64,000 bases of DNA from Polaribacter irgensii 23-P (GTDB taxonomy: Bacteria; Bacteroidota; Bacteroidia; Flavobacteriales; Flavobacteriaceae): positions 202,849 to 266,848 of the forward strand of contig NZ_CH724148.1 of assembly GCF_000153225.1 (NCBI RefSeq), given 5' to 3'. Below the pieces are notes generated by a model. The model was not told the origin of the DNA. It searched no databases and was given only the letters and a program-made list of their open reading frames with translations. Within the stretch, counting starts at the first letter, position 1. Every line of letters begins with the position of its first letter. Below, piece by piece: positions 1 through 64,000 of the stretch. Both the position numbers and the translations under genes were made by a program.

Positions 1-204
1 GTCGTTGATAATCCCCTTTGAAGGTGATTGTCTTTTAAATTCTGCAATAATTCCAGAAGAACCTACTTCTAAAAGTGATTTTTTTAAGGAAAAAACAGTT
101 CTTCCAAAGTTGGGGCTTTCGACTAATTTTTTAACAGAAACTTCTGCTTTTATCTTAGCAATCTCTGTTTTTTTAAAAGCGATTATTTTTTCTAGTATTG
201 TCAT
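1..204 (-). CDS. trpC: Indole-3-glycerol phosphate synthase, N-terminal part (runs off the window)
   Basis: Converts carboxyphenylamino-deoxyribulose phosphate to indole-3-glycerol phosphate in tryptophan synthesis. Only about the first 68 codons lie in the window. The start is MTILEKIIAFKKTEI, and the fragment ends in the family signature EFKRQSPSKG, which holds the catalytic Lys and the substrate-binding loop. It is the most downstream visible gene of the trp operon, 122 bases after a small membrane-protein gene. Confident from the signature and the operon context. Confidence 0.9.
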   Translation of the reverse strand, partial: MTILEKIIAFKKTEIAKIKAEVSVKKLVESPNFGRTVFSLKKSLLEVGSSGIIAEFKRQSPSKGIIND

Positions 205-326
205 ATTTATATAATATTATCCCGATGTAATTTTATTCATACTCCTCAAATTACTGAGAGGCAAACACATGTGTCAGTTTGGCGATTTTCGATTTTTTTT
301 CTGAAAAAATTATATCGCAGCCTTTT

Positions 327-503
327 CTATCTATTCTTATTAAACCTTTTGTTCCTATAACTTAGAAAAAAGTAAATTACAATTCCAACAATCAATCCGA
401 TAGCAGCATTTACAATGATGCTTTTTGTTTGAATACCAACGGCTATTCCCATTAATAGAAATGCGGGAATGATTGATATTAAATTACTTTTCTTTTTTAC
501 CAT
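327..503 (-). CDS. Small two-helix membrane protein in the trp operon (58 aa)
   Basis: An unrecognised short gene that begins MVKKKSNLISIIPAFLLMG and has two hydrophobic segments (about residues 8-24 and 29-48), followed by a basic tail ending RNKRFNKNR. Its ATG comes one base after the trpD stop codon, which suggests translational coupling, and trpC follows on the same strand. Lysines at the start and a basic end fit a tiny inner-membrane protein. Function unknown; the tight spacing is the main reason to call it real. Confidence 0.65.
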   Translation of the reverse strand: MVKKKSNLISIIPAFLLMGIAVGIQTKSIIVNAAIGLIVGIVIYFFLSYRNKRFNKNR

Positions 504-504
504 C

Positions 505-1494
505 TTAAATTTGCACTAACTTTTCTAAAGTCTGTTTCGCTTTCAATCCAAAAAGAGAGGCTTTCGCTTGTTCAAATGCAGTTTCAAAAGACTTCGTTTC
601 GTTTACAATTGTAAGGGCAAATGCTGCGTTTGTTAAAACCACATTATTTTGAGCGTCAGTCCCTTTTCCATCAATGATTATCTTAAAAATTTTAGCAGCT
701 TCGGCTACAGAGTTGCCTCCAAAAATAGCTGATTGCTGTATTCTTTTTTGACCTAAATCTTCTGGATTAATAACCTGTTCACCATTTTTAGTAAAGAACT
801 TAAATCCACTTGTTAGCGATATTTCATCATACCCATCTAACGAATGAATGATGCCATAATTTGTGTCTTCAGCTTGTAGAATATAATTGTACAAACGCGC
901 AGTTTCAAGATTAAACGTTCCAAGCATATGATTTTGCGGAGAACTCGGATTTACCAGGGGTCCTAGCATGTTAAAAAACGTTTTTAATGCCAATGCTTTC
1001 CTAGCAGAGCTCACAGCTTTCATCGCTGGATGAAATTTTGGAGCATGCAAAAAACAAATATTTGTTTCTTCTAAATGCGCTCTAAGAATACTTTCATCAT
1101 TTGAAAAATGATATCCAAAACTTTCCAACATATCAGAAGAACCCGACTGCGAAGAAACTGAATAATTACCATGTTTTGCAACTTTCTGTCCGGTACCCGC
1201 TACAATAAAAGAAGTCAAAGTTGAAATATTAAAAGTATTTTTCCCATCGCCTCCCGTTCCAACAATATCAATAGTATTGTAATCAGAAAAGTCTACCTTT
1301 ATTGCAAGTTCTTTTAAAGCATCTCTAAAACCAGAAAGCTCCTCTGCTGTAATCGGACGCATCATAAAAACAGTCATAAATGAAGCCAAATGAGCATCAT
1401 TGTATTTCTCTGCAGCAATGTCTTTTAATACTTGTGTTGCTTCAGACTTAGACAATCTTTCGTGGTTGTATAATTTATCTAAAATTGCTTTCAT
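505..1494 (-). CDS. trpD: Anthranilate phosphoribosyltransferase
   Basis: Transfers phosphoribose from PRPP to anthranilate, the second step of tryptophan synthesis, in the cytoplasm. At 329 aa it has normal family length. The glycine-rich PRPP loop GTGGDGKNTFNIST is at residues 79-92, and the anthranilate/PRPP motif KHGNYSVSS follows. It lies 79 bases downstream of trpG, and its stop is one base from the next small gene. Regulation is expected through the Trp leader ahead of trpE. Confidence 0.97.
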   Translation of the reverse strand: MKAILDKLYNHERLSKSEATQVLKDIAAEKYNDAHLASFMTVFMMRPITAEELSGFRDALKELAIKVDFSDYNTIDIVGTGGDGKNTFNISTLTSFIVAGTGQKVAKHGNYSVSSQSGSSDMLESFGYHFSNDESILRAHLEETNICFLHAPKFHPAMKAVSSARKALALKTFFNMLGPLVNPSSPQNHMLGTFNLETARLYNYILQAEDTNYGIIHSLDGYDEISLTSGFKFFTKNGEQVINPEDLGQKRIQQSAIFGGNSVAEAAKIFKIIIDGKGTDAQNNVVLTNAAFALTIVNETKSFETAFEQAKASLFGLKAKQTLEKLVQI

Positions 1495-1573
1495 TTGAAT
1501 TAAATTCTAAAAATTTTAGGGGAAATAGAAACAATGCAAAGTTATTTCAAAACTTTGTGACCTCCCTATATTA

Positions 1574-2152
1574 TTACTTTTTAACGCTATTTATAAAGTT
1601 TCTCAATAACTGTTCTCCCACATCTGTCAGAATAGATTCTGGATGAAATTGAACCGCTGAAATTGGAAAAACCTTGTGTTGTATTGCTTGGATTAAACCA
1701 TCTTCATCTCTTGCTGTTACTTGTATTTCTTCTGGAAACCCCATGTCTGTTGCTGCCCAAGAGTGATATCTTGCCGCTAAAAATGTTTCTGGAACCCCTT
1801 TAAAAATAATTGCGTTTGCATCGGTTACTCTCATCGCAGTGGCTACACCGTGAAACACATTTTCTAAATTGATAATAGTTCCTCCAAAAACCTCTGTAAT
1901 TGCTTGCAAGCCTAAACACACTCCAAAAATTGGTTTACTTCCTGCGTACGTCCTTATCACCTCCTTTAAAATGCCAGCTTCGTCTGGAATTCCAGGTCCT
2001 GGAGAGAGCATAATCACGTCATAATTCCCCACTTCTTCGATAGTTATTTCATCGTTTCTAAAAACCGCTGGAAAATTTCCAGTAATTTTTTCTACCATGT
2101 GCACCAAATTGTACGTAAACGAATCGTAATTGTCTAAAATTAATATTTTCAT
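1574..2152 (-). CDS. trpG: Anthranilate synthase component II (glutamine amidotransferase)
   Basis: Supplies ammonia from glutamine to TrpE for anthranilate synthesis. It is a class I amidotransferase of 192 aa: the nucleophile is Cys79 in GVCLGLQ, the catalytic His170 and Glu172 are in QFHPES, and the oxyanion loop PGPG is at residues 51-54. It is separate from TrpE and TrpD, unlike the fused forms of some bacteria. A 244-base gap separates it from trpE, which is unusually long for this operon. Confidence 0.96.
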   Translation of the reverse strand: MKILILDNYDSFTYNLVHMVEKITGNFPAVFRNDEITIEEVGNYDVIMLSPGPGIPDEAGILKEVIRTYAGSKPIFGVCLGLQAITEVFGGTIINLENVFHGVATAMRVTDANAIIFKGVPETFLAARYHSWAATDMGFPEEIQVTARDEDGLIQAIQHKVFPISAVQFHPESILTDVGEQLLRNFINSVKK

Positions 2153-2396
2153 ATTTTTCTTTAATTGTCATTACAGAGCAAATTTTGTCATTTGCTTTGG
2201 TAAGCTATTCTTTTTAAAAAGATTCTTCTGTTGCAAAAACAACTCGGAACTATTTAACATGTACTTTTACGCCAGGAACCGCAAGGGCATCTTTTTTTAG
2301 TGTCAATTCGAATAAATTTCCTTTTCTACAAACTCCTATCGTGAACGATTAAAAAAGATATCGAAGAAAGCCCGTTAAAACGCCTTGATCACAATC
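2153..2396 (-). other. trpE-trpG spacer with a possible gene remnant
   Basis: A 244-base gap inside an otherwise compact operon. On the minus strand one frame reads for about 35 codons, including GNLFELTLKKDALAVPG, before a TAG, but it has no convincing start. It may be a decayed small gene or chance. No hairpin with a T-run was seen here. Confidence 0.3.
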
Positions 2397-3788
2397 CTAA
2401 ATATCCTCTGCTAAAATCAAGGCTTTCTTTAATGCCGCTAACTTATTATTTACTTCCTGCAATTCATTTGCCTCGTCTGAATGAATCACAATTCCTGCAC
2501 CCGCCTGAGAATACAATACATTATTTTTACTGACAAATGAACGAATGGCAATTGCTAGATTTATAGAACCATCCAAACCAATAATACCTAAGGCACCTCC
2601 GTAGAAGCCGCGTGTTTGATTTTCATAAGTATTAATCAGCTCCATTGCCTTATACTTTGGTGCACCGCTCAAGGTTCCAGCAGGAAAAGTATCTCCAACA
2701 ATTTCAATTGGATTGCCTTTAATTTTCCCCCTTACCGTAGAAACCAAATGAATTACATGGCTAAAATACTGTACTTCTTTAAACACCTCAACCATAACGT
2801 TATCTGCATGCTTACTTAAATCGTTTCGAGCCAAATCTACCAACATCACGTGTTCTGCAGTCTCTTTTTTATCTTCAGAAAGTTTTTTCCCTAATTTAAT
2901 ATCTTCTGCATTATCGCCAGTTCTTCGAAAGGTTCCTGCAATTGGATTAATGGTTGCTTTCCCTCCAGATATTTTAATTTGTGCTTCTGGTGAAGATCCC
3001 ATTAATTTGAAACTTCCATAATCAAAATAAAACAAGTAAGGTGACGGATTTATGGAACGCAATGCACGATACACATTGAACTCATCCCCTTTAAATTTTT
3101 GCTGAAATTGACGCGAAAGCACCAATTGAAAAACGTCTCCTCTTTTACAATGCGATTTTGCTTTTCTTACGTATTCTTTAAACTCTTCTCCTGTTACATT
3201 CGAAGTCTCCTTGCCGACCGTCTCGAATTTCTGTGTGTTAAATGCCTGCGCATCTATGATGGTTTGTACTTCTTTTATGCGCGATTCGCTACCCTCCTCT
3301 ATATTCTCTATCAGGGTCATTTCATCATTAAAGTGATTGATCGCAATGATGAACCGATACAAACTGTACTGCATTTCTGGAATTGCAGAAGGTGCTTTTT
3401 TATTTGTAAATTGGATGTTTTCAAAATATTGAACGGCATCAAAGGTTGAATATCCATACAATCCGTTGTACGATTTTAATTCTGGTGGACAGTCTAAAGC
3501 GATTGAGTTGGTGAACTTATCAAATAATTGATAAAAGTTCTTATCTACCGGTTGCGCATCAATCTCTGTTCCTTTGTGAAAAACTGTATATTGTGCATCA
3601 TCAACCTTCATGGTAAGCACAGGCTCTATTGCGATATAAGAAAAACTTTCTTCTTTACTGTGATAGTCAGAACTCTCTAATAAAAGCGTGTTTGCAAAAG
3701 CGTCTCTAAAACGCAAATACAATCCTACAGGAGTTATGGTATCTGCTATTTTTGTCTTATAAATTGTTTTAAACTGTATTTTTTTCAT
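2397..3788 (-). CDS. trpE: Anthranilate synthase component I
   Basis: Converts chorismate to anthranilate using ammonia from TrpG; it is the first and usually feedback-inhibited step of tryptophan synthesis. At 463 aa it has the chorismate-binding core, with GDVFQLVLSRQ and PAGTLSGAPK. The Trp-binding LLESS motif at residues 36-40 suggests that allosteric inhibition is retained. It is the first structural gene of the operon and starts 16 bases downstream of the attenuator hairpin. Confidence 0.97.
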   Translation of the reverse strand: MKKIQFKTIYKTKIADTITPVGLYLRFRDAFANTLLLESSDYHSKEESFSYIAIEPVLTMKVDDAQYTVFHKGTEIDAQPVDKNFYQLFDKFTNSIALDCPPELKSYNGLYGYSTFDAVQYFENIQFTNKKAPSAIPEMQYSLYRFIIAINHFNDEMTLIENIEEGSESRIKEVQTIIDAQAFNTQKFETVGKETSNVTGEEFKEYVRKAKSHCKRGDVFQLVLSRQFQQKFKGDEFNVYRALRSINPSPYLFYFDYGSFKLMGSSPEAQIKISGGKATINPIAGTFRRTGDNAEDIKLGKKLSEDKKETAEHVMLVDLARNDLSKHADNVMVEVFKEVQYFSHVIHLVSTVRGKIKGNPIEIVGDTFPAGTLSGAPKYKAMELINTYENQTRGFYGGALGIIGLDGSINLAIAIRSFVSKNNVLYSQAGAGIVIHSDEANELQEVNNKLAALKKALILAEDI

Positions 3789-3804
3789 TTCGTTCCGGAA
3801 CTTT

Positions 3805-3849
3805 AATAATAAAAAAAGGCTTATCGTGAGATAAGCCTTTTTTTATTAT
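3805..3849 (-). terminator. trp attenuator terminator hairpin
   Basis: On the minus strand GGCTTATC and GATAAGCC pair around a TCAC loop. Flanking A and T runs extend the stem to about 20 bp, and the 3' side is T-rich (TTTTTTTATTATT). It lies between the Trp-codon leader and trpE. The sequence just after the leader stop (GTGAGATGA, 3868-3876) can pair with TTATCTCAC (3826-3834) in the 5' arm and loop of this hairpin, giving an antiterminator. Confidence 0.9.
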
Positions 3850-3876
3850 GTTATAAACATATAGGATTCATCTCAC

Positions 3877-3927
3877 TTATGAATTAAGAGAGTTCCACCA
3901 CCAAGTTTTGTTTGTATTATTTTTCAT
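3877..3927 (-). CDS. trpL: Trp leader peptide (MKNNTNKTWWWNSLNS)
   Basis: A 16-codon reading frame with three consecutive TGG codons (residues 9-11) ends 28 bases before the attenuator stem. The segment just after the Trp codons (TCTCTTA) can pair with TAA..GAGA spanning the stop. A ribosome stalled at the Trp codons would mask that pairing and free the antiterminator. The TAcTTTTG promoter box is only 8 bases from the ATG, so the transcript has almost no 5' leader. Confidence 0.9.
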   Translation of the reverse strand: MKNNTNKTWWWNSLNS

Positions 3928-3935
3928 GTCGAGTA

Positions 3936-3966
3936 CAAAAGTAGGGTAGATTTTTAAATTAAACAA
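3936..3966 (-). promoter_or_regulatory. trp operon promoter
   Basis: On the minus strand, TTG (3966-3964), 20 bases, then TACTTTTG (3943-3936) match the Bacteroidota -33/-7 consensus. Transcription would begin near 3930, a few bases before the leader ATG. Confidence 0.75.
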
Positions 3967-4135
3967 CCTTTCTAAATTATTTTATCCGTTTTAACAAAAT
4001 TTTACAAATTGACAAACATCCCAAAAATTTCTTATCTAAATTCTAGCGTTATTTGAAATTTCACAAGAGACGTGCGGACTTCTTCTGTTTAATTTAAATT
4101 ACTGCCTACTAGGTTTAAGGACGAAATTCTCTTCT

Positions 4136-7100
4136 TTATTTTCTTATAATTCTAACATTCATTTCTTCTACCTTTTTATCAGATAAAGGAGAAGGTGCAT
4201 TGAACAGCAAATCTTCTGACGCACCTGTTTTAGGAAAGGCCATTACCTCTCTTATTGAGGCTTTCTTCTCTAAAATCATCATTAAACGATCAATACCCCA
4301 AGCGATGCCCCCATGCGGCGGCGCACCATATTGAAATGCTTTGTGCATGGTTCCCACACTTTTCATCATTTCTTCATGGGTATATCCCATATTTCTATAG
4401 GTAGCTTCTAAAATTTCTGATTTGTGCGCACGCACAGAACCTCCACCAATTTCATATCCATTTAAAATTAAATCGTACTGCTGCGCAATAATGGTTCCTA
4501 TTTCATCCCCTTTGACATTCATGTGCTTCTCTAAATCATAAATAGCTGGCATCGAAAAAGGATTGTGTGTGAACGTCCATCTTCCTTCGTCTGTCTTTTC
4601 AAACATTGGAAAGTCGATCACCCAAGCAGGTCTTAACTCTTTTGGGTTTACAAGGTTCAACACACGTCCCATCTCTTGACGAACGGCGTCTAGTGCTTTG
4701 TTTGCCGTTGCATAATCCGCCGCAGAGAAAAATACAATATCCCCCACTTTAGCTGCAGTAAATTGTATAATATTTTTAGCGATTTCCTCTCCTAAAAATT
4801 TAATAATAGGCGATTGTAAATCATGCTCATTTACAATAATATAAGCCAGTCCCCCTAAGCCATTTTGTTGCGCAATCGTGGTCAAGCTTTCAATTTGTCC
4901 TTTAGACATTCTTTTACCTCCTTGTTCCTTGGCAGAAACTTTAATACATTTTACAATTCCCCCGTCGGCAATTGGCTTACTAAAAACTTGAAAACTAGTC
5001 TCTTTGACAATCGAAGTAATGTCTTGCATTTGCAAACCATACCGTAAATCGGGTCGGTCACAACCATACTTGTCCATTGCATTTTTATACGTAATGACCT
5101 CAAAAGGATATAAAACCCACTTTTTACCATAAATTTTTCGAACTACTTCATTAAACAACCTTGTGTTTAAATCGATAATCTGTTGCATACTCACAAAAGC
5201 CATCTCTAAATCCAACTGCGTAAATTCTGGCTGTCGATCTCCACGCGAGTCTTCGTCTCTAAAACAACGTGCAATTTGAAAATATTTTTCAAAACCACCT
5301 ACCATGAGCATTTGCTTGAACTGCTGTGGCGCCTGAGGCAGCGTATAAAAAGAACCTACCTGTTTTCTTGTTGGCACAATAAACTCTCTTGCACCCTCAT
5401 CTGTTCCCGCAGTTAAAATAGGCGTTTCTATTTCTAAAAACTCTTCTTCATCTAAAAGATCACGCAGCAACTTAATTACTTTATGTCTGTTTACAATTGC
5501 GCGTCGAACTTCATCATTTCGGTGGTCTAGAAATTTATATTCAAAACGGACTTTCTCATTGCTTTTAAAGGCCCTCTTAATTTCAAAAGGCAAGGTTTTA
5601 GAAAGATTTAAGATTTCTAAATCTGTAGTTTCGAGTTCTAATTTCCCTGTTCTCAAACCTGCATTATAATCATCTTCATTTCGTTGAAGTACAATCCCTG
5701 TGACAGAAATGACGGATTCTGGTTTTAACTTCACCAGCTCGTCTAAATTAGGAAACGTTTCTCGACTTAAGCGAACTTGAAAAATCTGAGTACTCGAATC
5801 TCTTAAATCAATAAATATCAATTCACCGTGATCTCGTACACTGGAAACCCAACCCGAGAGCGTTACCTTTTGATTAATAGAGGCTTCGGAGAGCTGAGAA
5901 ACCGTATGTGTTCTATATTCTTCTTTTATGATAATAGCGGTTCGCGGTTCGCTACTTACAGTTATTTCTTCGCTGTTTGCCAGTGTCTGATCGCCAATCG
6001 CTTTCAACCCTTGGTTTTGTGCGTCTTGGTTCTTGGTGATCCCCTCTTTTCTAGACAATTGCTCCAAAATTCCTGCACGTATTACTTTCCCAGAAGCTCC
6101 CTTGCCAATACTACCAATTACTTTCCCAACTAAAATTCCCGCTTTTCCTTCGTTCCCTGCTTTGATTTCATTTGAAATCTCTTCATTTTCTTGCAGAACT
6201 TGTGCAATTGTTAAGCTAATTTTTTCGTGAGAAATCGTGTTTTCTTCGAAATATTTTTTATAATCGAAGCTATTGTTTTCAACATATGTCGCAATTGCGT
6301 TTTGAGCCAATACAGCTGTTATTTGATCGGCTTTCAGTAATTGAAAAATTTCAAGAAGATGCTCAACATGTCCTATCTTTTTATACGCATCTACCTCCAT
6401 ATTATTTACCAATGTTTTGGCAACAAATGACGGATCTTGAAGCACATTATTCAGCGCCATAAAAGTCTTAGATCGAAGCGCATCCGCCGTAAAGAACTTC
6501 GCATCTTGTGGTAAAACCTTCCCGTTAATAAGAACCGTTTCTACAGCATACGGCAGAGCACTTATATCAATTTTAATTCCTGCAACCACTTCTTTAATGT
6601 TCACAAATGGCAAGTCTGGCTCAGATATAAAACGATAATCCGCCTCAAACTCTTTTGTTCGCATCGTTTTAGTCTGCTTTAAATCTGCATCCCATAAAAC
6701 CGTGGTTTGTTCTGGTCTAAACTCGCTATGGGTTTTAAAATAATTTATTTGCTTTTCGATTTCCTCTTTTAGAGCATCTACCATAAACTTAAAAGAGTTT
6801 AGGTTTTTAATTTCTGTTCTTGGATTTAATCCGGTTTCCCCAATTTTCCTCAGAGAAACAGAAACATCTGATTTGAACTCTCCTTTTTCTAAATTTGCTT
6901 CTGAAATCCCTAGATTCTGAACAATTCTCTGAATGTACTGCGCATACGTTGAAGCGTCTTCAATATTTCGAATACAGGGATCTGTAACAATTTCAATAAG
7001 CGGAACTCCAGCTTTATTAAAATCGACCAAAGAAACTTTTTTCTCGTGCATTAGTTTTGCCGCATCTTCTTCAATGTGGGTTTGCGTTAATGTGACCGTA

Positions 7101-7483
7101 AATTGAGAACCATCATTTCGATAACAAGAAACTTCTCCATCTGGAATTACCGGATTGTGAAATTGTGTGATTTGTATATTTTTAGGATTGTCTGGATACT
7201 CATAATGTTTTCGATCCCACGAGATTACGTCATTTGAAAAGGAGGAGTTTACTGCTTTTCCAAAATAAATAGCTTTAATTATTGCCTCTTTATTGATGGC
7301 TGGTAGTACCCCCATTTGCCCCGTACAAACTGAACAAATATGGTGATTGGGAATAGCTATTTCTTCATTCGGGCAGGAGCAAAATAACTTGCTCTTGGTG
7401 TTTAAACGAACATGTGTCTCTAAACCAATAATCAATTCTAAACCGTGAGCCTTCAAAGCCTCTTGTATTTGCACTTGTTCCAT
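4136..7483 (-). CDS. gatB-aspS: Fused GatB amidotransferase subunit and aspartyl-tRNA synthetase
   Basis: One chain of 1115 aa. Residues 1 to about 485 are GatB, which binds mischarged tRNA: the zinc motif is CSC...CSVC with GQMGVLP, and the C-terminal YqeY-like tail is present. A linker of about 40 residues follows. The rest is a full bacterial-type AspRS: anticodon-binding OB fold (GWVSSVRDHGELIF), class II motif 2 (CFRDEDSRGDRQPEFTQ), a GAD insertion, and motif 3 (GIAWGIDRLMM). The His in RDHG is at the position of E. coli Leu30 and is the residue reported for non-discriminating AspRSs such as that of Pseudomonas aeruginosa, so Asp-tRNA(Asn) formation is likely. The chain would couple charging and amidation. 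It starts at the last base of gatA (7483). Confidence 0.95.
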   Translation of the reverse strand: MEQVQIQEALKAHGLELIIGLETHVRLNTKSKLFCSCPNEEIAIPNHHICSVCTGQMGVLPAINKEAIIKAIYFGKAVNSSFSNDVISWDRKHYEYPDNPKNIQITQFHNPVIPDGEVSCYRNDGSQFTVTLTQTHIEEDAAKLMHEKKVSLVDFNKAGVPLIEIVTDPCIRNIEDASTYAQYIQRIVQNLGISEANLEKGEFKSDVSVSLRKIGETGLNPRTEIKNLNSFKFMVDALKEEIEKQINYFKTHSEFRPEQTTVLWDADLKQTKTMRTKEFEADYRFISEPDLPFVNIKEVVAGIKIDISALPYAVETVLINGKVLPQDAKFFTADALRSKTFMALNNVLQDPSFVAKTLVNNMEVDAYKKIGHVEHLLEIFQLLKADQITAVLAQNAIATYVENNSFDYKKYFEENTISHEKISLTIAQVLQENEEISNEIKAGNEGKAGILVGKVIGSIGKGASGKVIRAGILEQLSRKEGITKNQDAQNQGLKAIGDQTLANSEEITVSSEPRTAIIIKEEYRTHTVSQLSEASINQKVTLSGWVSSVRDHGELIFIDLRDSSTQIFQVRLSRETFPNLDELVKLKPESVISVTGIVLQRNEDDYNAGLRTGKLELETTDLEILNLSKTLPFEIKRAFKSNEKVRFEYKFLDHRNDEVRRAIVNRHKVIKLLRDLLDEEEFLEIETPILTAGTDEGAREFIVPTRKQVGSFYTLPQAPQQFKQMLMVGGFEKYFQIARCFRDEDSRGDRQPEFTQLDLEMAFVSMQQIIDLNTRLFNEVVRKIYGKKWVLYPFEVITYKNAMDKYGCDRPDLRYGLQMQDITSIVKETSFQVFSKPIADGGIVKCIKVSAKEQGGKRMSKGQIESLTTIAQQNGLGGLAYIIVNEHDLQSPIIKFLGEEIAKNIIQFTAAKVGDIVFFSAADYATANKALDAVRQEMGRVLNLVNPKELRPAWVIDFPMFEKTDEGRWTFTHNPFSMPAIYDLEKHMNVKGDEIGTIIAQQYDLILNGYEIGGGSVRAHKSEILEATYRNMGYTHEEMMKSVGTMHKAFQYGAPPHGGIAWGIDRLMMILEKKASIREVMAFPKTGASEDLLFNAPSPLSDKKVEEMNVRIIRK

Positions 7484-8886
7484 TATAAAATATCGTTAAG
7501 GAAATTAGCGAATTGCAAAACTGCTGCATCTTTTTTCTTGTCTGCTGTAATCTGTAAACCTGTAGCTGTTCCTTTCGGAATCGTAAGCGTTGGTAAACCA
7601 CCTAAACTAAAACCAACAGTATAGGCATCTGACAAATACATTGCCAACGGGTTCTTTAGACTCTCGCCAATTTTTGGAGGAGCTCCGGGAGTCACTGGAG
7701 ATAAAATGAGGTCTACTTCTGTAAAATCCTTGCTAAACTGTGCGGATATTTGTCCTCTTATATGTTGTGCTTTTAGATAAATAGCGTCCGAAAAACCTTG
7801 AGACAAAACCTGATTTCCACCTACAATTCTTCTTTTTGTTTCTTCAGAAAATTTTTCTGATCGCGTAATGGAATAAGTGTCTTTTAGATTTTCTCCTTCA
7901 ATTCTTGCACCGTAATTTGTTCCGTCTAGGCGAGAAAGGTTAGACGCAGTTTCTGCCATCGCTAGTGTGTAGTATGTAGAAACTAAAATATCTGCATCAA
8001 AAAAGTCCAATGCTTTTATTGCAATACCGCTCGCTTTTATCTTTTCTAAAGTTGCTAAAAAAGCTTCTTTTATTTCATCTGTAATCGCATCAGCTTCAAT
8101 AAAGTTTTTAAAATAACCCACTGTTTTTACTGAAGAAGTTTTATAGTCGATTGCCTCTTCAGAAATTTCTTCGGAACCATAAGTAGTTTGATCTCTAACA
8201 TCTTTTCCACTCATTATATTGAGAACAATTCGAAGATCTTCAATAGAGTTTGCAATGGGTCCAACACAATCTGTAGAAGATGCATAAGCCATTAATCCGT
8301 AACGAGAAATTTTGCCATATGTTGGCTTGAATCCGAATACCTCATTAAAGCCTGCTGGCTGCCGAATAGAACCTCCGGTATCTCCACCGATAGAGAAAAT
8401 CGTAAACTCTTTTGCTACATTTACCGCAGAGCCCCCACTCGAACCTCCACTCACTAGTTCTGTATTGATTGCATTTTTTACAGCACCAAAAATGGTGTTT
8501 TCAGAAGAGGAGCCATGGCCAAACGAATCACAATTTTCCTTGACTAGCGGAATTGCACCAGCATCTAATAATTTCTGAATTGCCGTTGCCGTGTAAGAGG
8601 ATTTGTAACTCTTTAACAAATCTGAACTTGCCGTTGCCAAAGTACCCTGCAACATAAACACATCTTTAATACCAAAAGGAATCCCTTCTAACAATCCTAT
8701 ATCCTCACCATTTTCAATTTTAATATCTACTTTTGCTGCAAGTCCCAAGGCTGTTTCAATTAGCAATGAATTTACAGTGTTGTGCGTGTTCTCCTGAAGC
8801 AAGTCCAGCTTCCCTTGTACCAAACTAACACACGTAAATTCTTTGGACAGCAATTGTTGGTGTATCCTTTTTATCTTTGATTCCAT
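7483..8886 (-). CDS. gatA: Asp/Glu-tRNA amidotransferase subunit A
   Basis: An amidase-family subunit that releases ammonia from glutamine or asparagine for the GatB kinase/transamidase. The Lys-cisSer-Ser triad is intact: Lys74 in PFGIKDV, Ser149 in GGSSGGSA, and Ser173 in GDTGGSIRQ. The spacings match those of characterised GatA proteins. At 467 aa it is slightly shorter than the usual ~485. Its ATG is one base from the gatC stop, and its stop overlaps the gatB start by one base, so the three genes are translationally coupled. Confidence 0.97.
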   Translation of the reverse strand: MESKIKRIHQQLLSKEFTCVSLVQGKLDLLQENTHNTVNSLLIETALGLAAKVDIKIENGEDIGLLEGIPFGIKDVFMLQGTLATASSDLLKSYKSSYTATAIQKLLDAGAIPLVKENCDSFGHGSSSENTIFGAVKNAINTELVSGGSSGGSAVNVAKEFTIFSIGGDTGGSIRQPAGFNEVFGFKPTYGKISRYGLMAYASSTDCVGPIANSIEDLRIVLNIMSGKDVRDQTTYGSEEISEEAIDYKTSSVKTVGYFKNFIEADAITDEIKEAFLATLEKIKASGIAIKALDFFDADILVSTYYTLAMAETASNLSRLDGTNYGARIEGENLKDTYSITRSEKFSEETKRRIVGGNQVLSQGFSDAIYLKAQHIRGQISAQFSKDFTEVDLILSPVTPGAPPKIGESLKNPLAMYLSDAYTVGFSLGGLPTLTIPKGTATGLQITADKKKDAAVLQFANFLNDIL

Positions 8887-8887
8887 A

Positions 8888-9154
8888 TTAATCTTCTATC
8901 ACTTTAGCAACTACTAAAAACCCGTTTTTTTCTCTTGGAAAATTCGCTCTGATAATTTCTTTCTCTAAAGCCGCACTCTCGAAGACAATATCTGCTCTTA
9001 AATCATCTAAAGACACGCTATTATTATTGACTGCATTCAAGGAATTATTATTCTGATTTGCATTTTTAATTACATCAAACAATGTACTCACTGATTCTGA
9101 TGGACGTGCTCCCTTAATACTAGACAAAACGTCTACAGTCATTATTTTACTCAT
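8888..9154 (-). CDS. gatC: GatC-like subunit with an Asn-rich N-terminal half
   Basis: An 88-aa first gene of the gat operon. The C-terminal half (SLDDLRADI...ALEKEIIRANFP...GFLVVAKVIED) fits the GatC end, which wraps between GatA and GatB. The N-terminal half is unlike ordinary GatC: a 15-residue stretch (about residues 32-46) holds nine Asn residues, nearly all AAT. The identity rests on position in the operon and the C-terminal resemblance. The Asn run may be a linker or may slow translation when Asn-tRNA is scarce (inference). Confidence 0.75.
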   Translation of the reverse strand: MSKIMTVDVLSSIKGARPSESVSTLFDVIKNANQNNNSLNAVNNNSVSLDDLRADIVFESAALEKEIIRANFPREKNGFLVVAKVIED

Positions 9155-9171
9155 GTCTTTTATTTTAAATT

Positions 9172-9202
9172 AAAAAAAAAGCCTTCCGATTTGGAAGGCT
9201 TT
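9172..9202 (-). terminator. gat operon attenuator hairpin
   Basis: On the minus strand AAAGCCTTCC, the loop AAATC and GGAAGGCTTT form a 10-bp stem followed by nine T. It lies between the Asn-rich leader and gatC. GGAGG (9221-9225), just after the leader stop, can pair with CTTCC of the 5' arm as an antiterminator. Confidence 0.88.
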
Positions 9203-9230
9203 ATATATTTCTAAACAATAACCTCCTGTC

Positions 9231-9278
9231 CTATAGCATAGGATTATTGAAATTACGATTGTTGTTATTAATGCTCAT
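9231..9278 (-). CDS. Asn-rich leader peptide (MSINNNNRNFNNPML)
   Basis: A 15-aa frame in which seven codons are Asn (AAT/AAC), directly upstream of a factor-independent terminator and the gatCAB-aspS operon. Its CAATAATCCT pairs with AGGTTATTG downstream (one bulged base). A ribosome stalled on Asn codons would break this pairing and release GGAGG to block the terminator. The arrangement parallels the trp leader 5 kb away. No named gene is known to me for it. Confidence 0.82.
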   Translation of the reverse strand: MSINNNNRNFNNPML

Positions 9279-9294
9279 GAATGCAATTATACAA

Positions 9295-9321
9295 CAAATT
9301 TATGTAGAACAACCCTTACAA
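9295..9321 (-). promoter_or_regulatory. Probable gat operon promoter
   Basis: On the minus strand TAAATTTG (9302-9295) matches TAnnTTTG exactly. A TTG lies at 9321-9319 with a short spacing of 16. Transcription would start about 10 bases before the Asn leader. A second weaker box, TATAATTG, lies closer to the ATG. Confidence 0.5.
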
Positions 9322-9845
9322 ATACTTCTTTTCCATGATTTTAAACGGTCTTTACAGTATTGACAAAATATGGATACTTAATTACAGATATAATAAAATC
9401 GAGATTAAAAGTAGATCCCTTTTTAGAAGGTTTCAGAAACTTCTATTTAAAAATGGTTACCTGTATTCTTTCATTCTATGCAGAAACAAGTGAAACCGAC
9501 CTTGTTTTGAAGCGATATCTGACAAGGAACCTCTAAAAATTACGACTCTTTCAAAAAAAATATTCTTTGAGTAGTGATTATAGTCTGTCCTATAATTTGT
9601 AAGTTAAAATAGATGTAAAATTATTTTTTTACACTGGGTATTTCTGAAAATAAAAAAATACGCAATGCTAGTTCTCATGACGTCTGACACTTCGCTAGCT
9701 AAAAAAGTTTTAATACATTATAGGGACTCTTAATCATTTTATTACCCGGTTGTAATTGTAATAACATGATAATTAAAAATAATATGATTCTTACAAAAGT
9801 GCAAAGACTGGCAAATTAGCCTGTTGTAAAATCACTAACCTTTGA
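9303..9845. other. Intergenic stretch without a recognisable gene
   Basis: About 540 AT-rich bases between the gat promoter and a doubtful frame ahead of gyrB. Both strands are full of stops. No RNA gene, repeat or mobile element was recognised. Confidence 0.5.
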
Positions 9846-10286
9846 GTGTTCAGCAAAGACAGTATACTCGTAAGTCATTCAATACTAGAAACCGAGTCAG
9901 AAGGAATTTTTAAGATTACATCAATACTCAACGGTGAAAGTATCTTCAAAGAAAAAGGAGTTGTCTTAAGTTCTGACAAATATAGCATAGAAACTGAAAC
10001 CTCGAATAAAGATTTTAAAGTAAACGATGACATGATTTTTAAAATCCAAATTAACAATCGCTTAAGCGTAATTAAACCACTATTTAAGGCAAATGCATTA
10101 TTGAAGTTATGTGCAATTTGTTCTCAAAATATAGTTAGAAACAAGTTTGTATTCTTCATTTTAAAGCAAGCGTTGATCCTGAAGATCTTCCTTCGCATAC
10201 TTTTATATTTTGGAACTCTTAACTCCTTTTTCGTAAACTTGACTAATCGTTTAAACTTGCATATTTTCTCGCTACAAACCAACTAA
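9846..10286 (+). CDS. Doubtful hypothetical protein or gene remnant (146 aa)
   Basis: Opens with GTG. The first ~77 residues look protein-like, with alternating hydrophilic and hydrophobic strands (such as FKVNDDMIFKIQINN). The later half is rich in hydrophobic and Cys residues and looks like read-through of non-coding DNA. There is no signal peptide and no recognised domain. A terminator-like hairpin follows at 10326. It may be the 3' end of a decayed gene. Low confidence. Confidence 0.25.
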   Translation: MFSKDSILVSHSILETESEGIFKITSILNGESIFKEKGVVLSSDKYSIETETSNKDFKVNDDMIFKIQINNRLSVIKPLFKANALLKLCAICSQNIVRNKFVFFILKQALILKIFLRILLYFGTLNSFFVNLTNRLNLHIFSLQTN

Positions 10287-10325
10287 AAAAAGATTAAATT
10301 GAGCCATTCACTTTAGAACCAAATG

Positions 10326-10360
10326 AACAAAACAACTCGTATAAGAGGTTTTGTTTATTT
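10326..10360 (+). terminator. Possible terminator before gyrB
   Basis: AACAAAAC-AA-CTC pairs with GAG-GTTTTGTT (one 2-base bulge) around a GTATAA loop, followed by a moderately T-rich tail. It is the only terminator-like element in the gap before gyrB. Confidence 0.4.
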
Positions 10361-10504
10361 ATTTAAAACAGTGTCGTGCTAAAAAACAAAAAACTGGAAT
10401 TAAAAGCCTTATTAAGCGTTTTAAGAGACAGTTACACAATTAACAAATGTTAATAATTTTTAAGTAAAACCACTTAAAAGCTTTTAAAACTCTTTTTAAT
10501 ACAG

Positions 10505-10512
10505 TAGATTTG
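10505..10512 (+). promoter_or_regulatory. Candidate gyrB -7 box
   Basis: TAGATTTG matches TAnnTTTG and would give an untranslated leader of about 105 bases before gyrB. No good TTG lies at -33, so support is modest. The rest of 10361-10623 shows no gene. Confidence 0.4.
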
Positions 10513-10575
10513 GGCAGAGAAAATCGTCATTGTGAACAAAGTCATGGAAGCTTAAATTTAAAGAATACATCCTGA

Positions 10576-12564
<1,989 letters not shown>

Positions 12565-12627
12565 CGTCTAATTACTAGAGACCAAAATTTAAAAACGCTA
12601 AAATACTTTAGAATTAATGAGTTCGGC

Positions 12628-12659
12628 GGTACAAATAAATTTGTGAATTTATTTGTACC
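12628..12659. repeat. 14-bp perfect inverted repeat upstream of the secreted protein
   Basis: GGTACAAATAAATT and its exact complement flank a TGTG loop, and outer TCGG/CCGA can extend the stem. There is no T-run after it, so it is not a normal terminator. It contains the -7-like TAAATTTG (12634-12641 region), so it may be an operator or a 5'-UTR hairpin. Confidence 0.6.
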
Positions 12660-12689
12660 TTCCGACTTTATGAACTAAAAAATTTTATT

Positions 12690-13697
12690 ATGAAAAACCT
12701 AACTTTATTTTTTTTAACCCTATTCGCTTTCACTTTGAACACCAAAGCGCAAGAAGGTTTTGAAGGATACCTTCTAGCAGACAAAAATGACCGGAGTACA
12801 TTAATTAATGCGTATATAAACCCGGCAATGAAAGGTTTGATTTACAGCATGAATAATGGTTGGTATCATACAGCAAAAGTTCATAAACCGTTTGGATTTG
12901 ATCTTTCAATTGGATTAAATGCTTCTTTAGTGCCTGAAGAAGATGAAATGTTTACGTTGACAGGTTTAACTTCCATAAATCAAGCCACTGGAAAGAACAT
13001 TACTGCTGCAACTGTAGCTGGATCAGAAGACAATACACCGTCCACAACCATTAATTTCACAGAGGGCGGCCAAACATTTAGCACAACCTTTAATGCTCCT
13101 GGAGGAATAAAAGAAAGTCTACCTTTAAGCGCAGTGCCTGCTCCCGCGGTTCAACTAAGCTTAGGCTTGCCTGCAAAATTTGAAATAAGTTTGCGTTTAG
13201 TTCCAGAAGTTGGTTCGGACGATGTAAAAGGAAAATTATTAGGTATAGGTTTAAAAAAAGAAATAACAGATTGGTTCGGCCCAATAGGCAAAACCCCTTT
13301 ACATGTTTCTTTACTGGCAGCCTACACAACTATGAATGTAGAATATGACATAAAAGGTGATACTGATGTTTCTGTTGAAAATGGGATGGCAGAATTTAAA
13401 TTAAATTCTTATACAGTGCAAGCTATCGCATCGTTAAACTTCCCAATCATAAATTTATATGGTGGAATTGGTTACGGATCAGGAAACTCTACACTTAAAA
13501 TGTTAGGAGATTATACTTTAAATTATGGTCCGCTTTCTAGAACAATTTCAGACCCTATAAACTCAAAATTTAACGCAGGAAGCTTTAGAACAACTATTGG
13601 TACGAGGTTAAGTTTAGGTTTCTTCAAAATATTTGGAAGTTATACTTTGCAAGAATACAATACTGCTAATTTAGGCATTGCCATTAGCCTAAGGTAA
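12690..13697 (+). CDS. Secreted, probably outer-membrane-associated protein (DUF6588-like)
   Basis: At 335 aa it has a clear signal peptide (about residues 1-20, ending TKAQ), so it is exported. The rest is rich in alternating Gly/aromatic beta strands and ends in a strand with a terminal Arg (LGIAISLR), as in outer-membrane barrels. It resembles proteins I recall as DUF6588 (not searched). It has its own hairpin upstream and a strong terminator downstream, so it is probably monocistronic. No enzymatic motif is visible. Confidence 0.85.
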   Translation: MKNLTLFFLTLFAFTLNTKAQEGFEGYLLADKNDRSTLINAYINPAMKGLIYSMNNGWYHTAKVHKPFGFDLSIGLNASLVPEEDEMFTLTGLTSINQATGKNITAATVAGSEDNTPSTTINFTEGGQTFSTTFNAPGGIKESLPLSAVPAPAVQLSLGLPAKFEISLRLVPEVGSDDVKGKLLGIGLKKEITDWFGPIGKTPLHVSLLAAYTTMNVEYDIKGDTDVSVENGMAEFKLNSYTVQAIASLNFPIINLYGGIGYGSGNSTLKMLGDYTLNYGPLSRTISDPINSKFNAGSFRTTIGTRLSLGFFKIFGSYTLQEYNTANLGIAISLR

Positions 13698-13718
13698 TCC
13701 TATCAAAAAGATAACAAA

Positions 13719-13749
13719 AAAAGACAGCAAAATTGCTGTCTTTTTTTTT
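13719..13749 (+). terminator. Terminator after the DUF6588-like gene
   Basis: GACAGCAA and TTGCTGTC form an 8-bp stem around AA, extended by flanking A and T runs and followed by nine T. Confidence 0.92.
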
Positions 13750-13827
13750 GCCCTAATTTAAACAATATCTTGTTTAAATATTTGTATTTTAGCCTGTAAA
13801 TATTGAAAATAATTAAAAAATAAAGAT

Positions 13828-14754
13828 ATGAAAGTTACAGTTGTTGGTGCAGGTGCCGTAGGTGCTAGTTGTGCAGAATATATTGCTATAAAAAACTTTG
13901 CTTCCGAAGTTATAATCTTGGACATTAAAGAAGGATTTGCTGAAGGAAAAGCAATGGACTTAATGCAAACCGCTTCTTTAAACGGATTTGACACTAAAAT
14001 TACAGGAAGCACAAACGATTATTCGAAAACTGCAGATTCTGATATTTGCGTAATTACGTCTGGTATCCCTAGAAAACCAGGAATGACTCGTGAAGAATTA
14101 ATTGGAATCAATGCGGGTATTGTAAAAATGGTCTCTACAAGTTTAATAGAGCATTCTCCGAATACAATTATTATTGTTGTTTCTAACCCAATGGATACGA
14201 TGACCTATCTCGTTCATAAAGCTACTGGATTGCCAAAAAATAGAATTATTGGAATGGGAGGTGCTTTGGATTCTGCACGCTTTAAATATCGATTAGCAGA
14301 AGCGCTAGGAGCTCCTATTTCTGATGTTGACGGAATGGTAATTGGTGGACATTCTGACAAAGGAATGGTTCCTTTAACGAGATTGGCAACGAGGAATTCG
14401 GTCCCTGTTTCTGAATTTATCTCTGAAGAAAGACTGGAACAAGTTTTACAAGACACCAAAGTTGGCGGCGCAACCTTAACAGGATTGTTAGGTACATCTG
14501 CATGGTATGCTCCTGGAGCTGCCGTTTCTAGTATGGTTCAAGCAATCGCTTGTGACACTAAAAAAATATTTCCTTGTTCTACCTTACTAGAAGGAGAATA
14601 TGGCTTACATGACTTGTGTATTGGAGTACCTGTAATTTTAGGTAAAAACGGAATTGAAAGTATTGTTGAAATTAATTTAAGTACTTCCGAAAAAGCACAC
14701 ATGCAAGAGTCTGCAATTGGAGTTTCTGCTACAAATAAATTGTTAACCTTATAG
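13828..14754 (+). CDS. mdh: Malate dehydrogenase
   Basis: NAD-dependent oxidation of malate to oxaloacetate in the TCA cycle. It is of the LDH-like type, 308 aa. The Rossmann loop GAGAVGAS is at the N-terminus. The substrate loop GIPRKPGMTREEL carries the malate-specific Arg, followed by VSNPMDTMTYL, and the catalytic His is in IGGHSDKGMVPL. The hairpin downstream is shared with the convergent fhs gene. Confidence 0.96.
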   Translation: MKVTVVGAGAVGASCAEYIAIKNFASEVIILDIKEGFAEGKAMDLMQTASLNGFDTKITGSTNDYSKTADSDICVITSGIPRKPGMTREELIGINAGIVKMVSTSLIEHSPNTIIIVVSNPMDTMTYLVHKATGLPKNRIIGMGGALDSARFKYRLAEALGAPISDVDGMVIGGHSDKGMVPLTRLATRNSVPVSEFISEERLEQVLQDTKVGGATLTGLLGTSAWYAPGAAVSSMVQAIACDTKKIFPCSTLLEGEYGLHDLCIGVPVILGKNGIESIVEINLSTSEKAHMQESAIGVSATNKLLTL

Positions 14755-14788
14755 CATAAGTACAAATCCTTTAGGAATCAAATCGTAT

Positions 14789-14822
14789 AAAAATCCAGCA
14801 CTTTCGCTGGATTTTTATTTTT
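14789..14822. terminator. Bidirectional terminator between mdh and fhs
   Basis: AAAAATCCAGC and GCTGGATTTTT pair around ACTTTC, with T-runs on both strands. It serves the convergent mdh and fhs genes. Confidence 0.85.
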
Positions 14823-14851
14823 AAGATCTCGTGACTAAAAAGGAACCAACA

Positions 14852-16528
14852 CTAAGACAGGCCAGAAATAACACCATTTTTGTCAATCGTCATATGTTCT
14901 GAAGCGGGAATTGTAGGCAAACCTGGCATGCGCGACATTTTACCTAAAATAGGAATTACAAACTGTGCACCTGCTGCGATTTCAATTTCACGAACGGTAA
15001 TCGTAAAATCTTTCGGTCTTCCTATTAATTTATCGTCATCCGAAAAAGATTTCTGTGTTTTTGCCATGCAAACAGCAAAATCATTAAAACCCAAGCGATC
15101 AATCCTTTTAAGATTTAACTCTGCTTGGACTCCGTAAACAACTTTTTTGGCACCATAAATTTCTTTTGCAATAATTTCAATCTTTTCTTTAATTGGTAAT
15201 TTCCAACTATACAATGGTTTATATTGTGTCGCTTTGTTCTCTACAACGTCCACTACCGCCGCAGCTAGCTTTTTAGTTCCTTCTCCGCCTTTCGCCCAAC
15301 CTTCAGACAAAACAGCATGCACTCCTAAACCTGCACACTTTTTAATAATGTAATTTACTTCATCTTCAGAATCGGAAACAAAAGAATTAATAGCCACTAC
15401 CGGCTCAATATTGAACTTCCTAATATTTTCAATGTGCTTTTCAAGATTCTTAAAACCTTCCGCAACCTTTGCTAAACTCGGTATATTGTAAGCATCACTT
15501 TTTGCACCACCGTGGTGTCGTAAGGCCCTAATTGTCAAAACCAAAACAACACATTTCGGATTTAGTTTTGCAAACTGCGATTTAATATTTAAGAATTTCT
15601 CTGCACCTAAATCTGCTCCAAAACCAGCCTCTGTGACTACATAATCAGATAAAGACAATCCCATTTTTGTTGCAATAATTGTGTTGGTACCTTGTGCAAT
15701 ATTTGCAAAAGGGCCCCCGTGAATAATTGCTGGGTTTTCCTCTAATGTTTGCACCAAGTTTGGTTTGATCGCCTCTTTTAATAGAATGGTCATCGCATTT
15801 TCTGCTTTTAAATCTCGTGCAAAGACGGGTTGTTTGTCAAATGTAAAACCAATCAGTATATTCCCTAACCGTTCTTTTAAATTTTCTAAACTAGAAGCCA
15901 TACACAGAATTGCCATGACTTCAGAAGCTGGAGTAATGTTAAAACTATCTTGTCTTGGCACTCCATTAGAAGTTCCACCCAAACCAATTGTAATGTCTCG
16001 CAGAGCACGATCGTTCATATCTATCACGCGTTTCCAAAGAATAGTTCGAGGATCTATCCTTAAATTTTGAGCCTTACTTTGAATATTATTATCGATCAAA
16101 GCTGCCAGTAAATTATTGGCTTTTTCAATTGCATTGAAATCGCCTGTAAAGTGTAAATTAATATCTTCCATCGGCACAACTTGCGAATATCCACCTCCCG
16201 TAGCACCTCCTTTTAATCCAAATACAGGTCCTAAAGAAGGTTCTCGCAAAACGACTAAGGCTTGCTTTCCTATTTTATTTAAACCTTCCGTCAGGCCGAT
16301 GGAGACCGTCGTCTTTCCCTCTCCTGCTGGTGTGGGTGTAATTGCGGTAACTAGAACTAGATGATGTTTATTTACTTTCCTTTCATCGATAAGAGAAAGT
16401 GGCAGCTTTGCTTTGTACTTTCCATACATCTCGAGATCATCCTCCACTAGTTTTAGTTTCTTCGCAATTTCCTTTATATGTAACAATGTTTTTGCTTGTG
16501 CAATTGAAATATCAGATAGACCTGTCAT
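14852..16528 (-). CDS. fhs: Formate-tetrahydrofolate ligase
   Basis: ATP-dependent formation of 10-formyl-tetrahydrofolate from formate, feeding one-carbon metabolism. At 558 aa it is a normal full-length chain. The P-loop TPAGEGKTT is at residues 66-74, and family motifs such as LREPSLGPVFGLKGGATGGG and the C-terminal MSRMPGLPT are intact. It is a single gene on the minus strand with a TATATTTA -7-like box about 40 bases upstream. Confidence 0.97.
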   Translation of the reverse strand: MTGLSDISIAQAKTLLHIKEIAKKLKLVEDDLEMYGKYKAKLPLSLIDERKVNKHHLVLVTAITPTPAGEGKTTVSIGLTEGLNKIGKQALVVLREPSLGPVFGLKGGATGGGYSQVVPMEDINLHFTGDFNAIEKANNLLAALIDNNIQSKAQNLRIDPRTILWKRVIDMNDRALRDITIGLGGTSNGVPRQDSFNITPASEVMAILCMASSLENLKERLGNILIGFTFDKQPVFARDLKAENAMTILLKEAIKPNLVQTLEENPAIIHGGPFANIAQGTNTIIATKMGLSLSDYVVTEAGFGADLGAEKFLNIKSQFAKLNPKCVVLVLTIRALRHHGGAKSDAYNIPSLAKVAEGFKNLEKHIENIRKFNIEPVVAINSFVSDSEDEVNYIIKKCAGLGVHAVLSEGWAKGGEGTKKLAAAVVDVVENKATQYKPLYSWKLPIKEKIEIIAKEIYGAKKVVYGVQAELNLKRIDRLGFNDFAVCMAKTQKSFSDDDKLIGRPKDFTITVREIEIAAGAQFVIPILGKMSRMPGLPTIPASEHMTIDKNGVISGLS

Positions 16529-16654
16529 TCATTAAATTTAGAGGTTGTTATTATTTTCAAGCATTAAATATACCTATTTTTTGGAGTTTGGGATTTATTA
16601 AATTAAAGAAGTAAACAAAAAGATAAAAAGCACCTTATAAATGTCATAAAATAA

Positions 16655-16685
16655 TTGCTTCGCCTGCATTGAAATACTATATTTG
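16655..16685 (+). promoter_or_regulatory. secDF promoter, which fixes the secDF start
   Basis: TTG (16655-16657), 20 bases, then TATATTTG (16678-16685) is a near-ideal flavobacterial promoter. Transcription would start near 16691, downstream of an in-frame ATG at 16669, so that ATG is not the start. Confidence 0.8.
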
Positions 16686-16725
16686 CTCGTTTCAAAAAAA
16701 AGAAAGTCGACATAAAATAACAAAA

Positions 16726-19700
16726 ATGCAAAACAAGGGACTTATTAAAGTATTCGCTATCCTTTTCGGATTGGTGAGTTTATATCAATTATCATTCACA
16801 TTTTTAGCAACCAACGTCGAAGACGATGCGAAAGCATATGCGGAAAGAAAGGTAACGGATAATGATGCGAGAAAGAAAGCTGATTCAGAAAAAAAATACT
16901 TGGACAGTGTTGCAAACAAAGAAATAATTGACATCGGTATTGCTAAATACACGTACAACGATGTTCGAGATAAGGAGATGAACCTTGGTCTTGACCTAAA
17001 AGGAGGGGTCAATGCAATCTTACAAGTTTCTGTAAAAGAAGTTTTAAAGAATTTATCAAACGATTCTAAAAACGAAGCTTTCAACAAAGCTTTAGACACG
17101 GCCGACGAAAATCAAAAAAATAGCAATTCAAATTATTTAGATTTATTTTTTAAAGAATTTGAGAGCATCGCTGGTGATACAAAACTAAGTGATCCTTCTA
17201 TTTTTGGAACGAAGTCGTTGAGCGATAAAATTTCATTTAATGAAGCTAATATTTCTGTTAAAGAAACTTTACAAAAAGAAATCAACAGTTCTATTGGTAC
17301 TGCTTTTGAAGTACTGCGAAGTAGAATTGATAAATTTGGTGTTGCTTCGCCAGACATCCAAAGAATTGGAAATTCTGGGAGGATTCAAATTGAATTACCC
17401 GGAGCAAAAGATATTGAGCGTGTAACCACTTTAATTACTAGCAAAGCAGAATTACAATTTTGGGAAGTATACTCCAATGCAGAAGTACTGCAATACTTAT
17501 CAATAGCAAATTCAAAATCTATAGCGTTATTAAAGGACATATCTAAAAAAGAGGTTGTTCAAGAAGACGAAGTAATCAAAGATGATATCGACGATTTGTT
17601 AGGAGCAACTGCAGACTCTACACAGGTAGACCAAAAAATGCTATTCTCTTATTTAAGTCCTATGCAATCGCAACTAAGTTCTACAATTGGATATGCTAAA
17701 GTCACAGATACTGCCACTGTAAACAACTTATTGAAAAGAAAAGAAATCAGATCCTTGCTTCCTAGCGAACTTAGATATGTAAAATTTTTATGGGATTATA
17801 AATCTTTTAATCCACAAAGCCCAGCAGGAACTAATGATGCTTCTCAATCAGACGAACTGGTTGCTTTATATGCTATAAAATCAAACAGAAATGATGTTGC
17901 TCCATTAGAAGGAGATGTTATTCTAGATGCTTCACAGGTCTTTAGTCAATTAAACAAGCCTGAAGTGAGCATGACCATGAACAGCGGTGCTTCAAAAGAT
18001 TGGGCCAAACTAACCTCTGATTTAGCTGCACAAAAAAATAAATTTATAGCAGTAGTGTTGGATGACAATGTCTACACAGCGCCTACAGTAAACAATGCGA
18101 TTACAGGAGGTACCACTTCTATTTCTGGAGGGAGTATGACCATTACAGAAGCAAAAGACATTGCTACCGTTTTAAAAGCAGGTAAATTGCCAGCTGCAGC
18201 AAGAATTATTCAAATTGAAGTTGTAGGCCCCTCTCTAGGTCAAGAATCGATAGACGCCTCGATACAATCTTTTGGCTTGGCAATTATTTTAGTTTTATTA
18301 TGGATGATTTTATACTATGGTAAAGCAGGTTTGTATGCAGATATTGCCCTTGCTGTAAACATCCTATTTATTTTTGGAATTTTAGCTTCTTTTAGCGCAG
18401 TGTTAACGTTACCCGGTATTGCTGGAATTATATTGACCATAGGTATGTCGGTAGATGCAAACGTTATTATCTTCGAAAGAATTAAAGAAAGTTTGTTTAA
18501 AAAGAAAGGTTTAAAACAGTCCGTAGAAGAAGGATTCTCAGTAAAAGGAGCTTTATCAGCAATTATTGATGCCAATATTACAACGCTTTTAACGGGAATT
18601 ATTTTATATGTTTTCGGATCAGGGCCTATCAAAGGGTTCGCCTTAACCTTAATGATCGGTATTGCAACCTCTCTATTTACCGCAGTATTTATAACGCGTT
18701 TGTTAATCGATGATGCCATAAATAAAAACGCAAAATTAACATTTAATACGTCAGTTTCTAAAGGATGGTTCCAGAACATCAATGTGGAATTTTTAAAGAG
18801 CCGTAAAATAGCATACATCATTTCCGGTGCCGTTATTATTGGTGGTATTATTTCGATATTCTCTATTGGTTTAAAGCAAGGTGTTGATTTTAAAGGAGGG
18901 CGTTCTTTCGTTATTCGTTTTGATCAAGACATGAATGCAACGCAGGTTGCAGAATCTTTGAAAGATGCTTTTATAACAGCTCCCGAAGTAAAAACATATG
19001 GAACCCAAAAACAATTAAAAATAACTACTGTTTACAGAATTGATGACGAAGGTCAACAAGTTGACGAGGAGGTTCAAAATGCATTATTTACAGGACTAAA
19101 ACCCTATTTAGGAAATACAACATACCAAGACTTTAAACCAGGTTTTGAAAAAGAGGGGGCTGGCGTAATGAGCTACATAAAAGTAGAGCCTACGATTGCT
19201 GATGACATCAAGACTTCTGCACTGTATGCTGTATTTGGATCCTTATTTATTGTTTTCTTATACATTCTATTGCGTTTTAGAAAAATATCCTTCTCTATTG
19301 GAGCTGTAATCGCAGTTTTTCACGATGTACTCATCGTTTTAAGTGTCTTCTCTATCTGTTATAGCTTTATGCCTTTTGACATGGAAATAGGGCAATCTTT
19401 TATTGCTGCAATTTTAACTGTGGTAGGATATTCCTTGAATGATACGGTTGTAATTTTCGATAGAATTCGAGAATTTACAGAAACTCATAAAACGTGGAAG
19501 TATAGTGAAGTAGTAGACAGAGCTCTAAGTTCTACATTAGGAAGAACCATCAATACTTCATTAACAACATTGTTGGTAATGTTAGCAATCTTTACCTTTG
19601 GTGGAGACTCTATTAAAGGATTCATGTTTGCTCTTATTATAGGAGTTGCTGTAGGTACCTACTCTTCATTGTTTGTGGCAACACCAATCATGTTCGACAC

Positions 19701-19728
19701 TTCCAAAAAAGAAGAGAAAAATAAGTAA
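16726..19728 (+). CDS. secDF: Protein translocase subunit SecDF (single chain)
   Basis: An inner-membrane motor that uses ion flow to help SecYEG-driven export. SecD and SecF are one chain of 1000 aa from the ATG at 16726 (MQNKGLIKVFAIL). The first membrane helix is at residues ~7-25. The SecD periplasmic domain begins DLGLDLKGGVN, and the SecD helices carry SVDANVIIFERI. SecF then starts at about residue 690 with QGVDFKGGRSF and ends in GYSLNDTVVIFDRI. Fusion is usual in Bacteroidota. An upstream ATG at 16669 is rejected because it precedes the predicted transcription start. Confidence 0.96.
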   Translation: MQNKGLIKVFAILFGLVSLYQLSFTFLATNVEDDAKAYAERKVTDNDARKKADSEKKYLDSVANKEIIDIGIAKYTYNDVRDKEMNLGLDLKGGVNAILQVSVKEVLKNLSNDSKNEAFNKALDTADENQKNSNSNYLDLFFKEFESIAGDTKLSDPSIFGTKSLSDKISFNEANISVKETLQKEINSSIGTAFEVLRSRIDKFGVASPDIQRIGNSGRIQIELPGAKDIERVTTLITSKAELQFWEVYSNAEVLQYLSIANSKSIALLKDISKKEVVQEDEVIKDDIDDLLGATADSTQVDQKMLFSYLSPMQSQLSSTIGYAKVTDTATVNNLLKRKEIRSLLPSELRYVKFLWDYKSFNPQSPAGTNDASQSDELVALYAIKSNRNDVAPLEGDVILDASQVFSQLNKPEVSMTMNSGASKDWAKLTSDLAAQKNKFIAVVLDDNVYTAPTVNNAITGGTTSISGGSMTITEAKDIATVLKAGKLPAAARIIQIEVVGPSLGQESIDASIQSFGLAIILVLLWMILYYGKAGLYADIALAVNILFIFGILASFSAVLTLPGIAGIILTIGMSVDANVIIFERIKESLFKKKGLKQSVEEGFSVKGALSAIIDANITTLLTGIILYVFGSGPIKGFALTLMIGIATSLFTAVFITRLLIDDAINKNAKLTFNTSVSKGWFQNINVEFLKSRKIAYIISGAVIIGGIISIFSIGLKQGVDFKGGRSFVIRFDQDMNATQVAESLKDAFITAPEVKTYGTQKQLKITTVYRIDDEGQQVDEEVQNALFTGLKPYLGNTTYQDFKPGFEKEGAGVMSYIKVEPTIADDIKTSALYAVFGSLFIVFLYILLRFRKISFSIGAVIAVFHDVLIVLSVFSICYSFMPFDMEIGQSFIAAILTVVGYSLNDTVVIFDRIREFTETHKTWKYSEVVDRALSSTLGRTINTSLTTLLVMLAIFTFGGDSIKGFMFALIIGVAVGTYSSLFVATPIMFDTSKKEEKNK

Positions 19729-19748
19729 ACCTTATTATACATAATTAC

Positions 19749-19801
19749 AACCGTTTTCTTGTGCTAACTGATTTTAGTAAGACATAAGAAAACGGTTTTT
19801 T
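19749..19801 (+). terminator. secDF terminator
   Basis: AACCGTTTTCTT and AAGAAAACGGTT form a 12-bp stem around a 25-base loop and end in six T. Confidence 0.82.
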
Positions 19802-19819
19802 CATTTCACTAATACAAGT

Positions 19820-19827
19820 TATATTTG
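19820..19827 (+). promoter_or_regulatory. hpt-adk -7 box
   Basis: TATATTTG ends only seven bases before the ATG at 19835, so the mRNA is predicted to be leaderless or nearly so. The -33 region is T-rich but has no clear TTG. Confidence 0.65.
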
Positions 19828-19834
19828 CACTCCT

Positions 19835-20953
19835 ATGGCTATTATAAAACTTCAAGACCTCTATTTTAAACCTTATATCAACAAGGATAAAATTGCGGCA
19901 ATTGTAAAACATTTAGCTCAAAGTGTAAAAGCAGATTTACCAAAAAATGAAATTCCAATTTTTGTGGGTATTTTAAATGGGTGCTTCCTATTTGCTGCTG
20001 ATTTTATTAGAGCGTATGACGGCGACTGCGAGGTTTCTTTTGTAAAACTAGCTTCCTATGAAGGTACTTCCACAAATGGACAAATCAAAAGCTTAGTAGG
20101 AATCAACGAAGACTTAACAAATAGAACTGTAATTATATTAGAAGATATTATTGATACAGGCGCTACCCTTCAAGAAATCTATAATATATTTCAAGATAAA
20201 AAAGTAAAACAACTCAAAGTTGCCACACTTTTCTTCAAACCGGATGTGTTTAGAAAAGAGTTGCCAATAGATTATATTGGTCAAAGTATTGCCGACAAAT
20301 TCATTGTGGGTTATGGATTAGATTATAACGGTTTGGGTAGAAATTATCCAGAAATATATCAACTATCAACAGCACCGAAAATGAAAAACATAGTATTATT
20401 TGGTCCTCCCGGAGCAGGAAAAGGAACACAAGCAGACTTTTTAAAAGATCTTTACAATTTAGTACACATCTCTACGGGAGATGTATTTCGTTACAATATT
20501 AAAAATAAAACAGACTTAGGGATATTGGCTAAAAAATACATGGATGACGGTAATTTAGTACCCGATGCGGTGACTATTAGCATGCTAAAAACTGAAGTAG
20601 AGAAAAATGCGGAAGCCAACGGATTTATTTTTGACGGCTTTCCAAGAACACAGTCTCAAGCAGAAGCGCTAGATGCGTATCTGACAGAAAAAGGAGAACA
20701 AATAAATGGTATGGTTGCTTTGGAAGTGTCAGAAGACGTTTTGGTAACACGCTTACTGGAAAGAGGAAAGACGAGTGGTAGAGCAGATGACACCGATGAA
20801 TCGAAAATTCGAAATCGCTTCAACGAATACAACACAAAAACTGCCATTCTAAAGGATTATTTTGAAGCTCAAAATAAATATTATGGGATTAATGGCGTAG
20901 GCTCCGTTGAAGAAATCACGCAGCGAATTTCAAACGTATTTGATACCCTTTAA
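19835..20953 (+). CDS. hpt-adk: Fused hypoxanthine phosphoribosyltransferase and adenylate kinase
   Basis: A 372-aa bifunctional purine enzyme. Residues 1 to about 178 form a type I phosphoribosyltransferase, with the PRPP loop ILEDIIDTGATL at 101-112, that salvages hypoxanthine/guanine to nucleotides. Residues ~183-372 are a full short-lid adenylate kinase, with P-loop GPPGAGKGTQ at 190-199 and DGFPRTQSQAEAL, which interconverts AMP, ADP and ATP. The junction is only a few residues (LSTAPKMKN). An internal ATG at codon 183 could give a separate kinase. This fusion recurs in flavobacteria as far as I recall. Confidence 0.95.
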   Translation: MAIIKLQDLYFKPYINKDKIAAIVKHLAQSVKADLPKNEIPIFVGILNGCFLFAADFIRAYDGDCEVSFVKLASYEGTSTNGQIKSLVGINEDLTNRTVIILEDIIDTGATLQEIYNIFQDKKVKQLKVATLFFKPDVFRKELPIDYIGQSIADKFIVGYGLDYNGLGRNYPEIYQLSTAPKMKNIVLFGPPGAGKGTQADFLKDLYNLVHISTGDVFRYNIKNKTDLGILAKKYMDDGNLVPDAVTISMLKTEVEKNAEANGFIFDGFPRTQSQAEALDAYLTEKGEQINGMVALEVSEDVLVTRLLERGKTSGRADDTDESKIRNRFNEYNTKTAILKDYFEAQNKYYGINGVGSVEEITQRISNVFDTL

Positions 20954-21104
20954 AAGCGTAACTTTGTGTTCGTTTACAACTAACTGTTTAGATTCCAAAG
21001 GTCAAAAGAAGGCTGCTTTAAAACAAAACAAGAACTAAAGATTTAAAACATTCGCATCTCAAAAAAGAGGTCCTTTTAAATCGAATATTTAAAAAAAATT
21101 TACA

Positions 21105-22094
21105 ATGACAGAAGGAAACTTCGTTGACTACATAAAAGTGTATGCAACTTCCGGCAAAGGAGGACAAGGTTCTGTGCATTTGCACAGAGAAAAATACATC
21201 ACCAAAGGAGGGCCTGATGGAGGAGATGGCGGACGTGGAGGACATATTATTCTTCGTGGAGACAAAAATATGTGGACCTTATTTCATCTAAAATTTAAAC
21301 GACATTTCAGAGCTGAAGGCGGCGGCGGCGGAAGTAAAAGTAGAAGTACCGGTCGTGATGCTGCAGATGTTTATGTAGATGTTCCATTGGGAACCATCAT
21401 AAGAGATGCTGACACTGACGAAGTATTGCATGAAATCACCGAACATGGGAAAGAGGTAATCTTACTACCTGGTGGAAAGGGAGGCCTTGGAAACTGGAAC
21501 TTTAAATCTTCTACAAACCAAACACCTCGTTATGCGCAACCAGGAATAGACGGCCAAGATGGTTGGTTTAGAATCGAACTAAAATTGCTAGCAGATGTAG
21601 GACTAGTTGGTTTCCCAAATGCAGGAAAATCAACGTTACTGTCTGTTTTAACGTCTGCAAAACCAAAAATTGCAGATTATGCTTTTACCACCTTAAAACC
21701 GAACTTGGGAATTGTAGAACATCGGAATCAACAAACTTTTGTAATCGCAGACATTCCTGGAATTATAGAAGGTGCCGCGGAAGGAAAAGGACTAGGGCAT
21801 CGTTTCTTGCGCCACATAGAACGAAATTCAGCATTATTGTTCCTAATACCTGCAGACAGTGACGATATAAACAAAGAGTACGCTATTTTACTAAATGAGC
21901 TAAAACAGCACAATCCAGAACTGTTAGACAAAGACCGCTTACTGGCAATCTCTAAAACGGACATGTTGGATGAGGAACTGAAAGAAGAAATTAAAGCAGA
22001 CCTTCCAGATGGTGTGGAAGCCTTGTTTATTTCCTCTATTGAAGAAACAGGCTTACAAGAGTTAAAAGATAAACTTTGGGAAATGTTGAATTAA
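21105..22094 (+). CDS. obgE: GTPase Obg/CgtA
   Basis: An essential ribosome-associated GTPase that acts in 50S assembly and stress control. At 329 aa, the glycine-rich Obg fold occupies residues ~1-158 ([12 protein letters not shown]), then the G domain with G1 GFPNAGKST at 169-177, switch [11 protein letters not shown] and the SKTD G4. There is no C-terminal OCT extension. It follows hpt-adk on the same strand after 151 bases and may share its transcript. Confidence 0.96.
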
Positions 22095-22150
22095 ACAGTG
22101 CCCTTGATAATTGCACCTTTCTGAAATTAAAAGTACAAACAGTATCCTTT

Positions 22151-22199
22151 AAATTTGCCATTTACGGTTTCTAATCTAGAGACTACAATTGGCAAATTT
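22151..22199. terminator. Possible hairpin between obgE and the convergent lipoprotein gene
   Basis: AAATTTGCCA and TGGCAAATTT pair across a loop of about 30 bases at the convergent ends. The loop is long and the T-run poor, so support is weak. Confidence 0.3.
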
Positions 22200-22674
22200 A
22201 TTCTTTTAGTTCGATTTTAATAGGCAAACGATATTTCGAAGCTACAGGAATCCCTCTTTTTATTGCAGCATATACGTTCGGTATCTTTTCCATCACAACT
22301 CTTAAAATACTGTCTAATTGTGGCAATTGCTCTTTAACAACAAATGAGGAGGAAACGGCAGCTAGCGTAATCTTTCCACGTGCACTTATCAACACGTCTA
22401 CATATACCATTTCAGAAATAGAATCCTGTACGCTAAAGGGATATTTTACCAACTCCACTCCTACCATTTGATGCAGTGTCTTTCCAAAACATTCCGACTT
22501 ACTATCCTTAACAATTATCGAATCACATACTTTAAATGAAGGTGCAGTATCCACAGAAGAAAAATCAACAATTGTGTCTAATACAGTACTGTTTTTGCCT
22601 TTTGAAAGCGACAGCTGATTACAAGAGGTAACCACAATAAGAAAAAGTAAAAAAGAGAAAACACGCAAAAACAT
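22198..22674 (-). CDS. Lipoprotein of the BlaR1 cluster
   Basis: At 158 aa it has a lipoprotein signal (hydrophobic residues 4-16, lipobox VTSC with Cys18). The segment VDTAPSFKVCD closely matches IDTAPTFPGCD in the neighbouring BlaR1-like protein. The rest resembles a TonB C-terminal-like domain with a conserved ISARGKI-type turn. It is the last gene of the blaI-blaR1 group, so it probably acts at the envelope with that sensor. Exact role unknown. Confidence 0.75.
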   Translation of the reverse strand: MFLRVFSFLLFLIVVTSCNQLSLSKGKNSTVLDTIVDFSSVDTAPSFKVCDSIIVKDSKSECFGKTLHQMVGVELVKYPFSVQDSISEMVYVDVLISARGKITLAAVSSSFVVKEQLPQLDSILRVVMEKIPNVYAAIKRGIPVASKYRLPIKIELKE

Positions 22675-22717
22675 AGTTCTAATTATAGCGTGAATTTACT
22701 AAAATTTAATGAATTGG

Positions 22718-23971
22718 CTATTCTAAGAATTCTCCTTTCATGAAGTACTCTTTTTTTATATCTGAAATCCTCTTTTGCACAAAATCAGTCATTACTTTAT
22801 CCCGATCTAAAAACTGCTTTTCATACTTTTTATACTGCGCGTATGCCATTTTTTTATCTTCGTACAACGCATCTGTAATTTTTGCTACTTGAAACTTTGC
22901 TTGATAGTTTTTAAAATTTTCTTCACATGCCTTTTTATAAAATTTTAAAGCCATTTTTGGTCTTTTCATCGCATAATACGCATTTGCCAATCCGTAATAT
23001 TCGGCATCTCTTTTTTCATTGCCCTTTGAACTAGCTTGATAATAATTAAACATTGCGCTTTTAAATTTCTTCTGTTGCATGGCGATGTTGCCCAAATACG
23101 TATAATTTTTATAGGCATCCCTATCTAATTTTACAGCTTTCTCAAATCTTAATTTTGCATTTGCAAAATCTTCAAGATTATAATATGCTTTCCCTAACAT
23201 AGTGTTGTTAAAAAGATCCATTTTTTCTATACTATCCAATTTCAGCAAGACAGGAATGGTTTCTGCGTATTTCTTTTCTCTGAAGAGTTGATTTACCTTT
23301 ATCCTATTTATACTTACATCACTTGGCGCTAGAGCCAAACCCTTATTAATAAATAAATAGGTCGAATCCAGTTTGTTTAATTTAAAAAAACTCAATGCAA
23401 GTTTAGAGATCGCTCTTACATGCCCAGTATCTTTCTTATAGGTATCTAAAAAACAATTGATCATTCTATCCCTTTCCTTGGCATACGCATAAGAAAGCCC
23501 TAATTGATACGAATACTGTGCATTTACAGAATCTTTTTTTGTCAAACTTTTAAAAATTACAATTGACTTTTAATGGTTTTTAGTCTTGTAATACAATTTT
23601 CCCAATTGATATGCCAGTACTAAATTTAAAGAATCTTTAGCCAACAAATTTTCGTAAATACCAATGGATACAAAAGATTTATTGAGCCTTTGATATACTT
23701 TTGCTAATTTTAAAAGCGCTTTTTTATCCTTTTTAAAGTGCAATGCCTTTTCTAAAAAAAGTGCGGTTTGTTTGCAGTTGTCTATCGATTCATAAATAAC
23801 AGCTGTTTTATAGTTTGATAAAAATGACGGCGTAGTTATAGCTTGTAATCTCTCTAATGCCAATTGGTATCTTCCGTTTTCAAACAGACTGTCTATCGAA
23901 GAAAAAGCCGGGGTTTGCGCCCCAACTTTTACAAATACAAATAACAATACAATTAAAATTCTCTTCTTCAT
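22718..23971 (-). pseudogene. TPR protein gene interrupted by an in-frame TAA
   Basis: Two open stretches in the same frame read as one protein of about 417 aa. The N-terminal part (133 codons) has a signal peptide ending KVGAQ and TPR-like helices. It stops at TAA (23570-23572) after KLYYKTKNH. The frame then continues without a shift as KSIVIFKSLTKKDS through further TPR repeats to 22718. The stop falls inside a repeat and the reading resumes eight codons before a TTG, so a single nonsense change is the simplest explanation. Either truncated piece might still be made. It lies between blaR1 and the lipoprotein gene. Confidence 0.82.
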
Positions 23972-23981
23972 TTTACTACTT

Positions 23982-25538
23982 TTATTTTATAATAATTGAA
24001 AACGGAATATTATAACTTACAACGACATTCTTACCTTCTTGCTCACCAGGAATCATTTTAGGCAAGGTTTTCATAACACTTAGCACCTCTTCTTCAATGT
24101 CCGCATGTGGCGCTCTCACCTGAACATCAATAACATCTCCATTTACAGCTACCTTAAAACCTATAAAAACTCTTTTCTTACCTGCAGTTAAACCTAAATT
24201 ATTTGGCAAATCTGCATCAAAATTTCTTGAAAAATGCTTTTGAACCATTCTCGAAAAACATTTTTTATCTCCAGAATCACAGCCAGGAAATGTAGGTGCC
24301 GTATCTATTGTCATAAAACTAACATCCCCTGAAATTTTATTTTCTTTTTCAGTTCTCTTAGAAAGTTCTTTAACATCTATTATCATGGCGTACATATTTC
24401 TTCCATTTGACATTTTATATAGATAAAAGCTGATACCTTCCACAGTTTTTGAAAATGCCTTTGACTTTTCTTTAAATTTACTAATTAATGAATCATACTC
24501 CTCTCTTTCTTGAACTGATAAATCTTTGAGGTAAATTTCTTCACCTTTAACGGGTTTTTGAAAACCAAAAAAGGAATCTAAATATGTTTCTTTTTTACCT
24601 TTCTTTGCCTTAAGTGCACCATCCTTGTTACTATAACGCGTTTGAACTTGTTTTTTAGCAAAAGTCACCTCGGAACTGTCTTCAGAGCAAGAAATATAAA
24701 ATAACATACTCGCTAACATAGGAATCAATACCAAATACTTTAACTGATTCGTTTTTTTTGATTGTTTTTTCTTCATCATGATAATTCTTTTTTTAATTAA
24801 TGATTGTTTGTAAAATTGATTGACAAACGCTATGTTTTCGACCTGAAAAAAGTTTGATAGCAACTGATTGATGTAATTTTCTTTTGGTGATGCTTTTGTT
24901 GCCACGGCATCAGAAATATATTCATGCACCAAAGTGATTCTCTTTTGATACAAATAAATCATCGGGTTAAACCACATGATAATTTTTAAAATTTCGAATA
25001 GCAATAAATCTAATGAGTGCTTTTGTTTGCTATGCACCAATTCATGCTGAATTATTTTTTCTTGCTGCGAAAACGGAATTTCATTACCCACAAATATATA
25101 GTTGAAAAATGAAAATGCTTTCGTTTGATTCGGAATAAAAATCAGCGTAAAGTCCGATTCTTGTTCCGTTTTGTATTTTCTAATTAAGTTGATAATCTTT
25201 CCTAATTTCATTAGAAATAACATCAAAAAAAGGCCAGTTCCAATCCAAAATAAAATAGTGATATAATTGATAGATTGATAAAAAGTAGCTTCTTCGATTA
25301 CCTGCTGAATTGCTTTTTCTGGAGATAAAAAAATCTCTGGAAAATACACAATATATTCTTGTGATACTGCTTTTTGAAAGCTTGGTATTTTTATCAACGG
25401 AATTAAAAAAGACAAAATTGGTGTACTTAGTAAATACCATCTATTTTTTGTAAAGAAAGTTTCTTTGCTCAAAAAGAAATCATAGATCCCCAAAAACATT
25501 ACTTGGAATAATACGACTTGAATTATATAGTTTATCAT
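23982..25538 (-). CDS. BlaR1/MecR1-like M56 sensor peptidase with a TonB-like C-terminal domain
   Basis: A membrane zinc peptidase expected to sense an envelope signal and cleave the BlaI repressor. At 518 aa it has membrane helices at about 2-18, 34-48 and 92-113, the zinc motif HELVH with a downstream Glu (HEYISDAVA), and a fourth helix near 270-285. The periplasmic tail has IDTAPTFPGCD and a TonB-C-like segment (FKVAVNGDVIDVQV) in place of the penicillin-binding domain of BlaR1, so a beta-lactam signal is not implied. It is 86 bases downstream of blaI. Confidence 0.92.
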   Translation of the reverse strand: MINYIIQVVLFQVMFLGIYDFFLSKETFFTKNRWYLLSTPILSFLIPLIKIPSFQKAVSQEYIVYFPEIFLSPEKAIQQVIEEATFYQSINYITILFWIGTGLFLMLFLMKLGKIINLIRKYKTEQESDFTLIFIPNQTKAFSFFNYIFVGNEIPFSQQEKIIQHELVHSKQKHSLDLLLFEILKIIMWFNPMIYLYQKRITLVHEYISDAVATKASPKENYINQLLSNFFQVENIAFVNQFYKQSLIKKRIIMMKKKQSKKTNQLKYLVLIPMLASMLFYISCSEDSSEVTFAKKQVQTRYSNKDGALKAKKGKKETYLDSFFGFQKPVKGEEIYLKDLSVQEREEYDSLISKFKEKSKAFSKTVEGISFYLYKMSNGRNMYAMIIDVKELSKRTEKENKISGDVSFMTIDTAPTFPGCDSGDKKCFSRMVQKHFSRNFDADLPNNLGLTAGKKRVFIGFKVAVNGDVIDVQVRAPHADIEEEVLSVMKTLPKMIPGEQEGKNVVVSYNIPFSIIIK

Positions 25539-25624
25539 GGTTTTTATTTTTTAATTTGAAGCATTTTACTGCTTTTCAAAACATTTCTCACTGCCGACTA
25601 AAACTGATTACTGCCAATTTTGAA

Positions 25625-25987
25625 CTATTTATCTTTGTTCACTTCTTTTAAAATACTTTCTAATTCTGAAACGTCCATTTTATTTTCTTTCACAAAAAAC
25701 GACACCATACTTTTAAATGAACCGTCAAAATAGCCATTCATTAATTTGTGTAAACGCTGGTTGCTATAGGTTTCTTTTTCGATTACTGGGTGATAAACAA
25801 AACCTCTACCTATCGGTTTGTGACCGACAAATTCTTTATTTTCTAAAATCCTAATAATTGTAGAAACTGTATTATATGCTGGTTTTGGCTCTGGTAATTT
25901 GGCTAATACTTCTTTAACAGAGGCCTCTTGTAAATCCCACAAAACTTGCATTATCTGTTCTTCTGCTTTTGTTAATTGTTTGCTCAT
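25625..25987 (-). CDS. BlaI/MecI-family repressor
   Basis: A winged-helix DNA-binding repressor of 120 aa from the ATG at 25987 (MSKQLTKAEEQIMQVLW). An upstream in-frame start at 26020 would lie at the promoter box and is rejected. The recognition region AYNTVSTIIRILENK and the cleavage/dimer region are of family type. It precedes the M56 sensor. A long palindrome at 26022-26061 overlaps its promoter, so autoregulation is likely. Confidence 0.93.
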   Translation of the reverse strand: MSKQLTKAEEQIMQVLWDLQEASVKEVLAKLPEPKPAYNTVSTIIRILENKEFVGHKPIGRGFVYHPVIEKETYSNQRLHKLMNGYFDGSFKSMVSFFVKENKMDVSELESILKEVNKDK

Positions 25988-26017
25988 AATTTCAACTAAA
26001 GTTATAGTTTTATAACA

Positions 26018-26061
26018 CAAATATAACTAAATAATTAGTTTAAACTAATTATTTAGTTATA
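26018..26061 (-). promoter_or_regulatory. blaI promoter and double operator palindrome
   Basis: On the minus strand TATATTTG (26025-26018) is the -7 box. The bases 26022-26061 form a 40-bp perfect palindrome. Each half is itself close to a dyad, AACTAA-N4-TTAGTT, so two repressor dimers could sit side by side. The site also faces the divergent DUF456 gene and could control both. Confidence 0.82.
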
Positions 26062-26112
26062 ATAAACAATGTAACAAAGGTTTCATACTTTCGTCTTACT
26101 ACAAAATAGATT

Positions 26113-26613
26113 ATGAATATCTTCTTGCTTATCATTGGTTTTCTATTCGTATTACTAGGAATTGCAGGTTCCATATTGCCTGTTTTACCTGGACCATTAA
26201 CAAGCTGGTTTGGTTTATTAATACTGCATCTTACCTCGATAGTACCAATGAATTATACGTTTTTAGGAATAACTTTGACGGTTGCCATACTGATATGGGT
26301 TCTAGATTACATAATTCCTGCAATTGGAACGAAACGTTTTGGTGGCAGTAAATATGGCGAATACGGAACTACCATTGGATAGCTTATTGGTTTGTTCTCC
26401 CCCATTCCGTTTGGAATATTAATTGGTGCTTTTTCAGGTACTTTCATTGGAGAAACACTCTTTGACAAAACGGATACAAAAAGAGCTTTTAAAGCCGCTA
26501 GTGGTTCTCTATTAGGACTACTAACTTCTGCAACTATAAAGTTTGCTGTAGCTTTAGTATATGCTGTTTTATTTTTTATGAAGGTCTGGGAATATAATGG
26601 CGAGTTCTTTTAA
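26113..26613 (+). pseudogene. DUF456 membrane protein gene interrupted by an in-frame TAG
   Basis: One frame codes for a small multi-helix membrane protein. It starts MNIFLLIIGFLFVLLG, keeps the family GSILPVLPGPLTSW motif, and reaches GEYGTTIG. A TAG at 26380-26382 follows, and the frame then resumes immediately as LIGLFSPIPFG...FIGETLFD to 26613, for a total of about 166 aa. No frameshift is needed. It diverges from blaI. A nonsense mutation or a base-call error are the options; TAG ends other genes here (trpE), so recoding is unlikely. Confidence 0.82.
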
Positions 26614-26923
26614 AATCTATCAATTATAAAAAGAAAGTGAGTAGCTACAAAACGGTTATTTTTTCTCGCATTCTATTTTATTTATAAAACAAAACTTTTC
26701 ACGATACTAAAAATATATTCTATAAACTACATAGCTGCAACAAGCTACTTTATTTTCTGCAGCACAATATAAAAAATTTAGAATTTAAAAAAAGTATTTA
26801 TTTTTCTAAAAATCAATAAAAAAGTACAGTCTTTATTAAAATCGTATCCTTTTTGTTCTTTATATGAAGGAACCATAAAAAAGTAAAAAGCTTTAAAAAC
26901 AACTCTTTATAAAAGTTTGAAGC
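26614..26923. other. AT-rich intergenic stretch
   Basis: About 310 bases between the broken DUF456 gene and the small-RNA terminator. No gene or repeat was seen. Confidence 0.5.
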
Positions 26924-27032
26924 AAAAAAAAAGCGTCCCGATTAAGGGAAGCTTTCCATTGGTTAACAAAACCACGGCACTTTTTACAAAGTACCAAACA
27001 ACACAACTAAATGCTACTTCAACAAAAAGTAG
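26924..27032 (-). ncRNA. Candidate structured small RNA, about 109 nt
   Basis: The minus strand has a -7 box TATATTTG (27044-27037) and ends in a terminator stem (AAAGC/GCTTT and TCCC/GGGA) with nine T. Between them are a 7-bp hairpin GCTACTT/AAGTAGC at the 5' end and an 8-bp hairpin GGTACTTT/AAAGTGCC with a GTAA loop, then GGTT/AACC. There is no reading frame or downstream minus gene nearby, so it is more likely a trans-acting RNA than a leader. I cannot assign it to a known family. Confidence 0.65.
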
Positions 27033-27097
27033 CTCGCAAATATACAAACATTTATGATTCTTATCCCAATTTATTATTATTTTTTAGGATTCTGTAA

Positions 27098-27127
27098 TTG
27101 CCAAAATAGTGAAAGATTGTACATTTA
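27098..27127 (+). promoter_or_regulatory. lysS promoter
   Basis: TTG (27098-27100), 19 bases, then TACATTTA (27120-27127), one base off the consensus, gives a start about 27 bases before the lysS ATG. Confidence 0.65.
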
Positions 27128-27159
27128 CAAGCATAAAAATTCATCAATACATATAAGCA

Positions 27160-28854
27160 ATGCAATTATCAGAACAAGAAGTTGTACGTAGAGGAAAACT
27201 ATCAAAATTGAGAGATTTGGGTATCAACCCTTATCCAGCAGACCTATTTCCCGTGGATGCAAATTCAAAAGGAATAAAAGAAAGTTTTGCAGAAGGTAAA
27301 CAGGTAACTATTGCTGGACGCTTGATGGCTATTAATATACAAGGAAAAGCTTCTTTTGCACAATTGCAAGATGGTGAAGGAAGAATTCAAGTATATTTCA
27401 ATAGAGATGAAATTTGTCTGGGAGAAGACAAATCGCTCTATAATGAAGTCTTTAAAAAACTACTGGATTTAGGAGATTTCCTAGGTATTACAGGTACCCT
27501 GTTCACCACACAAGTAGGCGAAAAAACAGTCATGGTAAAAGAATTTAAATTGCTTTCTAAAGCCTTAAAACCTTTACCGATGCCCAAAATAAAAGACGGT
27601 GTTACTTTTGATGCTTTCACAGACCCTGAGATGCGCTACAGACAGCGATATGCAGACTTAGTGGTAAACCCACACGTAAAAGAGGTCTTTATAAAGAGAA
27701 CAAAATTATTCAATGCCATGCGTTCTTTCTTTAACGATGCAGGTTACTTTGAAGTTGAAACACCGGTATTACAACCCATCCCAGGAGGTGCAGCAGCGAG
27801 ACCTTTTATCACGCATCACAATTCTTTAGACATTCCTTTGTATATGAGGATTGCCAACGAATTGTATTTAAAGAGACTGATTGTTGGTGGTTTTGACGGA
27901 GTGTATGAATTCTCTAAAAACTTTAGAAATGAAGGGATGGACCGAACTCACAATCCCGAATTTACAGCAATGGAGATCTATGTATCTTACAAAGATTACA
28001 ACTGGATGATGGATTTTGCTGAACAACTTTTAGAACATTGTGCGATCGCAGTAAACGGAACTTCGGAAGCTACCTTCGGCGAACACAAAATTGATTTCAA
28101 GGCACCGTATGCGAGAATAACAATGGCAGATTCTATCAAACATTTTACAGGTTTTGATATTACGGGAAAAACAGAGGATGAAATTAGAGCGGCAGCACAA
28201 TCGATGCATATCGAAGTGAATGCGACCATGGGGAAAGGAAAATTAATTGATGAAATTTTTGGAGAGAAATGTGAAGGAAATTACATTCAGCCCACTTTTA
28301 TTACTGATTATCCGAAAGAAATGTCTCCACTGTGCAAAGAACACAGAGATAATCCTGAGTTAACAGAGCGTTTTGAATTAATGGTGTGTGGTAAAGAAAT
28401 TGCGAATGCATATTCCGAACTGAATGATCCTATTGATCAAAGAGAACGTTTTGAGCAACAGTTAAAATTAGCTCAAAAAGGAGATGACGAAGCTACTGAA
28501 TTCATAGATGAAGATTTTTTACGTGCACTAGAATACGGAATGCCGCCAACCTCTGGAATGGGAATTGGAATGGACCGCCTAATTATGTTTTTAACCAACA
28601 ACCAATCCATACAGGAGGTACTATTTTTTCCTCAAATGCGCCCTGAAAAGAAAGCAACTTCTATAGAACTTAACGCAGAAGAAAAGACCGTACTCGCTCT
28701 TATTGCAAAAGCAGAAAAGATTGAGCTCAATGAATTAAAAACATTGGCCAATTTATCGAACAAAAAATGGGATAAAGCCATCAAAGGTTTGATAAAAAAA
28801 GAAGCTGCTAACGTTTCTAAAACAGCTGAAGGTTTATTTGTAACTGCTTTATAA
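27160..28854 (+). CDS. lysS: Lysyl-tRNA synthetase, class II
   Basis: Attaches lysine to tRNA(Lys). The order is the class II LysRS one: OB-fold anticodon domain (VTIAGRLMAINIQGKASFA), motif 2 (FRNEGMDRTHNPEFT) and motif 3 (GMGIGMDRLIM). At 564 aa it is longer than the ~500 of E. coli because of a C-terminal tail after FFPQMRPE (about 65 residues) that looks like a small helical domain, common in Bacteroidota. It has its own promoter and terminator. Confidence 0.97.
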   Translation: MQLSEQEVVRRGKLSKLRDLGINPYPADLFPVDANSKGIKESFAEGKQVTIAGRLMAINIQGKASFAQLQDGEGRIQVYFNRDEICLGEDKSLYNEVFKKLLDLGDFLGITGTLFTTQVGEKTVMVKEFKLLSKALKPLPMPKIKDGVTFDAFTDPEMRYRQRYADLVVNPHVKEVFIKRTKLFNAMRSFFNDAGYFEVETPVLQPIPGGAAARPFITHHNSLDIPLYMRIANELYLKRLIVGGFDGVYEFSKNFRNEGMDRTHNPEFTAMEIYVSYKDYNWMMDFAEQLLEHCAIAVNGTSEATFGEHKIDFKAPYARITMADSIKHFTGFDITGKTEDEIRAAAQSMHIEVNATMGKGKLIDEIFGEKCEGNYIQPTFITDYPKEMSPLCKEHRDNPELTERFELMVCGKEIANAYSELNDPIDQRERFEQQLKLAQKGDDEATEFIDEDFLRALEYGMPPTSGMGIGMDRLIMFLTNNQSIQEVLFFPQMRPEKKATSIELNAEEKTVLALIAKAEKIELNELKTLANLSNKKWDKAIKGLIKKEAANVSKTAEGLFVTAL

Positions 28855-28897
28855 ATACGATATATTCTACCGATGGTTTCAAAAATATTGACACGCT

Positions 28898-28931
28898 AAA
28901 AAGGAATTACAGTAGTGTAATTCCTTTTTAA
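28898..28931 (+). terminator. lysS terminator
   Basis: AAAAAGGAATTAC and GTAATTCCTTTTT form a 13-bp stem around a 6-base loop, with the T-run continuing on the plus strand. Confidence 0.85.
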
Positions 28932-29003
28932 TTTCTGAATACTTTATATCATGAGATACATAATATTAAATACGTTTGGAGCCATAAATAAAAACACATG
29001 TTC

Positions 29004-29921
29004 ATGGAACACTACAAAAAAATAATAACCGACATTTATAATGAGGTAAAAAAAGTTGAGGACACAGGCAGGACGGCAAATTTTATTCCAGAGTTGGCCT
29101 TTGTAGCATCAAATAATTTTGGCGTTCACATCAGTACCATCAAAAAAGAAACTTTTGGTATTGGTGATTTTCAAAAAAAGTTTTCCATTCAAAGTATCGC
29201 AAAAGTATTGTCATTAACGCTTGCCTATAAATTAGAAGGAGAACAATTATGGGATCGGGTAGATGTAGAACCTTCTGGAAATCCTTTCAACTCCTTTTTA
29301 CAATTAGAATCGGACTTTGGAAAACCTAGGAACCCCTTTATAAATTCTGGAGCTATCGTAGTCTGTGATATTTTAGTAAGCCATCTCAAAAACCCAAAAG
29401 AAGATTTTCTGAGCTTTTGCGGGGATCTCTCAAATAACAAAAGTCTGAATTACAACGAAAAAGTAGCAGAATCAGAAAAAAGTTGCGGATCTCGAAACGT
29501 AGCACTTTGCAATTTTATCAAATCTTTTGGCAATATAAAAAATGAAGTAAATACAGTGCTCGATTTCTATTTTCATATCTGTTCATTGGAGATGAGCTGT
29601 GAAGAAATCTCTAAAATATTCCTTTTTCTGGCGGACGAACATTTTACCACACAAAGTCAAAAAAGTGTAATTACAGTGCCACAAGCAAAAAGGATTAATG
29701 CAATAATGCTCACCTGTGGATTTTATGACGAATCTGGCGAATTTGCTTTTCGTGTTGGTCTTCCAGGTAAAAGTGGTGTTGGTGGTGGTATTGTAGCGGT
29801 TCACCCCAGTAAATTTTGCATTACTGTTTGGAGTCCGAAATTAAACGAAAAAGGGAATTCATATAAAGGAATGCTCTTTTTAGAACATTTCACAACCAAA
29901 ACAGCTTCTTCTATTTTTTAA
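29004..29921 (+). CDS. glsA: Glutaminase
   Basis: Hydrolyses glutamine to glutamate and ammonia. It is a serine-dependent beta-lactamase-like fold, 305 aa from the ATG at 29004; an ATG six bases upstream (MFMEHYKK) is equally possible. The Ser-x-x-Lys catalytic motif is in FSIQSIAKVLS, and family motifs NPFINSGAI and GLPGKSGVGGGI are present. It is a single gene after the lysS terminator. Confidence 0.95.
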   Translation: MEHYKKIITDIYNEVKKVEDTGRTANFIPELAFVASNNFGVHISTIKKETFGIGDFQKKFSIQSIAKVLSLTLAYKLEGEQLWDRVDVEPSGNPFNSFLQLESDFGKPRNPFINSGAIVVCDILVSHLKNPKEDFLSFCGDLSNNKSLNYNEKVAESEKSCGSRNVALCNFIKSFGNIKNEVNTVLDFYFHICSLEMSCEEISKIFLFLADEHFTTQSQKSVITVPQAKRINAIMLTCGFYDESGEFAFRVGLPGKSGVGGGIVAVHPSKFCITVWSPKLNEKGNSYKGMLFLEHFTTKTASSIF

Positions 29922-30202
29922 GTAATAATTATGCTGCCTGCGTAATAAAAATTAAACCCATAAATATATTGAATAAAAAACCGCTCGTTTCAGAAAAGAT
30001 ATCTAATTACAATATACCAATAAAAGCTATTTAAAGCTCTTTTAAAAAATAAAAACTTGAGAAGTCTGAATATTTTTTTTACAGAAAATACGAACTTTTA
30101 ATTTAAACCCGTATCATACAAGCAAGAACATAACACTTGTAAATTGGCTTAAATTACCAAACATTGGATCAACATTTGGTATTTAACCCTAAAAACTATT
30201 TA
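29922..30202. other. Gap after glutaminase
   Basis: About 280 bases with no gene. TACCAAA and TTTGGTA near 30156-30180 can pair across a 16-base loop and might end the small minus-strand genes, but the T-run is poor. Confidence 0.3.
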
Positions 30203-30325
30203 TTACTTCTGTCTTGGATAATTGTCTTGTTTACTTTTCTTACTTGAATCGTATATATTCCATATGGTTAGACCCATATATACTCCGAATATGATACCTC
30301 CTACTATAAAAAATCCTATATTCAT
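30203..30325 (-). CDS. Tiny single-helix membrane protein (40 aa)
   Basis: Begins MNIGFFIVGGIIFGVYMG, one hydrophobic helix (about residues 3-24), then a hydrophilic basic tail ending QDNYPRQK. Its ATG overlaps the TGA of the decayed paralogue upstream (ATGA), a typical coupling arrangement. No family recognised. The clean helix-plus-tail layout and the coupling support a real gene. Confidence 0.5.
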   Translation of the reverse strand: MNIGFFIVGGIIFGVYMGLTIWNIYDSSKKSKQDNYPRQK

Positions 30326-30420
30326 ATCGTTTGTCTTTGTCTAATTGCGTTTGCCATTAATAATATGCTACCCAGCTAGTATGCAAAATACTATGCTTTG
30401 TCTCTTCTTTCTAAGTTCCT
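30322..30420 (-). pseudogene. Decayed duplicate of the neighbouring 56-aa membrane protein
   Basis: The minus-strand frame reads LGSILLMANAIRQRQTI before TGA, aligning with PGTILLFAIAIRQRRTT of the gene at 30646-30816. In the alignment a Trp codon is now TAG (30376-30378) and a Gln codon is TAG (30391-30393). The 5' half is no longer recognisable. It is a small tandem duplication in which one copy is dead. Confidence 0.6.
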
Positions 30421-30645
30421 ATATTTAAAGAATATAATACACCTAGAAAAGTTAACTGATGGAGGCTATTTTAAAAAATACATTTATTTTTAATTGCTTG
30501 TGTTGATTTGTACCTTTAAGAAGTAAATTACGAATTAAAGGCAAATTCAATTTTTACTAAAAATAAATGTATTTCTAATTCAAGATAAGGATTTATTTTT
30601 TAACTACTTTCATAATACCCTACTCCTTGATAAAATAGCTTCTTT

Positions 30646-30816
30646 TTAGGTGGTTCTTCTTTGTCTAATTGCAATCGCAAACAACAATATTGTACCTGGC
30701 CAGTGCGCTGAATATTGCGCTTCTGCGGTCATTCCTAATATTCCATATCCAACAGAGTATAGCAAACATAAAAATGCTAAAATAACAGGGTACCACTTTA
30801 AAATAATACTTTTCAT
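30646..30816 (-). CDS. Small two-helix membrane protein (56 aa)
   Basis: Begins MKSIILKWYPVILAFLCLLYS. Two hydrophobic segments (about 9-28 and 41-50) flank a short loop with EAQYSAHWPG, and it ends IRQRRTT. A decayed paralogue lies about 230 bases downstream, which supports it as coding. Function unknown. Confidence 0.55.
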   Translation of the reverse strand: MKSIILKWYPVILAFLCLLYSVGYGILGMTAEAQYSAHWPGTILLFAIAIRQRRTT

Positions 30817-31027
30817 CTTTTAATGCTTTAATATTTTAACTATCTAATTAAGGCCCTAAGGTACAAAATATCAGCATACCAAATAAAAAAAAAGAAACTG
30901 ATTTGTAGACAAAACCTATTTAAATCAACTATTTTTAATGGTACTATTTACAAAGGTTCCTTGGTGAACGTCTCTTCAGAACAGAAACTAAAACGCGCAG
31001 AACGCGCTATGCTCTGCACAATTAGTA

Positions 31028-31035
31028 TAACTTTG
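31028..31035 (+). promoter_or_regulatory. Promoter box of the FUSC-like gene
   Basis: TAACTTTG matches TAnnTTTG and gives a start near 31041, about 14 bases before the TTG start codon of the next gene. It supports the TTG start. Confidence 0.55.
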
Positions 31036-31054
31036 TCCTTAATTTAAAAGCGCA

Positions 31055-33319
31055 TTGAAAGAAAAGATAAAAAAGTTCGAATTATTTCTAAAAAGCACCA
31101 ACTTCGATCGCGGAATTCGTTTGGGGGTTGCCATCTTAGTGCCTTTTGCCGTGTTCTACTTTTTAGGATATTTAGAATATGCACCTGCAGTCGTTCTCGG
31201 CGCTGCTTTAAATACACCAGGAGATATTCCAGGAAGCACAAAACAGAAAGTAAATGCTATTTTGATCAGCATTGGATTCACCATGGTTATTACCGCTGGA
31301 ATTCTGTTTTCAAAACCTTTCCTACCCCTTTTATTATTAACACTTGCGACCATTTCTTTTGTTGCATCTCTAATTTCTGTCTATGGTTTCAGAGCTTCTT
31401 TAGTTTCTTTTTCTGGACTTTTAGCCATGGTTATTGCCTTTGCTATTCAAAAAGAAACGACAACTGAAATACTCGTGCAAGTATCCTTAATGGGAGTTGG
31501 CGGACTCTGGTATTTACTTTTGTCTCTTCTTTTTCAAAAAATCACACCTAAGAAAGATCAAAATCAACTCTTATCAGATAGTTTATTTCTTATTGGTGCC
31601 TACCTTAAATTACGAGGGAAATTATTGACCCAAAAAAATAAGCGTGATACACTTCTAAAACAAACATTTGTTCTTCAAAATAAAATAACAGAGAAGCATG
31701 AAACACTGCGAGAAACCTTGCTAAATGCTCGTAAACGTTCTGGCCGGTCTCGGTACGAAGAAAAACAATTGTTAATTTTTGTTTCTTCCATTAAAATATT
31801 TGAATTAATCGAAGCTAAATATTTAGATTACCAAGTCATAGACGCCATTTTTGGAAAACATAAAAAGTTTCTAAAAGCCGCAAAAAAACTGAATAAGATA
31901 ATGGGCAACCACCTCATTCACTTGTCTGAATTACTCATTCAAAACAATAAAATACCACCAAAAAAAACACTCATAGATGCACTTTCTAATGCGAACGAAG
32001 CAATTACAAATTATTTAGACACTCTAAAGCTGCCTGAAGCCCGCGAGGGAGCTTTGATTTTAAAGAACCTCTACGATTATCAAGAGCTTTTACTGCAAGA
32101 AATTCGCGCTATTCGCAGAGTTATGGCAAATGTTCAAAAGCCATCAAAAGTATCCATAAAGAAAAAAGATTCGCAACAATTCTTAACGCTGCAAGAATAT
32201 AGCTTGGATATACTCGTTCAAAACTTCCATCTAAATTCAACTATATTTAGACACTCCTTGCGACTTACAATCGCGCTTATTTTCGGATACGTATTGGGCC
32301 TTATTTTTGACATCCAAAACACTTATTGGATTTTACTGACCATTATTGTAATCATGCGCCCAAGTTATGGCTTGACAAAAGAACGCTCGAAAGATCGAAT
32401 CATCGGAACTCTTATTGGAGCTATTATTGCGGTTGTTATTGTATTAACGACTCAAAACCCGATACTTTATGGCGTTTTAGCCTTTATCTCAATAATATTA
32501 GCATTTTCTCTTATCCAACAGAATTATAAATCAGCAGCGGCATTAATTACGCTTAGTATTATTTTTTTGTACTCTTTAATAAACCCAAATACCTTTGAAG
32601 TAATTCAGTACCGCGTGCTCGATACGGGTATTGGCGCCGCAATTGCAATGGTTGCTAATTATCTGATATTTCCTAAATGGGAAGCCAGCAATCTCAAACA
32701 GATATTACTGAACGCGCTAAGAATGAACAAGAAATACCTTTTGGCAACGCAAGAATTATATCAGGAGCCAACAATTGAAAAGATCTCTTATAAATTGGCT
32801 AGGAAAGAGGCCTTTTTAGCTGTCAGCAATTTAAATGCTTCTTTTCAACGACTGACGCAAGATCCTAAGTCAAAACAGCAAGAATTTCAACTTACCTATG
32901 AAATGGTCACCTTAAACCAAACCATGGTTTCTGCAATCGCCTCTATCGGTACTTTTGTCATTCACCACAAAACTACAGCAGCTTCTGAAGAATTTAATAG
33001 GGTAATTCACACCATAACACATACATTAGAAAGCGCTTGCAACCATCTATTAGATAAAGAAATTGAGGATACCGACACAACAACAACAATTGAAGAATCA
33101 AAGGATTCCCTACTAAACACCTATCGAAAACTATCCAATCTGCGCGACGAAAATATCCGACAAGGAAATACTGAATTAGATATTAAGACCCTGCATGGCC
33201 TTCAGGAAGCGTATTTAATCGCAAATCATATGAACTGGTTGCAGTCGCTTTCAGAAAATTTAAAAGAAGCCACTAAAAAGTATCAGCTGTCGTCTTTAAA
33301 TTTCCTTAAGGGAAGCTAA
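31055..33319 (+). CDS. FUSC/YccS-like inner-membrane protein
   Basis: A 754-aa membrane protein with two similar blocks of membrane helices (about residues 20-160 and 400-530) separated by a charged coiled-coil-like region of ~230 residues, and a cytoplasmic C-terminal tail. This is the layout of YccS/YhfK and aromatic-acid exporter (FUSC) proteins. The start codon is TTG, supported by the promoter box just upstream. It may export a small aromatic or other compound; the substrate cannot be read from the sequence. Confidence 0.88.
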   Translation: MKEKIKKFELFLKSTNFDRGIRLGVAILVPFAVFYFLGYLEYAPAVVLGAALNTPGDIPGSTKQKVNAILISIGFTMVITAGILFSKPFLPLLLLTLATISFVASLISVYGFRASLVSFSGLLAMVIAFAIQKETTTEILVQVSLMGVGGLWYLLLSLLFQKITPKKDQNQLLSDSLFLIGAYLKLRGKLLTQKNKRDTLLKQTFVLQNKITEKHETLRETLLNARKRSGRSRYEEKQLLIFVSSIKIFELIEAKYLDYQVIDAIFGKHKKFLKAAKKLNKIMGNHLIHLSELLIQNNKIPPKKTLIDALSNANEAITNYLDTLKLPEAREGALILKNLYDYQELLLQEIRAIRRVMANVQKPSKVSIKKKDSQQFLTLQEYSLDILVQNFHLNSTIFRHSLRLTIALIFGYVLGLIFDIQNTYWILLTIIVIMRPSYGLTKERSKDRIIGTLIGAIIAVVIVLTTQNPILYGVLAFISIILAFSLIQQNYKSAAALITLSIIFLYSLINPNTFEVIQYRVLDTGIGAAIAMVANYLIFPKWEASNLKQILLNALRMNKKYLLATQELYQEPTIEKISYKLARKEAFLAVSNLNASFQRLTQDPKSKQQEFQLTYEMVTLNQTMVSAIASIGTFVIHHKTTAASEEFNRVIHTITHTLESACNHLLDKEIEDTDTTTTIEESKDSLLNTYRKLSNLRDENIRQGNTELDIKTLHGLQEAYLIANHMNWLQSLSENLKEATKKYQLSSLNFLKGS

Positions 33320-33390
33320 AATATTTGTGACCTATTTTTCTGCTTTTATAGAGAGTGCAGCACAAAAAAGTAGTGCAACTCTGCTTTATA

Positions 33391-34020
33391 TTATCCCTTA
33401 AACTTCATTGCTAAATGCACCACTTTTTTTGTTTCGTAGAATGCTTCTTCAAAATAATCTGGCAAATCGTATATCGTAGCAGAAGTATATAATTTGAGCT
33501 CTTCAGACAGATCTCCTCCTTTTAAATATAAAATCCCATTTTTTAAATCATGGTTTTGCTTTTTAGAGATCCGACCTTTTGTCCAACGGACAAAAGTTTC
33601 CATCTGTGCTACCGCTCTACTTACAATAAAATCATAAGTGTCTTTTAGCTCTTCAACTCTTCCATTTGTGGTTTCGACGTTCTCTAAACCCAAGCCCTCT
33701 ACAACATCGTCTACGACTTTTATTTTTTTACCGATAGAATCTACGAGGTGAAACTGCGTTTCAGGAAATAAAATAGCCAAAGGAATCCCAGGGAAACCAC
33801 CACCTGTTCCAACATCCAATACTTTTGAACCTGCCTTAAACTGCACTACTTTCGCGATTGCTAGAGAGTGTAGTACATGACGTAGATACAATTCATCAAT
33901 ATCTTTTCTAGAAACTACATTAATTTTTAAATTCCAATCTTGATATAATCCTTGTAATTTTTCAAATTGTTCAATTTGAGTTTGCGATAAGTCTTTAAAA
34001 TATTTATGAATAATCTCCAT
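33391..34020 (-). CDS. rsmG: 16S rRNA (guanine-527-N7) methyltransferase
   Basis: Methylates G527 of 16S rRNA with S-adenosylmethionine. At 209 aa it has normal length. The SAM-binding motif is VLDVGTGGGFPGIPLAI, with the family motif NVVSRKDIDELYLRHVLHS near the N-terminus. It is divergent from the desaturase gene. A TATTTTTG box lies about 20 bases upstream on the minus strand. Confidence 0.95.
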   Translation of the reverse strand: MEIIHKYFKDLSQTQIEQFEKLQGLYQDWNLKINVVSRKDIDELYLRHVLHSLAIAKVVQFKAGSKVLDVGTGGGFPGIPLAILFPETQFHLVDSIGKKIKVVDDVVEGLGLENVETTNGRVEELKDTYDFIVSRAVAQMETFVRWTKGRISKKQNHDLKNGILYLKGGDLSEELKLYTSATIYDLPDYFEEAFYETKKVVHLAMKFKG

Positions 34021-34111
34021 CTAAAAAGTTTGAAATGCAAAAATAGCTATACTTGCCAAACAATTCACAACAAAATCTGACGTTTATCACAAAAAGCCAA
34101 TTCAAAAGCTT

Positions 34112-34119
34112 TATTTTTG
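34112..34119 (+). promoter_or_regulatory. Desaturase operon -7 box
   Basis: TATTTTTG 23 bases before the desaturase ATG matches the consensus; there is no TTG at -33. Confidence 0.45.
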
Positions 34120-34141
34120 TAAAAAGATAACCAAATACTGG

Positions 34142-35233
34142 ATGAAAGCAATTAATTTCTCAAGAGTAGATAAAGCGAAATTCTTTAGAACTCTAAACAA
34201 AAGAGTAAATACCTATTTTAAGGAAAATAACATCAAAAGAACTGGAAATTGGAAATTGTATACCAAAGCAATTTTAATGTTTTCTTTATTTCTAATTCCG
34301 TTTATAATCGTGCTAACGGTTACCATGCCACAATGGGCAATGGGTTTGCTAACTATTCTCACAGGAATTGGAATGGCTGGTGTTGGCATGAACGTAATGC
34401 ATGATGCAAACCATGAATCATTTTCCAAAAGAAAGTGGGTAAATAAGTTGATGGGGAGTAGCATTTATATTTTAGCCGGAAATGTATACAATTGGAAGGT
34501 ACAGCACAATGTGCTACACCACACATTTACAAATATAAAAGACCATGACGAAGATATCGATGCGGGTAGAATCATACGTTTTTCTCTGCATTCTCAATGG
34601 TTAAAAATTCACAAACTTCAAAAATATTATTCTGTCTTCTTATACGGCTTGTTAACTATTAATTGGGCTATTACTACAGATGTAAAACAAATGCATCGCT
34701 ATTTAAAGCGCAAATTATCTTATGGTAAATTTCCAAATCCTGCTGCAGAGTGGACCAAGTTAGTCATCTCTAAAGTTATTTATTATGCCTTTTGGATTGC
34801 CTTGCCTTTGTTGGTTTTAGACGTTGCTTGGTGGAAAATATTAATCGGATTTTTTGTAATGCATTATACCGCAGGTATGATATTAAGTATTGTTTTCCAA
34901 TTGGCGCATATTGTACCCAACACCACCATGCCACTTCCAGACAAAGAAGGAAATCTAGAACACACTTGGGCAGTCCATCAATTATACACCACTTCTAACT
35001 TTGCACCTAGTAATTGGTTGGTAAACTTTTATACAGGAGGTTTAAATCATCAAGTTGAACATCATATTTTTCCTCATATTTCTCATGTACATTACAGCAA
35101 ATTGGCTAAAATTGTGAAAGAAACCGCGAAAGAATTTAATTTGCCTTACAATGAATACAAAACAATGAGCAAAGCACTTGTAGAGCATTTTAGACATTTA
35201 GGTGTTTTAGGACAGAAACCAGAATTGGCATAA
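34142..35233 (+). CDS. Membrane fatty acid desaturase
   Basis: Introduces a double bond in acyl chains, using a di-iron centre held by eight or more His. At 363 aa the three boxes are present: HDANHES, HNVLHHTF and HQVEHHIFP. Membrane segments flank them (about 45-90 and 165-250). The QVEHH type of third box is found in front-end and delta-6-type desaturases, but regiochemistry is not readable. The aminotransferase gene starts 27 bases later and is probably co-transcribed. Confidence 0.9.
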   Translation: MKAINFSRVDKAKFFRTLNKRVNTYFKENNIKRTGNWKLYTKAILMFSLFLIPFIIVLTVTMPQWAMGLLTILTGIGMAGVGMNVMHDANHESFSKRKWVNKLMGSSIYILAGNVYNWKVQHNVLHHTFTNIKDHDEDIDAGRIIRFSLHSQWLKIHKLQKYYSVFLYGLLTINWAITTDVKQMHRYLKRKLSYGKFPNPAAEWTKLVISKVIYYAFWIALPLLVLDVAWWKILIGFFVMHYTAGMILSIVFQLAHIVPNTTMPLPDKEGNLEHTWAVHQLYTTSNFAPSNWLVNFYTGGLNHQVEHHIFPHISHVHYSKLAKIVKETAKEFNLPYNEYKTMSKALVEHFRHLGVLGQKPELA

Positions 35234-35260
35234 TAAGAGCAACACACAACCAACAGTAAA

Positions 35261-36448
35261 ATGAAACATCTATTATCGGACAGAATTAACAGTTTACCAG
35301 TCTCACAAACGTTAGCTATGGCCGCAAAAGCCAGAGAATTAAAAGCTGCTGGAAAAGACATTATCAGTTTAAGTTTAGGAGAACCAGACTTTAATACTCC
35401 TGAATTTATTAAAGATGCGGCCATTGAAGCGGTCAACCAAAATTACAATTCTTATTCCCCAGTAGATGGCTATTCAGATTTAAAAGAAGCGATTTGCACC
35501 AAATTTCAACGGGATAATAATCTGAAATACGAACCCAATCAGGTCGTAGTTTCAACAGGAGCAAAGCAATCTATAGTCAATGTGGCGCAAGTATTACTAA
35601 ACCCAGGGGACGAAGTTTTACTCCCAGCACCATATTGGGTTAGTTATTCTGCGATTGCTATTTTAAGTGAAGCGAAATTCATAGAAATCCCTTCTTCTAT
35701 TGATGATGATTTCAAAATTACGCCAGCACAATTAGCAGCAGCCATTACTACTAAAACAAAAATGGTCTTTTTCAACTCACCAAACAATCCAAGTGGATCC
35801 ATGTATAGTGAAGCGGAATATAGAGCATTGGCGAAAGTTTTAGAGGCGCATCCTCAAATTTATATTCTATCAGATGAAATCTATGAGCATATAAACTACG
35901 GATCCAAAATATTTAGCTTTGCAGCCATTGAAAACATGTATGACAGAACAATTACTGTAAACGGCTTGGCAAAAGCATTTGCCATGACTGGTTGGAGAAT
36001 TGGTTACATTGGCGCGCCAGAATGGATCGCCAAGGCTTGTACAAAAATGCAAGGTCAAGTTACCTCTGGTGCAAATTGTATTGCACAAAGAGCCGCAATT
36101 ACTGCAGTTCTCGCTCCCGTCTCTAAAATTCAATATATGGTAGACGAATTTAGAGCGCGTAGAGATATTGTCGTGGATTTGTTGCGAGAGATCGATGGAT
36201 TTAGAGTAAATATTCCCGAAGGCGCATTTTATGTTTTTCCAGACATTTCTGCTTTCTTCGGAAAAACAATTTCGGGTTTAAAAATTGAAAACGCAAATGA
36301 CTTCTCTCTATTTCTTTTAGAAAAAGCGAATGTTGCCACGGTAACAGGAGATGCTTTTGGGGCACCAAATTGCATTAGAATGTCTTATGCTGCCTCTGAG
36401 GTTCAATTGCGAGAAGCTATCAAAAGAATCAAAAATGCTTTGAGTTAA
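35261..36448 (+). CDS. aspC: Class I aminotransferase, aspartate aminotransferase type
   Basis: A PLP enzyme of the aspartate aminotransferase Ib group, 395 aa, moving an amino group between aspartate and 2-oxoglutarate. Motifs are SLSLGEPDFNTP near the N-terminus, NSPNNPSG, and the PLP Lys in GLAKAFAMTGWRIGY. It follows the desaturase by 27 bases and ends with a strong terminator. Other class I aminotransferase specificities are possible. Confidence 0.92.
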   Translation: MKHLLSDRINSLPVSQTLAMAAKARELKAAGKDIISLSLGEPDFNTPEFIKDAAIEAVNQNYNSYSPVDGYSDLKEAICTKFQRDNNLKYEPNQVVVSTGAKQSIVNVAQVLLNPGDEVLLPAPYWVSYSAIAILSEAKFIEIPSSIDDDFKITPAQLAAAITTKTKMVFFNSPNNPSGSMYSEAEYRALAKVLEAHPQIYILSDEIYEHINYGSKIFSFAAIENMYDRTITVNGLAKAFAMTGWRIGYIGAPEWIAKACTKMQGQVTSGANCIAQRAAITAVLAPVSKIQYMVDEFRARRDIVVDLLREIDGFRVNIPEGAFYVFPDISAFFGKTISGLKIENANDFSLFLLEKANVATVTGDAFGAPNCIRMSYAASEVQLREAIKRIKNALS

Positions 36449-36461
36449 TAGCAACTTCTAT

Positions 36462-36497
36462 AAAAAAAAATCCATCTTTTTAAGATGGATTTTTTTT
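36462..36497 (+). terminator. aspC terminator
   Basis: AATCCATCTT and AAGATGGATT pair around TT, with a long A-run on one side and eight T on the other, so it may act in both directions for the convergent PhnA-like gene. Confidence 0.88.
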
Positions 36498-36617
36498 GTG
36501 AAATCTTATTATTTTTACTTTCAAGTACGCTGTACTACATATTTTTAAAAAATCTTTTTACCTCCATACTACCTCCTTTTGGACTTGTCAAATAAATCGA
36601 CAATACCAAGTATTGTA

Positions 36618-37217
36618 TTACTCTTTCTCTGCCATTTTCTTCACATAATCCGTAATTATTACAATTTGAGTGGGGCCTACTTTCCCTTCTATAAACTTGG
36701 CATTTTCATGATCTAAAGAAATTCTTCTTACAGCTGTTCCTTGCTTGGCAACCATGCTAGATCCTTTTACTTTCAAATCTTTGATTAAAACTACAGAATC
36801 TCCAGCTTCTAAAATAGCGCCATTTGCATCTCTATGAATTACCTTTTCACTCTCCTCTAAATGATCTCCAGATTCCTTTGCAAAGCGCAAGTCGTCTCCT
36901 TCTAAATACATCATTTCTAATAAATCTTTTGGCCAACCTTCGCTTCTTAAGCGAGATAACATTCTCCAAACAACCACTTTCACTGCCCTAAACTCACTCC
37001 ACATCGCATCATTTAAACAACGCCAATGGTTGACATCCATCTCGATTGTACCGTCCATTTGATTTCGACAAAATTCACAAGCCAATAAACTGCCATCTAC
37101 ACCACTTCCACCAACAGTTACCGTTGGCTTTACTTCATAAATTACTATTTCGTTTTTTGAAGTACACAATTCACATTGGTTTCCACTTCTCTTTTCTAAA
37201 TCTTCTTGTAAACTCAT
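36618..37217 (-). CDS. PhnA/YjdM-like zinc-ribbon protein
   Basis: At 199 aa. The N-terminal zinc ribbon has CELCTSKNE and CEFCRNQ, and the C-terminal domain (DANGAILEAGDSVVLIKDLKVKG) is the PhnA core. A spacer region of about 80 residues is larger than in the ~110-aa E. coli protein. Despite the PhnA name, the family has no proven role in phosphonate breakdown, and no phn genes are nearby. It stands alone. Confidence 0.85.
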   Translation of the reverse strand: MSLQEDLEKRSGNQCELCTSKNEIVIYEVKPTVTVGGSGVDGSLLACEFCRNQMDGTIEMDVNHWRCLNDAMWSEFRAVKVVVWRMLSRLRSEGWPKDLLEMMYLEGDDLRFAKESGDHLEESEKVIHRDANGAILEAGDSVVLIKDLKVKGSSMVAKQGTAVRRISLDHENAKFIEGKVGPTQIVIITDYVKKMAEKE

Positions 37218-37647
37218 GGGATTATTTTAGTTGGGTAAAAATACATTATTTAATGAATGCACTTATTTTTATTGGTATAAAATAAAAGAGTCCATAATTG
37301 CGCATACAATGCTAAAATAGATTGGCTTTTATATCCTTTTTTAAAGTATTCCTAATGCAGCTTAAAAAGATTTCTAAACCAACCTTCTCAAGCACTCTTG
37401 GAAGATTGCAATGCACGAAATTTTATTGCCAAAAATATTATAAAAAATAGCCTTTACTTGAAGCAACAGCAGCAGCAGCAGCAGCATTGTATGGCCGCCA
37501 GTAAAAAAATCGCCCGATTTCGTTGACTACAAAAAGGCTATCAAAATTGCCAGTGTAAATAGAACGCTTTAAAACTCCTTTTGAACACGTGTCTTGTAGT
37601 TTAAATAAAACCTAAATATAATATGCCTAAATAAAAACCAATATTCT
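37218..37647. other. Intergenic stretch holding a CAG trinucleotide repeat
   Basis: About 430 bases. The run CAACAGCAGCAGCAGCAGCA and one further unit lie at 37463-37485. The surrounding frames are short and not recognised. It may be the remnant of a gene, but nothing supports a product. Confidence 0.45.
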
Positions 37648-40029
37648 TTATTTTTTTGCCTTCAACACTAAAGTGTTTTTACTTTTAAGGATCGCTGCCT
37701 GATTCAACTTCATCGGAACAAATTCTCCGTTCAAATATTTTTGAGCTTGGTCTTTATAATGCGGACTAAAAACGCGTCCAGATTGCCCAGTAGGTATAAT
37801 TGCCAAACTATTATCTACGTCAGAAAAATCCACAATTCTTCTTGCTGACGGTCCCGCAGATACTTTGTAATATCCAGTAGAATCAATATTATAAATTTGA
37901 TTGTTAATTACTTGATCTCCACCAGAGGTTACAAAAGGTCCCACATTAAAATATTTTCTTAAAATCGCCGATTCGCCCAATGGATGCTTGTGCTCCACAG
38001 AAATTACGCGTTCCCATTTCCAATCTGCTACATTCGCTCCTAGCTGGTTTTCTAAAAACACAAACGCCTTTTTAAAAGAATTACGAACAATTTCTTGTTT
38101 TGTCTCTACTTTATCTTTTGTTAATATATTATCCCACCACACAGATTTTTGCCGTTTCGCTTGCACAGGCAATACTTTTTCTACTAACGGTGTGTTTACA
38201 AATTGATAAAACCCTTTCCCCATTTCATCTGCGAATGTATTTTTCTGAAACTCATAAATCCACCGATTATAAACTACGGGCGCTACTTCCTTCTTATCAA
38301 AATTACCCTTCCAATTTTCCAAATAGTAAACTGCTGTTTTTTCGCTGGGAGAAAGCAAAGACACCTCTAACATTTTTAACAAATCTTCAATAACTTCTGG
38401 CGCGGATGGACTCGTTACATCTAGCAACATTTCTGCAACTTCAGGCACTGTCCAATCATTTTTCGGTGCAACCAGATCAACAATTCTTTTCGCTCTGTCT
38501 TCCGATAAATAATAACCAGGATAGCGCATCTTTCGAATAGAATCTGGCTGATTATTTGCCGAATACACATAGTTACTTTTTGGATTTATAGCCTGCGGAT
38601 TTTCTTCAAAATCTAAATATTCTGCAATTTCATCTTTTCCGGAAGCCCCCTCCAAAAAGGTCTTTGTGTACAAAGGACGCTCATGGGTATATAGTTTTCC
38701 GGAGGCCAACCATGCAATGTTGTTTTTTGCATCTCCATACATCATATTTAGACCAGGAGCGTGCAATCTACTGGCTCCCTCTTTAAATGCACTCAAACTC
38801 TTCGCATGAGACATGGTATACGCCACATCTAATATTTGATTCTCTAATTTGGTATAGATCCATTGCATTGCAATTGGCTTTTTAGTTGCTAAAGGTTCAA
38901 TAATTCCATTCATTAAAGGTCCATGCTTGCTAACTTTGATGGTATAAATAGAATCTTTCTCCCCTTTTACTTTTAAGTGTTTTTCAACAAAAGAGTAGGC
39001 GAAATATTCTTCTTTAAATCGATATTCATTTTCATTTATTGGGTTATTTTCTTCCACATAAAAATCAATATCATCATTTTCTAACATGGTTATGCCATAA
39101 GCATACTCTTTGTTGTGCCCCAACAATGGAAAAGGAATCAATGCCAAATGAAAACCGTACATCTCATAATCGGGTGTTTTTATGTGAGCTTGATACCAAA
39201 CTGAGGGTTGCGAATATCCAATATGAGGGTCATTTGCGAAAATAACCTTTCCATTTTTAGTTTTATCAGCACCTAAGACCCACGAATTACTTCCTATAAA
39301 AGGAGAAATTGGTAAAACGTCCATCAAATGATGCATCGCTTTTGAAAATGCAGCCGTTATCTCTGGATTTTTTTCATTTTTAATCAATGTTAAGTTTTGA
39401 TGCTCGGTAGCCGTCAACTCATTTAAATAGGCAGTACCCAATTTTTCTTTTATCTCGTTTAGCAGCGGATCTGTCTTGTGCGCAACCGCAAAACTAAATG
39501 CCATATAACCAAAAACATTATAAATATCTTTTAAGGCATATTTCTCTTTTTCAAGACCTAACAAAGTAAATTCTAAAGGTGTTTTTCCGTTTTCTATGTA
39601 TTGATTTATTCCATCTAAATAAGCCATTGCCATTTTGTACGAAGCCGCATTGGTATCTGAATTTTGGATTGTTATGGCAGATCTTTCTTCAATTCCAAGA
39701 CCAGAGAAAAGCTTGTCTGTTGCGATCAGCTCTTTTCCAAACATTTCTGACAGCCTTCCAGCAGCAATCCTTCTTATCAACTCCATTTGCCACAGTCGAT
39801 CTTGGGCATGCACATAGCCTAAAGCCACATATGCGTCCTTCTGATTTTGAGCGTTGATATGTGGCACACCTATGGTATCATAATGAATCGTTACATCTTC
39901 AATTGTATTTTCTATGCTAATTTCTCCGCTATACTGGGGCTGTAAGCTTACTGTATAATACCATAGTGCAGTGACTATTAATAAAACAAAACCTATTAAA
40001 AACAGGAGCCCTTTTTTAAAAACTTTCAT
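37648..40029 (-). CDS. Penicillin acylase family hydrolase
   Basis: An Ntn-hydrolase precursor of 793 aa, matured by self-cleavage ahead of a catalytic Ser in GSNSWVLG (about residue 248). The N-terminal membrane or signal segment is at residues ~8-27. The alpha-chain region contains GVPHINAQNQKDAYVALGYVHA and the beta chain contains NDPHIGYSQPSVWYQ. Family members cleave acylated compounds such as homoserine lactones or beta-lactams; the substrate here is unknown. A TATCTTTG box lies about 20 bases upstream, and the gene diverges from the DegT-family gene. Confidence 0.93.
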   Translation of the reverse strand: MKVFKKGLLFLIGFVLLIVTALWYYTVSLQPQYSGEISIENTIEDVTIHYDTIGVPHINAQNQKDAYVALGYVHAQDRLWQMELIRRIAAGRLSEMFGKELIATDKLFSGLGIEERSAITIQNSDTNAASYKMAMAYLDGINQYIENGKTPLEFTLLGLEKEKYALKDIYNVFGYMAFSFAVAHKTDPLLNEIKEKLGTAYLNELTATEHQNLTLIKNEKNPEITAAFSKAMHHLMDVLPISPFIGSNSWVLGADKTKNGKVIFANDPHIGYSQPSVWYQAHIKTPDYEMYGFHLALIPFPLLGHNKEYAYGITMLENDDIDFYVEENNPINENEYRFKEEYFAYSFVEKHLKVKGEKDSIYTIKVSKHGPLMNGIIEPLATKKPIAMQWIYTKLENQILDVAYTMSHAKSLSAFKEGASRLHAPGLNMMYGDAKNNIAWLASGKLYTHERPLYTKTFLEGASGKDEIAEYLDFEENPQAINPKSNYVYSANNQPDSIRKMRYPGYYLSEDRAKRIVDLVAPKNDWTVPEVAEMLLDVTSPSAPEVIEDLLKMLEVSLLSPSEKTAVYYLENWKGNFDKKEVAPVVYNRWIYEFQKNTFADEMGKGFYQFVNTPLVEKVLPVQAKRQKSVWWDNILTKDKVETKQEIVRNSFKKAFVFLENQLGANVADWKWERVISVEHKHPLGESAILRKYFNVGPFVTSGGDQVINNQIYNIDSTGYYKVSAGPSARRIVDFSDVDNSLAIIPTGQSGRVFSPHYKDQAQKYLNGEFVPMKLNQAAILKSKNTLVLKAKK

Positions 40030-40049
40030 GGAAATCTATTTGAGAATTT

Positions 40050-40079
40050 CAAAGATAATAGATTTATGTTGTATTTTTG
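40050..40079. promoter_or_regulatory. Divergent promoter boxes for the acylase and DegT-family genes
   Basis: TATCTTTG on the minus strand (40057-40050) points to the acylase. TATTTTTG on the plus strand (40072-40079) points to the aminotransferase and places its transcript start after an in-frame ATG at 40077, so that ATG is rejected. Confidence 0.55.
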
Positions 40080-40103
40080 ACACCTTTAATAAATACTCCT
40101 TTC

Positions 40104-41267
40104 ATGAGAAAAATTCAAATGGTAGACCTTCAAGGTCAGTACGCAAAAATAAAAGAATCAGTAAATGCTTCTATAGCGCAAGTCCTAGACACATCCGCAT
40201 ATATAAACGGACCTTTAGTCCACGAATTTCAGGCAGATTTAGAAAAATATTTGGAAGTAAAGCACGTGATTCCATGTGCAAACGGCACAGATGCCTTGCA
40301 AATTGCGATGATGGGATTAGGCCTAGAACAAGGTGATGAAGTGATTACCGCTGATTTTACCTTTGCCGCGACTGTAGAAGTTATTGCCCTGCTAAAATTG
40401 ACTCCAGTGTTGGTCGATGTAGAAGCCGACACTTACAATATGGATATTGAAGCATTGAAAAAAGCAATCACACCAAAAACCAAAGCAATTGTGCCTGTTC
40501 ATTTATTCGGACAAGTAGCAAATATGGAAGCAGTTATGGAAATTGCTAAAGAACATAACTTATTTGTGATTGAGGACAATGCTCAAGCAATTGGTGCTAA
40601 TTACACCTTTAAAGATGGCACAAAACAAAAAGCAGGAACGATTGGAAATGTAGGGACTACCTCCTTTTTTCCTTCTAAGAATTTAGGTTGCTACGGTGAC
40701 GGAGGCGCAATTTTTACAAATGACGATGTCCTTGCGCATACAATTAGAGGTATTGTAAATCACGGAATGTATAGACGCTATTATCATGACGTTGTGGGTG
40801 TAAATTCTCGCTTAGACTCTATTCAAGCTGGCGTTCTACAAGCAAAATTACCAAAACTAGATTTGTACTGCAATGCCCGTAGAGATGCTGCACGCTTTTA
40901 TAACAATGCATTTGCAAACAACCCGCACATAAGCACGCCTGCTGCAAAATCAAACGCAACTGAGAACTGTGGTCAAATATGTGCTGTCTGTGATTGTCAT
41001 GTTTTCCATCAATACACACTGCAAATCAAAAATGGCAAAAGAGATGAACTGCACCAACATTTACTAGCACTGGGAATTCCTAACGCCATCTATTATCCGG
41101 TTTCTTTGCATGCACAAAAAGCTTACAAAGATGATCGTTATAACGAAAGTGATTTTCCAGTAACCAATGAATTGATAAAAACGGTAATTTCATTACCAAT
41201 GCATACAGAATTAGATACTGAACAATTAGAGTTTATCACTGATACCATTAATAATTTTGTCAACTAA
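40104..41267 (+). CDS. DegT/DnrJ/EryC1/StrS sugar aminotransferase
   Basis: A PLP-dependent transaminase of nucleotide-linked keto-sugars, 387 aa from the ATG at 40104 (MRKIQMVDLQGQYAKI). Motifs: the substrate/PLP region CANGTDALQIAMM and the PLP Lys in TTSFFPSKNLGCYGDGG. A Cys-containing insertion (CGQICAVCDCHVF) sits near residues 285-300 and is not typical. It is followed by galE in the same operon, so it probably feeds surface polysaccharide or LPS sugars, such as a UDP-amino sugar. Confidence 0.92.
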   Translation: MRKIQMVDLQGQYAKIKESVNASIAQVLDTSAYINGPLVHEFQADLEKYLEVKHVIPCANGTDALQIAMMGLGLEQGDEVITADFTFAATVEVIALLKLTPVLVDVEADTYNMDIEALKKAITPKTKAIVPVHLFGQVANMEAVMEIAKEHNLFVIEDNAQAIGANYTFKDGTKQKAGTIGNVGTTSFFPSKNLGCYGDGGAIFTNDDVLAHTIRGIVNHGMYRRYYHDVVGVNSRLDSIQAGVLQAKLPKLDLYCNARRDAARFYNNAFANNPHISTPAAKSNATENCGQICAVCDCHVFHQYTLQIKNGKRDELHQHLLALGIPNAIYYPVSLHAQKAYKDDRYNESDFPVTNELIKTVISLPMHTELDTEQLEFITDTINNFVN

Positions 41268-41274
41268 AAAAGCT

Positions 41275-42282
41275 ATGAAAAAGATTTTAGTAACTGGCGG
41301 TTTAGGTTTTATTGGATCACATACAGTTGTTGAGCTACAAAACGAAGGTTTTGAGGTTGTTATTATTGACGACTTATCAAATACTTCTCTCAGTGTTCTG
41401 GACAGTATTACCGAAATTACAGGGAAAAAGCCTGCATATCACAACGTAGATTTAAAAATTAAAAGAGAGGTGCATCACTTTTTTGAAAACAATCCTATAG
41501 ATGGCATTATTCATTTTGCTGCTTTTAAAGCCGTGGGAGAAAGCGTTGGAAATCCACTAGATTATTACGAGAATAACATTGGAAGTCTCGTATATATTTT
41601 ACAGGAAGTGAGAGATCGCAAACTTGATCACATTATATTTTCCTCCTCCTGCACTGTTTATGGCCAGGCCGATGAGCTACCCATTACTGAAAACGCAGCG
41701 ATTAAAAAAGCAGAGTCTACCTATGGGAACACCAAACAAATCGGAGAAGAAATTCTTCAAGAAAGCTGCAAGGCACATCAGCTGAATGCCATTGCTTTGC
41801 GTTATTTCAACCCAATTGGAGCACACGAGAGTATAAAAATTGGAGAATTACCGCTGGGAGTCCCACAAAACTTAATCCCTTTTGTTACGCAAACCGCAGC
41901 TGGTATTAGAAAAGAGCTGTCTGTTTTTGGAGATGACTATCCAACGCCAGATGGCACAGCAATAAGAGACTATATTCATGTGGTAGATTTGGCAAAGGCA
42001 CACATTGCTGCATTACAGAGACTACTGCATAAAAAAAACAAACAAAATTTCGAGGTTTTTAATGTAGGCTCGGGAACAGGTAGTTCTGTCTTAGAAGTTA
42101 TTAAAGCTTTTGAGAAAGCCTCTGGACAAAAACTAAACTACAAAATTGTTGGCAGAAGAGCAGGGGATATTACTACTGCGTATGCAGATACCACTATTGC
42201 GAATAGAGAATTAAACTGGAAGACAGAAAAATCTTTAGATGAAGCGCTGGAAGCTGCTTGGAAATGGCAACAAAAGCAATAA
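41275..42282 (+). CDS. galE: UDP-glucose 4-epimerase
   Basis: Interconverts UDP-glucose and UDP-galactose. It is an extended SDR, 335 aa from the ATG at 41275 (MKKILVTGGLGFIGSH), which carries the NAD loop GGLGFIGSH. The catalytic motif is YGNTK, preceded by SSSCTVYG. A TTG six codons upstream overlaps the previous gene and is less likely. It follows the DegT-family gene by 7 bases. Confidence 0.95.
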   Translation: MKKILVTGGLGFIGSHTVVELQNEGFEVVIIDDLSNTSLSVLDSITEITGKKPAYHNVDLKIKREVHHFFENNPIDGIIHFAAFKAVGESVGNPLDYYENNIGSLVYILQEVRDRKLDHIIFSSSCTVYGQADELPITENAAIKKAESTYGNTKQIGEEILQESCKAHQLNAIALRYFNPIGAHESIKIGELPLGVPQNLIPFVTQTAAGIRKELSVFGDDYPTPDGTAIRDYIHVVDLAKAHIAALQRLLHKKNKQNFEVFNVGSGTGSSVLEVIKAFEKASGQKLNYKIVGRRAGDITTAYADTTIANRELNWKTEKSLDEALEAAWKWQQKQ

Positions 42283-42598
42283 AAAACTACAGTCAAACTA
42301 AAGAAAGAGAAATAGCAACTTTGTTTTCAAAATAAAGGCTTGTTTATCAAATTTTACTTTGGTCCTAAAAAGCCTATTTACTGCTATTTTTAACCAAATT
42401 AACCATTTTTTTGACTTTTTATTCATTTTTTAAGCCATTTTTGGTTTTTATATGATAAGAAAAGTTGCATAAGTTTGGGATATCAACAATCGAAGTACCA
42501 CATAACTTACATATTTGTATTTATAAGCTACTTTTCAGGGTTTTAACAGTTATAATTTCGCGTCAGCTCTAATACCCTGTAACTTTGAGGTCTAACCA
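42283..42598. other. T-rich intergenic region with a promoter box
   Basis: About 316 bases with no gene. TAACTTTG (42580-42587) is a good -7 box for the small basic protein downstream. Confidence 0.5.
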
Positions 42599-42613
42599 AT
42601 GCGCTTGGAAACT

Positions 42614-42808
42614 ATGAAACTGATCAGAATTAGAAGAACAACCAGACTAGAAAAAAGATATACTTCAAAAATGGGACGTTTGCATACCAATGTCACTTAT
42701 ATCAAGAAAACATTATTAAATATCATTCCGCTACAGACTTTACATAAATACAGAGAAACGTATTACGGCAAAATAAAAGATTGTGAAGAATGTGTTTTAG
42801 CCAAATAA
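42614..42808 (+). CDS. Small basic protein (64 aa)
   Basis: Begins MKLIRIRRTTRLEKRY and is rich in Arg and Lys, with a CEEC pair near the end (DCEECVLAK). It lies between its own promoter box and a strong terminator, so it is a single-gene unit. A start at 42599 is possible but would sit too close to the predicted transcript start. I recall similar short flavobacterial proteins but no function; RNA binding is a guess. Confidence 0.7.
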   Translation: MKLIRIRRTTRLEKRYTSKMGRLHTNVTYIKKTLLNIIPLQTLHKYRETYYGKIKDCEECVLAK

Positions 42809-42813
42809 ATTAG

Positions 42814-42847
42814 AAAAAATCCCAAACAACTGTTTGGGATTTTTTTT
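42814..42847 (+). terminator. Terminator of the small basic gene
   Basis: AAAAAATCCCAAACA and TGTTTGGGATTTTTT pair around a short loop and end in seven T. Confidence 0.9.
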
Positions 42848-42922
42848 GAACATTATTTAACAGAGATTATGCTATCTTCTTCTTTCCATTTTAGTATTTT
42901 TAGCTTCTATAAATATTTTCCT

Positions 42923-45760
42923 ATGAAAAAAATAAACATCATTCTTTTTACAATTGTTGGCTTAATGGCTTGCAAACCTTCTTCTAAAGAGCAGCCCGCC
43001 GAATTAAGCATCAACTACAAAAAAATTGAATTAAAAAACGGACTGAATGTTATTTTTCATGTAGACAAATCAGACCCTGTTGTTGCCGTAGAATTAATGG
43101 TACATGTTGGTTCAGCGCGAGAAATTGAAGGCAGAACTGGATTTGCACACCTCTTTGAACACTTATTATTTTTAGAATCCGAAAACTTAGGAAAAGGAGG
43201 CTTAGATAAAATGAGTGCAAGGATTGGAGGTTCAGGCGCCAATGGATCTACCTCTAGAGACCGCACCAATTATCTACAAACAATTCCGAAAGACGGTCTA
43301 GAAAAAATGATTTGGGCAGAAGCTGACAAGCTAGGCTATTTTATAAATACCGTTACGGATCCTGTTTTAGCAAAAGAAAAAGAAGTTGTTAAAAATGAAA
43401 AAAGACAAAGTTATGACAACAGACCTTATGGCTACAATCAGTTCGTAATTGGTAAAAATTTATATCCTAAAGACCATCCGTACAACTGGCAAGTAATCGG
43501 TTCTTTGGAAGACTTACAAAATGCTACTTTACAAGATGTAAAGAATTTTTATAAAAAATGGTATGTTCCCAACAATGCAACCTTAGTATTATCTGGTGAC
43601 CTTGATGTTGCGCAAGCTACGAAATGGGTACATCGCTATTTTGATGAAATTCCAAAAGGCACCGAAAAAATTACTCCCCTATTGAAAAGACCAGGGTTTG
43701 TAAAAGAAACAAAGCTATTATACTATGAAGATAACTTTGCAAGAGTACCGCAGCTAACAATGGTTTGGCCAACAGTTGCATCTTATCACCCCGATGCATA
43801 TGCACTAGATGTACTCTCTCAATACTTAACAGAAGGCAAATCGGCACCGCTAAACGAAGTTTTAATAGCCGAATTAAAGCTAACCTCCTATGCGAGTATG
43901 TATAGTGGAAACTCTGAATTAGCAGGAGAAGTGCAAATTTCTGTTAGGGCTTTTAACGGCATCCACCTGTCGGAAGTAAAAGCAGGAATTGAGAAAAGCT
44001 TCTTAAAATTTGAGGAAGAAGGGATTTCAATAAAAGATTTAGAACGGATAAAAGCAGGACAAGAAACAAGCTTTTATAGAAGCTTGTCTAGCGTATTAGG
44101 AAAAGGAACAAATTTAGCATCTTACAACACGTATTTAGGTAATCCAGGCTTTGTAACCGAAGACATCCAAAGAACATTAGCTGTAACTGCAGAAGACGTG
44201 CAGCGTGTTTATAAGAAATATATCAAAGATAAAAATTACATTGCAACCAGCTTTGTCCCTAAAAACAGTCCAGAACTTGCACTGATTGGTTCGGAACTTG
44301 CCGAAATTAAAGAAGAAAAAATCGTGACTGGAGCAGAAGAAAAATTTAACCCAAAAATTGCAGCTACCTATCAAAAAACACCTTCCTCCTTTGATAGAAG
44401 CGTAGCGCCTCCCTTTGGTGAAAAACCTACATTAGCCGTTCCGGAGGTCTACGAAAGCAGTTTAAAAAATGGCTTAAAAATCTATGGAATAGAAAATGAT
44501 GAAGTCCCTTTAATCCGTTTTAATTTGACCATTGATGGAGGGCAATTATTAGAATCTATGGATAAATTAGGTGTTGCAAGTTTAACTGCCGATTTATTAA
44601 ACAAAGGCACACAAAATAAAACAACACAAGCGTTAGAAAAAGCAATTCAAGAATTAGGTGCCACTTTAACTGTATTTGCGGACAAAGAAAGCATTACGTT
44701 AAGTGGAACAACCTTGGCTAAAAACTATACAAAAATATTAGCATTAGCAGAAGAAATATTATTAGAACCCAGATTTGACTCCCTTGAATTTGACTTATTA
44801 AAAAATGCAACTATTGCGCGCTTGAGACAACAAGAGGCCAGCCCTAATGCAGTTGCCAGAAATGCTTACGATGAACTCATATATGGAAAAGAAAATATGC
44901 GTTCTAAAAATATATTGGGAACCTTAGCGTCTGTGCCCACGATAACTTTAGACGATTTAAAAGCGTATTATAAAAATTATATTTCGCCTTCTGTCTCAAA
45001 AATGTTAATTGTAGGGGCCATTCCCAAAGAAAAAGTAATTGCATCCTTACACACTTTAAATACCAATTGGAAAGCCAAAGAAGTTACTATCCCAGTATAC
45101 AAAACTCCGGAGGCACCAACAGAACCTGCTGTTTATTTTTATGATATCCCAAATGCAAAACAATCTGTTCTCCAGTTTGGTACGCCTGCCTTAGCAGCAA
45201 TAGATGCGGATTATTATGCAGCTACTGTGATGAACTATATTCTAGGTGGCGGTGGGTTTGCCTCTCGATTAACGCAAGAATTAAGAGAGGGAAAAGGCTA
45301 TACCTATGGTATTCGATCTGGATTTTCTGGAACTAAAGCAAGGGGTACTTTTACCATTTCTAGCGGCGTACGCTCAAATGTTACCTTAGAATCTGCACAG
45401 GCAGTTCAAAAAATTTTAAAAGAATATCCTACTACTTTTTCCGACAAAGATTTAGAAACTACAAAAAGTTTTTTAATTAAAAGTAACGCACGAGCCTTTG
45501 AAACTGCGGGTGCAAAATTAAACATGCTTTCTATGATTAGTAATTATGGATTGAAAGCTGATTATATTAGAGATCGAGAAAATACGGTTAACAATATGAC
45601 GAAAGAACGAATTCAAGAATTAGCAAATACGTACATCAATCCCAATAAAATGATCTGGCTCATTGTTGGTGACGCAGAAACGCAATTAGAAAGAATGAAG
45701 GCATTAGGGTATGGAACACCAATTCTTTTAAATAAAAGACAGCGTGCAATTAAGAACTAA
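42923..45760 (+). CDS. M16 family metallopeptidase, lipoprotein
   Basis: Two tandem M16 modules in one chain of 945 aa from the ATG at 42923 (MKKINIILFTIVGLMAC); an upstream start at 42869 lacks a signal peptide at its end. The lipobox LMAC places Cys near residue 17. The first module has the inverted zinc motif HLFEH with distal Glu (KNEKRQSYDNR). The second module (from about 510) has lost HxxEH and should be the inactive partner half. It degrades or matures peptides in the periplasm. Confidence 0.93.
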   Translation: MKKINIILFTIVGLMACKPSSKEQPAELSINYKKIELKNGLNVIFHVDKSDPVVAVELMVHVGSAREIEGRTGFAHLFEHLLFLESENLGKGGLDKMSARIGGSGANGSTSRDRTNYLQTIPKDGLEKMIWAEADKLGYFINTVTDPVLAKEKEVVKNEKRQSYDNRPYGYNQFVIGKNLYPKDHPYNWQVIGSLEDLQNATLQDVKNFYKKWYVPNNATLVLSGDLDVAQATKWVHRYFDEIPKGTEKITPLLKRPGFVKETKLLYYEDNFARVPQLTMVWPTVASYHPDAYALDVLSQYLTEGKSAPLNEVLIAELKLTSYASMYSGNSELAGEVQISVRAFNGIHLSEVKAGIEKSFLKFEEEGISIKDLERIKAGQETSFYRSLSSVLGKGTNLASYNTYLGNPGFVTEDIQRTLAVTAEDVQRVYKKYIKDKNYIATSFVPKNSPELALIGSELAEIKEEKIVTGAEEKFNPKIAATYQKTPSSFDRSVAPPFGEKPTLAVPEVYESSLKNGLKIYGIENDEVPLIRFNLTIDGGQLLESMDKLGVASLTADLLNKGTQNKTTQALEKAIQELGATLTVFADKESITLSGTTLAKNYTKILALAEEILLEPRFDSLEFDLLKNATIARLRQQEASPNAVARNAYDELIYGKENMRSKNILGTLASVPTITLDDLKAYYKNYISPSVSKMLIVGAIPKEKVIASLHTLNTNWKAKEVTIPVYKTPEAPTEPAVYFYDIPNAKQSVLQFGTPALAAIDADYYAATVMNYILGGGGFASRLTQELREGKGYTYGIRSGFSGTKARGTFTISSGVRSNVTLESAQAVQKILKEYPTTFSDKDLETTKSFLIKSNARAFETAGAKLNMLSMISNYGLKADYIRDRENTVNNMTKERIQELANTYINPNKMIWLIVGDAETQLERMKALGYGTPILLNKRQRAIKN

Positions 45761-45828
45761 TACTTATAAAGAGCACTGGATACTACTCCACTTTTAGAGC
45801 TGAAATGAAACTTTTTACACTTATTTTG

Positions 45829-45869
45829 AAAGCCCCAATTCCAGATTTGAGATTGGGGCTTTTAATTTT
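45829..45869. terminator. Terminator between the M16 gene and fabD
   Basis: AAAGCCCCAAT and ATTGGGGCTTT form an 11-bp stem around 12 bases, with a T-rich tail on the plus strand. It may serve both convergent genes. Confidence 0.75.
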
Positions 45870-45882
45870 AATGATACACCTT

Positions 45883-46770
45883 CTATGCGTCTAAAGAAGC
45901 GCCAATTGCAACAACACTTCTATCTATTTTTCGCATTAAGCCCTGTAACACTTTCCCTGGTCCAACTTCTATAAATTCAGTGGCACCGTCTGAAATCATT
46001 GCCTGTATTGATTGTGTCCACCTTACAGGAGCAGTCAACTGAAGTATTAAATTTTTCTTAATTTCTGCAGGGTTTGTAACCGCTTCTGCTGGCACATTCT
46101 GGTATACTGGACAAGTTGGTTCACAAAAGGTAGTTGCCTCAATTGCAGCGGCTAATTCTTCTCTTGCAGGCTCCATCATTGGCGAGTGAAAAGCACCCCC
46201 AACAGGTAATAATAACGCTCTCTTTGCTCCTTTTTCTAATAAAACTTTACAAGCTTTTTCAACTGCAGAAAATTCACCTGAAATCACCAATTGTCCTGGA
46301 CAATTATAATTTGCAGCAACCACTACACCTTCAATTTCTGCGCAGGCCTCCTCCACAATATGATCCTCTAAACCTAAAACAGCTGCCATCGTAGAAGGTG
46401 CCATTTCACATGCTTTTTGCATGGCCAAAGCTCTTTTAGAAACTAAAGTCAAACCATCTTCAAAAGATAAAACACCATTTGCCACTAAAGCAGAGAGTTC
46501 TCCTAAAGAGTGTCCTGCAACCATTTCTGGCTGAAAAGAATCCCCTAAAACTTTTGCTAAAATAACTGAATGTAAGAAAATTGCAGGCTGAGTAACTTTG
46601 GTTTCCTTCAACTGCTCCGCAGTGCCCTCAAACATAATATCTGTAATTGAAAAACCTAAAATGGAATTTGCCTTTTCAAAATATTTTTGTGCTAAAGGAG
46701 AATTTTCGTACAAATCCAATCCCATTCCTGTAAATTGTGCCCCTTGGCCAGGAAAAATATATGCTTTCAT
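45883..46770 (-). CDS. fabD: Malonyl-CoA-ACP transacylase
   Basis: Loads malonyl units onto acyl carrier protein for fatty acid synthesis. At 295 aa it has FPGQGAQFTGMG at the N-terminus, the nucleophile Ser in GHSLGE, the Arg-containing region and the catalytic His in GAFHSPMM. It is a single gene on the minus strand, away from other fab genes, as is common in this group. Confidence 0.96.
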   Translation of the reverse strand: MKAYIFPGQGAQFTGMGLDLYENSPLAQKYFEKANSILGFSITDIMFEGTAEQLKETKVTQPAIFLHSVILAKVLGDSFQPEMVAGHSLGELSALVANGVLSFEDGLTLVSKRALAMQKACEMAPSTMAAVLGLEDHIVEEACAEIEGVVVAANYNCPGQLVISGEFSAVEKACKVLLEKGAKRALLLPVGGAFHSPMMEPAREELAAAIEATTFCEPTCPVYQNVPAEAVTNPAEIKKNLILQLTAPVRWTQSIQAMISDGATEFIEVGPGKVLQGLMRKIDRSVVAIGASLDA

Positions 46771-47007
46771 AAATGTTTATTTATATTCATTTGTTTAATC
46801 GTTCGCGAAAATACTCATTTTTATTGAAAGCTATTTCGCACAGACCACGAGATCTCGCTTACTGTGCTTCCCTGTCTACTTTTAGAAAATCTAGAAACTC
46901 AAATACTTGTAAGAAGAGCTGCACAAGATTCCGTTTCTCTACCTCTTCTTACTGCCTTCAATGCTCTCGACTTACAGACTGCAATTTTACTACACAAAAA
47001 AAAATAG
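46771..47007. other. Gap with no recognised gene
   Basis: About 240 bases between fabD and the transporter remnant. Short plus-strand frames exist but none is convincing. Confidence 0.4.
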
Positions 47008-47687
47008 TAAATTTGTAAGTAACTTGAAAAGGACAAACAACTATTAGATACCATTTATCTTATACTGGCAGCATTATTTATAGCCTCTGCAGTCGGTTCT
47101 AATTTAATTTTTTAAACTATTACTATTAAGATCCTTTAGTTTGATATCATTTTGAAATTTCAGTAGAAATCTTGCCCTATCTCATTACCTTTTTAAGCAC
47201 CAGTATTTTATCAGAAATCTGTGGTCGAAAAGAAGCACACCAGGTTGTAGTTGCGGGTGTTTTCACCTCCTATCTTACATGCTAATAATTTTAACTGCCG
47301 ATTTTACGCCTGCGATAAAAAACTCTTTTATAAGGGATGGCACTTTTCATCAAGTTTATGGCTTGTCTCTTATTGCTTTTTTTGCTTCGATGTTAGCCTA
47401 CCTATTTACGCTGTTTATAAATATTAGAATTTTCCACTTTTGGAAAAAACGAAGCCAGAGAAAATATTTCTAGATGCAAAATAATTACTCTATGTTCTCG
47501 TCACAATTTATCGACACCTTTACTGTTTTTTTTACTGTGCTCTTTTAACATTTTACCTTGGAGTATTTTTGTGAACTTACTTCTTGGTGGCTTTCTTTTT
47601 AGAATACTTATTGCAGTAGTGGATACTTCTATATTATATGGAATTATCTTCCTTTTTAGAAGAAAGTTCCAATTAAGAATAGCGTGA
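47008..47687 (+). pseudogene. Queuosine precursor transporter (VUT/YhhQ family), frameshifted remnant
   Basis: A promoter box TAAATTTG (47008-47015) is still present. Fragments in different frames match the family in order: LLDTIYLILAALFIASAVG, then ILPYLITF...LSEICGRKEAHQVVVAGVF, then ILTADFTPAIKNSFIRDG with FASMLAYLF and FHFWKK, then QFIDTFTVFF, ending LRIA. Internal stops include the TAA at about 47113-47115, and at least two shifts of frame are needed. A working copy would import queuosine precursors for tRNA modification. Confidence 0.82.
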
Positions 47688-47756
47688 GAAATTTTAAACT
47701 AATTTTATGTAATGAACTCACGCAAATTTCGTCTATCACACAAGAAAGAAAAATAC

Positions 47757-48461
47757 ATGAAAAAAATAGGAGTCCTATTGCTATTTCTATTTGTCAGCTT
47801 TGAAGGGAATGCACAAACGACAATATTTAATGACCTGTTGCAAAAACATGTAACAAATGAAGGTGTGGTTGATTATAAAAATTTTAACCGATTAAAACTT
47901 AAAAAATACCTAACCTATTTAGAAACAACAAAACCCCATATATCTTGGTCAGAAAACAAACAAAAAGCATTCTGGATGAATGTTTACAACGCATATACAA
48001 TACAAATAATTTTAGAAAATTATCCTTTAAAAAGCATTCAAGATATCTACAAAGAAGGTAAAACTGTCTGGAAAATTCCCTTTGTAAGAGTGGGGGGAAA
48101 CACACACACACTAGACGATATTGAACATAGGCTATTGCTAAAAGAGCTGTTTGATCCCAGGATTCACATAGGGGTAAATTGCGCTTCGCTTTCGTGTCCA
48201 AAACTTTCAAATATTGCTTTTACCGAGGCAAATATAGAGGATCTATTAGAAGAACTCATGAAAGCGTTCGTCAATGATCCCTCTAAAAATAAATTGACTG
48301 AAAATGCTTGTGAAATATCAGCAATTTTTAGTTGGTTTGAACAAGATTTTGTTAAAAACGGGACTATAATTGCCTTTTTAAATAGGTATTCAAAAACTCA
48401 ATTACAACCAAACAAAAAAATTAGTTACCTAGAATATAACTGGTCTTTAAATGGAAAATAG
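47757..48461 (+). CDS. Secreted DUF547 protein of the arsenosugar operon
   Basis: At 234 aa from the ATG at 47757 (MKKIGVLLLFLFVSFEGNAQ), with a signal peptide. The DUF547 core is present: FWMNVYNAYTIQIILENYP, with HIGVNCASLSCPKL later. The Cys and His residues suggest a thiol-peptidase-like fold. It is 33 bases ahead of the peroxidase-like gene, so it is probably the first gene of the arsenosugar operon. Its role there is not known. Confidence 0.85.
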   Translation: MKKIGVLLLFLFVSFEGNAQTTIFNDLLQKHVTNEGVVDYKNFNRLKLKKYLTYLETTKPHISWSENKQKAFWMNVYNAYTIQIILENYPLKSIQDIYKEGKTVWKIPFVRVGGNTHTLDDIEHRLLLKELFDPRIHIGVNCASLSCPKLSNIAFTEANIEDLLEELMKAFVNDPSKNKLTENACEISAIFSWFEQDFVKNGTIIAFLNRYSKTQLQPNKKISYLEYNWSLNGK

Positions 48462-48494
48462 TACCTTTAATTTTCATCAGAAATAAAAAAAATA

Positions 48495-48830
48495 ATGTCT
48501 AAAAACTATTACGATGCTGCGGATTTAAGAAAGTTTAGCAAGATCACAGATTGGAGTCCAGAGCTTGGCAACAAGTTTTTTGATTACTATGGAAAGGTCT
48601 TTGAAGAAGGTGCTTTAACGGCCCGTGAAAAATCTTTAATTGCTTTAGCTGTTGCTCATACAGAGCAGTGTCCGTATTGCATCGATGCCTATACAAAAGA
48701 TGGATTGCAACGCGGGATTACCAAAGAACAAATGATGGAAGCAATTCATGTTGGAGCCGCTATTAAGAGTGGTGCTACCCTAGTGCACGGGGTTCAGATG
48801 ATGAACAAAGTTGACAAATTAGAGATGTAA
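48495..48830 (+). CDS. Arsenosugar-associated peroxidase-like protein (carboxymuconolactone decarboxylase family)
   Basis: At 111 aa, an AhpD-like fold with the redox pair CPYC in EQCPYCIDAYTK. The closest recalled family is the 'arsenosugar biosynthesis-associated peroxidase-like protein' found beside arsS. It may reduce arsenic or peroxide-derived species during the pathway. It lies between DUF547 and arsS. Confidence 0.88.
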   Translation: MSKNYYDAADLRKFSKITDWSPELGNKFFDYYGKVFEEGALTAREKSLIALAVAHTEQCPYCIDAYTKDGLQRGITKEQMMEAIHVGAAIKSGATLVHGVQMMNKVDKLEM

Positions 48831-48961
48831 GCAGTCACTTTTTTAGCAAATTTAAAGAATTGCCAACCCCCCACAAAGTGAGACTTTAAAAAAAGTACTT
48901 CAACACCCCCATTGTAAACTTGACAAATTAAAACCTCTCGACTGTGCTCGAGGAGATACCT

Positions 48962-50014
48962 ATGAAAAAATCATTAAAAGCAAGAAATAACGACATCGCT
49001 AAAACTGCGCGTCAAATGGAAATTCTTTCTAGTGGCATTTTTGCTACAGGCGAATTGCCAACCTTCGCTGCAAAAATAAAAGAAACCCATCAGTTTCCAT
49101 TGCGACCTAACAAACTAGAGATCTTACAAATAAACTTAGGGTACATGTGCAATCAAGTTTGCGGTCACTGCCATGTAGATGCAGGTCCAGACCGCAAGGA
49201 AATTATGACCGTGGAAACGATGCAACAATGCTTAGACGTTATCAAAACAACCGAAGCACATACTTTAGATTTAACAGGAGGAGCACCAGAAATGAATCCT
49301 AACTTTAGATGGTTTGTAGAAGAAGCTTCAAAAGCAGGAATTAAAGATTTTATTGTACGCTCTAACTTAACGATTATTCGCGCCAATAAAAAATATTATG
49401 ACTTGCCAGAATTCTTTAAAAAACACAATGTACACGTAGTTTCTTCAATGCCACATTGGACTCGTGGAAAAACAGACAAGCAGCGTGGAGACGGTGTTTT
49501 TGATAAATCAATAAAAGCTTTGCAAGAATTAAATGCCATTGGATATGGTTTAGAAGGCTCAGGTCTAAAATTAGATTTAGTTTACAATCCTTCAGGGGCA
49601 TTTTTACCCGGAGACCAACAAGCCCTAGAAAATGATTTTAAAAAAGAGCTTAAAACTGCCTTTAATATTGATTTTCACAGTCTTTTTGCCATCACGAATT
49701 TACCCATCAGTCGTTTTTTAGATTATTTGATAGCCTCAGATAATTATGAAGAATATATGACTTCCCTCGTGGAGGCCTATAATCCTTCGGCAGTAACCAA
49801 TGTAATGTGCACGAATACGATCTCAATCAGTTGGGACGGATGGCTGTATGACTGTGATTTCAATCAGATGCTAAATCTAAAAGTTGCAAGCACTGTAAAA
49901 CATATCTCTAATTATAACGAAGCAAAATTACAAGATAGAAATATCATAACAAATCAGCACTGTTACGGCTGCACTGCTGGTGCAGGGAGTAGCTGCCAAG
50001 GAGTTGTCGCTTAA
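48962..50014 (+). CDS. arsS: Arsenosugar biosynthesis radical SAM protein ArsS
   Basis: Joins dimethylarsinous acid to the 5'-deoxyadenosyl part of SAM, giving the nucleoside precursor of arsenosugars. At 350 aa from the ATG at 48962 (MKKSLKARN), the [4Fe-4S] motif CNQVCGHC is present. The DUF3641 C-terminal region has CYGCTAGAGSSCQG, which may hold an extra cluster or bind arsenic. It is upstream of susC by 249 bases; arsM follows further on. Confidence 0.92.
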   Translation: MKKSLKARNNDIAKTARQMEILSSGIFATGELPTFAAKIKETHQFPLRPNKLEILQINLGYMCNQVCGHCHVDAGPDRKEIMTVETMQQCLDVIKTTEAHTLDLTGGAPEMNPNFRWFVEEASKAGIKDFIVRSNLTIIRANKKYYDLPEFFKKHNVHVVSSMPHWTRGKTDKQRGDGVFDKSIKALQELNAIGYGLEGSGLKLDLVYNPSGAFLPGDQQALENDFKKELKTAFNIDFHSLFAITNLPISRFLDYLIASDNYEEYMTSLVEAYNPSAVTNVMCTNTISISWDGWLYDCDFNQMLNLKVASTVKHISNYNEAKLQDRNIITNQHCYGCTAGAGSSCQGVVA

Positions 50015-50263
50015 TTTTTAGTGCAGGGTGTTTCCGAAATAAAAGATTTTTTACCCGTATAAAGACAGAAGTTTGGAATGCGCCACTGTACTGAAAACTT
50101 GCAGAAAAATTTAAAATAGTATCTAAAATTGCAAACTCCTTTTTTACAACATGTTTTAATTTTCTAAAAACTATTATACCGGTCCTTTTTTATTTCAATC
50201 TGACCTTTAATTGATCTTAAAACCTACATATAAATTCGCTTTTCTAGACATAAAACATATTAA

Positions 50264-53200
50264 ATGAAACACATTTCTATTTGGATCTTATTGCTCTTTT
50301 CGAGCACTATTTTTTCACAAATAAAAATTACAGGTACAATTACGGATAAAAATACTGGAGACATAATTCCGTATGTAAGCATTTCTTCATCAAAAACGAA
50401 TGGAACCAATTCTGAATTAAATGGAGACTACTCTCTTATAATCTCAAAAGAAAATCAGTTTCTAACATTTACATACTTAGGGTATAAAACTCAAAAAGTA
50501 CGTATCGGAAATAAAAACACTATTAACATTCAACTTGTTGAACAAGAAACCAGTTTAAATGAGATTGTTGTTACTGCATTAGGCATTCGTAGACAAACTA
50601 AAGAACTAGGGTATGTTGTTCAAGAATTAAAATCTGAAGAACTAACGGAAGTAAAGACCCCCAATTTTCTTGATAATTTATCGGGGAAATTGGCAGGTGT
50701 GACCATTTCACAAGGAGCAACAGGAGTTGGTTCATCTTCTAAAATTACCATTCGTGGCGAAGCTTCATTCTCCAATAACAATCCGCTTTTTATAGTAGAC
50801 GGAACCCCAATAAACAATAATACGGCCTTTAATTTCACAAATGAAGCTGCTGCTGGTTTCCAAGAAATAGACTTTGGTAACGGCGCAATGGAAATAAATC
50901 CTGATGACATAGCATCTGTAACCGTGTTAAAGGGTCCTAGTGCTGCTGCTTTATATGGAACAAGAGCTTCTAACGGAGTACTTGTTATTAAGACGAAAGA
51001 TGGTAGCAAAAAAAGAGGTTTAGGCGTAAGCATTAATTCTTCAGTTACGTTTGAGAGTGCTTTTCGTCTGCCCGATTTCCAAAATGAATTTGGTCAAGGA
51101 AATTCTGGACAGTTTAAATATGTAGATGGTTTAGGTGGCGGAACAAATGATAATATTACCTATTCTTGGGGTCCAAGATTAGATGCAGGCAACTTCATTG
51201 CACAATTTGATGCTCCCGTAACTTTACCAGATGGAACGATTGTTCGCGGTGGAGATACTTCTTTATATAATAGCGCATCTATTACGCCCACTTTATTCAA
51301 ATCAAATCCTAACAACTTAAAAGATTTTTATCAAACAGGCATCACCACTATTAATAATATTTCTATTACTGATAGTTTTGACAGCGGCTCTTACAGATTA
51401 TCCATCACAGATTTAGATAGCGAATCGATTATTCCAGGCGTAAATTTACATCGAAAAACAGCGGCTATAAAGATGAATTTTAAGCCGTCTGAAAAGACGA
51501 AAGTGACGGCTTCTGTCAATTATGTAAACGCTGGTAGCGATAACAGACCAGCCAACGGATATGGAAGTGAAAATGCCAATTATTCTTTGGTTGCTTGGGG
51601 ACCGAGATCTTTAAATATTGATAGTTTAAAAGACTACTGGCAACCAGGATTAGAAGGTTTACAACAGTATTCTTTCAACTATACCTTTTTTGACAATCCT
51701 TTTTTCATATTACAAGAAAACACGAATTCCTTTAATAGAGATCGTGTCTTTGGTAACATTGCAATAAACCATAAGTTTACAGACAACTTAAGTATTTCTT
51801 TACGCTCTGGAATGGATTACTCCTCCGAAAAAAGAAAGTTTAAACGTAATTTTAGTTCCAATCGTTTCAAGAACGGTGCCTATGCAGAACACGATGTATT
51901 TTATAGAGAAGTGAATACAGATTTCTTAGTAAACTATACCAATAATTTTAACGATTTTTCTTTTGATGCTTCTTTTGGTGGAAATAGATTAGATCAAACA
52001 GCATCCACAAAACAATTACAAACATCAAACTTAGCACAACCTGAAATTTTTAGCTTTAACAACGCAGCCTCACCAATTGAAGCTTTTCAGTTTGATTCTA
52101 AAAAGAGAATTAATTCTTTCTACGGAATTGCAAAATTTGGATATAAGAATTATGTATATGTAGATATTACTGGAAGAAACGACTGGTCTAGTGCACTCGC
52201 AACCCCTTTTTCTATAGCCGGAAATTCTTTCTTTTATCCATCAATCTCTTCAAGTTTTATTTTATCAAACTTAATAGCGTTACCAGAGAATATCTCATTT
52301 GCAAAATTAAGAGCAAGTGTTGCACAAGTTGGTAATGATACCAATCCATACCAAACATCTGGTGCTTTTGTATCGCAAACAACGTTTAATGGACAAGCAA
52401 CCTTTAGCAATCAAGACTTTATTCCGAATGCAAAATTAAAACCAGAACGAACCACATCATATGAATTTGGTGCAGATTTACGTTTTTTTAAAGACCGTTT
52501 AAACGTAGATTTCACTTATTATAACGCAACAACGAAAGATCAAATTATCTCTTTACCAATTGCGATTTCTTCAGGTTATAACCAACAAGTGATCAATGGT
52601 GGAGAAGTAAATACAACGGGTGTCGAAATTATTTTAGGAGGAACCCCAATAAAAACGCGTAATCTTAAATGGAATACCACCTTTAATTTTGCTGCTAATA
52701 AATCGATCATTAAAGATTTACCGCAAGAAGAAGGACGTTTAACTTTGGCATATAGTAGCATTTACAATAGTGCAAATCAGACCGTATGGTTTCAAGTTGA
52801 TGAAGGTGGACGTATAGGAGATTTGTATGGAACCGGATATGAGAAAAATGAAAATGGCCAATTCCTTTTAGATAATAATGGGCGTTTTATTGCCAATAAT
52901 AATTTAATTAAAATTGGAAATTACAATCCTGATTTTACCTTAGGTTGGAATAACAGTTTCTCTTATAAAGTTTGGAACGCAAGTTTCTTGTTCGACTGGA
53001 GACAGGGAGGAGAAATTGTTTCTAGAACACGGGCTCTTGGAAACGTTGGAGGTCAATTGGCAGAAAGTGCAAATAGACCAACAGAGGGTATTATTGCCCA
53101 AGGAGTAAACGTAAATACTGGACAACCAAACACAGTTGCTGTTTCTGCAGAAAGTTATTACAGACAATTTTATGATAGAAATCATGAAGAGAATAATGTC

Positions 53201-53458
53201 TATGATGCCTCTTATTTAAAATTACGTCAGTTTTCAATTGGCTACACTTTAGATCTTAATGAAGGCTTTTTAGGCTTGACAGATACCTCTACAATGAACT
53301 TTTCTTTTATTGGAAACAATTTATTTGTAATTACAGAAAACCCACATTTTGATCCAGAGCAATTAGCGGTTCAAGGAGACGGTTTTGTGAGCGGCGTTGA
53401 AGATTTAAGTTATGCTTCGAGTAGAAGTTTAGGTTTTAAAGTAGGATTTAATTTTTAA
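50264..53458 (+). CDS. SusC/RagA-type TonB-dependent outer-membrane receptor
   Basis: At 1064 aa it has a signal peptide (residues 1-18, ending TIFSQ), a carboxypeptidase-like domain (GTITDKNTGDIIPYV), a TonB box region (SLNEIVVTALGI), a plug (GVTISQGATGVGSSSKITIRG) and a beta barrel ending in GFNF. With SusD it would form an outer-membrane import pump. Its position between arsS and arsM suggests a cargo linked to arsenosugar or nucleoside metabolism (inference). Confidence 0.95.
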   Translation: MKHISIWILLLFSSTIFSQIKITGTITDKNTGDIIPYVSISSSKTNGTNSELNGDYSLIISKENQFLTFTYLGYKTQKVRIGNKNTINIQLVEQETSLNEIVVTALGIRRQTKELGYVVQELKSEELTEVKTPNFLDNLSGKLAGVTISQGATGVGSSSKITIRGEASFSNNNPLFIVDGTPINNNTAFNFTNEAAAGFQEIDFGNGAMEINPDDIASVTVLKGPSAAALYGTRASNGVLVIKTKDGSKKRGLGVSINSSVTFESAFRLPDFQNEFGQGNSGQFKYVDGLGGGTNDNITYSWGPRLDAGNFIAQFDAPVTLPDGTIVRGGDTSLYNSASITPTLFKSNPNNLKDFYQTGITTINNISITDSFDSGSYRLSITDLDSESIIPGVNLHRKTAAIKMNFKPSEKTKVTASVNYVNAGSDNRPANGYGSENANYSLVAWGPRSLNIDSLKDYWQPGLEGLQQYSFNYTFFDNPFFILQENTNSFNRDRVFGNIAINHKFTDNLSISLRSGMDYSSEKRKFKRNFSSNRFKNGAYAEHDVFYREVNTDFLVNYTNNFNDFSFDASFGGNRLDQTASTKQLQTSNLAQPEIFSFNNAASPIEAFQFDSKKRINSFYGIAKFGYKNYVYVDITGRNDWSSALATPFSIAGNSFFYPSISSSFILSNLIALPENISFAKLRASVAQVGNDTNPYQTSGAFVSQTTFNGQATFSNQDFIPNAKLKPERTTSYEFGADLRFFKDRLNVDFTYYNATTKDQIISLPIAISSGYNQQVINGGEVNTTGVEIILGGTPIKTRNLKWNTTFNFAANKSIIKDLPQEEGRLTLAYSSIYNSANQTVWFQVDEGGRIGDLYGTGYEKNENGQFLLDNNGRFIANNNLIKIGNYNPDFTLGWNNSFSYKVWNASFLFDWRQGGEIVSRTRALGNVGGQLAESANRPTEGIIAQGVNVNTGQPNTVAVSAESYYRQFYDRNHEENNVYDASYLKLRQFSIGYTLDLNEGFLGLTDTSTMNFSFIGNNLFVITENPHFDPEQLAVQGDGFVSGVEDLSYASSRSLGFKVGFNF

Positions 53459-53468
53459 GAAATTTACA

Positions 53469-54908
53469 ATGAAAAAAATTAAATACATAATTGTAATATT
53501 TGCATTCACATTTGCAAGTTGCACCACAGATTTTGAAGAAATTAATACCAATCCAAATGCACCTGTTTCTGTGCAACCAAAGGTACTATTAAGACAGGTA
53601 ATTTATGATTTTGGTGCAAACATGAGTTTTGAGGGTTTTGTTGCTGGCGATTTATTGGCACAACACAGAACCGCTTTAGATTTTAATTTATTTGACAGAC
53701 ACGATCTAAAAAGTCCACAATTAGGAGGGAATCCTTGGCCAATCTTTTTTACCAATTTACGTGACAATGAAATCATTTTAAAACAAGCCAGAGCAACACC
53801 TGCTTTCGCAGTATATGAAGGTCCTGCTTTAATTTTAAAAGCATACATGGCTGCCGGTTTGACTGATTTATTTGGTGATGTCCCGTATTTTGAAGCATTC
53901 AACGGAATTGACGGAACAGTAACTCCTTTATACGATTTGCAAGAAGACATTTATCAAAATGAAAATGGTATTCTCGACAACATAGACAAAGGAATTGCAG
54001 CAATAAACGCCTATACAGGCTCAATACCTTTAGAGGGAGATATTTTATATAACGGAGATTTAAATGCATGGATAAAGTTTGCTACTTCTTTAAAAATTAA
54101 ATACCTCATTCGAATTTCTGGTAAAGTAGACGTTTCTGCACAATTGCAAGCACTATTTGCCAATGGAAATTACATCAAAAATAATACAGAAAATGCCGTT
54201 TTTGATTTCACCAATTCAGAACCAAACAGTTTTAGATTGGCACAGTTAAGAGTAGGAGATTTCAATAATTTTGTACTCTCCGAAACTATGAATGAAATTT
54301 TAACCAATTTAAATGATGAGAGAATTGGCACTTTTTTTAGACCTTTTTCAAATTCCGCTTCTAACGAGTTTAACGGTTTAATAAACGGAATTGATGCCTC
54401 CTCTAGTTCTATTGTGTTGTCTAATTTTTCTTTGTCTGGAAACATATTCAGAGAAGATACTTCTACCTTGGATGCCAATTTTAGTACGGCATGGGAAACT
54501 AGTTTCTTACTTGCAGAGGCTGCAGAAAAAGGATTGATAACAAGCAATGCAGAAACCTTATACAATCTTGGGGTTACCCAGGCTTTTGAATACTGGAACA
54601 CAAATTTATCTGCCTCTTATTTACTGAAAAATGCAAATTACAAGGCTCAAGGCACCTCTCCTCTAGAACAAATTATTACTCAAAAATGGATTGCCTCGGT
54701 AATTAATGGGTACGAAGGCTGGGTGGAATATCGAAGAACAGGATTTCCTACTTTAAAAAATATCTCAGCAAGCTTAAATAACGGAAATATTCCGGTAAGA
54801 ATGCCATATCCGGCAGAAGCCGCAACCTTGAACTTAGAAAATTATAAAGTAGCAGAAACCGCAACAAATGGAAATAGTCTAGACGTACAAGTTTGGTGGA
54901 ATGAATAA
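53469..54908 (+). CDS. SusD/RagB-like substrate-binding lipoprotein
   Basis: At 479 aa, with a lipoprotein signal (FASC, Cys near residue 18) and the SusD-like_2 start EINTNPNAP. Helical repeats follow, typical of SusD. It begins 10 bases after susC and 6 bases before the symporter. It caps the SusC barrel and sets substrate specificity; the ligand is not known. Confidence 0.93.
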   Translation: MKKIKYIIVIFAFTFASCTTDFEEINTNPNAPVSVQPKVLLRQVIYDFGANMSFEGFVAGDLLAQHRTALDFNLFDRHDLKSPQLGGNPWPIFFTNLRDNEIILKQARATPAFAVYEGPALILKAYMAAGLTDLFGDVPYFEAFNGIDGTVTPLYDLQEDIYQNENGILDNIDKGIAAINAYTGSIPLEGDILYNGDLNAWIKFATSLKIKYLIRISGKVDVSAQLQALFANGNYIKNNTENAVFDFTNSEPNSFRLAQLRVGDFNNFVLSETMNEILTNLNDERIGTFFRPFSNSASNEFNGLINGIDASSSSIVLSNFSLSGNIFREDTSTLDANFSTAWETSFLLAEAAEKGLITSNAETLYNLGVTQAFEYWNTNLSASYLLKNANYKAQGTSPLEQIITQKWIASVINGYEGWVEYRRTGFPTLKNISASLNNGNIPVRMPYPAEAATLNLENYKVAETATNGNSLDVQVWWNE

Positions 54909-54914
54909 TAAATT

Positions 54915-56249
54915 ATGAATGTAATTAATTGGCAATGGCTTTTAATCATTAGCTCGAGTTTACTCTTGTTCTTTTTATCTCCATTTGCAAAAACAACAGA
55001 TCAGTTTTTTAAAGCGGTACACAAAAAAAAAGCACCCAATACGTTGGTATTGACTGGAAGTTTAATTATTTCTTGGATTTTTGCAAAAAGTATCACAAAC
55101 GCTGCGAACCTCGGCCTGAGCTTTGGTCTAGTAGGCGGCATTGCGTATGCTGGGTACTATTTATCTTTTGCCGTTGCAGGGATTATTATTTATCAATTGA
55201 GAACAAAAGGAGGCTTTAAAAGTATCCATGAATTTTTAATCTCAAAATTTGGAAAAAAAGCCATGGCAATTTTTTCAGTATTGATTGCTTTTCGCCTTTT
55301 TAATGAAGTATGGAGCAATACCATCGTGATTGGCAGCTACTTTGGTACACAAGGCAGTAGCTCTTACTATTTGGCTATTATTATCTTTACAGTATTAACA
55401 TTGTCTTACGCTATAAAAGGTGGTTTGAGTAGTTCTATTTTTACTGACGTCATTCAAATGGTGCTATTTTCTATCTTATTAATCATCATTTTAGGAACTA
55501 TTTTTGCTTCGAATACTGTAACTGCTACAAAACTTATTTCCTCAGGAACTTGGAGCTTTGAATTGGGTTTAAATTTATTTTTTGCTGCAATTATTCAATC
55601 TTTTAGTTACCCTTTTCACGATCCTATTTTAACCGACAGAGGCTTTATTTCCTCACCTAAAGTAACGAAAAGAAGTTTTTTGTGGGCAAGTATTTTAGGT
55701 GCAATTTGTATCGTATTATTTAGTTTAATTGGTGTGTATGCGAAAACAAAAGGAATGTCAGGGCAAGCAGCTGTAGAGGTAGGAAAAGCATTTGGTGTTG
55801 TTATTTTATTAGTAATTAACTTTATAATGATCACCTCGGCAGCCTCTACTTTAGACTCTACATTCTCTTCTTTTTCTAAATTATTAGCAGTAGATTTAGG
55901 TTTAGGGAAATCTGTCTCCTTCGGAAGAATTACAATGATTATCATTGCTGTTTTAGGAACCATTCCCGTATTTTTAAATGCTGAAATATTATCAGCAACC
56001 ACTATTTCAGGAACGATGGTGATTGGATTAACACCTGTTTTTATTTTCTGGAAAGTAAAAGTCCCAAAAATTAGTTTTTATTTGAGTGTTTTCTGTGGAT
56101 TGGTATTTGGGTCTTTTCTGATTTTTGAAATTTTTCCAGCGGCATTGATATTTACAAAAGGAAAATACGCCTCTTTATTATGGGTAAATATTTGGGGAAT
56201 TAGTAGTTGCATCATTTTATATTTTATTCCAAAATGGATCAAAAAATAG
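54915..56249 (+). CDS. Sodium:solute symporter
   Basis: Inner-membrane transporter of the SSS family, 444 aa with about 12-13 helices. The conserved core GGLSSSIFTDVIQM and the later helix VNFIMITSAASTLDSTFSSFSKLL are present. It starts 6 bases after susD, so the outer and inner membrane steps of one import route are adjacent. The substrate is unknown. Confidence 0.92.
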   Translation: MNVINWQWLLIISSSLLLFFLSPFAKTTDQFFKAVHKKKAPNTLVLTGSLIISWIFAKSITNAANLGLSFGLVGGIAYAGYYLSFAVAGIIIYQLRTKGGFKSIHEFLISKFGKKAMAIFSVLIAFRLFNEVWSNTIVIGSYFGTQGSSSYYLAIIIFTVLTLSYAIKGGLSSSIFTDVIQMVLFSILLIIILGTIFASNTVTATKLISSGTWSFELGLNLFFAAIIQSFSYPFHDPILTDRGFISSPKVTKRSFLWASILGAICIVLFSLIGVYAKTKGMSGQAAVEVGKAFGVVILLVINFIMITSAASTLDSTFSSFSKLLAVDLGLGKSVSFGRITMIIIAVLGTIPVFLNAEILSATTISGTMVIGLTPVFIFWKVKVPKISFYLSVFCGLVFGSFLIFEIFPAALIFTKGKYASLLWVNIWGISSCIILYFIPKWIKK

Positions 56250-57061
56250 CACATATCGATAAACTCTCTGGGAAAATATTAGTTTTCGGAGGCGTTTATA
56301 GCAATTTACAAGCTTTAGAAGCTTTGAAACAAATTGCAGAAAAAGAGCATATTGCTCCAGGAAATTGCATTTGCACTGGTGATATTGTTGGCTATTGTGC
56401 GCAACCTGAAGAAACAGTGCAACTTTTTAAATTATGGGGCGCAAAAAGTATCGTTGGTAATGTAGAAATTCAATTAAGAGAACATGCAGAAGATTGCGGT
56501 TGCGAATTTCAAGAGGGATCTCGGTGCGACGGATTTTCTCAACTTTGGTATCCTTTTGCACAAAGTAAATTATCTGAGAACTCTTTAGACTTTCTAAAAA
56601 CATTGCCAAATAATCTGCATTTTAAATTTGCTAAAAAAAAGGTAACAGTGTTGCATGGGTCTTACTTTAATGTATCAGAATTTATTTTTAAATCTACCCT
56701 TTGGACTGTAAAACAATCAAATTTCGAAGCTACAAAAGCAGATGTGATAATTGCAGGCCATTGTGGCCTACCTTTCCATGATTTGGAAGGAGGTAAAACC
56801 TGGCTAAATCCAGGTGTTATTGGAATGCCTCCAAATGACGGAAGTCCAAATGTTTGGTATGCCATTTTAGATGATTCAAAAGAAAACTTTAACTTTGAGC
56901 ATAAAACTTTGAACTACAATTACAAGTTGACCAGCAAATTAATGCAAAATGGTATACTTCCTCAAGAATACGCGAGAACTATCATTACAGGAATATGGGA
57001 CAATACAGAAATTTTACCCCCATTTGAAACTGGTTTGCAGGGATTTGGAATTCAACTTTAA
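56234..57061 (+). CDS. Metallophosphoesterase-like protein with altered metal site
   Basis: At 275 aa from the ATG at 56234, overlapping the symporter end by 16 bases. The fold is the calcineurin-like one: TGDIVGYCAQPEETV and AGHCGLPFHD are kept. The first D-x-H motif is GGVYSN (Asp and His lost) and the GNH[DE] motif is GNVE. A Cys cluster DCGCEFQEGSRC follows at about residues 85-97. A subfamily like this is recalled beside arsenic genes. It may bind an arsenical or act on a phosphate differently from standard enzymes. Confidence 0.75.
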   Translation: MDQKIAHIDKLSGKILVFGGVYSNLQALEALKQIAEKEHIAPGNCICTGDIVGYCAQPEETVQLFKLWGAKSIVGNVEIQLREHAEDCGCEFQEGSRCDGFSQLWYPFAQSKLSENSLDFLKTLPNNLHFKFAKKKVTVLHGSYFNVSEFIFKSTLWTVKQSNFEATKADVIIAGHCGLPFHDLEGGKTWLNPGVIGMPPNDGSPNVWYAILDDSKENFNFEHKTLNYNYKLTSKLMQNGILPQEYARTIITGIWDNTEILPPFETGLQGFGIQL

Positions 57062-57096
57062 CAAAAGAACTATTTAAAATATTTAAATAAAAATTT

Positions 57097-58065
57097 ATGA
57101 GTTATTTAGAAACTACAAACGACGTATACAGAGAAGCTGCTTTAACACCCGATGTCGGTCTTTGCTGCACGACAAATCCTATTTGGGAATTGCCAGGATT
57201 AAAAATCCCAAGAATTATGCAAGAGATGAACTATGGTTGCGGCTCTACAGTGCATGCAAGAGACCTAACAAACAATCCAAAAATGCTGTATGTGGGCGTG
57301 GGAGGTGGTATGGAATTGTTACAGTTTTCATATTTTAACAGAAGCAAAGGAGGCGTAATTGGGTTGGATGTTGTAGACGAAATGTTAGAAGCATCGCGTA
57401 AGAATTTTAAAATTGCAGAAGAACAAAATGAATGGTTTCAGAGTGATTTTGTAGACTTGCGCAAAGGGGATGCAATGGCCTTGCCCGTAGCGAACAACTC
57501 GATCGATGTTGCGGCTCAAAATTGCTTGTTCAATATTTTTAAATCTGATGATTTGAAAAAAGCAATTGCAGAAATGTACCGCGTACTAAAACCTCATGGA
57601 CGTTTGGTTATGAGCGACCCAACTTGTGAACAGCCTATGAATGACGCTTTGCGAAATGATGCCCGCTTGCGTGCCTTATGTCTAAGCGGAAGTTTATCTA
57701 TTGCAGATTATGTAAAAGCATTAACAGATGCTGGTTTTGGAACTGTTGAAATTAGGGCTAGAAAACCGTACCGTATTTTAGATACTAAAAACTACCCTAC
57801 AGACGAATTAATTTATATCGAATCGATAGAAGTTGCCGCTATTAAAGATCCAATGCCTGCGGACGGACCTTGTATTTTTACAGGAAGAGCAGCTATTTAT
57901 TTTGGTGATGCAGCTTATTTTGATGACGGATTAGGGCATACTTTACTCAAAAATCAACCGTTGGCCATCTGTGACAAAACAGCAGCAGCGCTGCAAGCGT
58001 TAAACAGAGATGACATCTTTTTTTCTGAGCCTACCTTTCATTATGACGGTGGTGGCTGCTGCTAG
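57097..58065 (+). CDS. arsM: Arsenosugar-type arsenite methyltransferase
   Basis: Methylates arsenite with SAM; the dimethylated product goes to ArsS. At 322 aa the SAM motif is KMLYVGVGGGMELLQF. Cys residues that could bind arsenic are at CCTTN near the N-terminus and MNYGCG. The extra C-terminal region ends in GGGCC. It is the biosynthetic partner of arsS in the same operon and is 36 bases after the phosphoesterase-like gene. Confidence 0.92.
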   Translation: MSYLETTNDVYREAALTPDVGLCCTTNPIWELPGLKIPRIMQEMNYGCGSTVHARDLTNNPKMLYVGVGGGMELLQFSYFNRSKGGVIGLDVVDEMLEASRKNFKIAEEQNEWFQSDFVDLRKGDAMALPVANNSIDVAAQNCLFNIFKSDDLKKAIAEMYRVLKPHGRLVMSDPTCEQPMNDALRNDARLRALCLSGSLSIADYVKALTDAGFGTVEIRARKPYRILDTKNYPTDELIYIESIEVAAIKDPMPADGPCIFTGRAAIYFGDAAYFDDGLGHTLLKNQPLAICDKTAAALQALNRDDIFFSEPTFHYDGGGCC

Positions 58066-58127
58066 CTAAAAATGGACATACATGGTGCAAGAATAAAGAA
58101 TAATTAGAAAATAAGTACAACAAACCT

Positions 58128-58730
58128 ATGGATGAAAACTTACTCTTAATATTTACAAGAAATCCTGAATTAGGAAAAGTAAAAACGCGCTTGGCAAAAA
58201 AAGTGGGCGATGAAACGGCACTTTCTATCTATACCTTTTTACTACATAAGACTAAAGAGATCACCTCTAAAGTTCTGGCAGATAAGGCCATTTACTATTC
58301 TGTAGACATCCAAGAAAAGGACCTTTGGGATGCTGCTATTTTTCAAAAACACCAACAAAATGGATCAGATTTAGGCATTCGAATGTTGCATGCTTTTCAA
58401 AATGGGTTTGCAGCTGGGTATAAAAAAGTGCTAATAATTGGTAGCGATTTATATGACTTAACCCCTGAAATCATAACAAAAGCATTTCTTAAGTTGACGA
58501 AAAATGACTTGGTACTTGGGCCTGCAGAAGATGGAGGCTATTACTTATTAGGCATGAAGTCTTTACATTCTGAAATTTTTAAAAATAAAAAATGGGGTAC
58601 AAATACAGTGCGAAAAGACACGCTAAATGACTTAAAAGATAAGAAAGTATTTTTGTTGCCGCTGTTAAATGATGTTGATATCTTTGAGGATATTGAACAC
58701 CACCCAGCATTTCAACATTTTTTAAAATAA
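58128..58730 (+). CDS. Arsenosugar biosynthesis glycosyltransferase (TIGR04282 type)
   Basis: At 200 aa it has a small GT-A-like fold of the DUF2064 group: NLLLIFTRNPELGKVKTRLA at the start and GPAEDGGYYLLGM in the core. It would add or rearrange the sugar part of arsenosugars. The gap to arsM is 62 bases and to the phosphorylase gene 86 bases. The assignment rests on family resemblance and operon context. Confidence 0.85.
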   Translation: MDENLLLIFTRNPELGKVKTRLAKKVGDETALSIYTFLLHKTKEITSKVLADKAIYYSVDIQEKDLWDAAIFQKHQQNGSDLGIRMLHAFQNGFAAGYKKVLIIGSDLYDLTPEIITKAFLKLTKNDLVLGPAEDGGYYLLGMKSLHSEIFKNKKWGTNTVRKDTLNDLKDKKVFLLPLLNDVDIFEDIEHHPAFQHFLK

Positions 58731-58816
58731 CCCTCATTGCAAGAAGTCTCGGTAATATTGTAAGTGCAAGCAGATACGTATGTTTTGCATCCTAAAAAAA
58801 GAAGAAATAGTAGTCT

Positions 58817-59632
58817 ATGAAAATACAACAATTACAAGAAACCATCAATTTTTTAAAAGTAAAAGGCATTACAACTCCTGAGGTTGGTATTGTTTTGGGA
58901 ACTGGACTTGGCAAGCTCGTAGATGAAATTGAAATAGAAATAGAAATTCCCTATTCAGACATTCCAAATTTTCCAGTGGCAACGGTTGAATTCCATTCAG
59001 GAAAGTTAATATATGGCATTTTATCAGGTAAAAAAGTACTGGTAATGGCAGGCCGTTTTCACTTATATGAGGGCTATAGTGCTTGGGAAGTTACCTATGG
59101 TATCCGGACCATGCACGGCCTCGGTATTCAAAATTTACTAATTTCGAACGCTGCTGGCGCCATAAACCTCAGCTATAAAAAAGGTGATTTAATGTTAATT
59201 GATGACCATATCAATTTGCAGGGAAGTTCTCCTTTGGCCTTTCAAGGAGCCAATGATTTTGGTGCTATTTTCGCAGACATGCTAGCCCCCTACTCCAGCA
59301 AGATCAATGCTACAATTACAACCATTGCAAAAGCTCACAATATTCTTTTGCACAAGGGCGTATACGCAAGTGTTTTAGGACCGCAACTAGAAACAAGAGC
59401 AGAATATAGAATGTTACAAATTTTAGAAGTAGATGCTGTTGGTATGAGTACAGTGCCAGAAGTTATCGTTGCAAAACAGCTACATTTGCCTTGCGTAGCT
59501 ATTTCTGTATTGACAGATGAGTGTGATCCTAAAAATTTACAACCTGTAAATATTGCAGAAATTATCGCCATTGCAGGAACAGCAGAGCCTAAAATGATTG
59601 TTCTTTTTAAAGAAGTACTTAAATTGCTCTAA
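58817..59632 (+). CDS. punA: Purine nucleoside phosphorylase
   Basis: Cleaves purine nucleosides to base and ribose 1-phosphate. At 271 aa it is the trimeric-type enzyme: GIVLGTGLGKL, MAGRFHLYEGYSAWEVTYGIR, SNAAGAIN and the GPQLETRAEYRML motif. Inside this operon it can remove adenine from the dimethylarsinoyl-adenosine made by ArsS, giving the ribose arsenical that is glycosylated next. It ends the visible operon. Confidence 0.93.
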   Translation: MKIQQLQETINFLKVKGITTPEVGIVLGTGLGKLVDEIEIEIEIPYSDIPNFPVATVEFHSGKLIYGILSGKKVLVMAGRFHLYEGYSAWEVTYGIRTMHGLGIQNLLISNAAGAINLSYKKGDLMLIDDHINLQGSSPLAFQGANDFGAIFADMLAPYSSKINATITTIAKAHNILLHKGVYASVLGPQLETRAEYRMLQILEVDAVGMSTVPEVIVAKQLHLPCVAISVLTDECDPKNLQPVNIAEIIAIAGTAEPKMIVLFKEVLKLL

Positions 59633-59687
59633 GTGCAAGAGAACTAAAAATATTGTAGATATAACAAAGATGGAATGTCCACGATTA

Positions 59688-60416
59688 TCAAATTATTAGC
59701 ATACCTATTGCCATTACTATCATAATTGCATTTTCTATAAAAGTAGCTTCAGTCATCGGGAGCTTTAATGCAGTTCCAAGACAAGCACACTGAATCGTTT
59801 TTTTACTCAAGAGCGTTTTAGTGACCCCAACAGTGGTAACTCCCAAAATAACGACAGTCAATACCAACGCAATATCTATTTCAAAGCGCAATAAAAAAAG
59901 TAGCCCTAGACTCGTCTCTATAAATGGATAAATTTTACCATAAATAGGAACTCTTTTCGCTGCAGGATCATACATGCGAAAAGACACTGCAAAACCTCTT
60001 AAATCTAGCATTTTAAAAAAGCTGAAAACAATATAAAATAATCCCATAAAATCGAGCATACATGCCCTCCAATCCCATGTTTTATAATTCAACATTAAAC
60101 TTGCCACTGTAATATAAAATAGAATAATAAACAACGGTTTTAACTGCTGCACTTTATTGCTCTCTTTTTTTGAACTTATCTCTATGTTTATATCTTTCTG
60201 AAACAGCCCTTTTGACTTTTCTGTAATGACAAATTTCTTTGGCAGTGCTTCCTGTAATTTATTCGTTGGAATTAATGAATTCATTAGAATCGTTGCTTCA
60301 CCTTTTTCGAGATCAACAAGAACACGCGCTGTACTTTCTATCTTGTTTAAAGACTCTTCTACAGTAGCTTTACAGCCACCACAAGTCATACCCTCTATTT
60401 TGTAATACTTTTCCAT
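59688..60416 (-). CDS. HMA domain fused to a MauE/DoxX-like membrane protein
   Basis: At 242 aa. The N-terminal heavy-metal-associated domain has GMTCGGC (residues 9-15) with both metal Cys. A linker region around residues 60-90 is followed by four or more membrane helices of MauE type and a second CAC pair (IQCACLG). It may carry metal or electrons across the membrane. It is convergent with the purine phosphorylase gene. Confidence 0.85.
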   Translation of the reverse strand: MEKYYKIEGMTCGGCKATVEESLNKIESTARVLVDLEKGEATILMNSLIPTNKLQEALPKKFVITEKSKGLFQKDINIEISSKKESNKVQQLKPLFIILFYITVASLMLNYKTWDWRACMLDFMGLFYIVFSFFKMLDLRGFAVSFRMYDPAAKRVPIYGKIYPFIETSLGLLFLLRFEIDIALVLTVVILGVTTVGVTKTLLSKKTIQCACLGTALKLPMTEATFIENAIMIVMAIGMLII

Positions 60417-60773
60417 TAAATCCTTTTTAAGTTTTTGATGTTCAAAAAGCCAAAATATTTTTTTTACACGGCATCCAGCTTTCTCAAAAATATCTCGCTT
60501 TTCTTACATCTTTATTTTTTACAAAATGAGATTATTTAGAGTAGATAAAAATAGGATTAATTTCAGGTATTAAAAAGTAATAAGGGCGTATTCTTGGGTG
60601 ACCCTACTATTTAATTTCTAAATAACGTCAAAACGGGTATTAATACGCTTTTAACCATTTGCTTTTTGCAGTACCTTTAGTTACATTTTATAAATAAACT
60701 TTTAATAATTTGTTTCATAGTGCTACAAATTCAAACTACTATCTATTCTAAAGGATAACATCCCCATTATTCC
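60417..60773. other. Divergent regulatory region
   Basis: About 357 bases between the HMA-MauE gene and the LuxR-like gene. TTG (60659-60661), 20 bases, then TACATTTT (60682-60689) is a likely promoter for the plus-strand gene, one base off consensus. No gene was found. Confidence 0.45.
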
Positions 60774-61628
60774 ATGAATAAAAAGCTCTTTTTAACAATT
60801 GCCCTGGTATATCCCCTTCTTATTTTTTCAAAAATAAATAAGAGCGATCAATACCATAAAAACCTCTATAAACGAGCGCCTCATATTTACACTTTGCCAT
60901 TTCATGGAAATCTTATCACTACAAACTATCTATCCCCCAATAGTTCCTTAAAACACCTCTTCCCACTGAAAAAAATAGCAGCAGCAGTAGTAGAAATTGC
61001 AGTGCGGTATTTTATTGTCACTACTGCTTCAATAAACCATACGCTCACTGAAGCGGAAACAATAAAAAAAGCAATCTCCAGTACCATACCATTAGCTTTG
61101 ATAGGTCTTTTCATACTTAGCTATAAAAAAATACGAGGACGAAATCGAAAAAATGAGCAAACTGAACTACAAAAAAAAGGCATTCTAAAATTAAAAGTAG
61201 TTGAATTACAAAAAGAAAAAGAAACTAGCAAATACTACAAAGGCTGCTTGGAAGAACTTAAAACAGCTTTCATTCAAACCACAGCGCAACTCCTTATCCT
61301 CAAAAAGCAAATGAACAGCTTTAACGGTCAAGAGGAAATAGCAGCACTACGAGCATCCGTAATATTAAAGCACAAAGATTGGCTTACCTTTAAACTATTA
61401 TTTGATAAAAGTTATCCAAATTTCACAAACCAGCTTGTAGCTAAAAACAAATATTTAACTACGGCAGAAATACGGTTTATGATGCTTCAAAAAATAAATC
61501 TTTCTAACCAAGATATGGCTAGAAGTCAAAGTGTTGGAAACAACGCTGTGCATAAAACCAACAGTCGAATTCGACAGAAACTACTTTGTACGAACGAAGA
61601 ATTAAATGCCTTAATAAAAATACTATAA
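60774..61628 (+). CDS. Membrane-anchored LuxR-like transcriptional regulator
   Basis: At 284 aa. The N-terminal half has a hydrophobic start and one membrane helix near residues 110-122. Then comes a charged coiled coil (about 130-185) and a C-terminal helix-turn-helix (LTTAEIRFMMLQKINLSNQDMA...SRIRQKL), similar to LuxR-type domains of Bacteroidota regulators that sit at the membrane. There is no receiver or TPR domain. It probably senses something at the envelope; its target is unknown. It is not clearly tied to the arsenosugar operon. Confidence 0.7.
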   Translation: MNKKLFLTIALVYPLLIFSKINKSDQYHKNLYKRAPHIYTLPFHGNLITTNYLSPNSSLKHLFPLKKIAAAVVEIAVRYFIVTTASINHTLTEAETIKKAISSTIPLALIGLFILSYKKIRGRNRKNEQTELQKKGILKLKVVELQKEKETSKYYKGCLEELKTAFIQTTAQLLILKKQMNSFNGQEEIAALRASVILKHKDWLTFKLLFDKSYPNFTNQLVAKNKYLTTAEIRFMMLQKINLSNQDMARSQSVGNNAVHKTNSRIRQKLLCTNEELNALIKIL

Positions 61629-62123
61629 TCGCAAATAGGTTTGTATGAACATCATCTCTTAAAATAGAATTTAGAATAGCATCCTTTTAAAACGTAAAAA
61701 TTAAAACTCTTACTAAACAATAAATAAACTGTCAACTATTTGTCAGTGTTTATATGCTCAATTCTAGTCAAAAAAGATTAACTTTATTAAAATAAAAAGG
61801 TTCTAAGGGAAACTATTAAGAATCACTTGGCAATTCTTAACCATCCTGCACCCAAAAGCAAAAACATTGAAAATAACTGACGTGTTTTTTGAAACTACTT
61901 GCACCAGCAAGCTGAACATGGAGCTTCAAAGACAGATATCTATCGTGACTTAAACTGTCTAATTTTCAAGTTTTGCGAAAAAAAAAGTCTACTAAATACT
62001 CTATAGTAGATTCTAACTTGATTTTAAATAACGTAAAAAATATCTTTATAAACACAACGATAAATAAAAGAGTACTTTTTCAATCCTTTTCTATTTATGG
62101 GAAATATAAGTTGACCTCTACAA
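61629..62123. other. Gene-poor region
   Basis: About 500 AT-rich bases. Short frames only. No RNA gene or repeat was recognised. Confidence 0.5.
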
Positions 62124-62423
62124 ATGAAAAAAAAAGAGAAACAAAAAAATATTAAAAGAATCAATTTAATGTTTGTGCTGTTTTTAATCATGACATCCGC
62201 ATGTCTAGTGTACTTATTTTTTTTTCAAAGTAAAAAGAAAATACCGCATTCTATTTATAAAAAAACACCCTTTAAACAAAAAATATTAAAATCAGAATCA
62301 ACATTCTACTCTGCAAAATATTCCTATATTTTAAAAATACAAGCAATTCGTAGGAATCTTTATGTGTCCAAAAATAATCACAACTTTCCACATCCTTTTG
62401 TGTGGTGTTCTTCTCAATCATAG
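62124..62423 (+). CDS. Doubtful single-helix hypothetical protein (99 aa)
   Basis: Begins with a Lys-rich stretch and has one hydrophobic helix (about residues 15-35), then basic sequence. The C-terminal part looks like non-coding read-through. Shortly after the stop, one frame reads KKGQLILQLE, reminiscent of membrane-fusion (HlyD) proteins, so this may be the remnant of such a gene. Low confidence. Confidence 0.25.
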   Translation: MKKKEKQKNIKRINLMFVLFLIMTSACLVYLFFFQSKKKIPHSIYKKTPFKQKILKSESTFYSAKYSYILKIQAIRRNLYVSKNNHNFPHPFVWCSSQS

Positions 62424-62954
62424 TTAAAAAAAGGTCAATTAATATTACAACTAGAAATGAGCTTATTAATATCTGCAGAGAATAATACGGAATGAATCGC
62501 GAATACGCCTCCTAGAATCCTTAAAAAATGGAAGACTCTTTAAATAAACCTTTACAGCTTGTTTTAAAAAATGATGGCAGTATAAAGTTGCATGCCGAGG
62601 GGGAAACTTTTACGCGGTCCCCAAAATAATTATTTTGAGCAGATTTAAAATTTCCCATTTAATAAAGGAGGTAGTTAGACTATTCTTTACTCTAGATTAA
62701 TTGAACCATCCATCTATTTTTTTAATACTGTGGTAAGATAAATTCTTAGAAGATTAAAAAGAAAAAATCTCTTACAATCACTTTGAGAAAGAATCATTTT
62801 ACTTTTAATTGTTATAATTTTGTAGCCAAATATTTTCAGTGCCACATTAAGATCAGTACCCTTAAAATACTAAACTTTAAAAAGCAGTTGATTTGTAAGT
62901 ATTGTATATTAAACCTGACCAATAAATTTTAACTTTTATAGAATTGCAAAACTA
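62424..62954. other. Degenerate stretch before the sterol-desaturase-like gene
   Basis: About 530 bases. A 33-codon frame at 62528 (MEDSLNKPLQLVLKNDGSI) looks coding-like but is isolated. No other gene. Confidence 0.35.
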
Positions 62955-62960
62955 GTGAAT

Positions 62961-63845
62961 ATGAATACCTACTTAGATCTTATAAAGGCAGCTTACACTA
63001 ACTACTGGAACTATTTAAAACAATCTGTTTTGATGGAACTCAATTGGGAGAATTACTTTTATGGACTTCTTATAATTTCTCTACTCGTTTGGACATTAGA
63101 GCTTATTTTTCCTTGGCGTAAAGAGCAATCATTATTTAGAAAGGATTTTTGGTTAGACACTTTTTACATGTTTTTTAATTTTTTCTTACTGAATTTAATT
63201 GTGCTAATCGCACTGTCGAATACTGCAGCGCAACTTTTTGAAGACTTTCTTGGACTTGCAGGCTTATCCGTTTTTAGTTTTCAGCTCATCGAATTGAATT
63301 CGCTCTCCTTTTTTGCAAGAATTTTAATCTTTTTTATCGTGGTCGACTTTACGCAGTGGTGGACTCACAGATTAATCCACAAGGTAGAATTTCTTTGGAC
63401 TTTTCATAAAGTACATCATTCTGCGAAACAAATGGGATTTGCAGCACATTTGCGCTATCACTGGATGGAACCTATAATTTATAATTCTTTAAGATACATA
63501 CCTCTAGCAATTATCGGAGGTTTTTCCGCACAAGATGTAGCACTTGTTCATTTCTTTAATATTACCATGGGCCATCTAAACCACGCCAATATTAATTGGG
63601 ATTACGGGTGGTTAAAATACATTTTGAACAACCCAAAAATGCACATTTGGCATCACTCTAAAGTGCTACCAATAGAAAAGAAAAGTGGTGTAAACTTTGG
63701 ATTAACATTAAGTATTTGGGACTATCTCTTCAAAACAAACTATATTCCTCACTCGGGTAGAGATATTGAAATCGGTTTCGAGGATGACGAAAACTTTCCA
63801 AAAGGATTCCTAAGACAGGAACTTTATCCTTTTTCTCAAAAATAA
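62961..63845 (+). CDS. Sterol desaturase / fatty acid hydroxylase family protein
   Basis: A membrane di-iron enzyme that hydroxylates or desaturates lipids. At 294 aa from the ATG at 62961; a GTG six bases upstream is the alternative. Helices lie near residues 30-50, 70-90 and 115-130. The His motifs are HRLIH, HKVHHS and HIWHHSK, as in the family. Bacterial members act on varied lipids or carotenoids; the substrate is unknown. Confidence 0.9.
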   Translation: MNTYLDLIKAAYTNYWNYLKQSVLMELNWENYFYGLLIISLLVWTLELIFPWRKEQSLFRKDFWLDTFYMFFNFFLLNLIVLIALSNTAAQLFEDFLGLAGLSVFSFQLIELNSLSFFARILIFFIVVDFTQWWTHRLIHKVEFLWTFHKVHHSAKQMGFAAHLRYHWMEPIIYNSLRYIPLAIIGGFSAQDVALVHFFNITMGHLNHANINWDYGWLKYILNNPKMHIWHHSKVLPIEKKSGVNFGLTLSIWDYLFKTNYIPHSGRDIEIGFEDDENFPKGFLRQELYPFSQK

Positions 63846-63941
63846 AATTTTCATAATTTTCAATAAAAGTAGGACATCCTTTTATTTGTCTTAGTATCTT
63901 AGGCAACGAGAGTTATTCTGGGATACCAAAAAATTGATACG

Positions 63942-64000
63942 ATGAAAATTAAAAAAGTACTTGTTGCCAACAGAGGTGAAATCGCCATACGAATTTTTAG
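63942..64000 (+). CDS. pyc: Pyruvate carboxylase, first codons (runs off the window)
   Basis: Starts MKIKKVLVANRGEIAIRIF, the biotin carboxylase N-terminus. The AIRIF form is more like pyruvate carboxylase than AccC (usually ALRVI), but only 19 codons are visible, so AccC remains possible. Confidence 0.65.
   Translation, partial: MKIKKVLVANRGEIAIRIF

Follow-up and report, generated by a model that had tools for sequence, protein, structure and literature searches.

The window, by which we mean the whole 64,000-nucleotide stretch of the Polaribacter irgensii 23-P genome that was analysed, carries on its minus strand a promoter box (TAAATTTG), a short leader frame, a GGAGG stretch, a hairpin with a T run, and the genes gatC, gatA and gatB-aspS, in that order. 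The first gene, putative gatC (8888–9154, minus strand), encodes an 88 aa product that has no match to Pfam or NCBIfam models and is identified mainly by its position; it is kept in 59 of 397 genomes of the family. A profile search finds a weak match (E 0.65) between the C-terminal part of this protein and a solved GatC chain, ranked behind two repeat proteins for which there is no convincing single stretch, and the name GatC, taken from position and this weak likeness, is thus a putative one. The protein is short with an Asn-rich middle part, and is like GatC in its C-terminal part alone. The second gene, gatA (7483–8886, minus strand), codes for the amidase subunit and matches PF01425 as well as TIGR00132, the latter at 425 bits and so below the cut-off of 481. 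An earlier reading of this DNA from its letters alone (the sequence-only reading) had described a gatCAB-aspS operon; the operon stands, except that gatB and aspS are not separate genes but one fused frame of 1115 aa (4136–7483, minus strand), matched by GatB models at residues 15–477 and by AspRS models at 522–1114, with the domains GatB_N, GatB_Yqey, tRNA-synt_2 and GAD.

The AspRS part of the fusion is of the bacterial type according to profile scans, and its choice of tRNA can be considered from a short motif. Of 14 genomes surveyed for a second AspRS, the 11 with GatC all have both a stand-alone and a fused enzyme (the GatB-AspRS fusion being about 1120 aa; loci L193–L203), and the three without GatC have the stand-alone form only. 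All 11 fused enzymes read RDHG, and all 14 stand-alone enzymes have Lys at the His position. Among solved chains, 4wj3_M, which is named an Asp/Asn ligase, also reads RDHG, and 6hhv, 1efw and 1eqr read RDLG; 4o2d_A, named a plain aspartate ligase, likewise reads RDHG, so the name of a chain is not a clean guide. In work on the Pseudomonas aeruginosa AspRS the His of RDHG reportedly goes with relaxed tRNA choice, and the fused AspRS is probably non-discriminating.

A promoter ahead of the leader had been predicted, and it is better read as TAAATTTG at 9302–9295 (minus strand). This box is of the TAnnTTTG type, the flavobacterial promoter type of Bacteroidota, and precedes the leader in all 81 aligned relatives, its first base lying 18–69 nt ahead of the first position of the covariance model described below (21–28 nt in 71 of the 81). 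By eye, there is an inverted repeat about 10–30 nt upstream of the box in several genera (AATAG-N8-CTATT), and another (GGTT-N5-AACC) before the box at several Polaribacter-like loci; such repeats are possibly a protein site or an upstream promoter element. The leader frame (9278–9231, minus strand) encodes MSINNNNRNFNNPML followed by a stop, through the codons ATG AGC ATT AAT AAC AAC AAT CGT AAT TTC AAT AAT CCT ATG CTA TAG, such that seven of its 15 amino acid codons specify Asn.

Four segments with overlapping pairing potential follow one another from within this frame to the T run. Segment 1 (CAATAATCCTA, 9249–9239, minus strand) lies within the leader frame and has an inner helix, in which CCTA pairs with TAGG at 9233–9230, and an outer one, in which CAATAA can pair with TTATTG at 9221–9216. 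Segment 2 (AGGAGGTTATTG, 9227–9216, minus strand) contains GGAGG, begins 3 nt past the leader stop codon, and has letters complementary to those of segment 1 as well as to the terminator's 5′ arm. Segments 3 and 4 constitute an intrinsic terminator with its T run (9202–9172, minus strand), found by a terminator scan and by pairing across leaders; in a simple scan the stem spans 9202–9178 with 10 pairs, and the T run extends to 9172. A terminator is thus present between the leader and the first gene, as expected of an attenuator. It is unlikely that transcription in the window starts downstream of the leader, since the ATG of gatC at 9154 comes just 17 nt after the T run. The predicted pairing of GGAGG with the terminator also holds, with the qualification that its partner here is CCTTC (five pairs, one of them G-U); in most relatives the antiterminator is formed by GGAAGG with CCTTCC.

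The leader frame and the hairpins are both unusual for this DNA. When the 546 nt upstream of gatC were shuffled with dinucleotides preserved, none of 5000 shuffles contained an ATG frame of 8–25 codons with at least seven Asn codons, and of 729 such 8–25 codon ATG frames in the whole window only one has seven Asn codons; the 15 aa frame with seven Asn codons between a promoter and a terminator is as it was first described. The folding z-score of 9165–9290 is −3.45, with none of 200 shuffles as stable.

Comparison with relatives, which had been put forward as the way to check the proposal, shows the same arrangement at most gatC loci. When 59 genomes, comprising this one and relatives, were searched for GatC, 14 loci were found, each of them in the genus of the window, and at 12 of these there is a 15 aa frame with 6–10 Asn codons in the same place, together with the hairpins. 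A covariance model, R1, was built from eight of these 12 leaders, that of the window included. Strong R1 matches (at least 88 bits) are present in 37 of 397 genomes of the family, belonging to 27 genera and including this genome, and the next best match scores 48 bits; all 37 are located directly upstream of gatC-gatA. At E 0.01 R1 matches 79 of the 397 genomes in all, 42 of them with weak matches only (48 bits or less), and of eight weak matches inspected none is beside gatC or gatA. In an order-wide sample of 246 genomes, with an uncounted share from outside the family, R1 matches at E ≤1e-4 in this genome only, a result that does not establish absence elsewhere.

A GatC profile finds 59 of the 397 family genomes, and these comprise the 37 with the leader and 22 that are leaderless. 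The sequence-only reading had taken relatives with the same operon and no Asn-rich frame or hairpin as evidence against itself, and this describes the subset of 22, all with a different promoter-like box; the other 37 of 59 have the leader. None of the 22 leaderless loci has a frame of 8–39 codons with at least four Asn codons in the 300 nt before gatC, and each of the 22 has the promoter-like box CTTTYGTAATTT 35–51 nt before the gatC start. The operon evidently works without the leader, given that 22 of the 59 gatC loci do not have one. (The leaderless gatC loci are L011, L013 and 22 of the family sample, within L062–L098.) Among named genomes the leader is found at E ≤1e-5 in 47 of the best 80 of 228 GatC loci, including those of Polaribacter, Algibacter, Tamlana, Seonamhaeicola, Flaviramulus, Flavivirga, Aestuariivivens and Hyunsoonleella, and is absent from nine Flavobacterium and five Lutibacter loci among the same best 80 of 228. 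When GatA from 70 loci was placed on a tree (two more, of 72 in all, were too short and were dropped), the leader and leaderless forms came out interspersed, with 14 changes between them against a shuffled mean of 20; the tree is weakly supported, and its starred branches force only one change. This interspersion and the box before leaderless gatC genes suggest that the control region has been repeatedly lost or exchanged. No Asn-rich short frame is found before asnS in six genomes or before the stand-alone aspS in this genome.

These comparisons bear on another reading of the region, in which the hairpin serves as an ordinary terminator for a transcript coming from upstream, with the Asn frame an accident of AT-rich DNA. 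The region is indeed AT-rich, and the frame is missing at the 22 leaderless loci. However, all 81 aligned leaders have both the promoter box and a frame of 14–17 aa with 6–10 Asn codons, the pairing is compensatory (see below), and the nearest listed upstream frame of at least 60 aa on the minus strand ends at 9875, more than 500 nt away. A chance Asn frame is contradicted by the 37 strong matches before gatC-gatA together with the shuffles, and we regard this explanation as extremely improbable.

The alignment shows which parts of the leader are conserved as codons and which as RNA. It contains 81 leaders, 48 from sampled genomes and 33 of the 47 from named genomes, repeats being avoided, and 80 are distinct; the frame starts with ATG in 80 of the 81 and with GTG in one. 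Counting codons back from the stop (two rows with a stop two codons later count as out of frame), Asn is present at positions −12, −11, −10 and −9 in 72, 75, 77 and 78 of 80 leaders. The synonymous codons are exchanged at the first three of these positions, where the ratios of AAT to AAC are 62:10, 45:30 and 8:69; at −9 the ratio is 78:0, and AAT is likewise the sole codon at −7 and −4 and almost the sole one at −5. At −8 the residue can be Asn, Arg, Leu or Thr; from −7 to −3 the leaders encode Asn Phe Asn Asn Pro, and third-base changes are few there. The retention of Asn early in the frame despite exchange of AAT and AAC, and the paucity of third-base changes late in it, indicate that Asn itself is kept at the beginning and the RNA letters at the end, where pairing occurs. 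The frame thus has the run of codons for one amino acid under selection that is typical of an attenuator, as judged from aligned sequences.

The pairing is similarly well conserved, though with differences among the helices. In the stored structure of the model 99.0% of cells are paired, and there are four pairs changed on both sides (shuffled mean 1.9, with nine of 500 shuffles having as many) and 15 such cells (none of 500 shuffles having as many); these figures come from an alignment that was fitted to the model and leans to its structure, and from leaders that are related, so that the shuffles overstate. Compensatory pairing is seen in two of the three helices. The clearest covariation is a change of leader CCT to TCT that is accompanied, past the stop codon, by one of G to A (C-G to U-A) in four of 80 leaders, and in the terminator, where 99.8% of cells are paired, three pairs are changed on both sides. 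The antiterminator formed by segment 2 and the 5′ arm of the terminator is paired in 97.5% of cells in the 80 distinct leaders, in which it has no covariation beyond that of shuffles. Of the leader pairing as first proposed, the inner helix (CCTA with TAGG) is solid, and folding does not favour the outer helix (CAATAA with TTATTG), even though 97.3% of its cells are paired among relatives; in this genome folding prefers an alternative in which GTAATTTC pairs with the GGAGGTTAT stretch, and this is paired in 86.9% of cells.

The conservation of the end of the frame raises the question of whether the peptide acts as such, an N-N-F-N-N-P-N peptide stalling its ribosome in response to a signal other than Asn-tRNA and the hairpins reading the stall. 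Phe at −6 in 77 of 80 leaders and Pro at −3 in 73 of 80 would accord with this, although the conserved stretch coincides with the pairing segment. Moreover, where CCT is replaced by TCT (five of 80 leaders), which changes Pro to Ser, the pairing G is replaced by A in four, and a change of residue matched across the helix shows that the RNA and not the residue is kept; and codon −8 tolerates Asn, Arg, Leu or Thr. Arrest by the nascent peptide is for these reasons very improbable.

Folding predictions show how the segments could constitute a switch. Complementarity for the 1:2, 2:3 and 3:4 pairings is kept in 97–100% of cells, and a switch emerges only if folding is carried out in steps. In 72 of the 81 leaders (the other nine, which have gaps within the first 30 columns, were excluded) the leader was masked to imitate a ribosome. 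Before segment 4 is made, masking to nt 39, which stands for a ribosome stalled at the Asn codons, gives a mean probability of 0.94 for 2:3 pairing, which exceeds 0.5 in 70 of the 72; masking to nt 60, approximately a ribosome on the stop codon, gives 0.00, exceeding 0.5 in none of the 72. Earlier still, before segment 3 is made, upstream letters hold segment 2 with a probability of 0.78 if the leader is free and of 0.12 if masking extends to nt 39. The full-length equilibrium fold contains the terminator in every masked state (0.88–1.00), and the predicted switch therefore depends on the order of synthesis during transcription, a dependence that is usual for attenuators.

One feature of these predictions needs particular consideration. 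On an untranslated leader, before segment 4 is made, 2:3 pairing is still predicted at 0.89, which means that the pairing in the leader has to form first in order to act, and in such folding models the state of the operon without leader translation is uncertain. The same prediction would fit a general sensor of translation, in which the operon is opened whenever translation slows in any way or the leader goes untranslated, and the Asn codons are merely A-rich and loosely folded. Against this, Lys (AAA) never replaces Asn at −12 to −9 (none of 80 leaders), where Asn is kept in 72–78; furthermore, the element is tied to asparagine synthesis genes in all 37 of the strong matches. We therefore regard a general sensor as very improbable.

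The gene content of these genomes suggests what the operon is for. Pathway genes were searched in 80 genomes, of which 61 have GatC (G006, G016 and all 59 GatC genomes of the family sample) and 19, taken from the heads of earlier lists, do not. The genome of the window has AsnRS, GlnRS, a stand-alone AspRS and the fused AspRS, and has no match to AsnA or to the AsnB family. An AsnB type with a split match pattern (a type label of this analysis: profile positions 1 or 16 to about 385, in a frame of 528–574 aa) is present in 18 of the 19 GatC-negative genomes and in none of the 61 with GatC; the nineteenth has AsnA, which is found in none of the 61. As no genome with GatC has this AsnB type, the operon is probably a tRNA-dependent asparagine pathway. 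Other AsnB-family members occur in 22 of the 61 GatC genomes, in which asparagine may consequently have a second source, and none occurs in the other 39. In these 80 genomes the GatC operon and one AsnB type are mutually exclusive, which amounts to a patchy exchange of asparagine pathways across a single family.

Two other purposes for the operon were considered and rejected. A need for GatCAB in glutamine supply does not agree with GlnRS being present in 60 of the 61 GatC genomes (the exception, G328, is 76% complete), and a need arising from want of AsnRS does not agree with AsnRS being above the cut-off in 75 of the 80, this one included. The five genomes with no AsnRS match are G328 and four leaderless GatC genomes. 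These four are near-complete (L094–L097; G294, G285, G440 and G237), and among leader genomes an AsnRS match is missing only in G328. With G328 left out, AsnRS is absent from four of 22 leaderless versus none of 36 leader genomes (Fisher 0.017), a figure that rests on few independent lineages, given that three of the four form one clade, and that is given no weight here. Of the 35 tRNA loci 30 were scanned; these include one tRNA-Asn gene, and it has U1-A72, the pair needed for GatCAB (PMC4206432, available part). The genome thus contains the set of genes that goes with tRNA-dependent asparagine synthesis, with the identity of GatC being weak. On all of this evidence the operon is very probably the tRNA-dependent asparagine pathway known from Bdellovibrio and others.

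Taken together, the sequence comparisons and folding models make it highly probable that the element is a ribosome-mediated leader-peptide transcription attenuator that senses Asn-tRNA and controls the operon for tRNA-dependent asparagine synthesis. The sequence-only reading had arrived at attenuation by Asn-tRNA, and is borne out by the Asn frame and hairpins in relatives and by the retention of Asn through synonymous changes. We infer stalling, readthrough, enzyme activity and induction by shortage of asparagine, in the following scheme. Transcription would begin just downstream of TAAATTTG, and the 15-codon leader would be translated. When Asn-tRNA(Asn) is plentiful, the ribosome would reach the stop codon and cover segment 2, or upstream letters would hold this segment after the ribosome is released; with segment 2 unavailable, segment 3 would pair with segment 4 and transcription would end before gatC. 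When Asn-tRNA(Asn) is scarce, the ribosome would stall in the Asn codons and mask segment 1, and 2:3 pairing would form before segment 4 is made, such that no terminator arises and gatCA and gatB-aspS are transcribed. The fused AspRS would then load Asp onto tRNA-Asn, and amidation by GatCAB would restore Asn-tRNA(Asn) and, by turnover, asparagine.

A further version is that the leader senses amidation rather than charging. The Asn codons could stall ribosomes when amidation lags behind aspartylation, with Asp-tRNA(Asn), the operon's own intermediate, kept off the ribosome and the lag set by the supply of Gln or of GatCAB; the control would then be the ratio of product to misacylated intermediate. 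This version seems possible but rather unlikely. If true, it would be the first attenuation to read tRNA-dependent amino-acid synthesis, and would do so in cells that also charge Asn by means of AsnRS.

Ribosome-mediated leader-peptide attenuators are known for the amino-acid operons trp, his, phe, thr, ilv and leu. The leader of the window shares with them a short codon-rich frame, overlapping pairings, a terminator with a U run, and a cognate operon, but differs in having Asn codons and in its target, tRNA-dependent synthesis by gatCAB, in which GatB is fused to AspRS. No Rfam family covers this element, and none reaches its threshold in 9100–9400; the best scores there are 37.2 of 55 bits for Phe_leader (RF01859), which also scores 33.2 on the wrong strand, and, within the leader families, 18.9 of 55 bits for Thr_leader.

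The earlier suggestion that control of an amidotransferase operon through its own product had not been described goes too far. In Clostridium acetobutylicum the transamidation operon is under the control of a T-box riboswitch to which tRNA-Asn and tRNA-Glu bind (Saad et al. 2012, 2013, as described in PMC4052509, available part, and referenced in PMC4206432). The two systems have in common the tRNA-Asn input and a transamidation operon; in C. acetobutylicum, as the available part of that work describes it, the RNA binds tRNA directly, and tRNA-Glu also, whereas in the window the translating ribosome would be the sensor. A T-box as the explanation of the present element was rejected: there is no T-box match at E ≤1 in 9100–9400 and none at the gathering threshold in the window. 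In the set of PMC2494555, in its available part, no T-boxes were found before amidotransferase genes.

The pathway itself has parallels. Bdellovibrio, Deinococcus and Thermus have tRNA-dependent asparagine synthesis beside AsnRS and GlnRS (PMC4206432, available part), and the likeness extends to the combination of AsnRS, GlnRS and GatCAB, no AsnA, and a tRNA-Asn with U1-A72. Within the same available part, only Deinococcus-Thermus among 18 surveyed genera with such synthesis have a second AspRS. A second AspRS is present here as well, but it is of bacterial type and fused to GatB, and the available part of the survey mentions neither a bacterial-type second AspRS fused to the amidotransferase nor attenuation of tRNA-dependent asparagine synthesis. 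By word search of their available parts, asparagine, gatC and aspS are unmentioned in PMC2965389, and asparagine and gatC in PMC1262725; in the open-licence literature, as far as it was searched, no asparagine leader peptide was found. The kind of mechanism is old; the amino acid and the operon appear to be new, and the element is widespread in one family.

Several consequences would follow from this attenuator. Asparagine would join the amino acids that are read by leader-peptide attenuators, and since the operon in question forms it on the tRNA, the molecule sensed and the product would be one and the same. The attenuator hints at the way in which flavobacteria that lack the common AsnB type may run a second route to Asn-tRNA beside AsnRS. 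A regulatory task that a riboswitch performs in a clostridium would here very probably fall to a translating ribosome. The leader could be used directly to report on asparagine or on the state of amidation, and the 37 operons with a leader and 22 without provide a natural comparison. The window also contains a known attenuator of similar build about 5 kb downstream: a Bacteroid-trp leader (RF01692) at 3950–3830 on the minus strand, with the frame MKNNTNKTWWWNSLNS, located before trpE, and this is the only place in the window, distinct from the Asn leader, that the Bacteroid-trp model matches.
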